DNA of 64,000 nucleotides, from the NCBI RefSeq assembly GCF_003076455.1, contig NZ_CP020918.1:4557117-4621116 (forward strand). The letters are read 5' to 3'. Below, piece by piece: positions 1 to 64,000 of this stretch (position 1 is its first letter; each line of letters opens with the position of its first letter). Source of the DNA: Flavobacterium faecale (lineage in GTDB: Bacteria; Bacteroidota; Bacteroidia; Flavobacteriales; Flavobacteriaceae). Position numbers and translations under genes: made by a program. Below the pieces are notes generated by a model. The model did no database searches and was not told where the DNA came from. It saw only the letters and a program-made list of their open reading frames with translations.

Positions 1-529
1 GCAATTCTTCTAACTCCTCTTGCACCTTCTCCCACACTTGATGCGGCTCATCCCAATCAAATCCAACTGCTTTCACCTTGTCTTGAATTCGGCTCGCTTT
101 TACCAATGCAGGCAGACTTTTTGGCACGCCCTCAAGCACCGATTTCTTCCCTTCTTTGAGTTTGAGTTTCTCCCAATTTTGCTTAACCTCTTCTTCATCT
201 TTTACCACCGTATCACTGTAAATGTGTGGGTGACGATGAATCAGTTTATCACATATTTCATTACAAACATCGGCAATATCAAAATCATTGGTTTCACTAC
301 CAATTTTAGCATAAAAAACAATATGAAGGAGCACATCTCCAAGCTCTTTTTTTACTTCATCCAAATCATTATCCAAGATAGCATCACCTAACTCATAGGT
401 TTCTTCAATTGTCAAATGGCGCAACGTTTGCATCGTTTGCTTTTTGTCCCACGGGCATTGCGCGCGTAACTCATCCATGATAGTCAACAATCGATCAAAA
501 GCTTGTAATTGATTTTCTCTAGAATTCAT
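1..529 (-). CDS. mazG: Nucleoside triphosphate pyrophosphohydrolase MazG, C-terminus cut off by window edge
   Basis: MazG hydrolyses (d)NTPs to the monophosphate and pyrophosphate in the cytoplasm, cleaning the nucleotide pool. The translated N-terminal ~176 residues carry the opening motif CPWDKKQT, the metal-binding series EETYE followed about 18 residues later by ELGDVLLH, and the downstream VKASRIQDKVKAVGFDW block that begins the second MazG domain. The start is the ATG read from 529, which gives MNSRENQLQAFDRL. The gene runs off the left edge, so the second domain is incomplete. It lies downstream of the DUF5606 gene on the same strand but is separated from it by a hairpin at 572-615, so it probably has some transcription of its own. 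The assignment is strong; the total length cannot be seen. Confidence 0.93.
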   Translation of the reverse strand, partial: MNSRENQLQAFDRLLTIMDELRAQCPWDKKQTMQTLRHLTIEETYELGDAILDNDLDEVKKELGDVLLHIVFYAKIGSETNDFDIADVCNEICDKLIHRHPHIYSDTVVKDEEEVKQNWEKLKLKEGKKSVLEGVPKSLPALVKASRIQDKVKAVGFDWDEPHQVWEKVQEELEEL

Positions 530-571
530 AATGGTAGTAAATTTAATCTGTTGTTGCTGTATTGAGGTGTA

Positions 572-615
572 AAAATAATAAATCCTGCAATCTATAAACA
601 AGATTGCAGGATTTA
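572..615 (-). terminator. Intrinsic terminator after the DUF5606 gene
   Basis: A perfect 14-bp inverted repeat (AAATCCTGCAATCT, 7-nt loop, complement) lies 20 nt past the DUF5606 stop on the minus strand and is followed by a T-rich stretch. It separates this gene from mazG. Confidence 0.7.
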
Positions 616-634
616 TTTGTGCTAGGAGTGTAAA

Positions 635-1078
635 TTACTCTTTTACTTCTTCTTTAGTTTCTTCTGTAGCCTCAGTAGCTTCTTCAGTTGCAGGAGTTTC
701 AACTGCCAATCCTTTTGCTTGCAATGTATTGTACCAGTTTACAATTTTCTTCACATCAGATGCATAGACTCTATCTTCATCATAATCAGGCAAAATTTCT
801 TTGAAATAAGCCAATAATGTTGCATTGTCTTCTTTATGAGAGATTGATGGACCAAAATCATGTTTTGCAGCAATGCTGTTCATAATTTCTGTCAATGGTT
901 TCTCTCCATCGTAAGTATAGATTGAAATTTCAGATAACAAACTTACATTACTCTTTAAACTTACAGTGATTTTTTTTCCATCAGATAATGATTCAGCTAC
1001 AAATCCTGTACGAGTTTGTACTCTTAAAACATATAAACCTGGCTTACCAGAAATAGATAAAACTTTTTCTAAATTCAT
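635..1078 (-). CDS. DUF5606 family protein
   Basis: A 147-residue cytoplasmic protein of a small family that I know from Bacteroidetes, usually annotated only as DUF5606. The N-terminal half (MNLEKVLSISGKPGLY, then VQTRTGFVAESL) looks like a small beta-rich fold. The middle contains YDEDRVYASDVKKIVNWYN. The tail from about residue 127 is low-complexity and very acidic (repeats of ATEE/TEET) and is likely disordered. The protein lies between def and mazG on the same strand, 51 nt downstream of def, so co-transcription with def is plausible. The function is not established. There is no signal peptide, membrane segment or recognisable catalytic motif. Confidence 0.8.
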   Translation of the reverse strand: MNLEKVLSISGKPGLYVLRVQTRTGFVAESLSDGKKITVSLKSNVSLLSEISIYTYDGEKPLTEIMNSIAAKHDFGPSISHKEDNATLLAYFKEILPDYDEDRVYASDVKKIVNWYNTLQAKGLAVETPATEEATEATEETKEEVKE

Positions 1079-1129
1079 TTTAATATTTTTTACTTTTTAT
1101 TTCTTATTGCTTTTTATTCGAATTAAAAA

Positions 1130-1717
1130 CTACCTTCCTTTTTTACCAAAAAATTTCATTCGGTAATCTTGAAATGTTTTTCCTTCCAATATATTTTTTA
1201 ATTTTTTCTGAATCAAACGTTTTTTCAAAGAGGATATTTTGTCTGTAAACAAGACTCCTTCAATATGATCGTATTCGTGTTGAATAACTCTTGCAATCAA
1301 ACCGTCAAATACTTCGGTTTTCATTACAAAATCTTCTTCACAATATTCAATTGTAATTTTTTCTTTTCTGTATACGTCCTCACGCACATCAGGAATACTC
1401 AAACAGCCTTCGTTAAAAACCCATTCTTCTCCTTCTTCTTTTATCATTTTTGCATTGATAAAAGTTTTCTTAAAAGCACTCATTTTTGTTTTTTCTTCTT
1501 CAGCTAGATCCTCATCATCGCTAAAAGGGGTTGCATCAATCACAAACATACGCAATGCCATACCAACTTGAGGTGCTGCAAGGCCTACTCCAGATGCATT
1601 ATACATCGTTTCGTACATATTTGCAATAGTTTCTTTCAAATTAGGATGTTCAGGTGTTATATCTACCCCAACTTTGCGCAAAACTGGATCTCCATATCCT
1701 ATAATTGGTAAAATCAT
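1130..1717 (-). CDS. def: Peptide deformylase
   Basis: Removes the formyl group from the initiator methionine of nascent proteins at the ribosome exit. All three catalytic motifs are visible: GVGLAAPQ at 43-50, EGCLS at 103-107 (metal-ligand Cys105) and HEYDH at 147-151 (metal ligands and catalytic Glu148). The length of 195 residues is normal for a type I enzyme. There is a mildly acidic insertion around 66-76 (SDDEDLAEEEK), as often seen in Bacteroidetes. The C-terminus is lysine-rich. It is upstream of the DUF5606 gene on the same strand and divergent from the FUSC gene, with 203 nt between start codons. The enzyme is essential, and no defect is seen. Confidence 0.97.
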   Translation of the reverse strand: MILPIIGYGDPVLRKVGVDITPEHPNLKETIANMYETMYNASGVGLAAPQVGMALRMFVIDATPFSDDEDLAEEEKTKMSAFKKTFINAKMIKEEGEEWVFNEGCLSIPDVREDVYRKEKITIEYCEEDFVMKTEVFDGLIARVIQHEYDHIEGVLFTDKISSLKKRLIQKKLKNILEGKTFQDYRMKFFGKKGR

Positions 1718-1895
1718 TGTTTTTTTATTTAGAATTCAATCGATTATTTTAGAATTTCCATTTCTAAAATTTAGCACGAATGGCAAAAATAGTAAAAAAA
1801 TAGACAAGGACTAACCTCTACCAAACAAATGCTATTTTTTAACGTATTATCTAATTTCTAGCCTGAATTGTATGATGATTCTATTTTACAATTCA

Positions 1896-1903
1896 TACTT
1901 TTG
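1896..1903 (+). promoter_or_regulatory. Candidate -7 element of the FUSC gene
   Basis: TACTTTTG fits the Bacteroidetes -7 consensus TAnnTTTG. It overlaps the GTG at 1903 that would otherwise be a possible start, so transcription should begin after that codon and ATG 1921 is the more likely start. A well-spaced -33 TTG is not obvious. Confidence 0.5.
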
Positions 1904-1920
1904 TGAGCAACCCATATGTT

Positions 1921-4143
1921 ATGATTACAAAGATCCAAAAATTCACCGAAAGCACCGAATTTACCAATGCTTTGAAAATTACCATCGCAGGTGCTTTTCC
2001 AGCTTTATTATTTTCTTATTTAGGAGATATAGGCACCGGAATCACGATTGCATTGGGTGCATTTCTTGTTTTTCCGAGTGACATACCTAGTATTTTAAAA
2101 CACAAAGTAAACGGATTAATCATCACTACTTTGATCATCTCGGGAATTACGTTGCTTATCAATCTCACCTATCCTTATCCGTGGTTGTTTTACCCCATAT
2201 TTGTTAGCATCCTCTTTTTGGTCTCCATGCTTGCCGTGTATGACCAACGCGCTACAATGGTAGCTTTTTCTGCCTTAGTAGCTGTTTCACTTTCTTTTGC
2301 TCATGTATACACAGGAATAGAAATCTTTATACATTCGGGACTTATTTTGGTAGGTGGAATTTTCTACCTATTAGTATCGATTCTCTTCTACTTTATTAAA
2401 CCCAATCGTTATGTAGAATTGCAAATAGCTGAGTGCATTAAACTTACCTCCCAATATTTAAAACTACGAGGAGATCTATGGAAAATTAATTCTGATCGAA
2501 AGGAAATCACCAAGAAACAGTTGCATTTGCAAGTAGAACTCAATGCCATACATGAAAATATTCGAGAAATATTAGTACGCCACCGCACCAACTACGGATC
2601 ATCAAATCAAAACCGTAAGATGCTGCTATCATTCATGTCTTTGGTAGAGATTATGGAACTGGCTATTTCAACGTCTTTCGACCACAATAAACTGCACCAA
2701 AAATTTGATGACCATCCTGTAGTTCTTCATACTTACCAAAACCTTGCTTATAACCTAGCGAAGGTGTTGAAGCAACTTGCAAAAAGTATTTCAGACAAAA
2801 AGCCCTACCAATACAAGCACAACATTCTTGAAAATCTTCATGAATTGGAAGATGCCATCGAAGCGTACAAAACTGAACTTGGCCCAATAGATTCTATCGA
2901 AGGAGCTTTGATGTTGACTACAATGCTGCGCTATGCCGAGAATCAAGTTGAGAAAATTAAAATAGTAGAACGTGCTTTTACAACTGCAGTACAACTAAAA
3001 GATCTAAAGGGAAGGGATAAAGATTTAGAAAAACTTATTCAACACCATTACTATCCTATAAATACTTTGGTTGAGAATTTCCGATTTTCATCCACAATAT
3101 TTAGACATTCCTTACGAATTACAGTCACCATCCTGATTGGATTTTTTATTGGAAAAATACTGCCCTTTCAAAATGTTTATTGGATTTTATTGACCATCGT
3201 TGTGATCATGCGCCCCGGCTACGGACTCACCAAAGAGCGTACGTACAACCGTTTTATTGGTACAGCCATTGGCGGCATCATCGCGTTTAGTATCTTGTAC
3301 TTTTCTCCAAGCACCACGGTAATGGGATGCATTACAATCGTGTGTATGTTACTAGGATACTCTTTTAACCCTACAAATTATAAAATCGGGACGACCTTCA
3401 TCACCATGTATGTGATTTTCATCTTTTCGATTCTGTCACCTGGGATAGAAAATTTGATTCAGTACCGAATCCTGGATACCGTTGTAGGTGCCATTTTAGC
3501 CATATTGGCCAATCATTTTTTGTGGCCAAGTTGGGAGTTTTTAAACATTCCCGAATATCTTGAAAAGTCTCTTGAAGCAAATCGAAATTATTTAAAAGAA
3601 TTCTCTGCACTTTACAATAGCAAAAGTGAAGTATCGAGTTCTTATAGATTGGCTCGAAATCAAGCCTTTATAGGAGTAGGGAATTTGATGGCTTCTTTTC
3701 AGCGTATGGTTCAAGAACCGAAATCAAAACAGACCAATCTTCAGCTTTTTTACAAATTAACGGTTTTAAACAATGCTTTGCTTTCATCTGCAGCGTCATT
3801 GGGAACGTATACTCAATCCAATAAAACAACAGCAGCATCTGATGTTTTCAACTCTGCCATCACGCAAATTACTAAAAATCTAGACTATGCCATTTCCATT
3901 CTAAATCAGGAAGACACTAAGAGTACCGACTTTGTAGCTCCAGAGGATATGTCTCGAATTTTTGCCGAATTGCGAAACATTCGTGCTAAAGAATTAAATG
4001 AAGATTCAAGCATTAGCGAGGTCGATTTTAAAAACAAAATGCAAGAAGTACAATTGGTCATTGAGCAACTTATCTGGCTTACAAACTTGTCTGACAATAT
4101 TGTAAAAAGCACCAAACAACTACTAATCAATCCGCAGTCATAA
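1921..4143 (+). CDS. FUSC family integral membrane protein (YccS/YhfK-like)
   Basis: A predicted inner-membrane protein of the fusaric-acid-resistance superfamily (FUSC, YccS/aromatic acid efflux type). The translation from ATG 1921 is 740 residues and has the duplicated layout of the family. A first hydrophobic bundle covers about residues 20-160 and ends in FYLLVSILFYFIKPNRY. A long charged cytoplasmic region with coiled-coil-like helices (170-380) follows. A second bundle covers about 395-520 and contains VYWILLTIVVIMRPGYGLTKERTYNRFIGT, the recognisable FUSC signature, written here as a motif rather than a full alignment. A final helical soluble tail closes the protein. The substrate is unknown; efflux is inferred from the family. 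A GTG at 1903 would add six residues but lies in the -7 box. The gene is transcribed away from def and faces mqo tail to tail. Confidence 0.85.
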   Translation: MITKIQKFTESTEFTNALKITIAGAFPALLFSYLGDIGTGITIALGAFLVFPSDIPSILKHKVNGLIITTLIISGITLLINLTYPYPWLFYPIFVSILFLVSMLAVYDQRATMVAFSALVAVSLSFAHVYTGIEIFIHSGLILVGGIFYLLVSILFYFIKPNRYVELQIAECIKLTSQYLKLRGDLWKINSDRKEITKKQLHLQVELNAIHENIREILVRHRTNYGSSNQNRKMLLSFMSLVEIMELAISTSFDHNKLHQKFDDHPVVLHTYQNLAYNLAKVLKQLAKSISDKKPYQYKHNILENLHELEDAIEAYKTELGPIDSIEGALMLTTMLRYAENQVEKIKIVERAFTTAVQLKDLKGRDKDLEKLIQHHYYPINTLVENFRFSSTIFRHSLRITVTILIGFFIGKILPFQNVYWILLTIVVIMRPGYGLTKERTYNRFIGTAIGGIIAFSILYFSPSTTVMGCITIVCMLLGYSFNPTNYKIGTTFITMYVIFIFSILSPGIENLIQYRILDTVVGAILAILANHFLWPSWEFLNIPEYLEKSLEANRNYLKEFSALYNSKSEVSSSYRLARNQAFIGVGNLMASFQRMVQEPKSKQTNLQLFYKLTVLNNALLSSAASLGTYTQSNKTTAASDVFNSAITQITKNLDYAISILNQEDTKSTDFVAPEDMSRIFAELRNIRAKELNEDSSISEVDFKNKMQEVQLVIEQLIWLTNLSDNIVKSTKQLLINPQS

Positions 4144-4458
4144 ACAGCTAATAGGGTGGTTTTTTATTTTTTATTTTTTATCGAAAATAAATCGGATTTC
4201 TTAGTAAGTAAAAAGGTTAAATAGTATATCATAAAAGAAATCATACTTATTCAAAATACTCAAAAACAGCATATTAACCATTTTAGTATACTTTAAAAAT
4301 GCAACAATTTATATCATTCAATACAAATTAAAATTTCCCAATACAATTGCAAGTTCATAAAAACAAAAAAAAGAGGCTAACCGAAGTTAACCTCTATCTA
4401 TTATTATTTTCGAAAAGTACTCCAAACTAAATTACGTAACTTGGAATATTATTGTTGA
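4144..4458. other. Convergent intergenic region between FUSC gene and mqo
   Basis: 315 nt with no gene. It is very AT-rich and contains the mqo terminator at its right side. Nothing else recognisable was seen. Confidence 0.6.
4362..4395 (-). terminator. Intrinsic terminator of mqo
   Basis: Read on the minus strand, AGAGGTTAAC-TTCGG-TTAGCCTCT forms a stem with a UUCG-type loop, directly followed by eight or more T. It lies about 65 nt beyond the mqo stop. Confidence 0.88.
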
Positions 4459-5952
4459 TTATTTTAATTTTAAAACTGTAGCAGTTTCTTCTCTAATTTT
4501 TTCCAAAAGCTCAGGATTATCATTAAGCTCTTGTCCGTAAGAAGGAATCATTGCTTTAAATTTAGCTTGCCATTCTGGAGTTTTTACTTCGTCTTTAAAA
4601 CATCTAGAAATCACATCTAGCATGATTGACACAGCTGTTGACGCTCCTGGAGAAGCACCTAACAATACAGATAAAGTTCCATCTTGAGAGGTAATAACTT
4701 CAGTACCAAATTCTAATTTACCACCTTCTTTTTCGTCTTTCTTAATCACTTGAACTCTTTGACCAGCTCGCTCGATTACCCAGTCATCATATTTTGCACC
4801 CGGTACATATTCTTTCAACGCTTCGATACGATCCTCTGGCGATTGACGCACTTGATCGATAAGGTATTTGGTTAACGGAATATTTTTTACACCCGCAATT
4901 ACCATTGGTACTATATTATCTAATTGGATTGATTTTGGTAAATCTGAATAGGATCCGTTTTTCAAGAAACGAGTAGAAAAACCAGCAAAAGGTCCAAACA
5001 ATAATTGTTTTTCGCCATTGATCATACGTGAATCGATGTGAGGAACAGACATTGGAGGTGACCCTACACTTGCTTTTCCGTATACTTTTGATTCGTGTTG
5101 TGCAATTACTTCAGGATTAGTACATTTTAGCCATTGTCCACTTACCGGAAAACCACCAAAACCTTTTCCTTCTGGAATATCTGCTTTTTCTAACAAGGGT
5201 AATGAACCTCCACCAGCACCAATAAAAACAAATTTCGTGTATGCTTTTCGTTTTTGATCCGTAGCAAGATCTGTAATTTTAATACGCCATGATTTATCGT
5301 CACGTTGTTTTAAATCACGCACTTCACAATGAAAATGCAAGTTTACACCTTCCATTTGCGCAAGATGAGAGAACATATCTCTTGTCAAGACACCAAAGTT
5401 AACATCAGTACCAATACCCATTGAGGTTGCAGCAACTGACAGATTTTTTTCTCTACCTTCCATAACAAGAGGCATCCACTTTTCTAACTCAGAAAAGTCA
5501 GTAGAATAAATCATCTCTGCAAATAACGGATTGGCTTGTAGGGCTTCAAAACGTTTCTTTAAATACGCTACGTTTTCATCTCCCCATACAAAACTGATAT
5601 GTGGAATTCTTTTTATAAAATGTTCTGGAGAAGATATTTTTTCTTGTTGTACCAAATAACTCCAAAATTGGCGCGACAGTTCAAAAGATTCAGCAATACT
5701 TATTGCTTTTTTCGGACTTATTGTTCCGTCTTCTGCTTCAGGAGTATAATTTAATTCACAAAAAGCAGAATGCCCTGTTCCTGCATTGTTCCAAGCGTCA
5801 GAACTTTCGGCAGCAGCGTTGTCTAATCTTTCGTAAATATCAATGGTTAATTCAGGTTGTAATTCTTTTAGAATCAAGCCGAGTGTGGCACTCATAATTC
5901 CAGCTCCAATTAGAACTACATCACTATTCGAACGTATGGTTGTATCAGGCAT
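4459..5952 (-). CDS. mqo: Malate:quinone oxidoreductase
   Basis: An FAD-dependent, membrane-associated dehydrogenase that oxidises malate to oxaloacetate and passes electrons to the quinone pool, replacing or bypassing NAD-linked malate dehydrogenase in the TCA cycle. The 497 residues match the usual length. An FAD-binding Rossmann motif sits at the N-terminus (VVLIGAGIMSAT, Gly16-Gly18). The family signatures SSDAWNNAGTGHSAFCELNYTP and the C-terminal LLGASPGASTAVSIML are present. A -7 element TATCTTTG (minus strand, 5972-5979) lies 20 nt upstream of the start, and a strong terminator follows. IS630 is inserted 75 nt upstream of the start codon, close behind the promoter. That could affect upstream control but leaves the -7 box intact. 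Confidence 0.97.
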   Translation of the reverse strand: MPDTTIRSNSDVVLIGAGIMSATLGLILKELQPELTIDIYERLDNAAAESSDAWNNAGTGHSAFCELNYTPEAEDGTISPKKAISIAESFELSRQFWSYLVQQEKISSPEHFIKRIPHISFVWGDENVAYLKKRFEALQANPLFAEMIYSTDFSELEKWMPLVMEGREKNLSVAATSMGIGTDVNFGVLTRDMFSHLAQMEGVNLHFHCEVRDLKQRDDKSWRIKITDLATDQKRKAYTKFVFIGAGGGSLPLLEKADIPEGKGFGGFPVSGQWLKCTNPEVIAQHESKVYGKASVGSPPMSVPHIDSRMINGEKQLLFGPFAGFSTRFLKNGSYSDLPKSIQLDNIVPMVIAGVKNIPLTKYLIDQVRQSPEDRIEALKEYVPGAKYDDWVIERAGQRVQVIKKDEKEGGKLEFGTEVITSQDGTLSVLLGASPGASTAVSIMLDVISRCFKDEVKTPEWQAKFKAMIPSYGQELNDNPELLEKIREETATVLKLK

Positions 5953-5971
5953 AATAATTTTTTATAAAGCA

Positions 5972-5979
5972 CAAAGATA
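5972..5979 (-). promoter_or_regulatory. Candidate -7 element of mqo
   Basis: TATCTTTG on the minus strand, 19 nt before the ATG, fits TAnnTTTG. The upstream -33 region is AT-rich, without a clear TTG at normal spacing. Confidence 0.5.
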
Positions 5980-6027
5980 CTTTATATTATGAAATTTAAA
6001 ACACCAAATCATCCCTATTTAGTTACA

Positions 6028-7099
6028 TAAGTAATAAGAATAAAATAATGTCGTATTTTGTTGTTAATATATGAAAAATTTACTATATTTATCTCATTAT
6101 GAGATATGTAACACTAAAAGAAGAAGAGGTTTTGGTACTAGAGCACCTTTACCAAAATAGCCCTAATAATACTGTTAGGAAACGTAGTCAATGCCTTGTT
6201 TTATCACATCAAAGACACAAGATTAAAGACTTGGCTTCTATTTTTAAAGTCAGTCGCAGAACGATTGAACGTTGGTTTGATAGTTGGGCTAGTATTGGGG
6301 TTGATTCTCTTGCTATATCAGAAGGAAGAGGAGCAAAAACTCTTTTAAAAGACTATACGGAAGAAGTTTCCAAGCAATTAGAACTTCACAATAGAAATTT
6401 AAAAAATGTATTAATTTACTTTGAGGAGCAACACAATATTGTCATCTGCAAAAAGACTTTGCAGAATTTTTTAAAAGTTACTGGGCTATAAGTGGAAAAG
6501 AGCTAGACTCTCTTTGAAAGGCAAACGCAACGAAGAACAATTTAGATTTAAACAAGAGCAGATAGAAACATTAAAGAGTTTGGAAGATAGCGGTTATATT
6601 GATTTATATTTTGGAGACCAAAGTCATTTTGGACTCTCTCCTAATGTGCCTTATGCTTGGCAAACAAAGGATAATCCAATTTTGTTACCCGCTGCTAAAG
6701 GTAAATATCAGAATGTAGTTGGATTAATGACCCGTAAAAATAAACTCTATTTCGAAACACTTGAAACAACCTTTAATTCAGATAGAATCATCAGTTTTAT
6801 GAATCGATTTGTGGAACAAACCATTAAAAAAACCATTGTAATTCTTGACAATTCTCCCATACACAAATCAAAGAAGTTTATGGCTAAAATAGAACAATGG
6901 AAAGAAAAAGATGTTTTAATTTACTTTTTGCCACCTTATTCTCCAGAGTTAAACCTGATTGAAATTCTATGGCGGAGAATAAAATATCAATGGTTAGATT
7001 TTGATGCTTATAAATCATTCGAAAACCTCAAAGAAAAATTAAATTTTGTCCTGACTAATTTTGGAATAAAATACGACATTAAATTTTAACCATTACTTA
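6028..7099 (+). mobile_element. IS630-family insertion sequence with TA target duplication
   Basis: An about 1.07-kb element (6030-7097) with imperfect terminal inverted repeats. The left end reads AGTAAT...TAATGTCGTATTTT and the complement of the right end reads AGTAAT...TAATGTCGTATTTT, aligned without gaps over about 34 bp. The dinucleotide TA occurs immediately outside both ends (6028-6029 and 7098-7099), as expected of IS630/Tc1-type transposition. It carries one transposase locus split in two frames. It lies between mqo and ruvX. The ends look intact, so insertion may be fairly recent. Confidence 0.85.
6099..7089 (+). pseudogene. IS630-family transposase, split by a frame change
   Basis: The first part (6099-6491, 130 residues) has the N-terminal helix-turn-helix region (IKDLASIFKVSRRTIERWFDSW). 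The second part (6514-7089, 191 residues) has the DDE nuclease: Asp in FGDQSHFG, Asp in ILDNSPIHKSK and Glu in PELNLIEILWRRIK. The second part is in the +1 frame relative to the first. In that frame the translation before the annotated start reads LLGYKWKRARLSLKG, the normal continuation of IS630 transposases, so the two halves once formed one protein. The change lies at or near TTTTTTAAAAG (6467-6477). It may be a one-base insertion, or programmed frameshifting or slippage, which some IS families use. Without experiment I call it a broken gene. Confidence 0.75.
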
Positions 7100-7130
7100 T
7101 ATCACGTTTCATACTGCTTTTAACAAAGAA

Positions 7131-7550
7131 TTATAAAAAGATTTTTCTGGACAAATAGTCCTGCAACATAATCGTAGCTGATATTTCGTCAATCAAAGCT
7201 TTGTTCTGTCTTTGCTTCTTTTTTAAACCGCTATCTATCATGGTTTGAAACGCCATTTTTGAAGTAAATCGCTCGTCTACGCGCACTACTTTCATTTCTG
7301 GAAAGTGGTTGGTAAAGTGCGTTACAAATCCTTTAATGATCGATGCACTTTCAGAGGGTGTTCCGTTCATTTGTTTAGGTTCACCAATAAGGACCAATTC
7401 TACCTTTTCTTTAGAAAAATAATCTTTCAAAAAAGCTATTGCTGTAGCACTCGGAATCGTAGTTAACCCTGAGGCAATAATTTGCATTTCGTCTGTAACA
7501 GCTATTCCTGTACGTTTTTGACCGTAGTCTATGGAGAGTATTCTTGGCAT
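7131..7550 (-). CDS. ruvX: Putative pre-16S rRNA nuclease / Holliday junction resolvase-like YqgF
   Basis: A 139-residue RNase-H-fold protein of the YqgF/RuvX family, implicated in pre-16S rRNA 5' processing and related to Holliday junction resolvases. The family motifs are visible. The N-terminal DYGQKRTGIAV contains the first catalytic Asp (Asp8). VLIGEPKQMNG is the variable-loop strand. VRVDERFTS and the C-terminal DEISATIMLQDYL carry the remaining acidic residues. The length is typical. It lies immediately downstream (3' side on the minus strand) of a decayed toxin gene whose stop is at 7551-7553, so the start codon is nearly contiguous with that pseudogene. Confidence 0.92.
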   Translation of the reverse strand: MPRILSIDYGQKRTGIAVTDEMQIIASGLTTIPSATAIAFLKDYFSKEKVELVLIGEPKQMNGTPSESASIIKGFVTHFTNHFPEMKVVRVDERFTSKMAFQTMIDSGLKKKQRQNKALIDEISATIMLQDYLSRKIFL

Positions 7551-7816
7551 TTATAGGGAGTCTTTGTATTTAATAAAACCGAACAGGGTAATCATTTGTA
7601 TTTCTACATTTACTTCATAAATAGAAACATAATCTTTTACATTTTCATTTTTGATTTAGTAAGATTTTTTGAATGAAATGGATTTTTCAAATATTTTTTG
7701 ATATTTCGCAGTAAATCTTTCCTGAATTTTAATGTGGCTATTGGTTTATCCTTATAAATATAACGAACTTGGTAAGTCAATAAAACCAAAAATTCATTCG
7801 AAATATTAACTATCAT
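7551..7816 (-). pseudogene. Decayed ParE/RelE-type toxin (tandem copy)
   Basis: The reading from ATG 7816 (MIVNISNEF..., then YKDKPIATLKFRKDLL) aligns gaplessly over its first ~47 residues with the intact toxin at 8056-8337 (KDKPLAARKFKIELI). It then runs into a stop near 7637. The lost C-terminus resumes in another frame as NVKDYVSIYE ... FIKYKDSL, ending at 7551, which corresponds to NIRDYVFKGY ... ILKHRNSF in the intact copy. It is therefore frameshifted and shortened. The 11-nt overlap with its upstream antitoxin remnant is the same as in the intact pair. Confidence 0.8.
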
Positions 7817-8039
7817 ATTCTGAAAAAATTTCATCTAAATAGGCATCCGCTTCTTCGACTGTGTACATTTTTTCATTACCACTTTTCATTTTAGCATAAG
7901 CTATTTCAACTTTTTTCTTATCACTTTCAAATTCAACATCTTCCTAAACTATTTTAAGCTCATCGGAAGAAAAAGAACTCAATAATTCCAATATTTTGCT
8001 TTTAATATTCGAATTAAATTCAAGTCTAATGGTTTCCAT
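7806..8039 (-). pseudogene. Decayed antitoxin (tandem copy)
   Basis: The 78-codon reading frame begins with the same 31 residues as the intact antitoxin (METIRLEFNSN...DELKIV). It is interrupted by an in-frame TAG at 7944-7946, then continues as EDVEFESDKKKVEIAYAKMK to a normal end. The 5' third is nearly identical to the intact copy at nucleotide level, while the 3' part has diverged strongly. This suggests either strong divergence of the partner-binding half or recombination between two related modules. Confidence 0.8.
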
Positions 8040-8055
8040 CGCTCCTATTTTTTTA

Positions 8056-8337
8056 TTAAAATGAATTTCTATGTTTCAAAATTGCTACTACAGTTACAGT
8101 TTCAAGTTCTTCTTCAACAGTAAAAACAACCGTATAACCTTTAAAGACATAATCTCTAATATTTAAATCATCAAAATATATTGATTTTTTAAATAAAAAA
8201 GGATGTTTGAAATCTTTTTTGATGTTTTTTATTAATTCTATTTTAAATTTCCTAGCCGCAAGAGGCTTATCTTTAGCAATAAAACTAACTATATCCTTTA
8301 AATCGTAATTAAAATCAACAGTTAATTTAATCCTCAT
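8056..8337 (-). CDS. ParE/RelE-superfamily toxin
   Basis: A small basic protein of 93 residues with the type II toxin layout: an N-terminal strand, the helix DLKDIVSFIAKDKPLAARKFKIELI, then strands NIRDYVFKGYTVVFTVEEEL and a C-terminal strand ending VVAILKHRNSF. The GYTVVFTV...VTVVAILKHR arrangement is usual for ParE/RelE-like folds. Toxins of this superfamily poison gyrase (ParE) or cleave ribosome-bound mRNA (RelE); the target here cannot be told. Its start overlaps the end of the antitoxin gene by 11 nt, so the two are translationally coupled. A decayed second copy follows downstream. Confidence 0.78.
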   Translation of the reverse strand: MRIKLTVDFNYDLKDIVSFIAKDKPLAARKFKIELIKNIKKDFKHPFLFKKSIYFDDLNIRDYVFKGYTVVFTVEEELETVTVVAILKHRNSF

Positions 8338-8560
8338 ATTTTGAAATAGTATCTTCTAATAAAACTTCCAATTCATCAAAAGTAGAATATTTCGCAGTCC
8401 CGTTTTTAATTTTATCAATTCTAGCCTGTACCATTTTCTTTTCGGCTTCAAAAGTAGAATGTTCAGTAACTATTTTCAGCTCATCTGAAGAAAACGAACT
8501 CAATAATTCTAAGATTTTACTTTTTATATTCGAATTAAATTCAAGTCTAATAGTTTCCAT
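8327..8560 (-). CDS. Antitoxin of the ParE/RelE-type module
   Basis: A 77-residue acidic protein encoded first in the pair, overlapping the toxin gene by 11 nt. The sequence is helical: NIKSKILELLSSFSSDELKIV, then AEKKMVQARIDKIKNG, ending in the acidic LEVLLEDTISKYED, which is likely to wrap the toxin. No classical ribbon-helix-helix or AbrB signature was recognised with confidence, so the antitoxin family is unassigned. The role is inferred from size, order, overlap and the toxin-like partner. About 98 nt separate its start from that of dapD, which is transcribed in the opposite direction. Confidence 0.72.
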   Translation of the reverse strand: METIRLEFNSNIKSKILELLSSFSSDELKIVTEHSTFEAEKKMVQARIDKIKNGTAKYSTFDELEVLLEDTISKYED

Positions 8561-8612
8561 AATTCATGTCATTAATATACAAATATATAACATTTTCAGT
8601 ATTTATATCTTT

Positions 8613-8641
8613 TTTGCTATTGGTTAAAAATGGTATATTTG
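8613..8641 (+). promoter_or_regulatory. Promoter of dapD
   Basis: TTTG (8613-8616), 17-nt spacer, TATATTTG (8634-8641). This is a textbook Bacteroidetes -33/-7 pair 16 nt before the ATG. Confidence 0.75.
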
Positions 8642-8657
8642 CCAAAAAACATACAAA

Positions 8658-9485
8658 ATGAACGCATTACAAACAATTATAGAGCAAGCTTGGGAAAACA
8701 GAGCTTTGCTACAAGAAGAAACTACAACAAACGCCATTAGAGAAGTAATCGAATTATTGGATTCTGGTAAACTACGTGTTGCTGAACCAATTGGCCCCGA
8801 CGCTTCGGGAGGATGGCAAGTAAACGAATGGGTAAAGAAAGCGGTAGTAATGTACTTCCCTATTCAAAAAATGGAAACTTGGGAAGCTGGAATTTTTGAA
8901 TACCATGACAAAATGGAATTGAAAAAAGACTACGCTGCCAAAGGTGTTCGTGTAGTTCCAGGAGCATCTGCTCGTTACGGTTCTTTTATTTCTAGCGGTG
9001 TAATCATGATGCCTAGTTATGTAAATATTGGTGCTTATGTAGATGCTGGTACAATGGTTGACACTTGGGCAACTGTAGGTAGTTGTGCTCAAATTGGTAA
9101 AGATGTTCACTTGAGTGGTGGTGTTGGTATTGGTGGTGTTTTAGAGCCATTGCAAGCTGCTCCAGTTATTATCGAAGACGGTGCTTTTATTGGTTCTCGC
9201 TGTATTGTTGTTGAAGGTGTACACGTAGGTAAAGAAGCAGTTCTTGGTGCTAATGTTTGCTTGACAGCTTCTACAAAAATTATCGATGTTACCGGTGATA
9301 CTCCAGTTGAAATGAAAGGTTTTGTTCCTGCTCGTTCAGTTGTGATTCCTGGAAGTTATACTAAAAAATTCGCTGCGGGTGAGTTTCAAGTGCCATGTGC
9401 CTTAATCATTGGTACTCGTAAGCCATCTACAGACTTGAAAACGTCTTTGAACAATGCTTTGAGAGAATATGACGTAGCGGTTTAA
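8658..9485 (+). CDS. dapD: 2,3,4,5-tetrahydropyridine-2,6-dicarboxylate N-succinyltransferase
   Basis: Catalyses the succinyl-CoA-dependent acylation step of the diaminopimelate/lysine pathway, supplying peptidoglycan cross-links and lysine. It is 275 residues long, as usual for the family. A helical N-terminal domain (about 1-95) is followed by a left-handed beta-helix made of hexapeptide repeats (SGVIMMPSYVNIGAYV, then TMVDTWATVGSCAQIG, then GAFIGSRCIVVEG). The VNIGAYVDAGTMVDTWATVGS block is the family signature. It is monocistronic, with a clear promoter upstream and a strong terminator 28 nt after the stop. Confidence 0.97.
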   Translation: MNALQTIIEQAWENRALLQEETTTNAIREVIELLDSGKLRVAEPIGPDASGGWQVNEWVKKAVVMYFPIQKMETWEAGIFEYHDKMELKKDYAAKGVRVVPGASARYGSFISSGVIMMPSYVNIGAYVDAGTMVDTWATVGSCAQIGKDVHLSGGVGIGGVLEPLQAAPVIIEDGAFIGSRCIVVEGVHVGKEAVLGANVCLTASTKIIDVTGDTPVEMKGFVPARSVVIPGSYTKKFAAGEFQVPCALIIGTRKPSTDLKTSLNNALREYDVAV

Positions 9486-9512
9486 TTGCTAATCAAAAAT
9501 ATAATACTAATT

Positions 9513-9540
9513 CCTCCCTTGAACAGGGAGGTTTTTTTTT
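9513..9540 (+). terminator. Intrinsic terminator of dapD
   Basis: CCTCCCT-TGAAC-AGGGAGG followed by nine T. The T-run ends only 4 nt before the ATG of the next gene, an unusually tight arrangement. Confidence 0.92.
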
Positions 9541-9544
9541 CGAT

Positions 9545-10609
9545 ATGAAAATACTGGTTATACAACAAAAAATGATTGGAGATGTGCTTGCAAGCAGTAT
9601 TGTTTGCAACAACATAAAAGCGCTTTTTCCTGAGGCCAAAGTAGACTATCTTATTTACCCGTTTACTGCCGCTGTGATAGAAAACAATCCAAATATTGAC
9701 GAAGTACTTTTATTCAAAGAGGAGTTCCGATCTAGTAAAAAAGCATTTTTCAACTTTCTTCTTTCTATTCGAAAGAGAAAATACGATATCGTTATTGATG
9801 CCTACGGCAAATTAGAGAGCAACTTAATTGTTGCCCTTTCTGGTGCTGATAAAAAAATAGGTTTTTATAAAAAGTACACACAATTTATTTATTCTAAAAC
9901 GATTCATGAGATCGCAGCACCACTTACCCCTGCAGGAACAGCGTTAGAAAATAGAATGAATCTCTTAACTCCCTTATTGCAAAACTCTAATATTACTTTA
10001 GACCCTAAACCGAAAATATTCTTAACTGCTGCAGAAATTGAAAACGGAAAAAGACTATTGCAACAATACGAGATTGAACCTTCAAAAAAGATTTTCATGA
10101 TTGGTGTATTGGGAAGTGAATTCAGAAAAACATATCCTTTTCCCTTTATGGCTACAATTTTGGATGCTATCGTGCAAGAAACGGATGCTACTTTGTTGTT
10201 CAACTACATGAAATCGCAACAGCAAGATGCTCAAAATATCTTTGATCTATGTGCACCAGCGACGCAAAAAAATATAAAAATTAAACTTGTGCCCGGAAGC
10301 ATACGTGAGTTTTTATCAATTACCCATCATTGCAATGCGTTGATTGGAAATGAAGGTGGCGCTGTAAATATGGCAAAAGCGCTCAATGTGCCAACTTTTA
10401 CCCTATTTTCTACCTGGATTATTAAAGAAGCATGGAATAGTTTTGAAAACGGAACCACAAATGTATCTGTGCATTTAAAGGATTTCAAACCAGAACTGTA
10501 CGGTGAAAAAACTGCGAAAGAAATGAAAGCCGTTGCATTAGACTTGTACCAAAAATACACTCCTGATTTATTTGTTTTGAAAGTGAAGCAGTTTGTTAGA
10601 GAGAATTAG
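9545..10609 (+). CDS. Glycosyltransferase family 9 (heptosyltransferase-like)
   Basis: A 354-residue GT-B-fold enzyme resembling ADP-heptose:LPS heptosyltransferases, which extend the lipopolysaccharide core on the cytoplasmic face of the inner membrane. The N-terminal domain begins MKILVIQQKMIGDVLASSIVCN, the usual phosphate-loop-like opening of GT9. The C-terminal donor-binding motif is seen in HCNALIGNEGGAVNMAKALNVPTFTLFS. It opens a cluster of sugar-transfer genes and converges with the GT2 gene, overlapping its 3' end by 14 nt. Its ATG lies directly behind the dapD terminator, so it either has a start very close to the gene or depends on readthrough. The sugar specificity cannot be read. 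Confidence 0.88.
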   Translation: MKILVIQQKMIGDVLASSIVCNNIKALFPEAKVDYLIYPFTAAVIENNPNIDEVLLFKEEFRSSKKAFFNFLLSIRKRKYDIVIDAYGKLESNLIVALSGADKKIGFYKKYTQFIYSKTIHEIAAPLTPAGTALENRMNLLTPLLQNSNITLDPKPKIFLTAAEIENGKRLLQQYEIEPSKKIFMIGVLGSEFRKTYPFPFMATILDAIVQETDATLLFNYMKSQQQDAQNIFDLCAPATQKNIKIKLVPGSIREFLSITHHCNALIGNEGGAVNMAKALNVPTFTLFSTWIIKEAWNSFENGTTNVSVHLKDFKPELYGEKTAKEMKAVALDLYQKYTPDLFVLKVKQFVREN

Positions 10610-11435
10610 AATTGATTCCGTTTGGAGTAGCAATTACTTTGTTTGCCTTGGTGAAAGCTCTAATGTCATTGTTTTTTTTCCAAATTTCGTCAGATACATA
10701 CCCGCGAGCGTGATCTAGGTGAATACAAATAGCGCTGTAACGTATTTGCTTTGCAGTCAACCCTTTATTAAACAAGCGTTCACCCAATTCACGGTCTTCG
10801 CCTCCGTACTTCATTTCTTCGTTAAAACCATTTACGGCAAGAATATCCTTTTTATAGCATGAGGCATTATGGCCATTCCAAGTGGCTTTTGTTGGTGTAA
10901 TTTTATTCATTAAGGCAGCCAAAAAAGCAGATTTTGTCAATTTAATAGATTTTGAATTGGTTGTAAATCCGTTTGCGTTCAACCAATTTAAATCAAAACA
11001 ATTTTGATTGTCAATATCCGATTTAGTAATCAATTCACTCACCGACATTGGCAACTTAAAATAGCCTCCAGACAAAAACGTATCCACAGCTCGATTGGCA
11101 AAATGTGCTGCAATAAAATCTTTTCGAGGCACACAATCGCCATCGGTAAAAATAAGATAATCAGCTGAGGACGCTAAAATTGCTTTGTTCAAAATTTTTG
11201 TTTTCTGAAAACCATCATCTTCATGCCATACGTGCACGATAGGAAATTTGACTATTTTTTGAAGTTCTGCTATTTTCGCTTTAGTTTCAAGACCTGATCC
11301 ATCATCGGCAATGACGATTTCAAAATTTGATACCGTTTGACAATTGAAACCCCAAATCACTTTCTCGAGCCAAGCCACTGCATTATAGGTGCTAATAATC
11401 ACCGAAGCTTCTATTTTATTTTGATTGAAGTCCAT
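10596..11435 (-). CDS. Glycosyltransferase family 2
   Basis: A 279-residue GT-A-fold transferase, probably adding a hexose to the lipopolysaccharide core. The N-terminal nucleotide-sugar fold is evident (ASVIISTYNAVAWLEKVI, IVIADDGSG). The metal-binding DxD appears as FTDGDCVP at about residue 95. The C-terminal half has the GT2/GT7C-like motif NGFNEEMKYGGEDRELGERL, in which the GGED acidic pair acts in acceptor binding or catalysis in relatives. It is translated after the WaaP-type kinase, whose stop overlaps its start codon by one base (TAATG arrangement), so the two form an operon. Its 3' end overlaps that of the GT9 gene. Confidence 0.9.
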   Translation of the reverse strand: MDFNQNKIEASVIISTYNAVAWLEKVIWGFNCQTVSNFEIVIADDGSGLETKAKIAELQKIVKFPIVHVWHEDDGFQKTKILNKAILASSADYLIFTDGDCVPRKDFIAAHFANRAVDTFLSGGYFKLPMSVSELITKSDIDNQNCFDLNWLNANGFTTNSKSIKLTKSAFLAALMNKITPTKATWNGHNASCYKKDILAVNGFNEEMKYGGEDRELGERLFNKGLTAKQIRYSAICIHLDHARGYVSDEIWKKNNDIRAFTKANKVIATPNGINSNSL

Positions 11436-12202
11436 TATTTTTTCCAGAATTTAATGGTTTTCTTGAATCGTTTTTTACGCTCAAATTCTTCTTGAAAATT
11501 AGTGGTTGCCTCCCACATTTTGGTAAAAATTTCAGTTTCAGATCGATCTGAATATACTTTGGCATATTCATTACTCATTACTGCAATCATTTCTTTTTTG
11601 GGCGTCAAACGGCTAAAGTTATTCATGCGTTGCTCGAATGACATCTTATTATGAAAATTCATTCGATTTAAGTCTACTAGAAAAAAATCGTATTGACCAT
11701 TAGCATTGGTTTTAATCAAGGTGTTTCCTGGAGAATGATCCAAGAATTCTATTCCTTTTTGATGTAAATCGAACGTAAAACGAGTAAAGGCTCTTAAAAT
11801 CTGTTCGTTATTGGGATAATTTGGTTCTTCAACCAATTCGCGGTAAGTTAGTTCACAAACCAAATGTTCACTTAGATAATAACTTTCTCTTAAACCCAAA
11901 GCATTAAAATTCTCAAAATACCCAATTGGAGCTGGTGTTCCTATCCCATTTTTCAGCAATTCGGTAGCAAACTCATACGATCGCTTAGCTTTTGATTTTC
12001 GAAAATACTTATAAGCTACTTTGTTGATTAAATTCGGAATCTTAAATGATTTGATATTAACTGTCAAACCGTCTAATTGAAAGAGTTTGATTTTATTGCG
12101 TTGTCCATCACCAAAGAGAATCCCTTGGTTATTAAAATTTTCGATAAAAAAAATCAAATCCTTTTCAGATTTTTTGAATTGTGGATGAATGATACTAGTC
12201 AT
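11435..12202 (-). CDS. WaaP/KdkA-type lipopolysaccharide core kinase
   Basis: A 255-residue small kinase of the Kdo/WaaP/InaA class, which phosphorylates sugars of the inner core of lipopolysaccharide. The catalytic loop is clear: LHQKGIEFLDHSPGNTLI, with Asp and Asn in the kinase-like D-H-S-P-G-N pattern, followed by the metal-binding FFLVDLNRMNF. The N-terminal nucleotide-binding part is divergent (VNIKSFKIPNLINKVAYKYF). Its stop overlaps the GT2 start by one base, consistent with a two-gene operon for core modification. The substrate (Kdo or heptose) is inferred only from the family and neighbours. Confidence 0.82.
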   Translation of the reverse strand: MTSIIHPQFKKSEKDLIFFIENFNNQGILFGDGQRNKIKLFQLDGLTVNIKSFKIPNLINKVAYKYFRKSKAKRSYEFATELLKNGIGTPAPIGYFENFNALGLRESYYLSEHLVCELTYRELVEEPNYPNNEQILRAFTRFTFDLHQKGIEFLDHSPGNTLIKTNANGQYDFFLVDLNRMNFHNKMSFEQRMNNFSRLTPKKEMIAVMSNEYAKVYSDRSETEIFTKMWEATTNFQEEFERKKRFKKTIKFWKK

Positions 12203-12589
12203 TAAAAAAATATTACAAAAGACGCAAAAGCGAATACATTAAAAAGAAAATCCATTATTACTGATAATTGCTTGGCTCGATATAATAAACCGTTCAATTT
12301 GTAGTTTTACTTAACCAAAACCTTTCGACAAGACAAAACCGACAAGACTTGGACAAAATAAAGTATAGCAATAGCCAACAAATAATGAGCGTGTAAATAT
12401 AATACATTTGCTCCGACTTGAACTTTATAGCTCAAAAAACAGTAGGCTAAACTTGCGCACATTCTTGATAAAACCAAATAAAACTATATTTTTACATAAA
12501 TTGGTACATTGAATAAACAAACTGACATTGCAACGACCATCAAATATAAAGCAAATACTACCCTAAAAAGCAAAAAACTAATATCACTT
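12203..12589. other. Divergent intergenic region
   Basis: About 390 nt between the WaaP-type kinase and the GT4 gene. AT-rich, with several short fragments but no convincing ORF. An AT-rich TATATTTT at about 12485 is a weak -7 candidate for the GT4 gene. No hairpin of note was seen. Confidence 0.5.
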
Positions 12590-13696
12590 ATGAATATCTT
12601 AAATGTAACATCAATACAGAAATGGAGAGGTGGAGAAGCACAAATGTATATGTATTTTGAGTTACTACAGGAGTATAAAGATCTAAACCAAATGATTTTG
12701 TGCCCCGAAGATTCTGTGCTTGCGGGAAAATGTAAAGAAAAAATGCAAAAGCATTTTACATACACTATTGAACACAAAGTTTTTTCGTTAATCAAGCCGA
12801 TTATTAAAATTTGCAAAGCAAATAAAATCAACGTGATTCACGTTCACGATTCTAGTGCATTAACAGCTAGTTTACTTGCCTTGCCGTTTCTCTCAAATAA
12901 GGTACAAATAGTTTTAAGTAGAAAACGAAACAACAAGATAAAAGATAAATTCATAAATCGTTTTAAATACTCTCATCCTAGAATAATTAAAATTATATCG
13001 GTTTCTAAGGCAGTCGAAAAAATTTTCGATCCCATTATTAAAGACAAAAGTAGATTGACTACCATATATGATGCCATTGACGTTGCAGCATTTGTAGGCT
13101 TAGAGAAGCAACATTTAATTCATGAAGAATACAACCTGCCCAAAGAAACCAAAATAATTGGTAATGTAGCCGCACTTACAGTTCAAAAAGACCTTCATAC
13201 TTTTATTGACACTGCAAAAATCATTCTAGCAAAAACCACAGACAAACAACAAATAAAATTTGTAATCATTGGTGAAGGACCGTTGGAAGATGAGTTGATA
13301 GCCTATGCCAAAGACCAAGGAATAGCAGAGCATTTACTATTTATGGGACATCGTAAAAATGTTAATCAGTTATTATCGGACTTTGATGTGTTTTTATTAA
13401 CCTCCGAAACCGAAGGACTGCCCTTAACTATTTATGAAGCACTCGCATCACAGGTACCTGTTGTAGCTACATGTGCAGGTGGGATAGCCGAAGTTGTAAA
13501 AAATGATAGTACCGGCTTTGTAACAGACCTCAAAGACGCCAATAAGTTGGCAGAACATGTGCTAGAATTGCTTATCAACAATGAACTTGCCGACCACATT
13601 AAACAAAATGCATACAAACTTGTAAAAGAACATCACGATCTTAAAAACATAAAAGAGAGTTACTACGCCTTTTACAAATCATTGAAAATAAAATAA
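12590..13696 (+). CDS. Glycosyltransferase family 4
   Basis: A GT-B-fold retaining glycosyltransferase of 368 residues from ATG 12590. An upstream in-frame TTG (12509) would add 27 residues, but MNILNVTSIQKWRGGEAQMY is the usual beginning of the family. The donor-binding C-terminal half shows KIIGNVAALTVQKDLHTFI, VIIGEGPLEDEL and the E-x7-E signature in TSETEGLPLTIYEALASQ. It probably builds the lipopolysaccharide outer core or O-unit, judging from neighbouring core genes. It is followed 82 nt later by the RfaS-like gene in the same direction. Confidence 0.88.
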   Translation: MNILNVTSIQKWRGGEAQMYMYFELLQEYKDLNQMILCPEDSVLAGKCKEKMQKHFTYTIEHKVFSLIKPIIKICKANKINVIHVHDSSALTASLLALPFLSNKVQIVLSRKRNNKIKDKFINRFKYSHPRIIKIISVSKAVEKIFDPIIKDKSRLTTIYDAIDVAAFVGLEKQHLIHEEYNLPKETKIIGNVAALTVQKDLHTFIDTAKIILAKTTDKQQIKFVIIGEGPLEDELIAYAKDQGIAEHLLFMGHRKNVNQLLSDFDVFLLTSETEGLPLTIYEALASQVPVVATCAGGIAEVVKNDSTGFVTDLKDANKLAEHVLELLINNELADHIKQNAYKLVKEHHDLKNIKESYYAFYKSLKIK

Positions 13697-13778
13697 CAAA
13701 CAAACCTTTTTCCTTATATTCGTTTAAAATATTGCAACAAATGCAGTTATTTTTATCGAAAAACCAACCGCTATTAAT

Positions 13779-14750
13779 ATGAAAATTTGCCTTATTAGTT
13801 TTGATTTTTACGGATTTGATTATAATATAATTAAAGAATTAAGGAGAAGAGGCATTGACGCGCAACATATTGATATTTCAAAATTCAGATATACCTACCC
13901 CTCCACTGCTGCTAAATGTTCTAATTTTTTCAATAAATTAGTGCTAAACAAAAACGTTAAGAACATCGCAATGGAGGAACATATTCTTGAGGAACTTGAT
14001 AAATTAGGACCGCAAGATATCATACTTTCTATACGCCCAGATCGTATTTGTAAATCAGTCCATTTACAAATCAAGGCGAAATGCAAAAAATACATCTGTT
14101 ACCTATACGACAGTAGTAATTTGTTCCCGATAAAAAATATCACTACAGCAATTTTTGACAAAATCTATACTTTTGACAAAGACGACGCTGCCAAATATGG
14201 CTTCGAATCTATTTGCAACTACATCTATCTCGACAAAACTGAAATATGTCCTAAAAAAACCTTTGGCAATGATTTGTACATAGTGTCTGCCATTGACGAG
14301 AGAGTAACGTTACTAAATAAAATTGCAGCTATTTGCACCAAGCAAGAGATTCCTTTTAAATTTGTATTGGTAGGCAAAAAAAAGCCGAACAATTTGCATC
14401 CAGGTATTCAGTACACCACCGAAAACATTTCGTTACAACATTTAATTCCTGAATTAGACGATTCCAAAGTTTTTTTAGATTTGATTCGAAAAAACCAAAA
14501 TGGGTTAAGTTTTAGAGTATTTGATGCGCTAGCTTTTCAAAGAAAAATAATCAGTAGCAATGCATCTATTAAAGAATACCCTTTTTACAACCCAAATAAC
14601 ATACTGGTAATTGACCCCGAAAACCCTGAAATTCCGCGCTCCTTTTTTGAAACTCCTTTTGAGCCTTTGCCTGCCGAATTGTATGGCAAATACACCATTG
14701 AAAGTTGGGTAAACACTGTTTTTGAACTGGAGAAAGAATTAAAATCATAA
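13779..14750 (+). CDS. RfaS/CgeB-like putative lipopolysaccharide glycosyltransferase
   Basis: A 323-residue protein resembling the family often annotated as lipopolysaccharide core protein RfaS or CgeB-like. The N-terminus is a Rossmann-like MKICLISFDFYGFDYNII. The middle has LSIRPDRICKSVH and CYLYDSSN. The C-terminal half contains the region most like GT-B donor sites (VFLDLIRKNQNGLSFRVFDALAFQRKIISSN). No metal DxD is needed in this fold. The biochemical role is unproven. The context (GT9, GT2, WaaP, GT4 nearby) supports a role in surface glycan synthesis. The family assignment is moderate. Confidence 0.65.
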   Translation: MKICLISFDFYGFDYNIIKELRRRGIDAQHIDISKFRYTYPSTAAKCSNFFNKLVLNKNVKNIAMEEHILEELDKLGPQDIILSIRPDRICKSVHLQIKAKCKKYICYLYDSSNLFPIKNITTAIFDKIYTFDKDDAAKYGFESICNYIYLDKTEICPKKTFGNDLYIVSAIDERVTLLNKIAAICTKQEIPFKFVLVGKKKPNNLHPGIQYTTENISLQHLIPELDDSKVFLDLIRKNQNGLSFRVFDALAFQRKIISSNASIKEYPFYNPNNILVIDPENPEIPRSFFETPFEPLPAELYGKYTIESWVNTVFELEKELKS

Positions 14751-14829
14751 AAAGTAGATCCTTTTATTTTAGATTTCATAAACTAACCAAAATTTAATTC
14801 TAAGCGGGCTCATAGAGATGAAAAAAATG

Positions 14830-14837
14830 TAACTTTG
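14830..14837 (+). promoter_or_regulatory. Candidate -7 element of the LETM1-related gene
   Basis: TAACTTTG fits TAnnTTTG and ends 18 nt before the ATG. No good -33 was seen. Confidence 0.45.
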
Positions 14838-14855
14838 TAGCTTCAATACAACATT

Positions 14856-16055
14856 ATGATTAACCCATCTGCTCCAGGCTGGATCGATAAATATTTTGCA
14901 ACTCAAGAACCAACAACAACCGTTTTAACTAACGATTTGGATGTTTTTTATCAAAAAATACGCAAGACTGGGTTTATTTATGGTCATGTAATTTCATTCG
15001 AAACAGAAACTCCTATCAATACCAAGGGTTGGGTTCAGAACGAAATGCCAAAAGTAGCGTTACTCAACATCTTGCACGCCACGTACAGGCTAGAGGTTTC
15101 AGATGACAAAACAGACTTGTTCATACTCAAGGCACTTGATTTTTATAATTCAATGAGTCCACATGGATTCAATTTTTTAAAAAAGATACTACCAAACAGT
15201 CCGCCTTCTTTCAATTTAGAAAAAATTATAGATGATCGTGTGCAGACTAATATAGATATGGTGAGCAAAAACTTTTCGCATATTGTGACAAATGCTTTGC
15301 TTTTTATTGATGTACTCGCCTTCAGGCAATACCTCATACATGGTGCTTTGCCTGAGAAATATTTAAAAAAGATTGAAGAAGCAGTTATCAGTGTTGTTTC
15401 GCTTTCGCTAAAGACCAAAACAAATCAATCTAAATACGATGATTTGCTAATTAAGCTTTTTGAAGCTTCTGTGCGATACAGCAAATTTTCGAACATTAAC
15501 ATTCAAAATATAGACGAACTCAATTTATCTCATTTAAGTTCTAATTTAGAAAAATATTATTTGCTCGACATGGCAGGTATGTCATTATGGAATGATGGAA
15601 AAGTCGAGAATGAAGAAGCTTATTTTTTATACAAATTAGCCGAAAAACTGAATATCAATGATGACTTTGTTGAAGAAAGTATTAAAGATACCGATGCTTT
15701 TATTTCGCAGTACAAAAAAGACATTCCGTATTTTAATTACTCCAATCCGGTTAAGCATTTTTACGACCAGACAACCAAAAGTGTCGAAACGCTTATTATT
15801 CGAAATAAAAATAGGCTGTTTAAAGAAATTTCTGGAAGCAAGGAGCTAATGATTTTATTGGCACATTCTACCACTAGAGATTTGGACGAAAAAGAAAAGA
15901 AAAAAGTAAAGAAGCAACTGTTAGACATTTGTAAAACGATTCCCTCTTTAACTATTTTTCTATTACCCGGCGGGAGTTTATTACTGCCTATACTCATCAA
16001 ATTTATTCCTAAAATGTTGCCCTCAGCATTTAATGAAAATCTGGATAACGAATAA
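14856..16055 (+). CDS. LETM1-related biofilm-associated protein
   Basis: A 399-residue, mostly helical protein. The C-terminal ~75 residues resemble the ribosome-binding-like region of LETM1 proteins: DEKEKKKVKKQLLDICKTIPSLTIFLLPGGSLLLPILIKFIPKMLPSAF, quoted here as separate motifs KKQLLDICKTIPS, FLLPGGSLLLPIL and FIPKMLPSAF. That region has one hydrophobic stretch (about 363-385) that could insert in or lie on the membrane. The long N-terminal part is a helical domain without recognised motifs. Proteins of this kind in Bacteroidetes are annotated as LETM1-related biofilm-associated proteins; the role is poorly defined. It converges with the carbonic anhydrase gene over a shared terminator. 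Confidence 0.75.
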   Translation: MINPSAPGWIDKYFATQEPTTTVLTNDLDVFYQKIRKTGFIYGHVISFETETPINTKGWVQNEMPKVALLNILHATYRLEVSDDKTDLFILKALDFYNSMSPHGFNFLKKILPNSPPSFNLEKIIDDRVQTNIDMVSKNFSHIVTNALLFIDVLAFRQYLIHGALPEKYLKKIEEAVISVVSLSLKTKTNQSKYDDLLIKLFEASVRYSKFSNINIQNIDELNLSHLSSNLEKYYLLDMAGMSLWNDGKVENEEAYFLYKLAEKLNINDDFVEESIKDTDAFISQYKKDIPYFNYSNPVKHFYDQTTKSVETLIIRNKNRLFKEISGSKELMILLAHSTTRDLDEKEKKKVKKQLLDICKTIPSLTIFLLPGGSLLLPILIKFIPKMLPSAFNENLDNE

Positions 16056-16058
16056 AAA

Positions 16059-16081
16059 AAAATCGCCTTGATGGCGATTTT
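16059..16081. terminator. Bidirectional terminator between LETM1-related gene and carbonic anhydrase gene
   Basis: AATCGCC-TTGAT-GGCGATT with A-run on the left and T-run on the right, in the 34-nt gap between two convergent stops. It can serve both strands. Confidence 0.88.
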
Positions 16082-16089
16082 CTTTTGTA

Positions 16090-16725
16090 TTAAAACTTCA
16101 GTTGGTATACTTCGTCTAATTCTGCATTCGAACTAATATTCACTTCCAAGTCGGTTACATAACCTGAATTCAATCCATACACCCAACCATGTATCATAAG
16201 GTCTTGGCCATTTTTCCAAGCCCCTTGCACGATTGATGTTTTGGACAAATCAAATACTTGCTCTTTGACATTGATTTCAACAAAGGTATTAAAGCGAGTC
16301 GTTTCATCTTCAATAGAATCTAAATAGTCTTTGTGTAAACGGTATACATCTTTGATGTGACGAATCCAGTTGTCAATAATTCCGATAGAGGAATTACCCA
16401 TTGCGGCTTTCACACCTCCGCAACCATAATGTCCACATACAATTACGTGTTTCACTTTCAATACATTCACAGCATAATCCAATACGCTAAGCATGTTCAT
16501 ATCAGAGTGTACAATCATATTGGCAATATTACGGTGTACAAAAACCTCTCCTGGTTTTGCACCTATAATTTCGTTTGCAGGCACCCTACTATCAGAGCAT
16601 CCGATCCATAATAAAGGGGGATTTTGACCTTTCGCCAAATCGGCAAAATAGTTTTCGTCAATGGCTAATTTTGATTCTACCCATTGCTTATTATTTTCAA
16701 GTATTTGTTGATAAAATGCTTTCAT
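16090..16725 (-). CDS. can: Beta-class carbonic anhydrase
   Basis: A zinc enzyme interconverting CO2 and bicarbonate. The 211-residue protein has all beta-class zinc ligands and the Asp-Arg dyad: Cys43, Asp45 and Arg47 in WIGCSDSRVPANEI, and His99 and Cys102 in VIVCGHYGCGG. It is encoded 55 nt downstream of the SulP anion transporter on the same strand, a pairing known from other bacteria and taken to link bicarbonate uptake and hydration. It probably serves carboxylation reactions in a heterotroph. The shared terminator follows the stop. Confidence 0.95.
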   Translation of the reverse strand: MKAFYQQILENNKQWVESKLAIDENYFADLAKGQNPPLLWIGCSDSRVPANEIIGAKPGEVFVHRNIANMIVHSDMNMLSVLDYAVNVLKVKHVIVCGHYGCGGVKAAMGNSSIGIIDNWIRHIKDVYRLHKDYLDSIEDETTRFNTFVEINVKEQVFDLSKTSIVQGAWKNGQDLMIHGWVYGLNSGYVTDLEVNISSNAELDEVYQLKF

Positions 16726-16780
16726 ATCTTTTTATTTGTTTCTTTTATTTCTTGGTATATAAAGGTACTCATTAAAACGA

Positions 16781-18439
16781 TTATTTATCGTCAAAAGCGG
16801 TTTCTGCGGTTTCTTTTTTGACTAGTTTTCGCTTAGCAACATCATAATAATGCTCCACTGTCACATGATTATAACTTTCTGTAGCATTTTCTAAATCATA
16901 AGCGTCTTTGAACCCCTTCAGTTTCACTTTAATATTTTCTTCTTTTGCTCGAATTTCTTTAAACTCACTTATTAAATCCAAAATATCATGTGCAATGTAC
17001 ACTGTATCATGTGCATTGATGATCACACGCGAATTTTCTGGAATAGCATTTAAAGTTTGTTTTATAGAAGCCTTATTAAGAAACGAAACTTCTTGTGCTA
17101 AGTCAATATGAATAACGTCACCATCAACATATTCATCTTTCTTGAAACTGTAAGCTCTTTTCAGGTTTCCTTTCAAGATAAAAATAATACTAATTATCAT
17201 TCCTAGCATTACCCCTTTTAGCAAATCAGTAGCTACTACAGCTACAAGTGTTGCTATAAAAGGTATAAATTGATATTTCCCTTTGTGCCAAAAATGAACA
17301 AAAGTAGCTGGCTTTGCCAACTTATACCCTACCAAAATTAATATGGTAGCCAAAGTAGCCAACGGAATCTTGTTTAGCAAAACCGGTATAGCCACTACAC
17401 TCAATAGTAACAAAACACCGTGTATGATGGCAGACATTTTTGATTTGGCACCTGCATTATTATTGGCAGAGGTACGAACCACAACGGATGTCATAGGCAA
17501 ACCACCCAAAAGAGCACTCACCATATTCCCAATTCCTTGGGCTTTTAACTCCACATTGGTATTGGTATATCTTTTTTGCGCGTCCATTCTATCTGCAGCC
17601 TCAATACACAACAATGTTTCGATTGATGCAACAATAGCAATGGTTATTCCGGTAATCCACACCTTAGGATTGGTAATTCCTGCAAAATTTGGAGTAACTA
17701 TGATCTCTTTAAAATCATCAAACGATTTTGGAACTGGTAACGAAACTAAGTGCGTATTGGCAATTGCCAAATCACTACCTGTTAAAATGAAAAATTCATT
17801 TAATGCAATTCCAGCCAATACTGCAATCAACGCTCCAGGAATAAGTTTTAATTTTTTCAAAAATGGCACTCTATCCCATGAAATTAAGATAATCAATGAA
17901 ACTACGGTTACAAGAACAGCACCAAGTTGAATGTGTCCGAAAATTTCGAACAGTGAAGAAAAGGAGTTATCACCATTTCCCTGTACAAACGATTGATCAC
18001 CTTCAAAATCGGCATCATATCCAAACGCATGCGGAATTTGTTTTAGAATAATAATCACACCAATACCGGCAAGCATTCCTTCGATTACGTTGGTAGGAAA
18101 GTAGTTTGAAATACTACCCGCTTTGATAAAACCTAATCCTAATTGTAGTAATCCAGCAATAAAGACTGAGGTTAAAAAGATATCAAACGCTCCAAAGTCG
18201 GTGATTGCCGTAAGGATAATAGCAGTTAAACCCGCCGCAGGACCAGAAACACTAATATGCGATTGGCTTAAATATCCCACTACAAGTCCGCCTATAATAC
18301 CTGAGATAATTCCAGAAAAAAGTGGGGCTCCAGAAGCCATTGCAATACCCAAACACAAGGGTAAAGCCACTAAAAACACGACCAACCCTGCAGCAAAATC
18401 TGACTTAAGGTTGGCAAAAAGATTGATTTTTTTTGACAT
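16781..18439 (-). CDS. SulP family anion transporter with STAS domain
   Basis: A 552-residue inner-membrane transporter of the SulP/SLC26 family. The N-terminal ~400 residues form the hydrophobic transport domain, with the family start region (FAAGLVVFLVALPLCLGIAMASG) and SGPAAGLTAIILTAI. The C-terminal part from about 430 (DVIHIDLAQEVSFLNKASIK ... VIINAHDTVYIAHDILDLI) is a STAS domain. The substrate could be bicarbonate or sulfate. The adjacent beta-carbonic anhydrase favours bicarbonate, as in SulP-CA pairs, but this is inference. It lies downstream of a small predicted membrane protein gene, with 81 nt between. Confidence 0.92.
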   Translation of the reverse strand: MSKKINLFANLKSDFAAGLVVFLVALPLCLGIAMASGAPLFSGIISGIIGGLVVGYLSQSHISVSGPAAGLTAIILTAITDFGAFDIFLTSVFIAGLLQLGLGFIKAGSISNYFPTNVIEGMLAGIGVIIILKQIPHAFGYDADFEGDQSFVQGNGDNSFSSLFEIFGHIQLGAVLVTVVSLIILISWDRVPFLKKLKLIPGALIAVLAGIALNEFFILTGSDLAIANTHLVSLPVPKSFDDFKEIIVTPNFAGITNPKVWITGITIAIVASIETLLCIEAADRMDAQKRYTNTNVELKAQGIGNMVSALLGGLPMTSVVVRTSANNNAGAKSKMSAIIHGVLLLLSVVAIPVLLNKIPLATLATILILVGYKLAKPATFVHFWHKGKYQFIPFIATLVAVVATDLLKGVMLGMIISIIFILKGNLKRAYSFKKDEYVDGDVIHIDLAQEVSFLNKASIKQTLNAIPENSRVIINAHDTVYIAHDILDLISEFKEIRAKEENIKVKLKGFKDAYDLENATESYNHVTVEHYYDVAKRKLVKKETAETAFDDK

Positions 18440-18520
18440 ACTACTTTTATATAAATTGAAAATAAAAACGACCGTAAATACAAATTTACAAGCTGTTTTT
18501 AACTTATTATTCGAAAGAAA

Positions 18521-18808
18521 CTATGCTAAATCGGGAGGGGGAGAATATATTTTGGCAGAAACCTTATCATGCTTTGACAGGTTTTCAGAAAGAATTAAAC
18601 TAGAATTATTGATTTTTACAATCAAAAAGTTGGGGTAAAAAACAATCGTATTTTCGACAACTTGAACATCATTATTATGTTCATGCTCCTCTTCTGAAAA
18701 TTTACAGATAGACGAAATATCGCATTGCTTTTCTAGTAGAATCACCACAGTGGGCGCTAATAGAAAGGCAACAAACAAGAAAAATAAAAGTCTAGCGATT
18801 AATTTCAT
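18521..18808 (-). CDS. Small membrane-anchored protein of unknown function
   Basis: A 95-residue protein with one N-terminal hydrophobic segment (about 4-25, ARLLFFLFVAFLLAPTVVIL), which may be a signal anchor. The rest includes a histidine/acid patch (EEEHEHNNDV) around 39-48 that could bind metal. I do not recognise the family. It is the first gene before the SulP transporter and carbonic anhydrase on the same strand, so co-transcription with them is possible. Its position suggests, but does not show, a link to ion transport. Confidence 0.55.
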   Translation of the reverse strand: MKLIARLLFFLFVAFLLAPTVVILLEKQCDISSICKFSEEEHEHNNDVQVVENTIVFYPNFLIVKINNSSLILSENLSKHDKVSAKIYSPPPDLA

Positions 18809-18929
18809 ACGTTACAAAAATAAACTTATTCCTGAAAAAAGGACTCTCTTTTTTATAAAGTTAAAAAAAAATTAACACATTTCCTATGTTTTAGACACTA
18901 GACTTCTACAAATCAACTCACTATACTTA

Positions 18930-19400
18930 TTATGCTAACCATGCTTTTAGCATCCAAGTTGTTTTTTCTTGTTCAGCGATAAAGTCACTCATCATTGAGT
19001 TGGTTCCTTCATCGTTCATTGCAGCCGCATCTTCCAAAACTTTGCGTTCTAACTGCAATAGTAAAGACAAAGAATCAACCACCAACTGTACTGCTTTCTC
19101 ATCATTTGATATGTCTTTCCCCACTGGGATGATTGATTTCTGAATATAATCTTCAAATGTGTGCAGCGGTGCTCCCTCGAGTGTTAAAATACGCTCGGCT
19201 ATGCTATCGATTTTTAATTGAGAGTCATTGTATAATTCTTCAAATTTAATATGAAGATCAAAAAAGCGTTTTCCTTTAATATTCCAATGTAAGCCCCTAA
19301 GGTTTTGGTAATAAATTTGAAAATTCGATAGTAAAACATTTAAACTTTCTACCATTTTTACTGATTCTTGAACTGCTAAACCTATACTATTCGTTTTCAT
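18930..19400 (-). CDS. dps: DNA starvation/stationary phase protection protein Dps
   Basis: A ferritin-like dodecameric protein that oxidises Fe(II), stores iron and shields DNA in oxidative stress. The start at ATG 19400 gives 155 residues beginning MKTNSIGLAVQESVK, the normal Dps length; the longer upstream frame runs through the promoter. Ferroxidase residues are seen in LRGLHWNIKG and FFDLHIKFEELYND. It is divergent from oxyR with only 104 nt between starts, which implies control by OxyR. A -7 element TAAATTTG (minus strand, 19427-19434) and a dyad at 19470-19503 lie in that gap. Confidence 0.95.
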   Translation of the reverse strand: MKTNSIGLAVQESVKMVESLNVLLSNFQIYYQNLRGLHWNIKGKRFFDLHIKFEELYNDSQLKIDSIAERILTLEGAPLHTFEDYIQKSIIPVGKDISNDEKAVQLVVDSLSLLLQLERKVLEDAAAMNDEGTNSMMSDFIAEQEKTTWMLKAWLA

Positions 19401-19426
19401 ACTTATTATTTTATTATTTATACCAA

Positions 19427-19434
19427 CAAATTTA
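19427..19434 (-). promoter_or_regulatory. Candidate -7 element of dps
   Basis: TAAATTTG on the minus strand fits TAnnTTTG and ends 26 nt before the dps ATG. Confidence 0.5.
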
Positions 19435-19469
19435 CAGAGAAAACTAGCAAATAAACTATAAAGTAAATT

Positions 19470-19503
19470 GATAGTATTTATCTTTGTATCAAATAATACT
19501 ATC
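19470..19503. promoter_or_regulatory. Inverted repeat in the dps-oxyR gap, candidate OxyR operator
   Basis: GATAGTATT (19470-19478) is repeated as its exact complement AATACTATC (19495-19503), with a 16-nt spacer. The oxyR -7 candidate TATCTTTG (19479-19486) sits between the arms. ATAG/CTAT half-sites recall OxyR sites, but the spacing differs from the E. coli pattern. Binding here would fit autorepression of oxyR and control of dps. Confidence 0.5.
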
Positions 19504-19504
19504 A

Positions 19505-20446
19505 ATGACCATCACACAATTGAAATATGTTCTTGCAGTAGCAGAACACAAAAACTTTACACTAGCTGCCGAAAAATGTTTTGTTACTCAACCGACCTTG
19601 AGTATGCAAATTCAGAAAATAGAAGAAGAGTTAAGCATCACCATTTTTGACCGTAGCAAAAAACCCATTCAATTGACTGATATTGGTCAGAAAATTGTAA
19701 ACCAAGCCAAAAATATAGTAAACGAAGCCGATCGTATTCAGGATATTGTCGAACAACAGAAAGGCTTTATAGGTGGCGAATTTAGATTGGGAATCATCCC
19801 GACGATTATGCCAACCTTGCTACCTATGTTTCTAAGCAACTTCATCAATAAATATCCTAAAGTTAAATTGATTATCGAAGAATTGAATACCGAAGAAATT
19901 ATAACCAAACTAAACAACGGACATCTTGATGCTGCAATTGCGGCTACCCCATTGATGGAAGAAAAAATTAAAGAAGTTGTTTTGTACTTCGAACCATTTG
20001 TTGCCTACATTCCCGAAAATCATGAACATTTTCAGAAGAAAGAGATCGAGATCAACGACTTAAACCTTGATGAAATATTACTCCTTCAAGACGGTCACTG
20101 TTTTAGAGACGGAATTATAAACTTGTGCAAAAACAGCAACAATAATGATACAAATCGATTTCAAATAGAAAGTGGTAGTTTTGAGACTTTAATCAAACTT
20201 GCAGACGAGGGTTTAGGAACCACACTCCTACCGTTTTTACACACACTTGACCTGAAGGAGAAAGACAAACAAAAACTGCGTCATTTTGTAGAACCAAAGC
20301 CAGCACGTGAGGTGAGTTTAATTTATCCAAAAAACGAATTAAAAATCCAGATTATTGATGCCTTGCGTAGTACCATAGCGGGTGTAATCAAGGGAGCGAT
20401 TGTTTTTCAAAACGTACAAATCATCAGCCCATTGCAGAAGAAATAA
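19505..20446 (+). CDS. oxyR: Hydrogen peroxide-responsive LysR-type regulator OxyR
   Basis: A LysR-family regulator of 313 residues from ATG 19505; a longer frame starting at 19484 would begin inside the -7 box. The N-terminal winged helix (TITQLKYVLAVAEHKNFTLAAEKCFVTQPTLS) binds DNA. The regulatory domain contains DGHCFRDGIINLC, in which the two cysteines fall at positions 199 and 208, the same numbers as the redox-switch cysteines of E. coli OxyR. The protein is thus expected to sense H2O2 by an intramolecular disulfide. It is divergent from dps, a classical OxyR target. Confidence 0.93.
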   Translation: MTITQLKYVLAVAEHKNFTLAAEKCFVTQPTLSMQIQKIEEELSITIFDRSKKPIQLTDIGQKIVNQAKNIVNEADRIQDIVEQQKGFIGGEFRLGIIPTIMPTLLPMFLSNFINKYPKVKLIIEELNTEEIITKLNNGHLDAAIAATPLMEEKIKEVVLYFEPFVAYIPENHEHFQKKEIEINDLNLDEILLLQDGHCFRDGIINLCKNSNNNDTNRFQIESGSFETLIKLADEGLGTTLLPFLHTLDLKEKDKQKLRHFVEPKPAREVSLIYPKNELKIQIIDALRSTIAGVIKGAIVFQNVQIISPLQKK

Positions 20447-20477
20447 AAAAAGGAACCTACAAAGGGTTCCTTTTTTT
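20445..20477. terminator. Bidirectional terminator between oxyR and the 65-residue gene
   Basis: A-run, GGAACC, 7-nt loop, GGTTCC, T-run. Works on both strands in a convergent gap. Confidence 0.88.
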
Positions 20478-20517
20478 ATTTCTTTCAGTATTCTTTTCGA
20501 TGGGGCAAAAAGAGCGA

Positions 20518-20715
20518 CTATTTGTTTACAATTGTGAGACATTTTTTTAACATGGGTTTCTCACTTGTAAAATATAAAAGCCAATTTCTTAAATGTTCGA
20601 TCTCATACGGCAGTAAAATATTTGCTGCCTTTCTTAATTCTTTCGAAAAACGAATCGGATCCAAACTTGCTCTTTCGAGCATCCCTTTTGTGTAATCATA
20701 AATCATTCTTGACAT
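20518..20715 (-). CDS. Small unknown protein, paralogue 1 of a tandem pair
   Basis: The start at 20715 gives 65 residues (MSRMIYDYTKGMLERASLDP...). It is the same length as, and similar throughout to, the protein at 20926-21123: both have YDYTK/FDYTK, LERxSxDPxxFxKEL, LLPxExExLxxWL and EKPxLxxCLxIVN. The conservation over the full length of two small proteins argues that both are real. It is likely soluble and helical, and contains no motif that I know. The longer frame up to 20757 is less likely because the second copy starts at the equivalent methionine. Confidence 0.7.
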   Translation of the reverse strand: MSRMIYDYTKGMLERASLDPIRFSKELRKAANILLPYEIEHLRNWLLYFTSEKPMLKKCLTIVNK

Positions 20716-20889
20716 AACAATTAGGTTTAAAAGATTAATTTTTTTATTCTTCTGCAAGGTACAAAAGAAGACTAGTTTTTACGTTAAAAAACACAAAATA
20801 ATCGATTAAATACATAAAATATATTTAAATGTAAATTTTTACTTATAAATAAACTCAATCAAATAAGACTTTTAATTAATAAAATAGTA

Positions 20890-20915
20890 AAAAAAAAGGA
20901 ACCCGAAAAGGTTCC
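20890..20915 (-). terminator. Intrinsic terminator of paralogue 2
   Basis: On the minus strand GGAACC-TTTTCG-GGTTCC followed by a nine-T run, 11 nt past the stop. Confidence 0.85.
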
Positions 20916-20925
20916 TGATATACTA

Positions 20926-21123
20926 TTATCGGTTAACGATGAGCAAACATTGTTGTAACTCCGGTTTCTCAACGACAAACACATAGAGCCACTGCTTTAA
21001 TTCTTCCAATTCGAAAGGTAACAATGTTTTTATTGCTTTCTGTAATTCCTTACCAAACAATAAAGGATCGAAACTAACGCGCTCTAAGATAGACTTCGTG
21101 TAGTCAAACATTACTTTAGACAT
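20926..21123 (-). CDS. Small unknown protein, paralogue 2 of a tandem pair
   Basis: A 65-residue protein (MSKVMFDYTKSILERVSFDP...KQWLYVFVVEKPELQQCLLIVNR), clearly related to the product of 20518-20715. It ends at its own terminator, so the two paralogues are separate transcription units. No signal peptide or membrane helix. The function is unknown. The pair may be a Bacteroidetes-specific family, which I cannot confirm by search. Confidence 0.72.
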   Translation of the reverse strand: MSKVMFDYTKSILERVSFDPLLFGKELQKAIKTLLPFELEELKQWLYVFVVEKPELQQCLLIVNR

Positions 21124-21235
21124 AACTAAAAAAATTGTTGTTTATAAATTACTTGTGAGTAAAAATACACATTTTGTACAATAAAGCGTGTATTTTTAAC
21201 AATTATTTTTGAAAACGAAATACTACGAATATAAT

Positions 21236-21901
21236 TTATGGCTTTTTAGTGGCCCTAAACATTTCTCTTTTACCAGGAGGACCAGCTAACTTTTCGACGG
21301 TAAAACCAACCTCGATCATGCTTCTTTTTACTACACCACGTGCAGCATAAGTGACCAAAACACCATTATCTTTCAAGGCATTATACATTTTTCTGAAAAT
21401 TTCTGTACTCCATAGCTCAGGTTGCACGCGGTAACCAAAAGCATCAAAATAAATAAGGTCAAATTGTTGTACATCGTCAATGGCTTCAAAAAATTGTTGC
21501 CTTTTCTCTAAACTAAAAGAATTGTCTATTTGCACCCTCTCTCCCCAAGCAATTTGATGCATTTGATCATAAACTGGTTTTTGGTCATCTGCATTCAGTT
21601 CGGTTACATAATTCATAGCCTCTAACTCTTCCGCAGATATAGGGTAGGCTTCTACGCCGGTATAGGTTATAGTCTGCTCCATCTTTTTACTTTCCAAAAA
21701 AGTGATAAAGGCATTCAGACCGGTACCAAAACCAATTTCAAGAATTGAAACGGGCTGTTTTGCAAAAAGTGCTAACCCATTTTTGATAAATACGTGTTGC
21801 GCCTCTTGAATGGCACCATGTTTTGAATGGTAGTTTTCATTCCACTCCTTTATATGTATAGTTGTTGAACCGTCTTCAGTCTGTATAATTTCTCTTTCCA
21901 A
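21236..21901 (-). CDS. mnmD: tRNA 5-(aminomethyl)-2-thiouridine methyltransferase MnmD
   Basis: A SAM-dependent methyltransferase (221 residues) that makes the final methylation of mnm5(s2)U34 in tRNA. The SAM-binding motif is LEIGFGTGLNAFITF. The family signature DLIYFDAFGYRVQPELWS and the later YAARGVVKRSMIEVGF and GPPGKREM are present. In Enterobacteria this domain is fused with an FAD oxidase as MnmC; here it stands alone, as in many other bacteria. A -7 candidate TAATTTTG (minus strand, 21948-21955) lies upstream. It is divergent from ilvE. Confidence 0.9.
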   Translation of the reverse strand: MEREIIQTEDGSTTIHIKEWNENYHSKHGAIQEAQHVFIKNGLALFAKQPVSILEIGFGTGLNAFITFLESKKMEQTITYTGVEAYPISAEELEAMNYVTELNADDQKPVYDQMHQIAWGERVQIDNSFSLEKRQQFFEAIDDVQQFDLIYFDAFGYRVQPELWSTEIFRKMYNALKDNGVLVTYAARGVVKRSMIEVGFTVEKLAGPPGKREMFRATKKP

Positions 21902-22100
21902 AATAATCGATTGTTTAAATTTCTGCCATTCCTATTTTGGCGTCAAGCAAAATTAACCAAAACAAAAACAAATTAGATAAAAATAAAGTCTTATTTCAAT
22001 TATCTACTACAAAACTCAAGTAAATCTTTTGGGATACTACACTAAAAATATTTAGAAAAATTTTAATTGCGAGAGCAGGTTTTTATTGTACTTTTTTCTT

Positions 22101-22108
22101 TATTTTTG
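22101..22108 (+). promoter_or_regulatory. Candidate -7 element of ilvE
   Basis: TATTTTTG fits the consensus. It lies about 90 nt before the ATG, leaving a long leader. No -33 at ideal spacing is obvious. Confidence 0.45.
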
Positions 22109-22198
22109 CTTGAACGGAAATTTTTTAACAGTGATTCGCAAAAAAGAGGCCACTGAGAATTCATTTTCTAACAAAATAACACATAACATTACCTAATT

Positions 22199-23269
22199 AT
22201 GAGTACAACTCAAGCTAACAAAATTGAAATAAACAAAGTAGCAACTTCAAAAATCAACCAAGTTGATTTTGACAACCTAAACTTTGGATCTGTCTTCACA
22301 GATCATTTATTGGAGTGTGATTTTAAAAATGGAGAATGGCAAACACCCGTCATTAAACCGTATGCACCTTTTTTGTTAGATCCATCTGCTCGCGTTTTTC
22401 ATTATGGCCAAGCTATTTTTGAAGGTATGAAAGCATATAAGGATGAACAAGATTCTATATGGTTGTTTAGACCTGATGAAAATTTCAATCGATTTAATTC
22501 GTCTGCAGTTCGTATGGCTATGCCAGAGGTTCCAGAAGAAGTTTTTATGAACGGACTTAACGAATTATTGAAATTGGATCATGAATGGATCAAAAAAGGA
22601 CTTGGAAATACATTATATATCAGACCTTTTTTGATTGCTACAGGTGAAGGCGTTATCGCAAATCCATCTGAAGACTATAAATTCATGATTATTCTTTCAC
22701 CTGCAAAAGCATATTATTCAGGAGAAGTAAAAGTTTTGATCGCTGAGCACTATAGCCGTGCTGCCAATGGCGGAATTGGAGCTGCAAAAACTGCGGGTAA
22801 CTATGCTGGGCAATTTTACCCAACTAGTTTGGCAAACAAACAAGGTTTTCAACAAATCATCTGGACAGACGATGCAACGCATACCAAACTAGAGGAAGCG
22901 GGAACTATGAATGTTTTCTTCAGAATCAACGATACCTTATTTACTGCTCCAGTAAGCGAAAGAATTCTTGACGGTGTAACCAGAAAGAGTTTGATCGACA
23001 TGGCAAAAAAAGAAGGATTGGATATAGAGGTTCGTCCAGTTTTGGTATCTGAACTAGTTGAAGCATCTAAAAACGGATCGTTAAAAGAAATTTTTGGTGC
23101 AGGTACTGCAGCGGTGATCAGCCCAATTGCTGGTTTCTCCTACAGAGACGAATACTATGAACTACCGAAAGTTTCAGACTCTTTTGCTATGATTTTAAAA
23201 GAGAAATTGACAAACATGCAACACAAATTAATCGAAGACACTTACGGGTGGACGGTTAAAGTATCCTAA
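22199..23269 (+). CDS. ilvE: Branched-chain amino acid aminotransferase
   Basis: A PLP-dependent class IV transaminase catalysing the last step of valine, leucine and isoleucine synthesis, and the first of their breakdown. The 356 residues fit the BCAT2-like subfamily. FHYGQAIFEGMKAYK is the N-terminal signature. The PLP lysine is in GAAKTAGNYAGQF. The following EEAGTMNVFF and LDGVTRKSLIDMA are conserved. It is a monocistronic unit with a strong terminator at 23411-23446 shared with the opposite gene. Confidence 0.95.
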   Translation: MSTTQANKIEINKVATSKINQVDFDNLNFGSVFTDHLLECDFKNGEWQTPVIKPYAPFLLDPSARVFHYGQAIFEGMKAYKDEQDSIWLFRPDENFNRFNSSAVRMAMPEVPEEVFMNGLNELLKLDHEWIKKGLGNTLYIRPFLIATGEGVIANPSEDYKFMIILSPAKAYYSGEVKVLIAEHYSRAANGGIGAAKTAGNYAGQFYPTSLANKQGFQQIIWTDDATHTKLEEAGTMNVFFRINDTLFTAPVSERILDGVTRKSLIDMAKKEGLDIEVRPVLVSELVEASKNGSLKEIFGAGTAAVISPIAGFSYRDEYYELPKVSDSFAMILKEKLTNMQHKLIEDTYGWTVKVS

Positions 23270-23410
23270 TCAGTAAGATACTAAGCTTCTAAGATACTGA
23301 GTTTCTAAGTTTTTATTTTAGCGACAATTATATCTTTTATGATTGTGGTTTTAAATTTTGTGAACTAGAATAACTTTATAAAATCTTAGTTTAGTTTTAC
23401 ATAAAGCAAA

Positions 23411-23446
23411 AGAGCGATTTTCTGATAGAAAATCGCTCTTTTTTAT
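23411..23446. terminator. Bidirectional terminator between ilvE and the pyrophosphatase gene
   Basis: AGAGCGATTTTC-TGATA-GAAAATCGCTCT followed by a T-run. The left side is A-rich, so it can act in both directions; its tail reaches the stop region of the minus-strand gene. Confidence 0.9.
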
Positions 23447-23829
23447 TTGTCTAATATTTTCGAGAAATCGGGTTTAAAATAATTAGGGCCTTTCATTACT
23501 TTTCCATCTTCACGGTAAATTGGATTTCCGTCTGCACTAAGCTTACTCATATTACTACGCTGAATCTCGTCAAAAACTTCTTCGATTTTGTGTTGCAAAC
23601 CGTGTTCGATAATGGTACCACACAAAATATACATCATATCTCCGAGCGCATCGGCAATTTCGACCAAGTCATCATTTTGAACTGCTTCAAGATACTCTTC
23701 ATTCTCCTCTTTCATTAACTTATAACGAAGGATTTTTTTCTCTTCAGGCAAATTAGCAATAGGCTTATCACTGTGACCAATTTTAAATGCGGTATGAAAC
23801 TCCTTGACTGCTTCTAATTGTTTTTGCAT
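23443..23829 (-). CDS. MazG-like nucleoside triphosphate pyrophosphohydrolase
   Basis: A 128-residue all-alpha NTP pyrophosphatase-like protein. It has the family metal motif in two parts: LMKEENEEYLEA and VEIADALGDMMYIL (E-x2-E, then E-x2-D). Related proteins are named phosphoribosyl-ATP pyrophosphatase-like or nucleoside triphosphate pyrophosphohydrolase. There is no HisI partner here, so a housekeeping role in nucleotide clean-up is more likely than histidine synthesis. It converges with ilvE and diverges from a small membrane protein gene. Confidence 0.82.
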   Translation of the reverse strand: MQKQLEAVKEFHTAFKIGHSDKPIANLPEEKKILRYKLMKEENEEYLEAVQNDDLVEIADALGDMMYILCGTIIEHGLQHKIEEVFDEIQRSNMSKLSADGNPIYREDGKVMKGPNYFKPDFSKILDK

Positions 23830-23909
23830 AATTTTTAACGTTTAAATGAAAAGGCAAATTAGCAACAAATACTATACAATTGCTTACTTTTGTCAAAAAA
23901 AATAAAACT

Positions 23910-24098
23910 ATGTTTAGTTCAGGACAATTGGTATTTGCTGTATGTTTTTTTGTTGCCTTTGTAATTGCAGCCATCTACTCCTATCGCAAAGATTTGGCAC
24001 TACACAAGGTGTATTACAAAGGGAATTACAAAGTTCTCTTGGGCTTTATCCTCTTCATAAGTTTACTGTTTATAATCAAAATCTATTTCAAACGATAA
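23910..24098 (+). CDS. Small two-helix membrane protein of unknown function
   Basis: 62 residues from ATG 23910, with two hydrophobic helices (about 6-24, FAVCFFVAFVIAAIYSY, and 41-58, LLGFILFISLLFII) joined by a basic loop. The frame extends upstream to 23880, but a TACTTTTG -7 candidate at 23885-23892 makes the later ATG the proper start. I do not recognise the family. A hairpin terminator follows. Confidence 0.62.
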   Translation: MFSSGQLVFAVCFFVAFVIAAIYSYRKDLALHKVYYKGNYKVLLGFILFISLLFIIKIYFKR

Positions 24099-24130
24099 TT
24101 CATAGACCGTTATCAAATTGGTATATAAGT

Positions 24131-24165
24131 AAAAAGGCTGTTTCATGATTTTGAAACAGCCTTTT
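24131..24165. terminator. Bidirectional terminator before the PPK2 gene end
   Basis: AAAAGGCTGTTTCA, short loop, TGAAACAGCCTTTT. It lies in the gap between a plus-strand small gene and the minus-strand PPK2 gene. Confidence 0.85.
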
Positions 24166-24168
24166 CTA

Positions 24169-25044
24169 TTATTCCTTCAATTGCTCTCGGTACATAGCAA
24201 AATTCATTTTTACCTTATCATCCAATTCAGGTTCTTTTATATCGGTGTATTTTTGCATTTCTTCCCAAATGATTTTGGCTACGATATAGCGCGCCATATC
24301 CTTATCATCTGATGGAACAATGTACCAAGGTGCATTTTCTGTAGCCGTCTTATTGATTGCTTCTTCGTAGTATTGCATATATTCGTCCCAATGTTCACGT
24401 TCCTTCAAATCTCCTGGCGAAAATTTCCAATGGTGTTCCTCATTTTCCAATCGGCGCAATAAACGTTTGCGTTGCTCCTCTTTGCTCATGTGGAAATAAA
24501 ATTTGATCACAATCGTACCGTTTTGCGTAATGTGCTTTTCAAAATTATTGATTTGCTCCATTCTATCCTCCCAAAACTGTGGCGTTATATCTTGTATTTT
24601 TTCGATTCCAGGTAAATTCTCGTTCAATATATACTCAGGATGCACACGCGTCACAAGTACATTCTCGTAATGCGTACGGTTAAAAATCGCAAACTTCCCT
24701 TTCTCTGGCAATGCAATATAGTGTCTCCATAAATAATCATGCTCCAACTCCGTTGAGTTAGGTGTTTTAAAACTATTAACCACCACTCCTCTAGCATTAA
24801 ACTCCTTAAAAACTTCTCGAATCAAACTGTCCTTACCCGACGTATCCATTCCTTGCAGGCAAATCAAAACCCCATAACGATTGTGGGCATACATCACATC
24901 TTGCAATTCGCTCAATTTTTCGCGTACATTATCAAGTTTATCCTCCTTATCATCATCACTTGCTTTGTTATTCAAGTCAGTCGGAATATCTTTTAATTGT
25001 ATGGGTGCTGTTACTTTAAAGTCTTTTGGATCTATTGATTTCAT
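24169..25044 (-). CDS. Polyphosphate kinase 2 family protein
   Basis: A 291-residue kinase of the PPK2 family, which transfers phosphate between polyphosphate and nucleoside phosphates. The Walker A-like motif is LQGMDTSGKDSLIREVF. The lid and basic region are in FAIFNRTHYENVLVTRVHP and MSKEEQRKRLLRRLENEEHHWKFS, followed by the usual DLKEREHWDEYMQYYEEA. The subclass (ADP- or AMP-preferring) cannot be fixed by reading. It is a single gene, not linked here to ppk1 or ppx. Confidence 0.92.
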   Translation of the reverse strand: MKSIDPKDFKVTAPIQLKDIPTDLNNKASDDDKEDKLDNVREKLSELQDVMYAHNRYGVLICLQGMDTSGKDSLIREVFKEFNARGVVVNSFKTPNSTELEHDYLWRHYIALPEKGKFAIFNRTHYENVLVTRVHPEYILNENLPGIEKIQDITPQFWEDRMEQINNFEKHITQNGTIVIKFYFHMSKEEQRKRLLRRLENEEHHWKFSPGDLKEREHWDEYMQYYEEAINKTATENAPWYIVPSDDKDMARYIVAKIIWEEMQKYTDIKEPELDDKVKMNFAMYREQLKE

Positions 25045-25083
25045 CTGTTTATTAATTTTTGTTTACGTAAATATACTAGACAT

Positions 25084-25228
25084 GGAGCAATTTCCTGCTT
25101 TCCGTTGCAATACTTTTTGCGCAATTGTTTTTTTGTTAGGTCGCCACAGGAGCTTCTTTCAGTCGCTCTGTTTCTTCCACAAAAAACACAATTCCACTGC
25201 AAAGTATTTTCACTATAATCAGGGCTAG
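25084..25228 (-). repeat. Nested-hairpin intergenic element, copy A
   Basis: An imperfect palindrome of about 145 bp in the gap between the PPK2 gene and the L,D-transpeptidase gene. AT-rich arms (ACAAAAAA...CAATT..GTATT) flank a GC-rich core reading GGTCGCCACAGGAGCTTCTTT. The outer ends match those of copies at 26354, 41525, 50290 and 57721. It fills most of the 313-nt gene-free stretch 25045-25357. Confidence 0.7.
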
Positions 25229-25357
25229 GCATTCGAACGATCAAAAACGATCTTTGATAAATATCTCGATTCTGTTTTTTAAAAACCAAATTAGCCTAAA
25301 AAAGATAAACGACTAGTTGAAACAACTAGCCGTCTATCACCCCAAAAACTAAACCTA

Positions 25358-26242
25358 CTATTTATTTTGTGCTACGAGCTTACTATTCTTTTGTTCTTTT
25401 AAAATGGTATCCATTTTTGGTGCCACAACTTGACTAATTTCATCTTCAGATAATTGAAAAGCATCTGGTGTAGTCAATAATTGCAACCAAGGTTTGTTCC
25501 CCTTAAACGGATATTCTCCAAAAACAATAACTGGCGTTCCTTTAGCCTTTACAGTTTCTTTGTCGGCCAAAACCCATTGGTTTGCCCAATCGTATAGATA
25601 TTTTGCATCTTTCTCTTGTAATCTCAAGCACGAGTGCGACGCTGGATATCCTGGTAATGAGTATTGGTGAAAACCAACACCCAATTTATTTTCGATATTA
25701 AAATTCCATTTCAAATCCCACTCATCATTGAAGGTGCTAGTTGTTTTTTCGGCTTTCCAATTCGTGAAAAACAATCCCGTTGGTGTGGGGTCCTTTTCGC
25801 GCCCCATGTTGGTTGGACCTGTGTACACTAGTGATCCGTTTTGGTAAGCGGCAAACGTTTGTGTCGCATAAGAAAAAAACAAAATGCGATCGACACCTTT
25901 TAACGCCTGTACTTGCAAAGGGAACGGTAAATAATCCTCTCTCTTTCCATCTAACTTTGACGGAACTATAATAGAATCCATTGTTGCTAGATTTTTAGCA
26001 TCTGTACGATTAAGGTCTGTCACGATTTGCATCGCACTAGCATTTTTTGCATTTGTTTTTAGCCATGCTTTTGTAGCTTGCTTTTTATATTCAATTCCTC
26101 CCATTTTTTCACGAACAGGAATTGGTTTTTCAGTTACGGCTTCAGTTTCGACCACATTATTTTGATCTTTATTAGCATCTATATTCTTGCAGGATAACAA
26201 TCCAAAAGCAAGCGATAAGGGAAAAAGGATATACGTTTTCAT
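25358..26242 (-). CDS. L,D-transpeptidase family lipoprotein
   Basis: A 294-residue exported protein of the YkuD/ErfK family, which forms 3-3 cross-links in peptidoglycan or anchors proteins to it. The N-terminus is a lipoprotein signal with the lipobox LLSC at about residue 18. The catalytic region spans about 120-265: GREKDPTPTGLFFTNW, then the active-site His/Cys motif GYPASHSCLRL, in which SHSCLRL replaces the more usual S-HGC. It should work in the periplasm, attached to a membrane by lipid. It is monocistronic. Confidence 0.85.
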   Translation of the reverse strand: MKTYILFPLSLAFGLLSCKNIDANKDQNNVVETEAVTEKPIPVREKMGGIEYKKQATKAWLKTNAKNASAMQIVTDLNRTDAKNLATMDSIIVPSKLDGKREDYLPFPLQVQALKGVDRILFFSYATQTFAAYQNGSLVYTGPTNMGREKDPTPTGLFFTNWKAEKTTSTFNDEWDLKWNFNIENKLGVGFHQYSLPGYPASHSCLRLQEKDAKYLYDWANQWVLADKETVKAKGTPVIVFGEYPFKGNKPWLQLLTTPDAFQLSEDEISQVVAPKMDTILKEQKNSKLVAQNK

Positions 26243-26353
26243 AACTTTAATTTTGTTTTACAAAGATCAGCAAGCAGTGCTTGGTTGTTGTTATAGGATT
26301 TTTTAAAAATGTTATCGAATTTTCAGATTCTCTCATTTTACGACCGTACGCAT

Positions 26354-26463
26354 GCGTAAGGGATCGCAGCGGCATCCTTTTTTGGGGCTTTTTTTGCCCC
26401 AAAAAAGATATAGCGAAGAGCCCGGCCTGCAGCCCCGACCCTTCGAGGGCTGCAGGATACGCC
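26354..26463 (+). repeat. Nested-hairpin intergenic element, copy B
   Basis: GCGTAAGGGATCGCAGCGG, then CCTTTTTTGGGGC-T7-GCCCCAAAAAAG, then AGCGAAGAGCCCGGCC and a second hairpin CTGCAGCCC...GGGCTGCAG. GC content is far above its surroundings. It lies in the 336-nt gap before the dehydrogenase gene. Confidence 0.75.
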
Positions 26464-26520
26464 CAAATAGTGACATACATATATAGGAGTTGAAAAATAT
26501 TAGCGTTTATTTCACACCGA

Positions 26521-26556
26521 TTTGTTGTCATAGGAAAGATCAATACCGTAACTTTG
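26521..26556 (+). promoter_or_regulatory. Promoter of the SDR dehydrogenase gene
   Basis: TTG (26525-26527), 21-nt spacer, TAACTTTG (26549-26556), 22 nt before the ATG. Confidence 0.65.
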
Positions 26557-26578
26557 ATTTTATCAAAAAATAGGAAAA

Positions 26579-27295
26579 ATGACTGATTTAAAAAATAAAA
26601 CAGCGCTGATTACCGGTGCTGGAAAAGGAATAGGAAAAGCGATTGCATTGGCACTGGCAAAAGAAGGTGTAAACGTAGTTTTGGTAGCGAGAACGCAAGC
26701 CGAAATTGACAATGTGGCTGCCAAAGCAAGCGCATTGCGTGTAAAAGCTTTGGCAATTACGGCTGACGTTACTGACATTACATCTGTGAATGCAGCTGCA
26801 GAGAAGGCTTTGGCCGAATTTGGGACTATCGATATTTTGATCAATAATGCCGGAATTGCAGCTTTTGGAACTTTTATGGAAATGGAAGTGGCAGACTGGG
26901 AACGCATTATCCAGGTAAACTTGATGGGTACGTATTATATGACGCGCGCAATTTTGCCAAATATGATCGAGAAAAAATCAGGTGACATAATTAATATTTC
27001 GTCTACTGCTGGATTGAACGGAAATGCTGTTACAAGTGCATACAGCGCTTCAAAATTTGCGGTTTTGGGATTAACTGATTCGTTGATGCAAGAGGTCCGC
27101 AAGCACAACATACGTGTGACCGCTTTGACACCAAGTACCGTGGCAACTGATATGGCCAAAGATTTGAAACTTACAGATGGTAACCCTGAAAAAGTAATGC
27201 AATCTGAGGATATTGCCGAATTAATTGTAGCGCAATTGAAACTTAATCGTCGTGTGTTTATTAAAAACAGTAGTATTTGGTCTACTAACCCGTAG
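26579..27295 (+). CDS. SDR family 3-ketoacyl-ACP reductase-like dehydrogenase
   Basis: A 238-residue NAD(P)-dependent short-chain dehydrogenase resembling FabG. The cofactor motif is TGAGKGIG (12-19), followed by INNAGIA. The catalytic Ser-Tyr-Lys lies in [21 protein letters not shown], cited as ISSTAG and YSASK. The C-terminal [12 protein letters not shown] is also family-typical. It stands alone, away from fatty acid genes, so its substrate is open. It has a clear promoter and terminator. Confidence 0.88.
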
Positions 27296-27319
27296 ATTGT
27301 TTCGTAAAAAAATACAGAG

Positions 27320-27362
27320 GTCCACAGCGTTTATTTTTTAAACTTTGTGGGCTTTTTTTTTT
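27320..27362 (+). terminator. Intrinsic terminator of the SDR gene
   Basis: A composite stem (GTCCACA..GTTTA with TAAAC..TTGTGGGC) followed by a run of T. Confidence 0.82.
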
Positions 27363-27402
27363 GGCTAAGGCCAATGTAAATGTTTTGTTTCAAAAAATCA
27401 AA

Positions 27403-27915
27403 TTCAAATGTCAATTTCAAAAATCAACTCCAGAAATCAAGCTCAAATAATCAATTTGAAGTACTAAATTCAAAATCTGGAAAAACATCAAAAATCAGAA
27501 ATCGTTAATCAAAAAATTTCTATTCGTTTTCAACTTCAAATGTCAATCTCAAAAATCAACTTCAAAAGTCAAACTCAAAATTCAATTTGCAGCACTAAAT
27601 TCACTATCTGAGAAAACATCAAAAATCAGAAATCGTTAATCGAAAATCGTTAATCAAAAAATTTCTATTCGTTTTCAACTTCAAATGTCAATTTCAAAAA
27701 TCAACTTCAAAGGTCAAACTCAAAAATCAATTTGAAGCACTAAATTCACAATCTGAGGAAAAATCAAAAATCAGAAATCGTTAATCGAAAATCGTTAATC
27801 AAAAAATTTCTATCCCTTTTCAACTTCAAAAAATCAATTTGAAGCACTAAATCCACAATCTGAGGAAACATCAAAAATCAAAATTCATTAATCGAAAATC
27901 GTTAATTAAAAAAAT
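27403..27915. repeat. Tandem repeat array, 132-145-bp unit
   Basis: Three full units begin at 27403, 27535 and 27680, each opening with TTCAAATGTCAAT. A fourth, internally shortened, starts at 27825. Each unit contains ATCAAAAATCAGAAATCGTTAATC and ends TTTCTAT..TTTTCAAC. It fills most of the 680-nt gap between the SDR and sigma factor genes. No ORF was seen. Confidence 0.85.
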
Positions 27916-27976
27916 ATTTCACTCCTCTCCCAACCTTTTTGATTAATTTACTCTCTTTAATAGTAAAGACACTATT

Positions 27977-28513
27977 GTGATAAACGAAAATCTAATATTA
28001 GCGTGTAAAAAAATGCAGCGAGACGCCCAGCGTCAAGTGTATGAATTACTTGCACCCAAACTCTATGCGAGTTGCAAGCGCTACCTGAAAAAAGAAGAAG
28101 AAATTGAGGAAGCTTTGGCCGATGCTTTCTTTACCATATTTACCAAACTGGATCAGCTGAAAGAAATTGGTGCTTTTGAAGCTTGGGCACGTAAGATTGC
28201 AGTGAACCATTGTTTGGCAACCATCAAGAAGAAAACCAACTTCAATATGTATCTAGACGATGTAAAAACCATTGAGCTACCTTATACGGACGAAGACACG
28301 CATCTTGAAGAAAATGATTTACTAGAATTACTCAACCAGATACCGGACGGCTGCAAAACAGTTTTTAATCTCTTTGTGATTGAAGGCTACGGACACAAGG
28401 AGATTGCGAAAATGCTTCAAATATCTGAAGGCACATCAAAATCACAATTGAACGCCGCCAAAACCAAGTTGAAAGAATTAGTAAATAAAATGTATTACAA
28501 AAAATCGAATTAG
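27977..28513 (+). CDS. ECF-type RNA polymerase sigma factor
   Basis: A 178-residue sigma-70-family factor with regions 2 and 4 only. Region 2 (about 15-85) contains EEEIEEALADAFFTIFTKLDQ and AFEAWARKIAVNHCL. Region 4 (about 115-170) contains IPDGCKTVFNLFVIEGYGHKEIAKML, with the HTH ending ISEGTSKSQLNAAKTKLKELV. The start is a GTG at 27977. It is followed 2 nt later by a membrane-bound anti-sigma-like gene and then a vWA-domain gene, together a likely envelope-signalling operon. The target promoters are unknown. Confidence 0.85.
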   Translation: MINENLILACKKMQRDAQRQVYELLAPKLYASCKRYLKKEEEIEEALADAFFTIFTKLDQLKEIGAFEAWARKIAVNHCLATIKKKTNFNMYLDDVKTIELPYTDEDTHLEENDLLELLNQIPDGCKTVFNLFVIEGYGHKEIAKMLQISEGTSKSQLNAAKTKLKELVNKMYYKKSN

Positions 28514-28515
28514 TC

Positions 28516-29439
28516 ATGGACAATCAAGATAAATTATTTAACCAAATCAAGCAGGCTGCTCAACAAGCCGAGAACCAAGCCTTTCCGGGTATGGACAAAG
28601 TTTGGGTGCGTGTGGATGAAAAGCTAGACCAAGAAGTTTTGGTTACCAAAACTAAGGTTTGGAAAAAATTGGCGATAGCTGCTTCTATTTTATTAGTTGT
28701 TTCACTAGGATATCAATTGACAAAACCAAAAACTACTTTTCCAATAATCGGAAAACCAGTTGTCGTGCAAGACAGCAAAACCAACAAAATAATAGAAGAA
28801 AAAGCCAATGCGCCACTATTGATTGATACTGTGCAAATTAAAAAGGTGATTGAACAACAAACGCAGGTCGTTTCTACCAAAGAGACCGACAAGACAAAAG
28901 CTGTTGCACTCCAAGAAGTAGAAGCAAAAGCAGAAGAGCTACAAATGGCTGTAGAAAAAAATAAGTTGCAGAGACAAAGCCAAGCCGCAAGCAGCAGTCA
29001 CTTTCGAAGAGGAAAAATTTACGAAGCTATTACTGTTCAAAGTGCGTACGGTAAAAGTGAGCCACAAGCAACAGTTGCTGATATTCAAAAATCTCCCGTA
29101 GCCAATGCCCCTTTAGTGGTTATGAATGGTGATTTGGTTTCGAGTAAAAAATACAAATCGGTAGCAGATGCCAAAGAAGCTATTACGAACAAGTACGAAG
29201 ACGAAGTAGAATCGTTGGTCGTTCTTGATGCCCCACTCTACATCATTAATGGTGTGGAATATGACGAAGAATCTTTGTTTGGGCAACATCCGACGAGTCC
29301 TTATGCGCCTTTGAGTAAACAAAAAATAGAGTCTCTTACCGTTTTGCAAAACGAACAAGCCATTGAAAAATATGGTCAAAAAGGAAAAAAAGGAGTCGTA
29401 ATTATCGCTACTAAAAACGGTAAACCTCTTCAACAATAA
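28516..29439 (+). CDS. Anti-sigma factor-like membrane protein with plug-like C-terminal module
   Basis: A 307-residue single-span protein encoded directly behind the sigma factor gene. Residues 1-50 are a cytoplasmic, acidic, helical segment, followed by a membrane helix at about 51-67 (LAIAASILLVVSLGYQL). A Lys/Glu-rich linker and a periplasmic C-terminal module follow. That module (about 235-305) contains PLYIINGVEYDEE, IESLTVLQNEQAIEKYG and KKGVVIIATKNG, the pattern of TonB-receptor plug domains and of the plug-like region in the next gene. The anti-sigma role is inferred from position and topology. There is no zinc-binding anti-sigma motif. Confidence 0.65.
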   Translation: MDNQDKLFNQIKQAAQQAENQAFPGMDKVWVRVDEKLDQEVLVTKTKVWKKLAIAASILLVVSLGYQLTKPKTTFPIIGKPVVVQDSKTNKIIEEKANAPLLIDTVQIKKVIEQQTQVVSTKETDKTKAVALQEVEAKAEELQMAVEKNKLQRQSQAASSSHFRRGKIYEAITVQSAYGKSEPQATVADIQKSPVANAPLVVMNGDLVSSKKYKSVADAKEAITNKYEDEVESLVVLDAPLYIINGVEYDEESLFGQHPTSPYAPLSKQKIESLTVLQNEQAIEKYGQKGKKGVVIIATKNGKPLQQ

Positions 29440-29478
29440 ACATTAAAAAATAATACTAACATTCTAAAAAACAACCAT

Positions 29479-31623
29479 ATGAAAAGTCTAAAACTTCTTT
29501 CATTAGCCATTGCTATGCTTTTTTCTGTCCTAACTTTTGGGCAAGAAATCACGATTACCGGAACAATAACCGACGAGTCAAAACTACCTTTACCGGGTGC
29601 TGCCATCACTGCAAAAGGAACCAAAACCAATGCCACTGCCGATCTTAACGGAAATTACACTATCACCGCTCAAATTAATGGCGCACTTGTATTTAGTTAT
29701 ATTGGCTATAATTCGAAAACTATAAAGATCAACAACAAAAAAACAATTAATGTCCAACTAGATCCTTCGGATGCTAAATTAGAAGAAGTTGTAGTCGTAG
29801 GTTATGGATCCCACAAGAGGAAAGAAGTAACCGGTGCGGTATCAATCGTTCGTAATAATGAGTATAAAAACTATAGCCCAAATATGGTTTCAGATGCTTT
29901 ACAAGGACGTGTTGCGGGAGTGCAAATCACTCAAACTAACAATTCCCCTTCTCAAATCGTAATAAGAGGAGCGGCATCTATAAATAAGAACCAGCCGTTG
30001 TATGTAGTTGACGGTGTTCCGTATGCAAGCGAACCAAAAATAAATCCGCAAGATATTGAATCGGTGGATATTTTGAAAGATGCTGGTGCGGCGGCGATTT
30101 ACGGAAATAGAAGTTCAAATGGTGTGATTATAATTTCGACCAAAAACCAACAATACAAGGGGTTAAGTGAAAAAGAGTTGAAAAAAGAACTTGACAAGTT
30201 GAAGGTCTCGCCTACACCAACACCGATTCCGAATCAAGAAGATTATGACAGTTTTGTCGAAAATCAATTTGAATCGCCAAAAAATGCGCCGCTTTCAACT
30301 TTTTCTATTGATGTGGACAATGCCTCGTACACCAACATACGCCGCATGATCAACAATGGACAAGCGGTTCCTAAAGATGCTGTGCGCATTGAAGAGATGA
30401 TGAATTTCTTTAAATACAACTATCCGCAGCCTAAAACTGAACATCCGTTTTCGATCAATACCGAATACAGTAATTGTCCATGGAACCCTAAACACCAGTT
30501 ATTGAAAATAGGTTTGCAAGGGAAAAACATTCCGACCGACGATTTGCCCGCGTCTAACTTAGTTTTTTTGATTGATGTTTCGGGCTCAATGAGTGACGCC
30601 AACAAATTACCTTTATTGAAACAGTCTTTCAAAATTTTGGTAAACGAATTACGCAAAGAAGACAAAGTGGCAATCGTAGTTTATGCAGGCGCAGCGGGAT
30701 TGGTTTTGCCTCCTACAGCGGGAGATCAAAAACGTACTATTATGAATGCCCTTGACAAATTACAATCAGGAGGAAGTACTGCTGGTGGTGCCGGAATTGA
30801 GTTGGCGTACAATACCGCAGCTGAAAACTTTATCAAAGGAGGAAATAACAGAGTAATTCTAGCAACAGACGGAGATTTTAACGTGGGAAGTTCCGGAAAT
30901 AAAGAAATGGAAACTTTGATCGAAGAGAAAAGAAAATCAGGCGTATTCTTGACGTGTTTAGGATATGGAATGGGAAATTACAAAGACAGCAAAATGGAAA
31001 TTTTGGCCAACAAAGGCAACGGAAACTATGCGTACATTGACAACATACAAGAGGCGAACCGTTTTTTGAGCAAAGAATTTAAAGGCTCCATGTTTGCCAT
31101 TGCCAAAGATGTCAAAATTCAAATTGAATTCAACCCAAAACACGTACAATCCTACCGATTAATTGGGTATGAAAACCGAAAACTGCGTCCAGAAGATTTT
31201 AAAAATGACGCTATTGATGCCGGTGAACTTGGGAGTGGGCATACCGTAACGGCATTGTACGAAATCATACCAACTGGATTAGAGAGTGAGTACGTAGTTT
31301 CAGATTTAAAATATTCGCAAACTACAACTTCTAATCCTACCTTTAATAATGAACTAGCCACAATCAAATTTAGATATAAAAAACCAGAAGGTGAAAAAAG
31401 TATCGAAATGGTTGAAACCATCGGTAACCAAATAATGAAAAATGCCTCATCTGACTTTAAATTTGCAGCATCTGTGGCGTGGTTTGGCTTACAACTACGA
31501 GATTCAAAATTAGTTTCAAATAAAGATCTTGAAGCGATAGAAACTTTGGCGTCAACAGGATTATCAGATGACAAAGGAGGTTATCGAGCAGAATTTATTC
31601 GATTAATTGAAGCTGTTCAATAA
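29479..31623 (+). CDS. YfbK-like exported vWA protein with carboxypeptidase-like and plug-like domains
   Basis: A 714-residue exported protein. A signal peptide covers 1-21 (ends LTFGQ). A carboxypeptidase-regulatory-like beta domain follows (about 24-100, ITGTITDESKLPLPGAAI). Then comes a TonB-plug-like domain (about 105-225, PLYVVDGVPYASEP, GNRSSNGVIIISTKN), an extended N-terminal vWA-associated region with FSIDVDNASYTNIRR, and a von Willebrand A domain whose MIDAS is D366-x-S368-x-S370 in LIDVSGSMSD. The last part resembles the DUF3520 tail of YfbK. It has no outer-membrane barrel. It follows the sigma/anti-sigma pair by 39 nt. It probably acts as a periplasmic or surface metal-dependent adhesion or scaffold protein. 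Confidence 0.85.
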   Translation: MKSLKLLSLAIAMLFSVLTFGQEITITGTITDESKLPLPGAAITAKGTKTNATADLNGNYTITAQINGALVFSYIGYNSKTIKINNKKTINVQLDPSDAKLEEVVVVGYGSHKRKEVTGAVSIVRNNEYKNYSPNMVSDALQGRVAGVQITQTNNSPSQIVIRGAASINKNQPLYVVDGVPYASEPKINPQDIESVDILKDAGAAAIYGNRSSNGVIIISTKNQQYKGLSEKELKKELDKLKVSPTPTPIPNQEDYDSFVENQFESPKNAPLSTFSIDVDNASYTNIRRMINNGQAVPKDAVRIEEMMNFFKYNYPQPKTEHPFSINTEYSNCPWNPKHQLLKIGLQGKNIPTDDLPASNLVFLIDVSGSMSDANKLPLLKQSFKILVNELRKEDKVAIVVYAGAAGLVLPPTAGDQKRTIMNALDKLQSGGSTAGGAGIELAYNTAAENFIKGGNNRVILATDGDFNVGSSGNKEMETLIEEKRKSGVFLTCLGYGMGNYKDSKMEILANKGNGNYAYIDNIQEANRFLSKEFKGSMFAIAKDVKIQIEFNPKHVQSYRLIGYENRKLRPEDFKNDAIDAGELGSGHTVTALYEIIPTGLESEYVVSDLKYSQTTTSNPTFNNELATIKFRYKKPEGEKSIEMVETIGNQIMKNASSDFKFAASVAWFGLQLRDSKLVSNKDLEAIETLASTGLSDDKGGYRAEFIRLIEAVQ

Positions 31624-31649
31624 TACATCTTTCTATACATTACCGATAA

Positions 31650-31686
31650 AACTTCAACCTTTTGAGCAAAGGTTGAAGTTTTTTGT
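31650..31686 (+). terminator. Intrinsic terminator of the sigma/anti-sigma/vWA operon
   Basis: AACTTCAACCTTT-TGAGC-AAAGGTTGAAGTT followed by T. Confidence 0.9.
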
Positions 31687-31800
31687 TGCCTATGGTCTTA
31701 AGAACAATAAAATAATCAATAAACGTTACTTTTTTCGAAAATTTTGATTGTAAGGTATTTTTTAATTTAGGATATTTACCCTCTTATAAAATTACTGATA

Positions 31801-34800
31801 ATGAAAAAAATCCTTTGTCTCTTTGCTATTGTCATTTCAAACTTGCTGCATGCTCAAACTCCTGTTAATTACAATGGAGTATTAGAGTTATTACTGAACA
31901 ACAATCGAGCAGAAGCGCGTAAACAATTTGATAAACAATTTTCGAAAACCAAAAATACCAACATAGACTTGTTGTTATTGGATGCCTACATTGATGAAGA
32001 AATGGGTAAGTTGTTTTTTGATGAATCGTTTCTTAAAAGTATTGAAGCTTTGCCTAATGCAAGCTACTATATCACCCCATTAATCAATGATAGCCAAGTG
32101 CTAAACGACATAAAGGCAGAGTCACATAATGCACTTTCGTATAAAAAAATTGATTTTTTATCACAGTCAAATTCCTTTAAAAATCTACCTATCGTACAAT
32201 ACCGTAAAGGATATTATGAATGGAGACGCAAAATGTATGACCAATCAAAGGCGACCTACAAAAGTATTAATACCATAAAAGACTGGCAGTTCTGTGGTGT
32301 TTTTGAAAGTTTAAACGGCAGCGGTCTTGATGTAGAATATGAGCCTGAACATTACGCGAAAAATGATAAAACATTTGATGCCAATAGTAACGGTTTTGTG
32401 GGATGGTACGATCCCAAATACAAACAAGACAATCCGTATTATTTCTTTTCGAATGAAGGACAATATGGCAAAGGAATTATTTATGCACAAACCTTTATAG
32501 AATCGAAAGAAAAAAAGGAGTACCTACTTAGTTTTGGTTCAAGTCATGGTATAAAGATCTTTTTGAATGATAAAGAAATCTACCTAAACTCAGATATACT
32601 CAAAACGAATTTTGATGCTTATTCGATAAAAATTCCTTTAGAAAAAGGAGAAAATCGCTTGCTGTTAAAACTAGAGATTGGTTTTGACAACGACTATTTT
32701 AGTGCACAAATTAAAAATACAGATCAATCACCTACTACTGATTTGACATATACGACACAATACAAACCATACACCATCGCACAGGAGGAGTATGCTGAAC
32801 GACCAGAAGTTGCACTTGATTATGAGGTTTACTTTAATCAATTGGTCAAAAGTCAACCTAACAATATCTTTTACAAACTACTGCAATTCAAGGCATATAT
32901 GTCCAACAACAAGCGTGTACGAGCTTATGATGCGATTGAAGAGTTAGAAACAAAATACCCAAACAGTTCCTTTTTGTCTGGATTTTTAATTTCGTACTAC
33001 AATGCCATGGACGATCGTGCCGAGAAGGTAAACGAGATTTTAAAAAATATCGAAAATAAAGATAGTGACCACTACCTTAATACAGTACAAAAATTGGTCG
33101 ATCAAGAATGGTTGAAGAATACACCTTTGCAAGAATTAGAGAAATATAGAGACAAGACCAAAAAGTATAAGCAAGAATATCTTTCGATCATGTACGACTT
33201 TATCATTGCCTCTCGAAACGCTGATGTAAACGGAATGTTTGCTATGTTAGAAAAAATTGATGAAGCAGATTTCCAAAATGAAAATTTAAGAATGCTTACC
33301 GCTGGTTTATATTTAAAATTGAAAAACGACAAAGACAAGTATTTTTCAATTTTACAGGATATAGAAAAAACCAAAGAAATCTATGAACTCGATGATTTGC
33401 TGCTTAATTATTATAGTGATTTAAATAATAAGGAAGCGGAACAAGCTATTATTGACAAGAGAATGAAGCAATATCCGCATCTAAATTACATTCGAACTAA
33501 AAAAATCAAGAAGTTAATTCAAGAAAACAAGTACGACGAAGCTATGCAATTGGTTGATGAAAACTTAGCTAATTTTCCCTATTCGTTTACAGATATGGGC
33601 GAAAAAGGAAATATTTACAGTTTACAAAAGAAAAATAAGGATGCTGAAACGTTTTTCAAAAAATCGTTGGTACACAATTCAAACAACGAAAGTTTGAGAA
33701 AACAATTATACGATTTGACGCGTACTCCTGATGAAATAACTGAATATGGAGCCAAAGATCTATACAAATTGGCGAAGGAGAGAAAAAAACCATCGGTTAC
33801 AAGTGATTATGGTGTATCTATTTTACTGGACGAATACATTGTAAACGTCTTGCCCGAAGGTGGACAAAAATCAAGAGTGACTTACTTATACGAAATCGTA
33901 TCTGATAAAGGAATTGAAGAACTAAAAGAGTATTCGATAAACTACAGCAACTCAGTTTTAAAATCGGAAATTATAAAAGAAGACGGAAAAGTGGTGCCAG
34001 CCGAAAAAGGCGATGGTGTGCTTGTTTTTCCGAATTTGAAAGTAGGTGACATTATTTCTATACAATATGAAAACTTCAATAATGATACTGGCCGTTTTTA
34101 CAAAGACTTTAATATTGCTAACAACTTCAATAGTTCGTACCCATCACAAGAGTCGGTGTTCATTTTGATCGCACCTAGCAATTTGAAGTACAGCACTGAT
34201 CTTGCAAACGGAGAGCTCACTGCAACCACCAAAGTAGTTGGAGCCAAAACTATTAAAACTTGGAGAAAATCTAATGTTCCTGCTTTGGCCTTATTAGAAA
34301 GTTATGCTCCAAATTATAGCGACTTAACAAATAAACTGCAAATTGGAACTATCAAGTCTTGGTCTGAAATCTCCAATTGGTATGCCGATTTGGTAAAGAA
34401 AAGCTTGAAAGTGGATAAAATCACACAAGATACCTTTGCACAGATTTTCCCGAATGGGACAAAAGGACTTTCGCAGGATGAAATTGCTTTAAAAATCTAC
34501 ACTTTTATTGAAACTAACATCAATTATAGTTCGTTAGATTTTAGACAAAGCGGTCACATTCCTCAAAAACCATCTAAGACTATCACCACCAAATTGGGAG
34601 ATTGCAAAGATGTTTCAACGCTTTTTGTTGCACTTGCCAATATGGCCAATTTACCAGCCAATTTGGTTTTGGTTCTGACCAATGACAATGCTTCTAGTAC
34701 TTTGAACTTACCTTCAATCGACTTTAATCATTGCATCGTAAAAACACAAATTGATGGCAAAGAATATTTTATTGAGCTAACTGACAAATACCTACCGTTC

Positions 34801-35556
34801 AAGGCGCTTCCGGTTTCTTTGTACCATGCGAAAGCATTAGTAATATCTTTCGATAAAGAAATCAATGAAAAATCAAAGTTAATTTCGATTCCGTTTGACA
34901 ATGCTTTGAAAAATATCAACAAGACAACAACCACCGTTGCCATTACTGAAAGCGGAAAAACATTTAAAAATAAACATTCTATTCAAGGAGCAAAAAAGAG
35001 TTATTACAACGAAATGTTCTCTGATGCTACAACAGACGATATTCGAAAAAAAGACTTTGAAAGTTACTACAACAATCAACTAGGTAAAGTGATCAGCTTG
35101 CAAGAGATTAAGAGCACTACAAAATCATTATTTGATAAAGAATTGATCTACGAAAGCACCTTTACCACTCCAGATGTGTTGAAAAAGGTTGGAAATATAA
35201 AAATAATTGACATTCCGTTTATCGACAAAGCCTATTCTAGAGACATCATTTCGACAGAGACTCGAAACTATGACATTTGTTATTATAATTATGAGATTTA
35301 TAATGCTTATGATACCGAAATCATTCTAAATATACCTGAAGGTAAAACTTTTTCTGAAGTACCCGAAAACAAAAAACTGAGTTACAAGGGACATACTTTT
35401 GAGATGCAATTTGATTTATTGTTGAAAAATTCATTGAAGATAATTAGAAAAGTAACCACTCCTTGGGAAACAATTACTACTGCCGAGTATCCTGAATATA
35501 AAAAATATGTGGAACAAGTAATTGAACAAGAAGAACAAGTACTTGGTTTTAAATAA
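31801..35556 (+). CDS. Large exported protein with DUF3857 and transglutaminase-like domains
   Basis: A 1251-residue secreted or periplasmic protein. A signal peptide covers about 1-19 (ends LLHAQ). Residues 190-300 contain a jelly-roll-like stretch (YLLSFGSSHGIKIFLNDKEI) that resembles PA14/carbohydrate-binding folds. TPR-like helices cover about 320-620. A DUF3857 domain is at about 660-830 (RVTYLYEIVSDKGIEEL). A transglutaminase-like core is at about 890-1000. In it the Cys-His-Asp triad is visible: Cys935 in GDCKD, His977 in FNHCIV and Asp995 in ELTDKY. In such Bacteroidetes proteins the activity is unknown; transpeptidation or proteolysis is possible. It is monocistronic. Confidence 0.85.
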   Translation: MKKILCLFAIVISNLLHAQTPVNYNGVLELLLNNNRAEARKQFDKQFSKTKNTNIDLLLLDAYIDEEMGKLFFDESFLKSIEALPNASYYITPLINDSQVLNDIKAESHNALSYKKIDFLSQSNSFKNLPIVQYRKGYYEWRRKMYDQSKATYKSINTIKDWQFCGVFESLNGSGLDVEYEPEHYAKNDKTFDANSNGFVGWYDPKYKQDNPYYFFSNEGQYGKGIIYAQTFIESKEKKEYLLSFGSSHGIKIFLNDKEIYLNSDILKTNFDAYSIKIPLEKGENRLLLKLEIGFDNDYFSAQIKNTDQSPTTDLTYTTQYKPYTIAQEEYAERPEVALDYEVYFNQLVKSQPNNIFYKLLQFKAYMSNNKRVRAYDAIEELETKYPNSSFLSGFLISYYNAMDDRAEKVNEILKNIENKDSDHYLNTVQKLVDQEWLKNTPLQELEKYRDKTKKYKQEYLSIMYDFIIASRNADVNGMFAMLEKIDEADFQNENLRMLTAGLYLKLKNDKDKYFSILQDIEKTKEIYELDDLLLNYYSDLNNKEAEQAIIDKRMKQYPHLNYIRTKKIKKLIQENKYDEAMQLVDENLANFPYSFTDMGEKGNIYSLQKKNKDAETFFKKSLVHNSNNESLRKQLYDLTRTPDEITEYGAKDLYKLAKERKKPSVTSDYGVSILLDEYIVNVLPEGGQKSRVTYLYEIVSDKGIEELKEYSINYSNSVLKSEIIKEDGKVVPAEKGDGVLVFPNLKVGDIISIQYENFNNDTGRFYKDFNIANNFNSSYPSQESVFILIAPSNLKYSTDLANGELTATTKVVGAKTIKTWRKSNVPALALLESYAPNYSDLTNKLQIGTIKSWSEISNWYADLVKKSLKVDKITQDTFAQIFPNGTKGLSQDEIALKIYTFIETNINYSSLDFRQSGHIPQKPSKTITTKLGDCKDVSTLFVALANMANLPANLVLVLTNDNASSTLNLPSIDFNHCIVKTQIDGKEYFIELTDKYLPFKALPVSLYHAKALVISFDKEINEKSKLISIPFDNALKNINKTTTTVAITESGKTFKNKHSIQGAKKSYYNEMFSDATTDDIRKKDFESYYNNQLGKVISLQEIKSTTKSLFDKELIYESTFTTPDVLKKVGNIKIIDIPFIDKAYSRDIISTETRNYDICYYNYEIYNAYDTEIILNIPEGKTFSEVPENKKLSYKGHTFEMQFDLLLKNSLKIIRKVTTPWETITTAEYPEYKKYVEQVIEQEEQVLGFK

Positions 35557-35579
35557 AGAGTGAAAAGTTTAGATTAAGA

Positions 35580-35619
35580 AAAAAGGTTCAGCTTGTAAAA
35601 ACAAACTGAACCTTTTTTA
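35580..35619. terminator. Bidirectional terminator between the transglutaminase-like gene and mtaB
   Basis: AAAAAGGTTCAG(C)TTG, loop, CAAACTGAACCTTTTTT in the convergent gap. Confidence 0.88.
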
Positions 35620-35642
35620 TTGTAATCAATCTAAGGATAACT

Positions 35643-36974
35643 TTACGCCATTACCGTCTCAACAAATTCTGTTCGCACAGCACCGTCTTCATCAATATGT
35701 GTAAGATTTACTAGTTGCAAGGTATTTGCCAATTCGGGATTCCAAGGTGTTTTTACTTTTACATAGTTTTCAGTAAAACCATGAATATATCCTTCTTTAT
35801 TTTCGCATTCGAATAAAACAGTCCTTTTTGTTCCTAACTGACTTTCATAAAAAGCACGACGCTTTTTTACAGATAGCCCACGCAACATTTTGCTTCGCTT
35901 TGCACGTACATTGGCAGGAATAGCTCCTTCCATTGCTGCTGCTTCAGTATTATCTCTTTCAGAATAAGTAAATACGTGTAAATACGAAATATCCATTTCG
36001 TTCAAAAAATGATAGGTTTCTAAGAAATGCTCGTCAGTTTCTCCAGGGAAACCAACAATCACATCTACACCTATACACGCATGTGGCATCACTTCGCGTA
36101 TTTTGTTTACACGTTCTGTGTATACTTCACGCTGATAACGACGTTTCATTGCTTTCAGGATATCATTACTCCCCGATTGCAACGGAATATGAAAATGCGG
36201 TACAAAAGTGCGACTTTTCGAAACAAATTCAATCGTCTCGTTCTTTAGCAAATTCGGTTCAATAGACGAAATTCGTAATCTTTCGATTCCTTCTACCTCA
36301 TCCAAGGCTTGTACTAATTCTAAAAAAGTATGTTCGTGCTTTTTGTTACCAAACTCACCTTTTCCGTAGTCACCGATATTAACACCAGTGAGGACTATTT
36401 CTTTAATGTTTTGTTTCGAAATATCGTAAGCATTCTTTAATACATTCTCCAATTCATCCGAACGAGATATACCTCTCGCCAACGGAATTGTGCAGTAGGT
36501 ACATTTGTAATCGCAACCATCTTGCACTTTCAAAAAAGCACGAGTACGATCACCAATAGAATAACTGCCCACATAAAAATCGGCCTCGGATATTTCGCAA
36601 GAATGTACTTCGCCCATATCGTTTTTACTCAAATCATTGATGTAATCCATGATTTTGAATTTTTCCGTCGCTCCAAGCACCAAATCAACACCATCTACAG
36701 CAGCCAATTCTTCTGGTTTTAACTGCGCATAGCAACCCACCGCCGCTACAAAAGCTTTGTCGTTGAGTTTCATGGCTTTCTTAACCACTTGTTTAAATTG
36801 TTTATCGGCGTTTTCAGTTACAGAGCAGGTATTAATTACATACATATCTGCAACGTCTTCAAAATCTACACGATCAAAACCTTCGTCTTGAAAATTACGT
36901 GCAATTGTTGATGTTTCTGAAAAGTTCAGTTTACATCCTAAAGTATAAAAGGCAACTTTTTTTCTATTTTCCAT
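35643..36974 (-). CDS. mtaB: tRNA t6A37 methylthiotransferase MtaB
   Basis: A radical SAM enzyme adding a methylthio group to t6A37 of tRNA (ms2t6A). The 443 residues have the three methylthiotransferase parts. The N-terminal UPF0004 domain binds the second cluster (TLGCKLNFSE, VINTCSVT, VGCYAQ; cysteines visible). The radical SAM core has CDYKCTYCTIP. The C-terminal TRAM domain ends the protein. The KLNFSET variant and the length favour MtaB over MiaB or RimO. It is a single gene on the minus strand. Confidence 0.92.
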   Translation of the reverse strand: MENRKKVAFYTLGCKLNFSETSTIARNFQDEGFDRVDFEDVADMYVINTCSVTENADKQFKQVVKKAMKLNDKAFVAAVGCYAQLKPEELAAVDGVDLVLGATEKFKIMDYINDLSKNDMGEVHSCEISEADFYVGSYSIGDRTRAFLKVQDGCDYKCTYCTIPLARGISRSDELENVLKNAYDISKQNIKEIVLTGVNIGDYGKGEFGNKKHEHTFLELVQALDEVEGIERLRISSIEPNLLKNETIEFVSKSRTFVPHFHIPLQSGSNDILKAMKRRYQREVYTERVNKIREVMPHACIGVDVIVGFPGETDEHFLETYHFLNEMDISYLHVFTYSERDNTEAAAMEGAIPANVRAKRSKMLRGLSVKKRRAFYESQLGTKRTVLFECENKEGYIHGFTENYVKVKTPWNPELANTLQLVNLTHIDEDGAVRTEFVETVMA

Positions 36975-37292
36975 AAGTAAGCACTAACAATGAAATCGTT
37001 GTCAAAAATTAGCGTGTGCAAATTTACAAAAAAAGGAATTTAATTTGGATTTAATTTATTGTCTTTTTAGAAAGGCAATTAGGGCCATTTGAACCGATTT
37101 ACTCACACCTATACGAAGCCAAACAAACTACTATTTAAACTAGCAAATTCATTTAGTAAATTACATTGTCTGTGTATTTTGCACTCATTTATTTTTAATA
37201 TATTTACTACGCTTTAACTTATAAATCTGACAATTACAGATTAATCCAATTATGAACGCAGTGCGTTCACAATTCAAAACAAAAAATACGAT
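36975..37292. other. Divergent gap before the DUF1016 nuclease gene
   Basis: 318 nt without a gene. It contains a palindrome (37248-37274) with core GAACGCAGTGCGTTC, related to one inside the next gene. A TATTTTGC at about 37168 is a weak -7 candidate. Confidence 0.5.
37248..37274. repeat. Palindromic element copy upstream of the DUF1016 gene
   Basis: AATTATGAACGCA-G-TGCGTTCACAATT is palindromic except for one base pair. It shares its core with the in-gene copy at 37567-37595. Confidence 0.8.
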
Positions 37293-38297
37293 ATGTCTGA
37301 AATCGAAAATACTGTATTACTAAAAACCATTATCTCACTTATTGATAGTGCAAAAGAAAATGCCATTCGCTCGATAGATTTTCATCGAGTACAGCTTTAT
37401 TGGAATATTGGGAAACATATATTCGAAGAACAACAACAAGGAAAAGATAGAGCAGATTATGGTCAATACGTAGTTAAATACTTAAGCACCAACCTTAAAC
37501 CTATCTTCGGAAGTGGCTTCAGCATTCGACAATTAGAGACAATGCGGCAATTTTATAGAGTATTTCCAATTGCGAACGCAGTGCGTTCGCAATTGAACTG
37601 GTCACAGTATAGGATGTTAATTGCAGTAAACGATGAAGACAAAAGAACGTTCTATATCGCCGAAAGCATCAAAAATCATTGGACTGGTCGACAAATGGAG
37701 CGTCAAATTAATAGTTCCTTATATGAACGTCTTTTATTAAGCAATGACAAAGAAAGTGTATTGGCCGTTGCCAAAGGAGAAAAATACCCCAGCGATGCGA
37801 GAGAAATCATTAAAGATCCAATAACATTAGAATTTCTGGGTTTGAGAAGAGAGACTGCTTATTATGAGAAAGACTTAGAGGCAGCTATCATCACACATTT
37901 ACACGATTTTTTACTAGAATTAGGAAACGGATTTTCATTTGTGGCAAGACAAAAACGAATTCGCTTAGAGGATGATGAATTCTTTGTAGATTTAGTGTTT
38001 TACAACAGACTATTGCAATGCTTTGTTATCATCGAAATAAAAACAAAAAAGATTACCCATCAAGATATTGGACAATTGCAAATGTATGTCAACTATTATG
38101 ACCGAGTTGAAAAATTACCACATGAAAATAAAACAATCGGAATATTGTTGTGCGCAGACAAAAATGACACCTTGGTTAAATTTAGTTTACCAGAAGATGA
38201 CAAAACTATCATAGCTAGTAAATATGAATTATATTTACCTAGTGCCGCTCAATTAATTGATGCTGTACAAGAAGAAATACAAAAAATAGGAGAATAA
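37293..38297 (+). CDS. DUF1016/YhcG-type PDDEXK nuclease
   Basis: A 334-residue cytoplasmic protein of the YhcG family. The N-terminal DUF1016 domain is at about 10-150 (YWNIGKHIFEEQQQGKDRADYG, FGSGFSIRQLETMRQFY, LNWSQYRMLI). The C-terminal PDDEXK-like nuclease is at about 185-325, with Asp in FFVDLVFYN and Glu-x-Lys in VIIEIKTKK, then QLQMYVNYYD. Relatives are often found near restriction-modification genes and are thought to act in DNA processing or defence; here the gene is alone. The segment PIANAVRSQLNW is encoded by a 29-bp perfect palindrome inserted in frame. Confidence 0.85.
   Translation: MSEIENTVLLKTIISLIDSAKENAIRSIDFHRVQLYWNIGKHIFEEQQQGKDRADYGQYVVKYLSTNLKPIFGSGFSIRQLETMRQFYRVFPIANAVRSQLNWSQYRMLIAVNDEDKRTFYIAESIKNHWTGRQMERQINSSLYERLLLSNDKESVLAVAKGEKYPSDAREIIKDPITLEFLGLRRETAYYEKDLEAAIITHLHDFLLELGNGFSFVARQKRIRLEDDEFFVDLVFYNRLLQCFVIIEIKTKKITHQDIGQLQMYVNYYDRVEKLPHENKTIGILLCADKNDTLVKFSLPEDDKTIIASKYELYLPSAAQLIDAVQEEIQKIGE
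37567..37595. repeat. 29-bp perfect palindrome inside the DUF1016 coding sequence
   Basis: CAATTGCGAACGCA-G-TGCGTTCGCAATTG, arms of 14 bp, in frame and without stops. Confidence 0.92.
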
Positions 38298-38299
38298 AA

Positions 38300-38575
38300 T
38301 TAATTAAAACGTAAGAATAATATCCAAATAAGCAAACAAATAAAATGTAAATAAAAAGAAAACTTAGTTTCCCTTTCCATGTGAAAATATTTAATTCCGT
38401 TTACCAGCATTAAAATAAAACTTACTGGTCCAATAAGGAATATAGACAGAACATCTAAATTTGGTGTACAAGGTCCTGATTTAAACTTTCCAGAAATATT
38501 TACAAATAGAATACAAACAAATACGAATGCATAAAAAACTAAGGTTTTTAAAGTATTTCTTTTTTCTTCCTTCAT
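38300..38575 (-). CDS. Small membrane protein of unknown function
   Basis: A 91-residue protein with three hydrophobic segments: about 9-26 (TLVFYAFVFVCILFVNI), about 42-60 (LSIFLIGPVSFILMLV) and the C-terminal 72-89 (FYLHFICLLIWILFL). No motif is recognised. It lies 12 nt downstream of the HAD-IIB gene on the same strand, probably in one transcript, and ends 2 nt from the DUF1016 stop on the other strand. Confidence 0.6.
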   Translation of the reverse strand: MKEEKRNTLKTLVFYAFVFVCILFVNISGKFKSGPCTPNLDVLSIFLIGPVSFILMLVNGIKYFHMERETKFSFYLHFICLLIWILFLRFN

Positions 38576-38587
38576 AATATCTGAAAT

Positions 38588-39385
38588 CTACCCCAAAATA
38601 TACTTTTCGATAACCTCAGCAACACCGTGATTATTGTTTGATGCCACAATCACATTGGCTCTATCTCTTAATTCCGGCTCTACATTATCAACCCAAACAC
38701 CTAACCCTGCATATTCTACCATCGTTAAATCATTTCCTGCATTCCCTACGGCTATGATTTCGCTTTGCAGAATATTTAATTTTTCTGCCAAAATTTTTAT
38801 GCTGTATGCCTTATCAATTCCGGTTTGTGCAACCTCTAGAAAAAATGGTTTCGACATGCAAATACTGAAATGCGGCATAGTAGCTTTCAAATCTTTTTCG
38901 ACCTCTTTTAAATACGAAGGTTCTTCGAGCAAAATACATTTTATAGCCGACTTGTATACCGCCTTTTTAAAATCAGGAACAACATTGTGTTTCAATCCCG
39001 TAATGTTCAGCTCTACATCGATATATTCAGAATTTGTTTCGCTCACAACCTCTCCATCCAAATAAGTAATTATATGCGTTTTACTTTTTTGACTGTAATC
39101 ATATAGTGTATGTATTTGTTCCTGTGTCAGGCTTTGTTCAAATACAATTTCGTTTGTTTTCAAATCAGTAATTACTGCTCCGTTAAACGAAATCATATAC
39201 GAATTCTCCATATTCAATTCCTTAGCATAGTCAAGCATTGCTGGCGTAGGACGCCCAGATGCAAGAATCACATATACACCCAATGCTTGCGCCTTGGTAA
39301 TCATCTCTTTATTCTCTTTTGAAATAATATGGTCATCATTCAACAAGGTATCATCCATGTCCAAAACCAGCATTTTGTATTTCAT
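38588..39385 (-). CDS. Cof-type HAD-IIB hydrolase
   Basis: A 265-residue sugar-phosphate or flavin-phosphate phosphatase-like protein. HAD motif I is VLDMDDTLLND (nucleophile Asp and acid Asp). Motif II is ILASGRPTPAML. Motif III/IV is VGNAGNDLTMVEYAG. A C2B cap lies between. The real substrate is unknown; the family dephosphorylates small metabolites such as FMN or sugar phosphates. It is followed by a small membrane protein gene. Confidence 0.9.
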   Translation of the reverse strand: MKYKMLVLDMDDTLLNDDHIISKENKEMITKAQALGVYVILASGRPTPAMLDYAKELNMENSYMISFNGAVITDLKTNEIVFEQSLTQEQIHTLYDYSQKSKTHIITYLDGEVVSETNSEYIDVELNITGLKHNVVPDFKKAVYKSAIKCILLEEPSYLKEVEKDLKATMPHFSICMSKPFFLEVAQTGIDKAYSIKILAEKLNILQSEIIAVGNAGNDLTMVEYAGLGVWVDNVEPELRDRANVIVASNNNHGVAEVIEKYILG

Positions 39386-39551
39386 ATTTTATTCTAAAGG
39401 ATTAATCTTCTTTTATTTTTATCACTTAGGTCAATCTGACAATTACTTTTACAAGTACGCTAGAAACATCTGTCAAGTCGAGCATTGTCAAGACAATTTT
39501 TCCAGAATAAAATCTAAAAAAGATCGCAACAACGCTCGATTTGAAACAGTA

Positions 39552-39770
39552 TTAAATACTTAATCTAAATTCTTCTATTATCGGAAAAACTTTTCCGTAT
39601 TCTGTTTCTTGAACAAACAGTTCAACTGCTTGACCGTAACTTCCAAAACCTGCCAAACGAGCCGACTGGATGTTGTCTTTCATTACTACATCAATATTTA
39701 TCGCTTCGATTTTTTCTTTCAAAGCCAACGCCAAAACTTCACTTCCCGAAAACACTTTCATTAGTCCCAT
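39552..39770 (-). CDS. DUF2007 domain protein
   Basis: A 72-residue protein of the DUF2007 family, a small ferredoxin-like fold named putative signal-transducing protein. MKVFSGSEVLALALKEKIEAINI, cited as KVFSGSEV, and the C-terminal ELFVQETEYGKVFPIIEEF are typical. It follows the alpha/beta hydrolase gene on the same strand with 24 nt between. Nothing further on function is visible. Confidence 0.8.
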   Translation of the reverse strand: MGLMKVFSGSEVLALALKEKIEAINIDVVMKDNIQSARLAGFGSYGQAVELFVQETEYGKVFPIIEEFRLSI

Positions 39771-39794
39771 ATCTCTATCTTTTAATCTAATTAT

Positions 39795-40610
39795 TTAATT
39801 CAAAATCGTTTGTAATTCTTTCTGAAAAACTTCGTTCTCATTCATATCACCGTGGCCTTGGTTTTTTAGACCAAAATAATGTATGCCAGCACTCTTTAGC
39901 TTACTCAATTTAAGACCGTTGTCTACCGGAATTAATTCATCGTCCTCGCCATGAAAAATATAAATCGGCGCCTTAATCTTTGTAAAATACGAATAGCTCT
40001 CTAATTTAAATCTCTTTATAAAGTTAGGAAAATAAGGCGCAATTTTACTCGATAATTCAGTAAAACTATAATATGGAGACTGCAATAGTAATGCTTTGGG
40101 TTGGTTGTTTGATGCCAAAATGGTCGCCAAACCAGATCCTATAGAGTATCCAGCGATATAAATATCTTTTTCAGCATACCGTTTACACAATTTACTGTAC
40201 ACCAAAGCAACATCTTTATTAATTTGGGTTTCATCTACAATTTCGCCATCACTCTTACCAAATCCTCTGTAGTCCATGATAAAAATATCGTAACCCAAGT
40301 CAGTATAAATCTTAGAGATACTTCCCCATGTACCTAGCGTACCTGCGTTACCGTGCAAGTAAAAAACCAAACCTTTTGGATTTTCGGCTCTAAAAAGTAA
40401 CCCATTCAAATTTACATTATCGAAAGACTTTGTATTGATTTCTTCAAATTTTTGAGGATAATCAAACTTATAATTTGCAGGCAACTTCTCCGTGTGAAAA
40501 ATCATGCTCGTTTGATTGTAATACACATACACGAGCAAGAGCGCATATAGCACACCCACAAAAGGCACCACTGTACAAACCAAAAACTTAACTACTTTCA
40601 CTACTTCCAT
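39795..40610 (-). CDS. Membrane-anchored alpha/beta hydrolase (BEM46/YfhR-like)
   Basis: A 271-residue serine hydrolase with an N-terminal membrane anchor (about 8-30, LVCTVVPFVGVLYALLLVYVYYN). The oxyanion HGN is in VFYLHGNAGTLG. The nucleophile elbow is GYSIGSG. The acid is Asp in HGEDDELIP and the base is His in NQGHGDM. This resembles BEM46/YfhR-like hydrolases, whose substrates are unknown. Downstream lies the DUF2007 gene. Confidence 0.87.
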   Translation of the reverse strand: MEVVKVVKFLVCTVVPFVGVLYALLLVYVYYNQTSMIFHTEKLPANYKFDYPQKFEEINTKSFDNVNLNGLLFRAENPKGLVFYLHGNAGTLGTWGSISKIYTDLGYDIFIMDYRGFGKSDGEIVDETQINKDVALVYSKLCKRYAEKDIYIAGYSIGSGLATILASNNQPKALLLQSPYYSFTELSSKIAPYFPNFIKRFKLESYSYFTKIKAPIYIFHGEDDELIPVDNGLKLSKLKSAGIHYFGLKNQGHGDMNENEVFQKELQTILN

Positions 40611-40687
40611 CCTAGTACTCGCTCACTATCTTTTAACTATACAATTGCCATTACAAACAACATCTTAATACGAAAAGGTACAATTAA

Positions 40688-41365
40688 TTACTTCTCCTCT
40701 ACAATTTCGTCTTCCGTATCCTCTTCATCTTCGCCCTCTTGCTCTTCTTCTTCATCGTAGAATTCAAACTCAAACGGCTCAACCAACATTTTGTCAGCCA
40801 AAGCTTCTATACGCTCGGTCAAATCAGTTGCAAAAATGATTCTTTGTGTTTTGGCAATACTGCTTGAGATACGTGCAATTTTGGTTTCGTGACGTAATTT
40901 CAACATCGGGTCAGCGTCGTCAACAATAAACATTTTCAATCGGTTCACATTGTAACCAGCTGTGCTCAACATTTCGCTTAATTTATGTGGCGTTCCCACC
41001 AACACATCAATTCCGCCCGAAATGTAGTTTTTATCATAATCCGTATCCCCTTTATCGTGCGTACCATAAACAGTCAAATCGGTATGAGCGCCTAGTTTTT
41101 CAAACATTGCAAGCATTTCTACCACCTTTTCTTTGTCTTGAACCACGATCAAAGCTCTTGGAGATTGCTCCCCTTCTTTGACCAATTGCTGAATCACATT
41201 CAACACAATTGTTGTTGTTTTCCCAGAACCTGCTGGTGCCAAAATCAAACAATCTGCGCCACTTTTAATGGTCGAAAATGTTTCTTTTTGCATTTGGTTT
41301 GCTTCTGTCAACCCACAATCAATCAATGACTGCTGTAATCCCTCGTTTAATTTTTTTAATTTCAT
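40688..41365 (-). CDS. Single-domain DEAD-box-like ATPase
   Basis: A 225-residue protein comprising only the first RecA-like domain of DEAD-box helicases. Q-motif-like LTEANQMQKETF, motif I APAGSGKTT, motif II VDDADP (DDAD instead of DEAD) and motif III-like ATDL are seen, then a very acidic tail (EEEEQEGEDEEDTEDE). The C-terminal RecA domain, which is normally needed for unwinding, is absent, and no remnant was found downstream. The protein could be a regulator or RNA-binding partner, or a truncated helicase. The clean acidic end suggests a stable short form. Confidence 0.75.
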   Translation of the reverse strand: MKLKKLNEGLQQSLIDCGLTEANQMQKETFSTIKSGADCLILAPAGSGKTTTIVLNVIQQLVKEGEQSPRALIVVQDKEKVVEMLAMFEKLGAHTDLTVYGTHDKGDTDYDKNYISGGIDVLVGTPHKLSEMLSTAGYNVNRLKMFIVDDADPMLKLRHETKIARISSSIAKTQRIIFATDLTERIEALADKMLVEPFEFEFYDEEEEQEGEDEEDTEDEIVEEK

Positions 41366-41524
41366 CTTTTTATTTAGGATTTTAGAATTAGGACTAAGGA
41401 TTATATCGAAAAAGACTAGTTGTTTTCACATTCACCTCTTTCATTGTTCCACCTACCACTTTTATCTAAATCAATTCTTTACTCAATACTTATTCTCAAT
41501 TCTATAAATGCCTGTTATTCATTT

Positions 41525-41651
41525 GGGCGTGACCCTCCATATTGCTTCGTCGAAACTCCTCGCAATGTCGGGTCGGGCTTTCCGTTCCCGCTTTTTTTTA
41601 TCCCGTAAAAAAAACGGCATAAAAAAAGAGCTCCACTACAATCCCTCACGC
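41525..41651 (-). repeat. Nested-hairpin intergenic element, copy C
   Basis: On the minus strand: GCGTGAGGGATTGTAGTGG, then CTTTTTTTATGCCGTTT..., AGCGGGAACGGAAAGCCCGACCC and a side hairpin ATTGCGAGG...GAAGCAAT. It matches copy B in its conserved ends (GCGT(A/G)AGGGAT, AAAGCCCG) but differs in stem sequence. It fills the gap between the DEAD gene and the NtrC-type gene. Confidence 0.75.
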
Positions 41652-41697
41652 AAAACATAAAAGGCACCAAAAATAGCACTTATTTATATTTCAAAAC

Positions 41698-42861
41698 TTA
41701 CTTTGAAGCAAAAAGCTTCACATCATCTTCAGATATTTCTGTTCCACCAAGTATAATCAAACGCTCGATTACGTTTCGCAATTCTCTAATATTTCCAGTC
41801 CAATCATAGGCCTGTAATAAGTTCACTGCTTTGACCGAAAATTTCTTAACTGCTGTTCCGTTTTCCGATGCTATTTTATTGGCAAAGTGCGTAATCAAAA
41901 GCGGAATATCTTCACGTCTGTCATTTAACGACGGTACTTTAATTAAAATCACCGCCAATCGGTGGTACAAATCCTCTCTAAAACGCCCTTCAGCAATTTC
42001 TGTTTTCAAATCTTTGTTAGTAGCCGCAACCACACGCACATCAACTTTGATATCCTTGTCTGCTCCTACTCTAGTGATGATATTCTCTTGCAGGGCACGC
42101 AACACTTTGGCCTGAGCCGAAAGACTCATATCACCTATTTCGTCCAAGAAAATAGTTCCTTTGTCTGCTGCTTCAAATTTACCTGCACGGTCTTTTACTG
42201 CCGATGTAAAGGCTCCTTTTACATGACCAAACAATTCACTTTCGATCAATTCTGACGGGATCGCAGCACAGTTCACTTCGATAAGCGGAAAACTAGCACG
42301 ATCACTTTTTTCGTGTAACTGATGAGCAACTAGTTCTTTTCCTGTTCCGTTTGCACCTGTAACAAGCACACGTGCATCTGTAGGTGCCACTTTGTCAATC
42401 ATAATTTTGATATGATCGATAGCCTCACTTTCGCCTATCATTTCGTAGTTTTTCGAAACTTTTTTCTTCAGAATTTTATTTTCAACTACCAATTGTTTTC
42501 TGTCCAATGCATTTCGAACGGTGTTTAACAAACGATTCAAATCTGGTGGTTTTGAAATGTAATCAAAAGCCCCCAAACGCATTGTATTGATTGCCGTTTC
42601 CATATCGCCATGACCTGAGATCATCACCATCGGAATTTCTGGCTTGATTTTTTTTACTGCTTCAAGCAACTCAACACCATCCATTTTTGGCATTTTTATA
42701 TCGCAAAGCACTAAATCGTAATCGTTAATTTTAATTTTTTCGAAACCTATACTTCCGTCCTCGGCTTCTTCCACTTCATAAGTGTCATTTTCTTCAGAAA
42801 GTATTTTGGTTAATACTCTTCGAATAGCGGCTTCGTCTTCAATAATTAATATTTTCGGCAT
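41698..42861 (-). CDS. NtrC-type sigma-54 activator lacking a DNA-binding domain
   Basis: A 387-residue response regulator. The receiver is at 1-120, with phosphoacceptor Asp in DLVLCDIKMPKMDG. A sigma-54 AAA+ ATPase is at about 145-375 (VTGANGTGKELVAHQLH as Walker A; the sigma-54 loop as GAFTSA; Walker B in GTIFLDEIGDM; arginine-finger region in FREDLYHRL). The protein ends shortly after RNVIERLIILGGTEISEDDV, with no Fis-like helix-turn-helix. It may act from solution on sigma-54 RNA polymerase without enhancer DNA. No histidine kinase gene is adjacent. Confidence 0.88.
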   Translation of the reverse strand: MPKILIIEDEAAIRRVLTKILSEENDTYEVEEAEDGSIGFEKIKINDYDLVLCDIKMPKMDGVELLEAVKKIKPEIPMVMISGHGDMETAINTMRLGAFDYISKPPDLNRLLNTVRNALDRKQLVVENKILKKKVSKNYEMIGESEAIDHIKIMIDKVAPTDARVLVTGANGTGKELVAHQLHEKSDRASFPLIEVNCAAIPSELIESELFGHVKGAFTSAVKDRAGKFEAADKGTIFLDEIGDMSLSAQAKVLRALQENIITRVGADKDIKVDVRVVAATNKDLKTEIAEGRFREDLYHRLAVILIKVPSLNDRREDIPLLITHFANKIASENGTAVKKFSVKAVNLLQAYDWTGNIRELRNVIERLIILGGTEISEDDVKLFASK

Positions 42862-42875
42862 TTCTTATTTTTTTA

Positions 42876-43102
42876 AAGGCTGTTGGCTAGTAGCTTTTGG
42901 CTGTTGGCCTTTCTCCTGAATTTCTATTTTGTGTTTAAAAATGACTTTATAGGCATAAATCCCTTAAAATTCACACTTTAGTCCTTATCGTCCCGACGCG
43001 TCTGGAGCAGGTACTTTATTTACTGACAATAACCAAGCCATTCGATACTGAACATAATTTTTGGCTATTGGCTGTTGGTTGTTGGCTGTTAGCTTTTGGC
43101 TT
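42876..43102. repeat. Heptamer repeats of the TTGGCTN type
   Basis: Two short runs (42883-42910 and 43061-43102) of heptamers such as TTGGCTA, TTGGCTG and TTGGTTG, phase-locked at exactly 7 nt. They occupy the 376-nt gap upstream of the NtrC-type gene. Confidence 0.8.
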
Positions 43103-43132
43103 AACGTTGTTTACTAATAACTTATAATTCCA

Positions 43133-43237
43133 AACTGATAACTTACAACTGTAAACTGATAACTGTAAACTGATAACTGAGAACTATAAACTGAGAACTG
43201 TTAACTGAGAACTGTTAACTGTATACTGAAAACTTCC
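43133..43237. repeat. 15-unit heptamer array of the AACTGNN type
   Basis: Exactly 105 nt reading AACTGAT/AACTTAC/AACTGTA and so on at 7-nt period, ending immediately beside the stop codon of the ABC permease (43238). Not a coding sequence. Confidence 0.88.
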
Positions 43238-44560
43238 TCACCCCGCATATTTCAACCAGCGGTACAATTCTTTCCACGATGGTTTTTTACCGTACATTAA
43301 GATTCCGACTCTATAAATCTTGGCTGCAAACCAAACTACTCCAAAGAAAGTTCCAAACAAAATCGATACCGAAACTACAATTTGCCATAGTGGTACGCCA
43401 AACGGTATGCGCATCAGCATCACAATAGGCGACGTAAGCGGAATCATAGAAAACACTACAGCAATCGTCCCTTGCGGATCGTGCACAACACTGAAAAAAC
43501 CAATGTAAACACTCAGCATAAGCGGTATAATAATCGGTAATAAAAATTGTTGCGAATCGGTTTGATTGTCTACTGCTGCACCAATTGCTGCGTAAAACGA
43601 GCTGTACAAAAAGTAACCACCAATAAAATAGACTATGAATCCGAGTAGGATTGATGCTATTGGCAAGTTCCACAATTCTTTGATATACATTTGCACTGTA
43701 GTCATCATTTGACTTTGCTCTGCGGTCATCATTTCTGGGGTTAATCGTGCTGTTGGACCAACATTAACTCCAAAAAAGTAAGAAGCAAAAGTCATGATTG
43801 ACAACCCAATTACAGCCCAAATCATAAACTGTAAAATTCCCGCTAACGAGGTTCCAATGATCTTTCCAATCATTAACTGAAATGGTTTTACAGAGGATAT
43901 AATGATTTCGATAATACGATTTGTTTTTTCTTCAATAACCGATCGCATCACCATATTCCCGTACATAATGATAAACATCATGACCAAATAACCAAATGCA
44001 CCACCAATAAAAATCTTGATTTCGTTCAATCCTTTTATCGTTTCTTCACCCGATGATTTAGCCAAACTAAGTACTACCGTGGACTGCGCTTTTTTGATGG
44101 CCAGCGTATCCAAATGTGCTTTCTCCAAGTTTAATTGGGTGATTTTTTTGCCTATAACGTTTTGCACTTTTTCGATAAGCGCAATACTCGGACTGGTATT
44201 GGCAATCAATTGTATTTTAGTCTCCAAGCTCGTTGCATCTGTTGTATTTGGAATCAGCAATAGACCTTCATAACTTTGATTGGCTATACTGTCTCTAAGA
44301 TACTCCACTGGTATGGGCGTCAAATCGACATATTTATATTCTGCTTCTTCTTGGTTTTGAGCCACGAGTTCTTTGACAAAAACACCCGATGGATCATGAA
44401 TGGCAATTTGCTTCGTATCTGATTTCATTGAGCTCAAGTAGCTAATAAAAACAGTGATTCCCACAAATAATAACGGACTCAAAAAGGTCATCACAATAAA
44501 CGATTTATTGCGAACCTTGGATATAAATTCTCTTTTTATAATTAATGAAATGATGCTCAT
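43238..44560 (-). CDS. ABC-2 type transporter permease (NatB-like)
   Basis: A 440-residue integral membrane subunit of an exporter. The N-terminal helix is followed by a large periplasmic domain, about 45-175 (KQIAIHDPSGVFVKELV...). Five or six further helices lie between 180 and 420 (FGYLVMMFIIMYGNMVMRSVIEEKTNRIIEIIISSVKPFQLMIGKIIG is the conserved region, quoted as EEKTNRIIEIIISS). The layout is that of NatB/YhaP-type permeases, linked to sodium or drug export. It is encoded 74 nt after its ATPase partner on the same strand. Confidence 0.87.
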   Translation of the reverse strand: MSIISLIIKREFISKVRNKSFIVMTFLSPLLFVGITVFISYLSSMKSDTKQIAIHDPSGVFVKELVAQNQEEAEYKYVDLTPIPVEYLRDSIANQSYEGLLLIPNTTDATSLETKIQLIANTSPSIALIEKVQNVIGKKITQLNLEKAHLDTLAIKKAQSTVVLSLAKSSGEETIKGLNEIKIFIGGAFGYLVMMFIIMYGNMVMRSVIEEKTNRIIEIIISSVKPFQLMIGKIIGTSLAGILQFMIWAVIGLSIMTFASYFFGVNVGPTARLTPEMMTAEQSQMMTTVQMYIKELWNLPIASILLGFIVYFIGGYFLYSSFYAAIGAAVDNQTDSQQFLLPIIIPLMLSVYIGFFSVVHDPQGTIAVVFSMIPLTSPIVMLMRIPFGVPLWQIVVSVSILFGTFFGVVWFAAKIYRVGILMYGKKPSWKELYRWLKYAG

Positions 44561-44634
44561 TATGATTTATAATTAAGGATTGAGGATTGAGGATTTTTTA
44601 GTTCCGTAATCTAAAATCGAAATTTGTATGATTA

Positions 44635-45552
44635 CTAACTAACTGTTTGAATGAAAATATCATTGACAGACGGAATTTTTTCTACAAAATGGGTGACTTG
44701 CCCTTTTTGGACTAAGATATTCAGCAACTCGTTTGGTGTTGCATCCCCAATATGAATTTCGAGTTTTAATTCGTTATTCAACGTTTTAAAATTTGCCGGA
44801 TTAACGCTGAACTTTTGGGTGATGGCAAACATCAAACCTTCAACGTCTGAACTTAATATCCCGACCTCGTAACTATTGGTTCGAAATTGACGTTTTACAT
44901 CATTCAGTTTCCCTTCGATTAATTTGTTTGATTTGTGAATCAAAGCAATTTCGTCACACAACTCCTCTACACTTTCCATGCGATGCGTTGAGAATAAAAT
45001 CGTAGTTCCTTTCTCTTTCAAAGCCAAAATTTCGTCTTTGATCACATTAGCATTCACCGGATCAAAACCTGAGAACGGTTCGTCTAGAATAAGCAATTTG
45101 GGCTGGTGCAAAACACAAACCACAAACTGAATTTTCTGGGCCATTCCTTTGGACAATTCTTGGATTTTTTTGTTCCACCAACCTTGAATTTCAAGACGAT
45201 CAAACCAGTAATCCAATTGTTTTTTGGCTTCGGCCTTTGACAATCCCTTCATTTGCGCTAGGTACAAACACTGTTCTCCCACTTTCATACTTTGATACAA
45301 ACCACGCTCTTCGGGCAAATAACCTATATGCTGAATGTGTTTGGACTGCAATTTCTCGCCGTCCAAAATTATTTCGCCACTATCTGGCAATGTTATTTGA
45401 TTGATGATTCGAATTAAAGAAGTTTTACCAGCACCATTCGGACCTAAGAGTCCATAAATACTGCCTTTGGGGATGCTTAACGAAACAGCGTTCAAAGCAG
45501 TATAATCTCCATATTGCTTGACTACATTTTTGACTTCAAGTAAGTTACTCAT
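44635..45552 (-). CDS. ABC transporter ATP-binding protein (NatA-like)
   Basis: A 305-residue ATPase of an ABC-2 exporter, partner of the downstream permease. Walker A is GPNGAGKTS. The signature is LSKGMAQKIQF (a variant of LSGGQ). Walker B is LLILDEPFSGFDP. The H-loop is in LFSTHRMES. The C-terminal 75 residues form a DUF4162-like tail. Together the two subunits could export sodium, an antibiotic or another small molecule; the substrate cannot be decided by reading. Confidence 0.9.
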   Translation of the reverse strand: MSNLLEVKNVVKQYGDYTALNAVSLSIPKGSIYGLLGPNGAGKTSLIRIINQITLPDSGEIILDGEKLQSKHIQHIGYLPEERGLYQSMKVGEQCLYLAQMKGLSKAEAKKQLDYWFDRLEIQGWWNKKIQELSKGMAQKIQFVVCVLHQPKLLILDEPFSGFDPVNANVIKDEILALKEKGTTILFSTHRMESVEELCDEIALIHKSNKLIEGKLNDVKRQFRTNSYEVGILSSDVEGLMFAITQKFSVNPANFKTLNNELKLEIHIGDATPNELLNILVQKGQVTHFVEKIPSVNDIFIQTVS

Positions 45553-45613
45553 GCTACGTTTTGAATTTGTGTAAAAGTAAAGAAATCAAAGTGAATTCCT
45601 TTCTTTTAGCATC

Positions 45614-45652
45614 AAAAAACCCATCCTCTTTACAGAAAAAAGGATGGGTTTT
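45614..45652. terminator. Intrinsic terminator between dnaJ and the ABC ATPase gene
   Basis: AAAACCCATCCT, loop, AGGATGGGTTTT. It separates the grpE-dnaJ transcript from the ABC genes. Confidence 0.85.
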
Positions 45653-45820
45653 GTATTTATAAAAGACAAACACTTGTTTTACTAATTTTCACAAAACATT
45701 TCATGAAATCTTTTTCTCAGTAAAATCAATCATACGACAACTATAATTAGCTTTAATTCGTCCGATTGGTGTTTAATTTTTAGTTGTTATTTTGGTAAAA
45801 GTAATCCTCCAACTATTCCC

Positions 45821-46942
45821 CTAAGAGAACATATCTTTTACTTTTTCGAAAAACGATTTGTCTGATTTCTCAGGGTTCGGGATAAAATTATCGCTGTCCA
45901 TATTTTTTTCAAAAAACTGTCTTTGTTCTTTATTCAACTCTTTTGGAGTCCAAACATTAACATGAACCAATAAATCTCCATTACCATAACCATTGATATT
46001 CGGAATACCTTTCCCTTTCAAACGCAAGATTTTACCCGACTGGATTCCGTCTTCTAGTTTGATACGTACTTTTCCGTTTACTGCTTCGATATCTTTCGAA
46101 ACTCCCAAAATTGCTTCTGGAAAACTGATATATAAATCGTAATGCAAATTTTCACCTTCACGCTTCAAGAATTCATGTTCCAACTCTTCGATCGCAACAA
46201 TCAAATCTCCTGGTACGCTGTTTCCTGGTGCATCGTTTCCTTTGCTAGAAACTTTCAATTGCATACCGTCTACAACACCCGCAGGTATTTTAATAGAAAC
46301 TGTTTCATCTTCTTGAATCATTCCTTGTGCATCGGCTTCAGCTGGCTTTTTGTCCAATTGTTGACCCGCACCACCACAAGTAGGGCAAGTACTAGCTGAC
46401 TGCATACGACCCAAAATTGTATTGGTCACACGCATCACCTGACCTTGACCGTTACAGGTAGAACACGTTTTATAGCTTACACCAGGCGCTTGCACCTTAC
46501 GTTTCACTTTTACTTTTTTCTCCACACCATTGGCAATCTCCTCCAAAGTCAATTTGACTTTGATACGAAGATTAGATCCTTTGACTCTTTGTGGGCCACG
46601 AGAACCGCCACCACCAAAGCCGCCAAATCCACCGCCACCAAAGATATCACCAAACTGGCTGAAGATGTCGTCCATATTCATACCACCATGACCACCACCG
46701 CCGCCAAAACCACCAGAACCATCAAAGGCTTGGTGCCCGTATTGGTCGTACTTTTGCTTTTTGGCAGGATCACTCAATACTTCGTAAGCTTCTGCTGCTT
46801 CTTTAAACTTCTCTTCTGCCGTTTTGTCTCCTGGGTTTTTGTCAGGATGAAACTCAATGGCTTTTTTTCGGTAGCCTTTCTTAATCGCTGCAGCATCTGC
46901 ACCTTTAGCTATACCTAATATTTCGTAAAAATCTTTTTTCAT
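45821..46942 (-). CDS. dnaJ: Co-chaperone DnaJ with reduced zinc-finger region
   Basis: The J-domain co-chaperone of DnaK. Residues 1-70 are the J domain, with HPD in IEFHPDKNPG. A Gly/Phe-rich linker (GGGGHGG...FGGFGGGG) follows, then the client-binding domains and a C-terminal dimer region. The zinc-finger section shows only two CxxC motifs (CSTCNGQG and CPTCGGAG). The first and fourth repeats of the canonical four are replaced by non-cysteine sequence. It follows grpE by 47 nt and they probably form an operon. The length of 373 is near normal. Confidence 0.93.
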   Translation of the reverse strand: MKKDFYEILGIAKGADAAAIKKGYRKKAIEFHPDKNPGDKTAEEKFKEAAEAYEVLSDPAKKQKYDQYGHQAFDGSGGFGGGGGHGGMNMDDIFSQFGDIFGGGGFGGFGGGGSRGPQRVKGSNLRIKVKLTLEEIANGVEKKVKVKRKVQAPGVSYKTCSTCNGQGQVMRVTNTILGRMQSASTCPTCGGAGQQLDKKPAEADAQGMIQEDETVSIKIPAGVVDGMQLKVSSKGNDAPGNSVPGDLIVAIEELEHEFLKREGENLHYDLYISFPEAILGVSKDIEAVNGKVRIKLEDGIQSGKILRLKGKGIPNINGYGNGDLLVHVNVWTPKELNKEQRQFFEKNMDSDNFIPNPEKSDKSFFEKVKDMFS

Positions 46943-46989
46943 TGTATTCTTTTTTGTTGATAATTAAAGCCGTGTACTAGTGCACACCC

Positions 46990-47565
46990 TTATTGCCCAA
47001 TTACAACCTTAGGAAAACGAATAATTTTATCTCCTAATTTGTATCCTTTTTCAAGAACATCCACAATTTTACCTTTCATATCATCAGACGGAGCTGGGAT
47101 TTGAGTAATTGCTTCAGCAAAATCAGCATTAAATGCGTCACCTGCATTTACATCAACAACTTCTAATCCTTTAGAGTTTAATGTGTTTTTCAATTTTTCA
47201 TGAATTAACTGCACTCCTTTAGTAACCGCTTCGTTTTCCGACTTTGCAATTTCGATAATCGCTCTATCAAAATCATCCAAAACAGGTAGCAAAGCCCCTA
47301 CTACATCGGCATTAGCTGTTTTAAACAACTCGATACGTTCTTTAGTAGTTCTTCTTTTGTAATTTTCAAATTCAGCAAATAATCTCAAAAATTTATCTTT
47401 TTCATTTGCCAAGTCTTTCGTTAACTGTTCTTCAACACTTAATTCTTCTGCAAGAACCTGCTCTTCAGTTGCATTGTTATCCAATGTCACATCCTCTATT
47501 TTTTGATCGATTTCTGTATTTTCAGTAGTCATATTACCTTTATTTTTAAAAACATTCTTAAACAT
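46990..47565 (-). CDS. grpE: Nucleotide exchange factor GrpE
   Basis: A 191-residue exchange factor for DnaK. The acidic N-terminal coiled coil leads into NEKDKFLRLFAEFENYKRRT, the family signature. The beta-wing C-terminus contains AEAITQIPAPSDDMKGKIVDVLEKGYKLGDKIIRFPKVVIG, of which GYKLGDKIIRFPKV is the typical end. The start could be ATG 47565 or 47532; the promoter allows both. It is upstream of dnaJ in the same unit. dnaK is elsewhere. Confidence 0.93.
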   Translation of the reverse strand: MFKNVFKNKGNMTTENTEIDQKIEDVTLDNNATEEQVLAEELSVEEQLTKDLANEKDKFLRLFAEFENYKRRTTKERIELFKTANADVVGALLPVLDDFDRAIIEIAKSENEAVTKGVQLIHEKLKNTLNSKGLEVVDVNAGDAFNADFAEAITQIPAPSDDMKGKIVDVLEKGYKLGDKIIRFPKVVIGQ

Positions 47566-47588
47566 ATTTTGAACTTTCTTTTGGAAAG

Positions 47589-47621
47589 CAAAAGTACTGC
47601 CAAAACGTTCTAAACGTCAAA
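47589..47621 (-). promoter_or_regulatory. Promoter of grpE-dnaJ
   Basis: On the minus strand TTTG (47618-47621), 21-nt spacer, TACTTTTG (47589-47596), 23 nt before the first ATG. No CIRCE element was seen. Confidence 0.65.
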
Positions 47622-47800
47622 TTGTCAGTTCTCTTTTTGAAAAACACAAAAACGCCTGCTATTTTTTCATTATTAATTTAAATTTTAATATAATTTTAAG
47701 AATTATATCAATACTTTTTTTTATGTTTGTAATCTATTCTTTTTAGTTAAAGAATCTAAGGTTATTTATACACATTATTAATTCACCATACCTTATATCA

Positions 47801-47837
47801 AAAAAAGCTTTGTTTTCTAAAACAAAGCTTTTTTTAT
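47801..47837. terminator. Intrinsic terminator in the hisS-grpE gap
   Basis: AAAGCTTTGTTTT-CTA-AAACAAAGCTTT with A- and T-runs. It lies about 750 nt downstream of hisS on the minus strand. Confidence 0.85.
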
Positions 47838-47891
47838 GCGTTATAGTTTTTGATTCTATCTTTTATCGATACGACTAAAGCGATTATTTTT

Positions 47892-48584
47892 GGACACGAA
47901 TCAAGCGACTTTTTTTTTAGACACCAATTTCACGGATTTTCACTAATGCTGTTGGCTGTAAAATGAATTACACTAATTAGTTTGAGAATGAAGCGATTTT
48001 TTTCGGACACTAATTTCACGAATTTGCACTAGTGCTGTTGTCTGTAAAATGAATTACACTAATTAACCGATATTTTTTGGACACCAATTTCACGAATTCG
48101 CACTAATGCTGTTGTCTTTAAAAAGAATTACACGAAGAAAGCGATTATTTTTGGACACAAATTTCACTAATACTGTTCGTCTATAAAATCAATTACACAA
48201 ATTTCTCTATAGCCTGCGTATTCAATACAACTGCATAAATCAAAATATGACTTTCCCCTTTACGTACTAAAAAAATATATCACGCAGATTTTGCTGATTT
48301 TAGCAGATCAGTTAGGTGTAATCTGCAGAAATCAGAAAGATCTGCGTGCCATTTCTAATGTAGACCAAGTAACAGATAGTCAAAATCAAAAAAATTCGTT
48401 TTTATTAGCGTTCCATTTTCCAAGTTAGGCACCAATCTACAACTGAAAAATCCGTGTTTATCAGCACTTTGGCGATAGCCAATCCGTTTTACCAGCGTTC
48501 CATCTTCCGAGTTAGCTTCTCCCTATATACAAATCCGTTTTATCATCGCTTTGGCGATAGCCAATCCGTTTTATCTGCGTACCC
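47892..48584. repeat. Repeat-rich intergenic region between grpE and hisS
   Basis: Four units begin GACAC(C/T/A)AATTTCAC at 47920, 48005, 48080 and 48154, spaced 74-85 nt and ending in GAATTACAC. Then comes an inverted repeat around ACGCAGATTTTGCTGATTTT / ATCTGCGTG (48290-48350). Then come repeats of AATCCGTTTTATC and CTTTGGCGATAGCC (48440-48580). No ORF was seen. This is probably fossil repeat DNA. Confidence 0.75.
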
Positions 48585-49955
48585 TTATTTAAGTGCCGCT
48601 TTCAATTCTTCTAAGTCTAACAAATTCTGCTCTCCAGTTGCCAAGTTTTTAAGTGCATATTTTCCTTGGCTCATTTCATCCTCGGCTGCGATTACTGCAA
48701 ACGGAATAAAACGTTTGTCGGCATGTTGAAATTGCTTTCCAACTTTTGCGTTATCTGGATACAACTCTACTTTAATTCCCGCAGCTCTCAATTGTTTGAT
48801 CGCATTCATCGCATAAAAAGACTCTTTTTCACCGTAATTAATAAACAAAGCTTTGGTCGAAACCGTTACCGTTTGTGGAAATAAATTCAGCTCTTCCACC
48901 ACCAAATAGATGCGGTCTAGGCCAAACGAAATTCCAACGCCGCTCATGTTTTTCAAACCGAAGATACCAGTTAAATCGTCGTAACGACCACCGCCACCAA
49001 TCGATCCCATGGCTACTCCTTTGGGTGCCGAAACTTCAAAAATAGCTCCTGTATAATAATTCAGTCCACGAGCCAAGGTCACGTCCAAATCCAGTTCTGC
49101 CGTAGATAATCCTAGGTTGATTACGTTTTCACAGATAAAACGTAATTCTTCAACACCTTTCATTCCTTCTTGCGAATCGGCTAATAATTGTGCCAGTTGT
49201 GCTAATTTTTCGGTAGTCGTACCAGTGAAATTAAACAAAGGTTGCACTTTTGTGATTGCGTCTTCAGAAATACCTTTTTCGATCATTTCTTTCTTTACAC
49301 CATCCTCGCCTATTTTGTCCAACTTATCCAAGGCAACGGTAAAATCAATCAATTTATCCGAAGCTCCAATTACCTCAGCGATTCCAGACAATATTTTACG
49401 GTTGTTGATTTTTACGGTTGCACCTGCCAATCCCAAATCGGTAAAAACAGCGTCGTATAATTGCACCAATTCCACTTCTTGCCAAAGCGATTTGGAACCT
49501 ACAACATCGGCATCACATTGAAAAAATTCTCTAAAACGCCCTTTTTGTGGACGATCTGCACGCCAAACAGGCTGAATTTGGTATCTTTTAAATGGGAATT
49601 CAATTTCGTTTTGGTGTTGTACCACGTAACGAGCGAAAGGAACGGTCAAGTCATAACGCAAGGCTTTTTCAGAAATACTTGCTGTTAATTTTGTACTATC
49701 TTTTGCCTCTAAATGTCCCGCATTGGCCTTCGCCAAATAATCTCCCGAATTCAGGATTTTAAAGATCAAGCGGTCGCCTTCTTCTCCGTATTTCCCCATC
49801 AGGGTTTCCGAATTTTCGAATGAAGGGGTTTCAATCGGTTGAAAACCAAATTTCTCAAAATTGGTTTTTATAGTTTGTATAATGTATTGTCTTTTTGCCA
49901 CCTCAGCAGGTGAAAAATCTCTGGTTCCTTTAGGAATACTTGGTTTTGATGCCAT
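48585..49955 (-). CDS. hisS: Histidyl-tRNA synthetase
   Basis: A class II aminoacyl-tRNA synthetase charging tRNA-His, 456 residues. N-terminal [10 protein letters not shown]. Class II motif 2 is in [13 protein letters not shown]. Histidine-A motif [15 protein letters not shown]. Motif 3 is in [14 protein letters not shown]. The C-terminal anticodon-binding domain covers about 355-450. It is a single gene on the minus strand, next to a large repeat-rich gap on each side. Confidence 0.96.
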
Positions 49956-50867
49956 TATAATAGTTTAGGATGTTAGATTTTGGTATTTAGTTTTCGAAAA
50001 ACGAATAATTCAAAACCGAAATTTAAAATCTCTGCAAATATCTTATTTTTAATAGAAATCTGTTTATAAAAACAGAAATTAAATTTGGAGTTTTTTTTGA
50101 AACACATAGAATCATAGACTTTTGATTGAACCTAAAAGAAGGCGTTTCACTCTCAGAGGAAACATAGATTTTCTTTAAACCATAATTAGAAATTGAAGAA
50201 CATTTAAGAGGAACGGATGTGTATTTAAACTAAAAGCCTGGAAAAAATAATTTAGGATTACATTGAGTATTGATTTGTTTTTTTTTGTGGCGCTTAATCC
50301 AATCCCGACGCTTCTTGACGCTATAGCCCTCTATCAAAATGCTTTTTTTACTAGGTCGTTACAGGAGCTTCTCCCGAAGCGTCGGGACTCGCTCTGTAAC
50401 TCCCGCAAAAAATAGCATTTTTCAGTCGGGGCTGCCGCTACTACCTGGGGCATGAACGAGTTGTGTGTAAATTGGTATTTGAGGATATCTTTAGCACAAG
50501 AAAATTTCTTAATTTATAAGTTTTCTTTTATATATTTGAAGAAAAAAAACTAACCTTCGCTAACCTAACTTAACATGGGTGTATATACGAAGGTTTGTTT
50601 TGCTTAGATATTAGTTCAGTATCACTTTAAATAACAATATTGCTAAAATTAACAGAGTGAAAAATGAGCAAAAAAGCCAACACTTCGACAAAAGCAAAAA
50701 AGATGCAAGACTACATACCAGACAGCGCAAAGTTACACCACATTTGCTTTTGTCCCAACTCCACAAACACAACTTTACAAAAATTATTAGCGTTTTGTGG
50801 AAAACCGTAATGTGCATAAAAACTTAATAGTTACATTTACCATCTACTAATTTTAAAACTACAGAAT
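49956..50867. other. Long intergenic region between hisS and the vWA-kinase operon
   Basis: About 910 nt without a supported gene. It holds a stray copy of the ACACATAGAATCATAG repeat (about 50100-50170) also seen at 59191-59880, and copy D of the nested-hairpin element. A 3' part (50580-50830) includes short phrases such as CTAACTTAACATGGGTGTATA and ACCAGACAGCGCAAAG that look like debris of an earlier mobile element. A weak -7 candidate TACATTTA is at 50832-50839. Confidence 0.6.
50290..50450 (-). repeat. Nested-hairpin intergenic element, copy D
   Basis: AAAATGCTTTTTTTAC..., core GTTACAGGAGCTTCTCCCG-AAGCG-TCGGGACTCGCTCTGTAAC, ...AAAAAATAGCATTTTT. Outer ends AGCCCCGAC and AATCCCGACGC. It shows the clearest nested stem of the five copies. 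Confidence 0.78.
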
Positions 50868-51545
50868 ATGGAACAAACAGGACTTATTATTGACAAACCC
50901 GAGGTGCCAAGAACATTTCATCAACTTGGAATCTTAGTACTAGATGGAAGCGGTTCAATGAATGCAACTGGCAGAGGACAGCTCACTAAAGCGCAAGAAG
51001 TTGAAATGGGTGTAAAAGAACTTTTTACACGTTTCGATGGTAGTAGCAAAAAAAGCAATTTTTCTTTTTCATGTATTAAATTCGACACTTCTTCTACTAC
51101 AACATTACAACCAACACCTTTCCAAGAGATTGATTATTTTAGTGAAAATTTTAATCCATTGGATGGTAAAGGAAGAGGCACACACATTTTTGAGGCACTT
51201 AATGAAGCAAAAAAAATGGCGGAAGAGTTTCTTAATAATGCACCCCAAGATGGACTTAGACATAGTGTCGTTATTCTTTTAATGTCAGACGGCTTATGTT
51301 TTCAACCCGAAACTACAATTGCCGTAGCCGACAATATTAAATTAAATCCTAGTGTAGTAATTGCATCTGCATATTTTGCTGAATTAGGCAATAGCGATAA
51401 TGAAGCAACCGAAATAAAAAATTTATTACAAAATGTTTCTACAAATCCTGTTAAATATTACGCTACTGTTTATGATGGAGAAGCATTAAGGAAATTTTTT
51501 GAAAGTTCAATAAGTCAATCAGCAGGTATTGGAAAAATCAATTAA
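50868..51545 (+). CDS. TerY-like vWA domain protein
   Basis: A 225-residue cytoplasmic von Willebrand A protein. The MIDAS metal site is D26-x-S28-x-S30 in LVLDGSGSMN. The distal threonine is in GRGTHIFEAL and the distal aspartate is in LLMSDGLCF. The domain covers nearly the whole protein. TerY-type vWA proteins form a triad with a PP2C phosphatase and a kinase, as here. They are thought to act as scaffolds in tellurite, stress or phage-response systems. It is the first gene of a four-gene operon, and the next gene starts 9 nt beyond its stop. Confidence 0.85.
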   Translation: MEQTGLIIDKPEVPRTFHQLGILVLDGSGSMNATGRGQLTKAQEVEMGVKELFTRFDGSSKKSNFSFSCIKFDTSSTTTLQPTPFQEIDYFSENFNPLDGKGRGTHIFEALNEAKKMAEEFLNNAPQDGLRHSVVILLMSDGLCFQPETTIAVADNIKLNPSVVIASAYFAELGNSDNEATEIKNLLQNVSTNPVKYYATVYDGEALRKFFESSISQSAGIGKIN

Positions 51546-51554
51546 AACCAAACA

Positions 51555-52406
51555 ATGAACTCATACATCATTACAAAGTCAATCACGCCAAAAATAAAAA
51601 ATGAAGACTATATTGAAAGTTTCAAAAATGAGAAACTTGGCATAAAAGGCTTTATTGTTGGCGACGGTATTGGCTCGCATTTCAAACCGAGCGAAGGTTC
51701 AGAGTTTTGCGTAAAAACTTTAAAAAGTTATATAGAAAATTGTTCTGCAATAGAAGAGCTTAATCTAACTCATTTTTATACTAAAGTCTATAATGACTTA
51801 AAGAATGAATTTACTGATAATGAAAAAGATAACTTGGAAATTGATAAAACTCAATCATACGGAACAACACTTATTTGCGTAATTGAGTTGGAGGAAAAGT
51901 TTATAATTTCCTATTTAGGAAATGGTTCAATATGGCACATCAGAGGAAATTTTTATGATTTTAGCCCTCAAAGATATTTGCCTTGGAATGCAATCAACGT
52001 TCTTAATCCTCATACAGTTGAAGAAAATGGAAAAGAAGCTTTGTATAAGTTTATTGCACTAGAATGTACTGAAAATCAGCTAAAACCAAGCATTTTAGAA
52101 ATAAGCAAAGACAATGAGTTATATGGGGATATTATTTTGGCATCAACAGACGGATTATTTAGCAACGACCATAATCCAATTGCAAAAGACCGAGAAGGAA
52201 ATTTATGGATAAGTGGCGATAAAAAAATTGAGTTGTTATTGAGTACTTTAAAAAAATCATTACAAGATAATTCAATAGAAGAAGTGAACATTAATGCAAA
52301 TATTGATGAATATTTAAATCAAATTACTGAAAATAAATTGATTGATGATGACACTTCTTTTGGAATTATAATTCCATCTAAATCAACAACCATAACACAA
52401 GAATAG
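51555..52406 (+). CDS. PP2C-type protein phosphatase
   Basis: A 283-residue metal-dependent Ser/Thr phosphatase fold. The acidic metal ligands are seen: Asp37 in VGDGIGSH (a DG-x-G-S-H variant of DGxGGH), KNEDY at 15-19, Asp199 in ASTDGLFS and the terminal DDDTSFG (264-266). GTTLICV is the central strand. All catalytic aspartates needed for two metals appear present, so it is likely active. It is 2 nt upstream of the kinase gene and should oppose its action. Confidence 0.87.
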   Translation: MNSYIITKSITPKIKNEDYIESFKNEKLGIKGFIVGDGIGSHFKPSEGSEFCVKTLKSYIENCSAIEELNLTHFYTKVYNDLKNEFTDNEKDNLEIDKTQSYGTTLICVIELEEKFIISYLGNGSIWHIRGNFYDFSPQRYLPWNAINVLNPHTVEENGKEALYKFIALECTENQLKPSILEISKDNELYGDIILASTDGLFSNDHNPIAKDREGNLWISGDKKIELLLSTLKKSLQDNSIEEVNINANIDEYLNQITENKLIDDDTSFGIIIPSKSTTITQE

Positions 52407-52408
52407 TC

Positions 52409-54451
52409 TTGAAAACCATACAAATATCAACTTCATTAAGCACCAACCTACTGTCTGAATTTCAAAATGTTCAGACAATTGAAATCGAAAATAAACCATT
52501 TGCAGAGGGTGCATTCGGCGAAGTTTATGTTTGTTTGAAAGTAAATGGTCAAAAACCATCAGTACCGCAAGTAATTAAATTATTCAAAGAAGATAGTCAG
52601 AACAAACAAGACCATAACTATAATACAATAAGGAAATTACAACAAAAAATAGATGTAAAAAATCAACAACTAAAGCAAAATTCAGGTAAAATAATAACTG
52701 ACAGTTATCCTGCACTAAAAGGATTGCCTCAATTTAGTTTTGAAGGAAATATAAACGGAAAATTATATCGTGGTTTTGCTTCTACCAATCTAAAAAAGAT
52801 AGGTTTTGAAGAATTTATTGACATTTTAGACAAGTCTTACAAAGAATATCAAAAAATAAGCATCGACAAGAAAATGCTTATTGCTTTTCATTTAGCATCA
52901 GGCTTCAAGCTTTTACAAGAAATCTTCTTTATTCACGCCGACTTAAAGCCCGAAGCGATTTTTATTAATACAAAATCAAATGAATGTGCAATCATTGATT
53001 TTGATAGTGGAACTATAACGGAAAATAAAGACGACACCCCAAATACTTGGGGTGCACCAAATGATTGGGTTGCACCAGAAATTTGGGAGCAATTAAAACA
53101 AATTGGTTCTGGCGGTTTGCAACAAGTAAAAGTAAACTTATTATCGGACCTATGGTCAGTTGCCGTTGGAATTCATTACATTCTTACTACTACTCATCCG
53201 TTATTTTATCTTAACGAACTAAGCCCAAGAGTTACTAAAGAATACTTCAAAAAATACAAATGGCCAGAAATAGCAGAAAATGAACCTTTCTTTAATGAAA
53301 GAAATAAGACACAATATATACCCGTAAAAAACTGGCTGCAAAACACTTTACCGAATTCTATTTATAAACAACTTTACAATACTGTTAATTACGGCTACTT
53401 AAACCCAATACAACGAACCACTTACAATGAATGGGAAAAAGTTTTATCTTCTGTTCAGGTACCGCCAATAATCACACAATTCAAATCTAATTCTAAGCAA
53501 ATATTACTAGGAAATGAATTGACTTTGGAATGGGAAATACAAAATTCAACTAGCGTTAAAATTGATAACGGTATTGGAATTGTAAAGTCATCGGATGTTA
53601 TATCCATAAAGCCAAGCAAAAACACTATTTATAAATTAATGGCTAAAAATGCCTTTGATAAAATAGAGCAAACCTTAGAAATAGAAGTTTTACCACCTCC
53701 AAAGATTGTAGAATTCAAAAGCAAGCATCAAAAAATAGGCTATGGAAACACTACACAATTGGTATGGAATATCGAAAATGCTCAAAATGTAGAATTAAAT
53801 ATAGGTGGCAAAACAGAGATTTTGACAAATAAAGATGAAAGAAATATAAACCCAACAGAGCATACAAAATATGTTCTAATTATTACCGCTTTAGATGGTA
53901 TCACTAAAACTGAAAAAGAAGTTACCGTTAAGGTTTTCAAAAAAATTGAAATAAAGAGTTTTACTTCAGATTTTATATTTGTTGTCCAATCCATCCCAAT
54001 AACTCTGACTTGGGAGGTAGAAAATGCTAGCAAAATTATTATTGAAGATGATTTTGGCAAACAAAGAGATGTTTCCAATAGTTCAAATTTAATTGAACAT
54101 ATAAAAAAAGATTGTACATATAGAATTCGATGTTCGAACGATTTATTTAATGCTGTATCTGAAAAAATTTCAATCAATCTTGTACAAAACAAATATGAAT
54201 TAGATCTTAACGGGCTCGTACCACGATTTGACCAAATTCTTCCAGATATTGGGAAAGCAATAAACCTAGACCGCGATTTTATACCATCACTCGACTACGA
54301 AAAAGTATTAAACATTCAAACTATTGACTGTAATCTAAGCATAGATTTAAGCAACGGAGAAATAGAAACGAAGATTGCTAAAAAAATAACGAAACCAAAA
54401 ATCATTAAAATAATTGTAGAGAAATTAAAATCCTATATACAAACATCCTAA
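52409..54451 (+). CDS. Protein kinase-like protein with three Ig-like repeats
   Basis: A 680-residue soluble protein. The kinase-like domain is at about 25-340. The Gly-rich loop is EGAFGEV (33-39), the beta-3 Lys is probably Lys57 (VIKLF), the catalytic loop is H176-A-D178-L-K-P-E-A183, and Asp197 lies in DFD (not DFG). VAPEIW serves as the APE motif. The catalytic-loop Asn is replaced by Ala183, so activity may be weak or altered. Three beta-sandwich repeats follow at about 349-429, 430-510 and 511-592, each with F-x-S, then L-x-W-x-(I/V)-x-N and a TxYxL-like end. No membrane helix or signal peptide is seen. Position in the vWA-PP2C operon supports a phosphorylation switch. Confidence 0.85.
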   Translation: MKTIQISTSLSTNLLSEFQNVQTIEIENKPFAEGAFGEVYVCLKVNGQKPSVPQVIKLFKEDSQNKQDHNYNTIRKLQQKIDVKNQQLKQNSGKIITDSYPALKGLPQFSFEGNINGKLYRGFASTNLKKIGFEEFIDILDKSYKEYQKISIDKKMLIAFHLASGFKLLQEIFFIHADLKPEAIFINTKSNECAIIDFDSGTITENKDDTPNTWGAPNDWVAPEIWEQLKQIGSGGLQQVKVNLLSDLWSVAVGIHYILTTTHPLFYLNELSPRVTKEYFKKYKWPEIAENEPFFNERNKTQYIPVKNWLQNTLPNSIYKQLYNTVNYGYLNPIQRTTYNEWEKVLSSVQVPPIITQFKSNSKQILLGNELTLEWEIQNSTSVKIDNGIGIVKSSDVISIKPSKNTIYKLMAKNAFDKIEQTLEIEVLPPPKIVEFKSKHQKIGYGNTTQLVWNIENAQNVELNIGGKTEILTNKDERNINPTEHTKYVLIITALDGITKTEKEVTVKVFKKIEIKSFTSDFIFVVQSIPITLTWEVENASKIIIEDDFGKQRDVSNSSNLIEHIKKDCTYRIRCSNDLFNAVSEKISINLVQNKYELDLNGLVPRFDQILPDIGKAINLDRDFIPSLDYEKVLNIQTIDCNLSIDLSNGEIETKIAKKITKPKIIKIIVEKLKSYIQTS

Positions 54452-54453
54452 CT

Positions 54454-55845
54454 ATGAGAGATTTTTTTATTTGGTGCAGTGGAGCAAGTGTAGAAATTGT
54501 AAAAAAATGCGATGACAAAGAAATTAGTAAATATGCCAATATCGGTATCGTCGTTTTTTGTGTAGCCTTTCTATCAATCTTTTCAGCAACTTACTTTTTA
54601 TCATTTGCCTTCAATACCGAAGGTACTAATTTTGTATGGCTATATTTACCAATTGGCATCATTTGGGCTTTTATAATTTTGTCGTTAGACAGGGCAATTG
54701 TTTCAACAATCAGTAAAAATGACAGTTTTAATATTCAAATTTTAAAATCAATTCCTAGAGTTGCTTTAGCATTAATGATTGGAATTGTTGTAGCTACTCC
54801 ACTTGAGTTCAAGATATTCGAAAAAGAAGTCAATAACGTTATAATTAGCAAAGTTGAAAAAATTGTCAAAAAAGATTTTGAAAAAGATTTCCAAGGAAAA
54901 CTAAAACTTTGGGAAACTAAAGTAAACGATGAGGAAAAATCGTATTCTGAAGATAAGAGAACCTATGAAGATGAAATTACAGGTAAAAAATCAGGGATTC
55001 CAGGTAAAGGCAAACGTGCAGATGAATATATGCGGAACGAACTTAATAGTTTATCTAAACTAAATATAGCAAAAGATAGTCTAACACAAATACGTCAAAC
55101 AATAGTTGAGGCAGACCAAAATATTTCTTGGCCAGATGAGATAGATAAATATAAATCAAAAAATATAGGCGTTATTGAAAGAGTAAATGTATTATATTCT
55201 TTAGGCGGAACACATTTAGCTATTACTATTTTATTTATTTTGATAGAATTACTTCCCTTGCTTACAAAGCTATTGAGCAATAGAGGTGGCTATGATGAAT
55301 TAATTATTTCAGAGGAGAGAAACAAGCTGCATCAGGCAGATGTTAATCAGCTTAAAGAAAGTGAACTAAAAGAAGAAATATTATCTTTAGAAAACAAAAA
55401 ACATACTCAAAAAGCCAAACTTAGAGTTCAAATCGAACAAAACTTACAAAAAGAAATTTTGACAGAGTTGTCAAAAGCTCAAAATGAGATTGCTTTAAAG
55501 CGTGTAGAAGAATTTAGACAGAAAAATCTAAATAATTTGAACTTACCGACAATTCAACAACCTGTGAACAAAGAAAAATTAGAAGACAAGTTCTGGTTAC
55601 AAATAGGCACAACAGATAAAATTGAATATTTTTTTAGAAATGGAAAATTAAGGGATAATGAATTACTTTATAGCAAAGATGGTACAGTCAGTAAAGGATT
55701 ATGGAACTTTAATCAAACAAAGACCGAATTATCTATCGAACTAGAAAATAATAAAACTGATTTTGAAATAGTTGAAATACTAACAAACAAATTGAAATTA
55801 AAAGATAAAGACCGAAATGATTTTTTAGAGTTTGAAAAGGCATGA
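54454..55845 (+). CDS. DUF4407 membrane protein
   Basis: A 463-residue four-helix membrane protein of the DUF4407 family. Helices lie at about 30-53, 60-78, 101-117 and 255-275. The family-typical LSLDRAIVSTI and VVATPLEFKIFEKEV are present. Between helices 3 and 4 lies a ~135-residue charged loop. After helix 4 comes a long coiled coil (about 285-360), then a separate C-terminal domain (379-463, KFWLQIGTTDKIEYFF) that I do not recognise. It starts 2 nt after the kinase stop, so it belongs to the operon and may be its membrane effector or sensor. No function is known. Confidence 0.82.
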   Translation: MRDFFIWCSGASVEIVKKCDDKEISKYANIGIVVFCVAFLSIFSATYFLSFAFNTEGTNFVWLYLPIGIIWAFIILSLDRAIVSTISKNDSFNIQILKSIPRVALALMIGIVVATPLEFKIFEKEVNNVIISKVEKIVKKDFEKDFQGKLKLWETKVNDEEKSYSEDKRTYEDEITGKKSGIPGKGKRADEYMRNELNSLSKLNIAKDSLTQIRQTIVEADQNISWPDEIDKYKSKNIGVIERVNVLYSLGGTHLAITILFILIELLPLLTKLLSNRGGYDELIISEERNKLHQADVNQLKESELKEEILSLENKKHTQKAKLRVQIEQNLQKEILTELSKAQNEIALKRVEEFRQKNLNNLNLPTIQQPVNKEKLEDKFWLQIGTTDKIEYFFRNGKLRDNELLYSKDGTVSKGLWNFNQTKTELSIELENNKTDFEIVEILTNKLKLKDKDRNDFLEFEKA

Positions 55846-56161
55846 CAATTGACAACTCATTTGTTTTTTTTTCTGCCAGCGCGTAATACTTTTAAAAATT
55901 CAAAAAATCTTTTAAGTCAACACCCTGCTACCGCGCGAATCCTTTCGTGTAGTTCGTAGAAACAAAAATTTACTGATACCGAAAAACGTACTTCGCCCCA
56001 AGTTTGGAAGAAGCGTGATTAAGTAACGTGAAATTAAGATAACAAAATTAGATCATGTTTATTAGCGAGACGTTCGAGCAACCTATTAAATAAGCAATCA
56101 CAAAAAAAATTGGGCGGAAACCGAAAAGCCAACGAGTAGGTGAATAATAAAAAAAGAACAT
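55846..56161. other. Gap after the vWA-kinase operon
   Basis: 316 nt without a gene. It contains a 28-bp sequence (55923-55950) repeated at 56504-56531, with an internal hairpin CGAAtccTTTCG. No clear terminator is seen after the operon. Confidence 0.55.
55923..55950 (+). repeat. 28-bp direct repeat, left copy
   Basis: CCCTGCTACCGCGCGAATCC followed by TTTCGTGT. It differs by one base from the copy at 56504-56531. Contains a small palindrome. Confidence 0.85.
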
Positions 56162-56377
56162 ATGTTATTAGCAATTTTAATTCCTTGGTTATCATTTTTT
56201 ATAAATGGTAAAATCATTCGTGGCATCGTTTGCCTTATTTTACAAATTACAATAATTGGTTGGATTCCTGCGGCAATATGGGCGCTTAGTTCAAGAAATA
56301 GTAGTAAAATGGACAAAAAATTAAAGCAAATGGAAAAGAAAATAATCGCTTCCAATATTTCAAACTCTAAAGGCTAA
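56162..56377 (+). CDS. YqaE/Pmp3-like small membrane protein
   Basis: A 71-residue protein with two hydrophobic segments: about 2-13 (LLAILIPWLSFF) and about 20-41 (IVCLILQITIIGWIPAAIWAL). The IGWIPAAIWAL end of the second helix is close to the LGWIPGIIHAL pattern of Pmp3/YqaE proteolipids, which modulate membrane potential and salt stress. A basic, lysine-rich tail follows. It is flanked by 28-bp direct repeats and lies between the DUF4407 gene and IS30. Confidence 0.7.
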   Translation: MLLAILIPWLSFFINGKIIRGIVCLILQITIIGWIPAAIWALSSRNSSKMDKKLKQMEKKIIASNISNSKG

Positions 56378-56503
56378 AAACTGGATGGACATCAACTAGC
56401 AAAGAAATCATAATTGGTAGTTTTAGTTTCAATAGTTTCTTCGCTGGCAACAGCGTTATCTTTTTTTAATTTTGAATTAATCCATCAGAGAAAGGAATAC
56501 TTC

Positions 56504-56531
56504 CCCTGCTACCGCACGAATCCTTTCGTGT
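56504..56531 (+). repeat. 28-bp direct repeat, right copy
   Basis: Matches 55923-55950 except A for G at one position. Confidence 0.85.
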
Positions 56532-56573
56532 GCTCCGTGAATGGAAAGGTGGATTCAATTAACAAATGCAACC

Positions 56574-57536
56574 TTATGCACATTGTTTAAGTTTTTGCTC
56601 AAAAATTTCATTTGGACTTTTAAAACCAAATCTTTTTCTGGGTCTGTTATTTAATTTATTTGTTACTCTTAAAACCTCTTCTTCTGTTATTAAATCAAAG
56701 TTATATTTTTTTGGAAAATATTGTCTTACTAAACCATTTAAATTTTCATTAGCACCTCTTTCCCAACTACAATATGGGTTGGCAAAGAAGTATGAGATTT
56801 CTAATATTTCAGATACTTTTTTATGGTTAGCGAACTCTTTCCCATTATCAGATGTAATGGTGTGCAAAATGGGCTTCCAATCCATTAATAATTCAATTAA
56901 TTTCTCCTGAATTTCTTGTGATTCCTTACTGTTTATTTTAGCCATTTTAAGCACACCTGATGCTCTGTCATTTATTGTTAACAAAGCTCCTTTGTGATTT
57001 TTACCTATTACCAAATCAATTTCTAAATCCCCAATTCTTTGCTTTTCTTCTACAACCAACGGCCTGTTTTCAATACCAACTCTATCTTTAATAATACCTC
57101 TTGAGCCTTTTAAAGCCCCTCTTTTAGCATATCGCTTTCCTTTTGTGCGTAGGTGCTTATAATGTTGTCCGCCTTTCTTTTTGTCGCTCCAAATGAATTG
57201 ATAAATTGTTTCAATCGAAACACATTCAAAGTTTTTATCACTGCAATATCCTACTATTTGTTCAGGACTGAAATCTTCTTCTAAAAGATGAATAACACGT
57301 GCTTTTATCTGTTCAGTAAAGCGTATTTTCTTAGCTTTTTCATGCTGTCGAATACTGGCCTTACTTTGGGCTAATTTAGCTTTATAAACATTATTTCTTT
57401 GATCGGAATTTCTGGATAGCTCTCTTGAAATTACAGATTTATCTCTACCTATAAACCCTCCAATTTTACTCATTGAAAATCCTTGTGAACGAAGTGTAGC
57501 AATTTCGTATCTTTGTTCAATCGTTAAATGTGACAT
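56574..57536 (-). CDS. IS30-family transposase
   Basis: An intact 320-residue transposase. The N-terminal helix-turn-helix is MSHLTIEQRYEIATLRSQGF, cited as LTIEQRYEIATL, followed by MSKIGGFIGRDKSVISREL. The DDE catalytic residues are Asp in GDLEIDLVIG, Asp in TSDNGKEFANH and Glu in ERGANENLNGLVRQYFP. The length is usual for the family and there is no frameshift, so the element may be active. It lies at the edge of the vWA-kinase island. Confidence 0.93.
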   Translation of the reverse strand: MSHLTIEQRYEIATLRSQGFSMSKIGGFIGRDKSVISRELSRNSDQRNNVYKAKLAQSKASIRQHEKAKKIRFTEQIKARVIHLLEEDFSPEQIVGYCSDKNFECVSIETIYQFIWSDKKKGGQHYKHLRTKGKRYAKRGALKGSRGIIKDRVGIENRPLVVEEKQRIGDLEIDLVIGKNHKGALLTINDRASGVLKMAKINSKESQEIQEKLIELLMDWKPILHTITSDNGKEFANHKKVSEILEISYFFANPYCSWERGANENLNGLVRQYFPKKYNFDLITEEEVLRVTNKLNNRPRKRFGFKSPNEIFEQKLKQCA

Positions 57537-57583
57537 CTTTTTTTTGTGCTTAGTAACCCAAAAATAAGAGAAATTTTTTTCGT

Positions 57584-57635
57584 AGCCTACTGATAAGTCT
57601 TGAAGATCTAGATCTTCAAGACTTATCAGTAGGCT
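57584..57635. repeat. 52-bp perfect palindrome
   Basis: Arms of 26 bp, AGCCTACTGATAAGTCTTGA followed by AGATCT, exactly complementary with no spacer. It lies 48 nt upstream of the transposase start, inside the IS30 leader. On the plus strand it is followed by TTTATTT. Confidence 0.95.
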
Positions 57636-57720
57636 TTATTTAAACAAATAAGGAGTGTTGCATTTATCACTTGAATCTAAGAAATAAAAACTTTCTAAAA
57701 TCAAAAAACATCCTTTCCTT

Positions 57721-57873
57721 CTTAGCCCAGATAGCAGTGGAAATGATGCACGAAAAAACACTATTATTTTCTTGACCCAAAGAGCAGTCCCGACACTTCG
57801 GGAGAAGCTCCTTTGGGACAATGAAAATAAAGTGTTTTGAGAAATCATTGAAACGAATAGCTGGATTAGCTTC
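57721..57873 (+). repeat. Nested-hairpin intergenic element, copy E
   Basis: GCCCAGATAGCAGTGGAAATGA, arms AAAACACTATTATTTTC / GAAAATAAAGTGTTTT, core GACCCAAAGAGCAGTCCCGA..TCGGGAGAAGCTCCTTTGGGAC, end AACGAATAGCTGGATTAGC. It lies in the 402-nt gap between the IS30 transposase and the ABC permease gene. Confidence 0.78.
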
Positions 57874-57938
57874 AAATAAAAAAAGACTATTTCTTGATAT
57901 TGTGGCAAAATGTGTAATTTAGTAGCAAAATTACTAGG

Positions 57939-59180
57939 ATGTTTAATTTGTTTAAGGAAAATATACAAATTGCGCTCGGATCGATTCGGACGCAGATTTT
58001 GAGAACGGTCTTGACGGTGATTATTATCGCGATCGGAATTACGGCTTTGGTTGGGATTTTGACGGTGGTTTCGGCCCTTGAGAACACGATTTCGACTGAC
58101 TTTTCGTCGATGGGTGCCAATACTTTTTCGATTAAACAATATGAAAACGAACTCCGCAACCGCCGTGGGGAAACCAGGAAAATTATTAATCCTGTGATTT
58201 CGTACCCTGATGCGGTGGCTTTCAAAAATAAATTTCATTTTTCGCTGACCGAAACCTCTTTGTCTTTTAAGGCTACAAGTACTGCCGAAGTGAAATTTGA
58301 AACTGAAAAAACAGATCCCGAGATTGCAATTATGGGCGTTGACGAATATTTCTTGATCAACTCTGGCCTTGAGACAAGTTTGGGTCGCAATTTTACTAAT
58401 TTTGATATTAGCAATAATACGTATTCCTGTATTGTAGGATCTGATTTTGAAAAGGGACTATTGAAGGACGTTAACCCAATTGGAAAAACGATTTCGATTC
58501 GTGGTGCGCGTTTCAAGGTAGTCGGCGTCCTGAAAGAAAAAGGTGCTACGTTTGGGAACAACCAAGATTTACGTGTTTTGATTCCGATTCAGTTGGCACG
58601 CTCCCTTTTTACAGCTCCAAATATCAATTATACTGTGAGTATTTTGACGCAAAAAAATGAGTTTTTGAATCAAGCCATTGACCACGCTATTAGCACGATG
58701 CGCAACATACGCGGGCTCAGTCCTGTGAAGGAAAACAATTTCGGAATTGTACGCTCGGATGATTTGATTAATAAAATCTTAGGTATCACTAAGTATCTCG
58801 GACTTGCTTCTTGGGGTATTGGTGTGATTACAATTCTAGGTTCGTCGATTGCATTGATGAATATTATGATTGTTTCGGTGACGGAGCGTACCCGCGAGAT
58901 AGGTGTACGTAAGGCGCTTGGTGCAAAGAAATCTACTGTTGCTATTCAGTTTTTTATTGAAACTTTACTTATTGGTCAGTTTGGTGGTATAATCGGGATT
59001 ATTTTGGGTATTTTGATTGGTTTTGGTATCGCAACGGCCATGAAATTTGATTTTGTGATTCCGTGGTTGGCTATCTTTGCGGCTTTTATGACTAGTTTTA
59101 TTGTGGCTATTATTTCGGGATTGTATCCTGCTATTAAGGCAGCTACGTTGGATCCTATTGAGGCTTTGCGTTACGAGTAA
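57939..59180 (+). CDS. MacB/FtsX-type ABC transporter permease
   Basis: A 413-residue permease of the MacB/LolC type, anchoring an exporter that works with a separate ATPase. The N-terminal helix is at about 20-45 ([20 protein letters not shown]), followed by a periplasmic core domain (about 45-270). Three C-terminal helices of the FtsX domain are at about 285-405 ([33 protein letters not shown], cited as [15 protein letters not shown]). The substrate is unknown, and no ATPase gene is adjacent in the window. It is followed by a repeat array. Confidence 0.9.
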
Positions 59181-59190
59181 GTTTTTATTA

Positions 59191-59880
59191 ACGCATAGGG
59201 TTTATAGGTTTTTCTTTGAACTTAGTTTAGGCGTTTTACTCTCATAGCGAGCATAGATTGGTATCTAGTGAAATACGCTGAGTTTTTTTTTAACACGTAG
59301 AATCATAGGACTTTCTTTGAACTTAGAGTAGGCGTTTTACTTGCATAGCCAACATAGAGTGCAATCTAGTGAAATGCGCTGAGTTTTTTTTTAAACACAT
59401 AGATTCATAGGACTTTCTTTGAGGTTAGTTTAGGCGTCTTACTTGCATAGCGAACATAGAGTGCAATCTAGTGAAATGCGCTGAATCTTTTTTTTAACAC
59501 ATAGAATCATAGGACTTTCTTTGAGCTTAGTTTAGCCGTTTTACTCCCATAGGAAATATAGAATAAAATCTGTGAAAATCTGTGGAATCTGTGTTTAACT
59601 TCTTTTTGAAACACGTAGATTCATAGGTTTTACTTTGAGCTTAGTTTAGGCGTTTCACTTGCATAGCGAACATAGAGTGGTATCTAGTGAAATGCGCTGA
59701 GTTTTTTTTTAAACACATAGATTCATAGGAGTTTCTTTGAACTTAGTTTAGGCGTTTTACTCTCATAGAGAGCATAGAATAAAATCTGTGAAAATCTGGG
59801 GAATCTGTGTTTAACTTACAGAAGGAACTTAGAATAAAATCTGTGGAAATCTGTGAAATCTGTGTTTAACTTTTTTTTTG
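59191..59880. repeat. Tandem array of 102-bp units
   Basis: Six units start at 59191, 59293, 59395, 59497, 59611 and 59713 (spacing 102, 102, 102, 114, 102). Each starts ACxCATAG-AATCATAGG, contains GGCGTTTTACT and CATAGCGAACATAGAGT, and ends TAGTGAAATGCGCTGA plus a T-run. Some units end AAATCTGTG. A further stray copy is near 50100. No ORF is supported. It fills the 734-nt gap before prmC. Confidence 0.88.
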
Positions 59881-59914
59881 TCTTGGTTTGTTTTTTTTCT
59901 TGGGATAGAATTAT

Positions 59915-60790
59915 TTAGATTTCGCCGTACATCATTCGGTCGTTGCCGTAAATGTCTTTTTTTAATGCTATGTTTTTGAAATTGTATTTTTGAAGTAATT
60001 CAGTCATTTCCTTGCCTAGGTATTGATTGATTTCGAAAAACAATTTCCCGTTTGGGTTTAGATTTTTGGTGGCGAGTTGTGCTATTTTCGAATAAAAAAT
60101 CAATGCATCATTATCTGCTACAAAAAGGGCTAAATGTGGCTCGTTTTCTAAAACGTTATTTTTGATTTCGGCTTTTTCGAGATTTCGAACATAGGGGGGA
60201 TTCGAAACTATAATGTCAAATTGCTGTTCTAAGTCAAGAGTTTCTAGAATGTTTTTTTCTAAAAAAGTGACCGATACAGCATTATTTTCGGCGTTTTTTC
60301 GGGCAGTTGCCAAAGCTTTAATAGACACATCGATAGCAAAAACCTCTGCATTTGGAATATTTTTGGCCAAAGCAATCGCAATGCAACCACTCCCCGTCCC
60401 AATATCCAAAATTTTGATTTTTGCTGGTTCAGTCTGCTCGGTGTCCTTTTTAATTGGCAACTTTTGACTCTGAACAATCCAATCCACCAACTCTTCGGTT
60501 TCAGGACGCGGAATCAATACATTCTCGTTCACCATAAATTCCAGTCCAAAAAAACTAGTGCAACCTAGCAAATATTGAATCGGTTTTTGCTCTTCCAACT
60601 CTCCTTCAATTTGACTCCAAACGGCTAATTCTTCTTCAGAAAATGTCAGATCAGGTTGCATAGCCAAATCAACACGCTGCAACTGACGTTTGTTTTCTAA
60701 AATTAAATAAAAAAAACTCTCCGCTTCGTCTTCGCCATAAAGCGGTGCTAGTTTTGAAATGAATTGCGAGCGATACTGTCTAATGTTCAT
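59915..60790 (-). CDS. prmC: Release factor glutamine methyltransferase PrmC
   Basis: Methylates the GGQ glutamine of peptide release factors. From ATG 60790 (MNIRQYRSQFISKLAPLYG) the protein is 291 residues; the longer frame begins in an unlikely upstream stretch. The SAM motif is LDIGTGSGCIAIALAK. The substrate motif NPPY is in IIVSNPPYVRN. An N-terminal helical domain recognises the release factor, and PRPETEELVDW is conserved. It is divergent from ribD (114 nt between start codons). Confidence 0.95.
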   Translation of the reverse strand: MNIRQYRSQFISKLAPLYGEDEAESFFYLILENKRQLQRVDLAMQPDLTFSEEELAVWSQIEGELEEQKPIQYLLGCTSFFGLEFMVNENVLIPRPETEELVDWIVQSQKLPIKKDTEQTEPAKIKILDIGTGSGCIAIALAKNIPNAEVFAIDVSIKALATARKNAENNAVSVTFLEKNILETLDLEQQFDIIVSNPPYVRNLEKAEIKNNVLENEPHLALFVADNDALIFYSKIAQLATKNLNPNGKLFFEINQYLGKEMTELLQKYNFKNIALKKDIYGNDRMMYGEI

Positions 60791-60892
60791 GGTGTGATTG
60801 ATATTCGAAAATGATAAATCTAAAAGCCTACAAAAGTAACAATAGTTCACCGCAAATTGTGTTTTAATCTTTAAAACTACAATTCAAAACCT

Positions 60893-60900
60893 TATTTTTG
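60893..60900 (+). promoter_or_regulatory. Candidate -7 element directly before ribD
   Basis: TATTTTTG ends only 4 nt before the ribD ATG, which would give a leaderless or nearly leaderless mRNA. Confidence 0.5.
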
Positions 60901-60904
60901 TACT

Positions 60905-61951
60905 ATGAACACCAACGAAAAATACATACAACGCTGCATAGACCTGGCAAAAAACGGCTTAGGAACGACTTATCCCAACCCCATGGTGGGCTGCGTGATT
61001 GTGCACAAGAACCGCATTATTGGTGAGGGTTGGCACAAAAAAGCTGGCGAAGGTCATGCCGAGGTCAATGCTGTGAACGCTGTCATTGATAAAGCACTAT
61101 TGACCGAAGCAACGATATATGTGAGCTTGGAGCCATGTAGTCATTTCGGTAAAACGCCCCCTTGCTGTGATTTGATAATAGCTCATAAGATTCCGAACGT
61201 AGTTGTTGGAACGGTCGATCCCAATAGTCAAGTCGCCGGCAGCGGTATCAAGAGATTGATCGAAGCAGGTATAAATGTGACTGTTGGCGTTCTTGAGGAC
61301 GAATGTAACGAACTCAACAAACGATTTTTTACTTTTCATCAAAAGAAAAGACCGTACATTATGCTCAAATGGGCAGAAACACAAGACGGTTTTATTGCAC
61401 CCGCAACACGTAAGGAACAAAAACCGGTATGGATCACTGGTACAGCTGCGCGACAGCTTGTACACAAGTGGCGTAGCGATGAGCAAGCAATCATGGTTGG
61501 CACGCAAACAGCCATTGATGACAACCCAAAATTGGATGTAAGAGACTGGACAGGACACGCTCCTACACGAGTTGTTTTGGATCGACACAACCGCATTCCA
61601 TCTTCACAAAACCTATTTGATGGTAGCGTTAAAACTATTGTAATTTGCGAATCTACGACTCAAAAAAGCACAGAAAATTGTATCTTTGAGAGTATTGACT
61701 TCGAAAAAGAAATTCCGAATCAAATCATCGCGGTTTTATACAAACATCAGATTCAGTCGCTACTTATCGAAGGCGGACGCCAGTTATTGCAAACCTTTAT
61801 CGATAGTGGACTCTGGGATGAAGCCCTTGTTTTTACCGGCACACCATACTTTACAAGCGGCATACCCGCACCTATACTAACCCATCATTCGGTTGTGGAT
61901 CAAAAAATGATTGGTCCTGACGAATTAAAAAAATATAAATATCATGATTGA
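60905..61951 (+). CDS. ribD: Bifunctional riboflavin biosynthesis protein RibD
   Basis: A 348-residue enzyme making 5-amino-6-ribitylamino-uracil phosphate in riboflavin synthesis. The N-terminal deaminase (1-145) has HAEVNAV (zinc ligand His and catalytic Glu) and EPCSHFGKTPPCCDLI (zinc cysteines). The C-terminal reductase (about 150-345) has RPYIMLKWAETQDG and LIEGGRQLLQTFI. The stop overlaps the start of the HAD gene by 8 nt, so the two are translationally coupled. Other rib genes are not seen here. Confidence 0.95.
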   Translation: MNTNEKYIQRCIDLAKNGLGTTYPNPMVGCVIVHKNRIIGEGWHKKAGEGHAEVNAVNAVIDKALLTEATIYVSLEPCSHFGKTPPCCDLIIAHKIPNVVVGTVDPNSQVAGSGIKRLIEAGINVTVGVLEDECNELNKRFFTFHQKKRPYIMLKWAETQDGFIAPATRKEQKPVWITGTAARQLVHKWRSDEQAIMVGTQTAIDDNPKLDVRDWTGHAPTRVVLDRHNRIPSSQNLFDGSVKTIVICESTTQKSTENCIFESIDFEKEIPNQIIAVLYKHQIQSLLIEGGRQLLQTFIDSGLWDEALVFTGTPYFTSGIPAPILTHHSVVDQKMIGPDELKKYKYHD

Positions 61952-62546
61952 AGCAATTGTATTTGATTTTGGTGACGTATTCATCAACCTCGATAAACCA
62001 GCCACATTTGACGGATTAAAAAAATTGGGCGCTACAGAATGGAACCATGACTTGGATCAACTGAACCAGCAATTTGAGATGGGAAAAATTTCTGAAGATG
62101 ATTTTTTATCCGGTATTCAAAAACACTGCAACAACGCAACTATCCCAGAAATCAAAAAAACGTGGAATGCTATTTTGGCAGACTTCCCACTTTACCGCTT
62201 GGAGTTTTTGCAAATGCTGTCTCAAAAATACCGATTATTTTTATTGAGTAACACCGATGCGATCCATATCGCACGTTTCCAAAAGAAAGTTGGTGAAACG
62301 TTTTACAATGATTTCTACCACTGTTTTGAACACGTTTACTTTTCGTTTGAGGTAGGCATGCGCAAACCGAATATCGAAATCTATGAGCACGTACTCAACA
62401 ACCATAGTCTCGAAGCAAACAAAACATTGTTTGTTGATGATAAACTTGAAAATACCGAAGCCGCAAAATCAATCGGAATGCACGTGTGGAATTTGCAAGT
62501 GGGTAAAGAAGATGTGGTAGACCTTTTCGAAAAAAATATTTTGTAG
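61944..62546 (+). CDS. HAD-superfamily hydrolase (HAD-IA)
   Basis: A 200-residue phosphatase-like protein. HAD motif I is VFDFGDVFINLD, motif II FLLSNTDAIH, motif III the lysine in GMRKPNIEIYEHVL and motif IV FVDDKLENTEAA. The cap is small. It overlaps ribD by 8 nt. This suggests it could supply the missing phosphatase step of riboflavin synthesis (dephosphorylation of the ribitylamino uracil phosphate), which is often done by HAD enzymes; this is inference from position. Confidence 0.85.
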   Translation: MIEAIVFDFGDVFINLDKPATFDGLKKLGATEWNHDLDQLNQQFEMGKISEDDFLSGIQKHCNNATIPEIKKTWNAILADFPLYRLEFLQMLSQKYRLFLLSNTDAIHIARFQKKVGETFYNDFYHCFEHVYFSFEVGMRKPNIEIYEHVLNNHSLEANKTLFVDDKLENTEAAKSIGMHVWNLQVGKEDVVDLFEKNIL

Positions 62547-62706
62547 CTACTACTTTTTAGGATATAATGCAGCGAATTGGGACACGGATGAAACTGATTC
62601 GCTAAAGCGAAAGCGCAGATAAAAACTGATTTTTTCTTTTTTTTTATTTTACTCCTCCCAATAATAACCTCAACGTTATTTCTTCAGTCAAATTAAAAAC
62701 AAACAC

Positions 62707-62714
62707 TATTTTTG
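62707..62714 (+). promoter_or_regulatory. Candidate -7 element of yigZ
   Basis: TATTTTTG fits TAnnTTTG. It overlaps an upstream TTG codon (62712), so the start at 62748 is preferred. Confidence 0.55.
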
Positions 62715-62747
62715 CAAATCAACTGTTTGCACCTTAAAAAAAACGAA

Positions 62748-63380
62748 TTGAACATTAACGATACTTACAAAACGATTGCAGCACCAACAGAGGAAACTTT
62801 GTTTAAAGAAAAAAGTAGCAAGTTTTTTGGATATGCTTTTCCGATGGAGAATGAGGAGGAAGTAAAACCTATAATTGAAGGCATACGAAAAATTCATTCC
62901 GCAGCGCGTCATATTTGCTATGCGTACCAAATCGGGACCGAAACTGTTCAATACAGAGCCAACGATGATGGAGAGCCTAGCAATACAGCAGGCGCTCCCA
63001 TATACGGCCAGATTCAGTCGTTTGGACTCACCAACGTTATCGTTATTGTTGTGAGATACTTTGGCGGTGTCAAATTAGGCGTTGGTGGTTTGATCTCTGC
63101 TTACAAAACATCTGCTCAACTGACACTTGAATCTGCTGATGTAATCGAAAAAACAATTGACGTACACTATATCCTCTCCTTCGATTACCAAAACATGAAC
63201 AAAGCCATGCGTGTGATTAAAGAAAAAAAATTAGAAATTGTAACTCAAGAAATGGAAATGGATCCCGATACAACTCTACCCATCGGTAAAATTGAAATCA
63301 AAACTAGAAAAAAAAATGCCGAAATAATTTTCGACACTTTTTTAAATTTATATGAAATTGACATAAAAATCAAGGAATAA
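62748..63380 (+). CDS. yigZ: YigZ/IMPACT family protein
   Basis: A 210-residue protein of the YigZ/IMPACT family from TTG 62748 (MNINDTYKTIAAPTEETLFK). The IMPACT domain contains KSSKFFGYAFPMENEEEV, RHICYAYQIG and DDGEPSNTAGAPIYGQI, followed by VRYFGGVKLGVGGLISAYKTS. The C-terminal domain (about 140-205) is ferredoxin-like. The biochemical role is unknown; eukaryotic IMPACT affects translation control. A longer upstream frame starts inside the -7 box and is rejected. Confidence 0.9.
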   Translation: MNINDTYKTIAAPTEETLFKEKSSKFFGYAFPMENEEEVKPIIEGIRKIHSAARHICYAYQIGTETVQYRANDDGEPSNTAGAPIYGQIQSFGLTNVIVIVVRYFGGVKLGVGGLISAYKTSAQLTLESADVIEKTIDVHYILSFDYQNMNKAMRVIKEKKLEIVTQEMEMDPDTTLPIGKIEIKTRKKNAEIIFDTFLNLYEIDIKIKE

Positions 63381-63397
63381 TTAGAATAGTATTAGTA

Positions 63398-63805
63398 TCA
63401 TTTCGAGATCGATGCCAAACACTCTTTTATATAGTCCGGTGGTACCGTTGGACGACCCGTTTTCATGTTCACAAAAACCAAAACTGAACTCCCAATTGTT
63501 AACAACTCCTTTGCTTCGTTATGAATTTCATATTCGAATTCGATTTTTACAGACGTCTGACTTTTAAAGACAGTTTTAATCGTTAAAAGGTCATCGTATC
63601 GTGCCGGCTTTTTAAAATTAGTAGTTAATGATACCACTGGTAGCATCACCCCTTCCTCCTCCATCTTTTTATACGAAACCCCCATTTTCCTTAGCCATTC
63701 CACGCGTCCCATCTCAAAATACTGCGCGTAGTTACCATGATAAACCACACCCATTTGGTCGGTTTCTGAATATCTAACCCTAACTTCAAACTCAAATTCT
63801 TTCAT
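63398..63805 (-). CDS. YbgC-like acyl-CoA thioesterase
   Basis: A 135-residue hot-dog-fold thioesterase of the YbgC/4-hydroxybenzoyl-CoA type. The catalytic Asp is in VRYSETDQMGVVYHGNYAQYFE, cited as YSETDQMGVVYHGNY. The helix FEMGRVEWLRKMG follows, and the C-terminal strands VKIEFEYEIHNEAKELL complete the fold. The substrate is unknown. It is the last gene in the window; in Flavobacteriaceae I recall a similar gene divergent from dnaA, but dnaA is not within these 64 kb. Confidence 0.88.
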   Translation of the reverse strand: MKEFEFEVRVRYSETDQMGVVYHGNYAQYFEMGRVEWLRKMGVSYKKMEEEGVMLPVVSLTTNFKKPARYDDLLTIKTVFKSQTSVKIEFEYEIHNEAKELLTIGSSVLVFVNMKTGRPTVPPDYIKECLASISK

Positions 63806-64000
63806 TATTTTTTGATATAATATTTATTAAAAACGGCTCACTTTTTGATTACTTACAACAATATTTCGGGATATTCAACCCCCATAAATTTTTTTTTACA
63901 GAAAATTGTTCACATATTTGTTGTCCCAAAATAACGGTAAAAAACCATTACTTTTCCACGAAGTAATTATACACAAAATAAAATAATTTAGATAGAATTT
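63806..64000. promoter_or_regulatory. Right-edge intergenic region with DnaA-box-like sites
   Basis: AT-rich DNA holding TTATACACA (63967-63975), an exact match to the DnaA box TTATNCACA. TTGTTCACA at about 63906 differs at one position and TTTTCCACG at about 63951 at two. It could be part of an origin or dnaA promoter beyond the window. Confidence 0.45.

Follow-up and report, generated by a model that had tools for sequence, protein, structure and literature searches.

A vWA-PP2C-kinase operon with an Ig-like kinase tail and a DUF4407 membrane partner in Flavobacterium faecale: a candidate TerY-P-like phosphorylation switch

TerY-P systems combine adjacent genes for a vWA protein, a PP2C phosphatase and a Ser/Thr kinase that ends in a zinc ribbon or an OB-fold. 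In the available passages of the respective sources, TerY-P-like systems are reported to be active against T7-like phages (PMC7699616), to work as stand-alone antiphage systems in a variant in which an OB-fold replaces the zinc ribbon at the end of the kinase (PMC11090510), and to protect Pseudomonas with most cells surviving (PMC10889362). The original prediction for the locus described here had treated TerY-P as a system predicted from genomes only, a view that these reports supersede. How TerY-P phosphorylation is converted into protection is not settled in these passages.

Two other described systems share part of this make-up. According to passages of PMC7159879, a GAP1-N2-linked set in actinobacteria contains a kinase with a zinc ribbon and a beta-strand-rich domain, a PP2C and a standalone vWA. 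Its kinase is like ours in having a beta-rich tail and in lying next to PP2C and vWA genes, but it is tied to GTPase-centric systems in actinobacteria, and the terms DUF4407, Ig-like and immunoglobulin do not occur in the text of PMC7159879. KKP (PMC11341870) likewise combines a PP2C with kinases as a mobile antiphage switch; it has two kinases, whereas our locus has one, and its paper is not among the open papers found to name DUF4407. TerY-P is already known, while no description of a module made of an Ig-like tail and DUF4407 was found in the open literature searched, where DUF4407 appears, in the passages retrieved, as a mere table entry.

The window, a stretch of 64,000 nucleotides of the Flavobacterium faecale genome, carries four plus-strand ORFs at 50868-55845 that are separated by 9, 2 and 2 nt and encode a vWA protein, a PP2C-type phosphatase, a protein kinase and a DUF4407 protein (Table 1). 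This operon layout, which the original prediction had described, was re-derived from the ORFs and Pfam matches. The operon therefore has the gene content of TerY-P, with the same three kinds of protein in the same order, and differs in the end of the kinase and in the addition of a DUF4407 membrane protein after it.

Table 1. Features of the operon and its surroundings, in window coordinates.
Feature	Position	Strand	Details
vWA (MIDAS) protein	50868..51545	+	225 aa; PF13519 (VWA_2) E 1.1e-7, PF00092 (VWA) E 1.4e-7
PP2C-type phosphatase	51555..52406	+	283 aa; PF13672 (PP2C_2) E 9.1e-12
Protein kinase with C-terminal Ig tail	52409..54451	+	680 aa, TTG start; PF00069 (Pkinase) E 4.5e-13
Three predicted tandem Ig-like domains, kinase tail	53465..54181	+	residues about 353-428, 432-510 and 514-591; AlphaFold2, Foldseek, VIA
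DUF4407 membrane protein	54454..55845	+	463 aa, four hydrophobic segments; PF14362 E 2.5e-49
Predicted long coiled hairpin, DUF4407, TM3-TM4	54820..55122	+	residues 123-223; AlphaFold2 secondary structure; probably periplasmic
Predicted lipocalin-like C-terminal barrel, DUF4407	55570..55842	+	residues 373-463; probably cytoplasmic
Small Pmp3-like membrane ORF, 3' of operon	56162..56377	+	PF01679 E 9.8e-6; putative system member at most
Transposase-like gene	56574..57536	-	PF13936 (HTH_38) E 2.2e-13; rve below cut-off
Inserted segment, hisS to MacB/FtsX permease	50209..57905		ends approximate; blastn against empty site of congener L115

The motifs on which the gene assignments rest are well preserved. 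The MIDAS residues of the vWA protein (D26, S28, S30, T105 and D141) are invariant in 7 of 7 aligned rows, as are the acidic positions of the PP2C (D18, D37, D199, D265 and D266) in 6 of 6, in agreement with the predicted MIDAS and metal aspartates. By hydropathy, DUF4407 is the one product with hydrophobic segments, and the four found match the four-helix protein that had been proposed; its PF14362 match scores 168.6 bits, above the gathering score of 31.3. The vWA has 247 relatives in the protein set searched, among which the window-type vWA was also seen fused to an RNase_Zc3h12a domain (PF11977; P0220, P0233 and P0234), possibly an effector fusion, and with an extra N-terminal domain of ~80 aa (P0180, P0189, P0193, P0195, P0201 and P0212).

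The kinase retains the Gly-loop, Lys57, Asp178 and Asp197, while the catalytic Asn of the HRDxxxxN motif is replaced by Ala at position 183. The same replacement is present in 21 of 38 kinase rows, counted in a 40-row alignment from which P0113 and P0116 were excluded as non-kinases. The kinase of this lineage could therefore be a pseudokinase scaffold, whose Ig arm together with the vWA would form a membrane complex with DUF4407 while phosphorylation is secondary. We consider this improbable because the other catalytic positions are kept and the intact acidic positions of the PP2C would be pointless without phosphate transfer. Still less probable is a KKP-like phosphorylation toxin-antitoxin, in which the kinase would be the toxin, the PP2C the antitoxin, and the vWA and DUF4407 proteins targets or anchors; the second kinase of KKP has no counterpart here, and the term vWA does not occur in the text of PMC11341870.

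In place of a zinc ribbon or an OB-fold, the kinase is predicted to end in three Ig domains, as the original prediction had suggested. AlphaFold2 models the tail as three beta-sandwiches with strands at tail residues 9-246, and the pLDDT of 10-residue blocks is 87-96 across most of tail residues 11-240. The model gave 503 Foldseek matches at E <= 0.001, and Ig-type chains are among the Foldseek and VIA matches. Unrelated Ig-like proteins are frequent among the tail matches, which counts against reading the operon as a switch with an attached module. Since the OB-fold variant was described before, in the passages seen of PMC11090510, an altered kinase tail is not new in kind.

A link to TerY-P comes from a locus of the same genus, L052, whose proteins match the PADLOC models for TerY (E 1.5e-49) and PP2C (6.6e-28) and whose two kinases match STK_OB (6.5e-60 and 1.6e-56). 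From their names, we take these three models to be the TerY-P set. The second kinase of L052 bears an Ig tail and the locus also has DUF4407, so that the proposed resemblance to TerY-P is borne out in this relative. In contrast, the proteins of the window miss these models: its vWA and PP2C have no match at E <= 1 and no blastp hit to the TerY-P sets or to L052, and its kinase matches the mad6, PD-T4-6 and MkoA models, not STK_OB. The models are narrow, because the TerY-P-like proteins of L113, L114 and L095 miss them as well, except for the L095 vWA at E 0.012. Comparison of the window proteins with TerY-P by hhalign gave 97.7% for the vWA, 99.1% for the kinase and 15.9% for the PP2C, values obtained without unrelated kinases or vWA proteins as controls, and the window kinase has a blastp match to the kinase of the Hymenobacter TerY-P operon at E 1.5e-6, whereas the vWA and PP2C have none. 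The statement that no ter genes lie nearby proved true of the whole genome for TerD, the only ter gene searched, but does not extend to the relatives, as a pair of TerD genes lies some 2.9 kb away from the DUF4407 gene of L006.

The order of the four genes is conserved. It recurs in L004 (Weeksellaceae), L005 and L006 (Pedobacter), L007 (Bacteroidia MS495-74, with a split kinase frame) and L053, from a genome of the same family as the window. Among 14 DUF4407 loci, all four genes are present in 4 (including L007 with its split frame), a kinase/Ig or Ig gene precedes DUF4407 in 3 more (L008, L014 and L016), no such arrangement is seen in 4 (L009, L010, L013 and L017), and L011, L012 and L015 carry too little upstream DNA to judge. 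Within the order, 3 of the 395 genomes sampled match the 680-aa kinase protein at E <= 1e-20, its own included; the match in G246 runs through the tail (residues 321-617). In all three order genomes DUF4407 lies in the same gene run as the kinase/tail match. In the phylum sample, the kinase/tail profile is matched in 158 of 395 genomes at E <= 1e-6; strong matches, with E below 1e-100, are confined to the window's own genome (G000) and G246, the others reach 1.5e-30 at best, and the weaker ones, among the matches listed, cover one part of the profile. The protein database contains 72 relatives of DUF4407 and 44 of the tail. Thirteen of the 44 tail proteins share the size of their longest contig with a DUF4407 relative (12 distinct sizes, of which two are those of the contigs of the window and of P. 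cryotolerans), and the pairing in metagenomes consists of this equality in size only.

Comparison of the window with L052 revealed that tail and kinase domain have separate histories: blastp finds no match between the kinase parts, yet the tails share 43.6% identity over 287 aa (E 1.6e-72). Single linkage at 1e-12 divides the kinase domains into three clusters of 29, 11 and 5 members, and all three lineages carry the Ig tail; two of these tail-bearing clusters include TerY-P-type kinases. In the 11-member cluster, the six kinases tested (both of L052 and those of L016, P0093, P0102 and P0108) match STK_OB at 1e-48 or better. In the 5-member cluster, P0092 and P0101, which have 53% and 40% tail identity to the window, group with the kinases of Trichormus, L095 and L113, a Hymenobacter operon of the order TerD-TerD-TerD-vWA-vWA-PP2C-kinase-DUF475; the P0092 kinase has no match to the STK_OB model. 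The kinase domains of P0093 and P0092 have no hit to that of the window, and the DUF4407 proteins P0014 and P0016, on contigs equal in length to those of P0093 and P0092, share 67% and 64% identity, respectively, with that of the window. P0090 represents an exchange in the opposite direction, with a kinase domain 96% and a tail 50% identical to the window's. As judged from these sequence comparisons, the Ig tail and DUF4407 persist through changes of kinase domain.

A similar pair was observed beyond kinases. In L057, which has ThiF and JAB genes, and in L014, which has ThiF, JAB and a ClpB-type ATPase, an Ig-repeat protein that lacks a kinase domain is encoded directly 5' of DUF4407; the L014 JAB is below the Pfam cut-off and matches PADLOC JAB at 1.9e-14. 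These E1/JAB operons share with the window the Ig-repeat gene right before DUF4407 but have a control module of the ThiF/JAB type rather than a phosphorylation triad. Their Ig-repeat proteins show weak similarity to the window tail (23% and 27%, respectively, across some 200 aa), and the E2-like and ubiquitin-like genes of both loci were labelled by inspection, the L014 E2 having a weak PADLOC E2 match (9e-4). JAB, E2-like, E1 and Ig genes occur again in L155, where the contig ends after Ig. We tentatively suggest that the Ig arm and DUF4407 may be a portable membrane module, used by kinases of three lineages, of which two are TerY-P, and by kinase-free E1/JAB ubiquitin-like systems, and swapped by recombination at the kinase-tail border, although the opposite is somewhat easier to believe. 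If the module is portable, modification-based bacterial immune systems would share one membrane-coupling part.

The operon lies within a ~7.7-kb insertion between hisS and a MacB-type permease gene. Against the empty site of the closest congener (L115), the upstream blastn match ends at 50208 and homology returns at 57906. Among 46 same-genus genomes searched at E <= 1e-60, the MacB/FtsX permease is present in 43 and hisS in 45; both are on one contig in 42 genomes including our own, and on two contigs in G771. The gap between the two genes, computed by hand from the match tables, is at most 939 bases in all 41 of these single-contig congeners, compared with 7,983 here. The operon is lower in GC (30.6%) than the genes on either side (40.0% and 40.2%). 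No close relative of the window vWA or kinase was found on viral contigs, nor of the window vWA, kinase or DUF4407 on plasmids. The transposase-like gene downstream is, by inspection, presumably of the IS30 type. Two repeats were also noted: an inverted repeat of 27 nt with one copy near each end of the insertion (50363-50389 and 57786-57812), and a direct repeat of 35 nt on the 3' side of the operon (55923-55957 and 56504-56538).

The AlphaFold2 model of DUF4407 has a mean pLDDT of 82 and a pTM of 0.46. Its side of the membrane was assigned from a far relative, L095, in which one same-strand run encodes a vWA, a PP2C, a kinase with a zinc-ribbon-like end, a TPR-like protein (both labels by inspection) and DUF4407. 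At 7195-10245 of L095, DUF4407 is fused to transglycosylase and transpeptidase domains of the penicillin-binding protein type, with an additional hydrophobic segment in between, which suggests that the C-terminus of DUF4407 is cytoplasmic. The predicted hairpin would then be periplasmic, and the long helix with the lipocalin-like head cytoplasmic. Of the 395 genomes sampled from the order, 139 have a DUF4407 match, for the most part in a protein of ~375 aa; the domain is matched strongly in 33 of the 36 other same-genus genomes of the sample; the window's genome has three matches, none of the common ~375-aa kind. The domain also occurs alone, in tandem pairs and in the E1/JAB operons. It is a conserved partner in L004-L007 and L053, but it is not locked into the operon as had been claimed.

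No recognised defence gene lies beside the window operon, where just the transposase-like gene and the Pmp3-like ORF were found; related operons have richer surroundings. In L004, a SLATT_5 gene follows DUF4407 after 171 nt; in L016, a DarT gene overlaps the end of DUF4407 and is followed by DUF6939; in L052 and L053, PLD genes are located within the operon or immediately 5' of it. In L053, ZacB-like (2e-12) and ZacA-like (9e-6) genes extend the run and a divergent DrmD-like helicase gene (3e-90) adjoins it. L006 has, besides its TerD genes, an SNase and an HSDR_N protein. With effector and defence neighbours in four relatives (L004, L016, L052 and L053) and the match of L052 to TerY-P, the favoured role remains defence or stress. 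An envelope or chemical stress response instead of an antiphage one, with the DUF4407 hairpin sensing periplasmic or cell-wall damage and the triad relaying it, as proposed for ter-linked TerY-P triads, would fit the L095 fusion, the TerD genes of L006 and the many DUF4407 matches in the order, which hint at a housekeeping role of the domain. However, the rare, patchy distribution and the inserted locus suit conflict systems better, the window's genome is without TerD, and the neighbours just named point the same way, so that we consider this response unlikely.

We favour the reading that the operon, gained by horizontal transfer, encodes a TerY-P-like phosphorylation switch that is tied to the inner membrane via the Ig arm and DUF4407 and serves, most likely, antiphage or related stress defence; on balance it is probably correct. 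For catalytic activity, substrates, docking, topology, trigger and outcome, we infer the following course. The PP2C phosphatase would keep the switch off until infection or envelope damage tips the balance, upon which the kinase would phosphorylate a partner protein, which is probably the vWA or DUF4407. Through its three Ig domains, the kinase may dock to the four-TM DUF4407, which could either report the envelope state to the kinase or execute a membrane response. The strongest points against this reading are the missed TerY-P models, the missing Asn, the weak PP2C profile match and the frequent unrelated Ig-like tail matches. The conserved membrane partner, which ubiquitin-like operons may share, offers a specific candidate for the output or sensor that is missing in TerY-P, and DUF4407, a common domain of unknown function, gains a first functional context.

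DUF4407 was also encountered in other settings. Loci L051, L054, L055, L056, L091 and L101 carry mostly tandem DUF4407-like genes together with a ~565-aa protein family (L101 has one labelled DUF4407-like gene, against two in tandem at the related loci). They represent a second, separate DUF4407 system, which is present in the window's own genome too (L051, G000:C1:2870000-2889000). A trio consisting of TPR histidine kinase, response regulator and one further gene adjoins 5 of 22 accessory DUF4407 loci (L005 at 1383-3749, L006, L051, L052 and L091) and 0 of 20 controls, with loci sorted by hand and several of them partial; the trio could be a regulator or reflect a shared insertion hotspot. 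DUF4407-like stretches are encoded by Lak megaphages of Prevotella (15 records, H1-H15) and on a 673-kb viral contig (L109). Finally, DUF4407 adjoins a dynamin-like GTPase gene in L017 (5936-10125) and a HerA-like ATPase gene in L013 (8935-13599).
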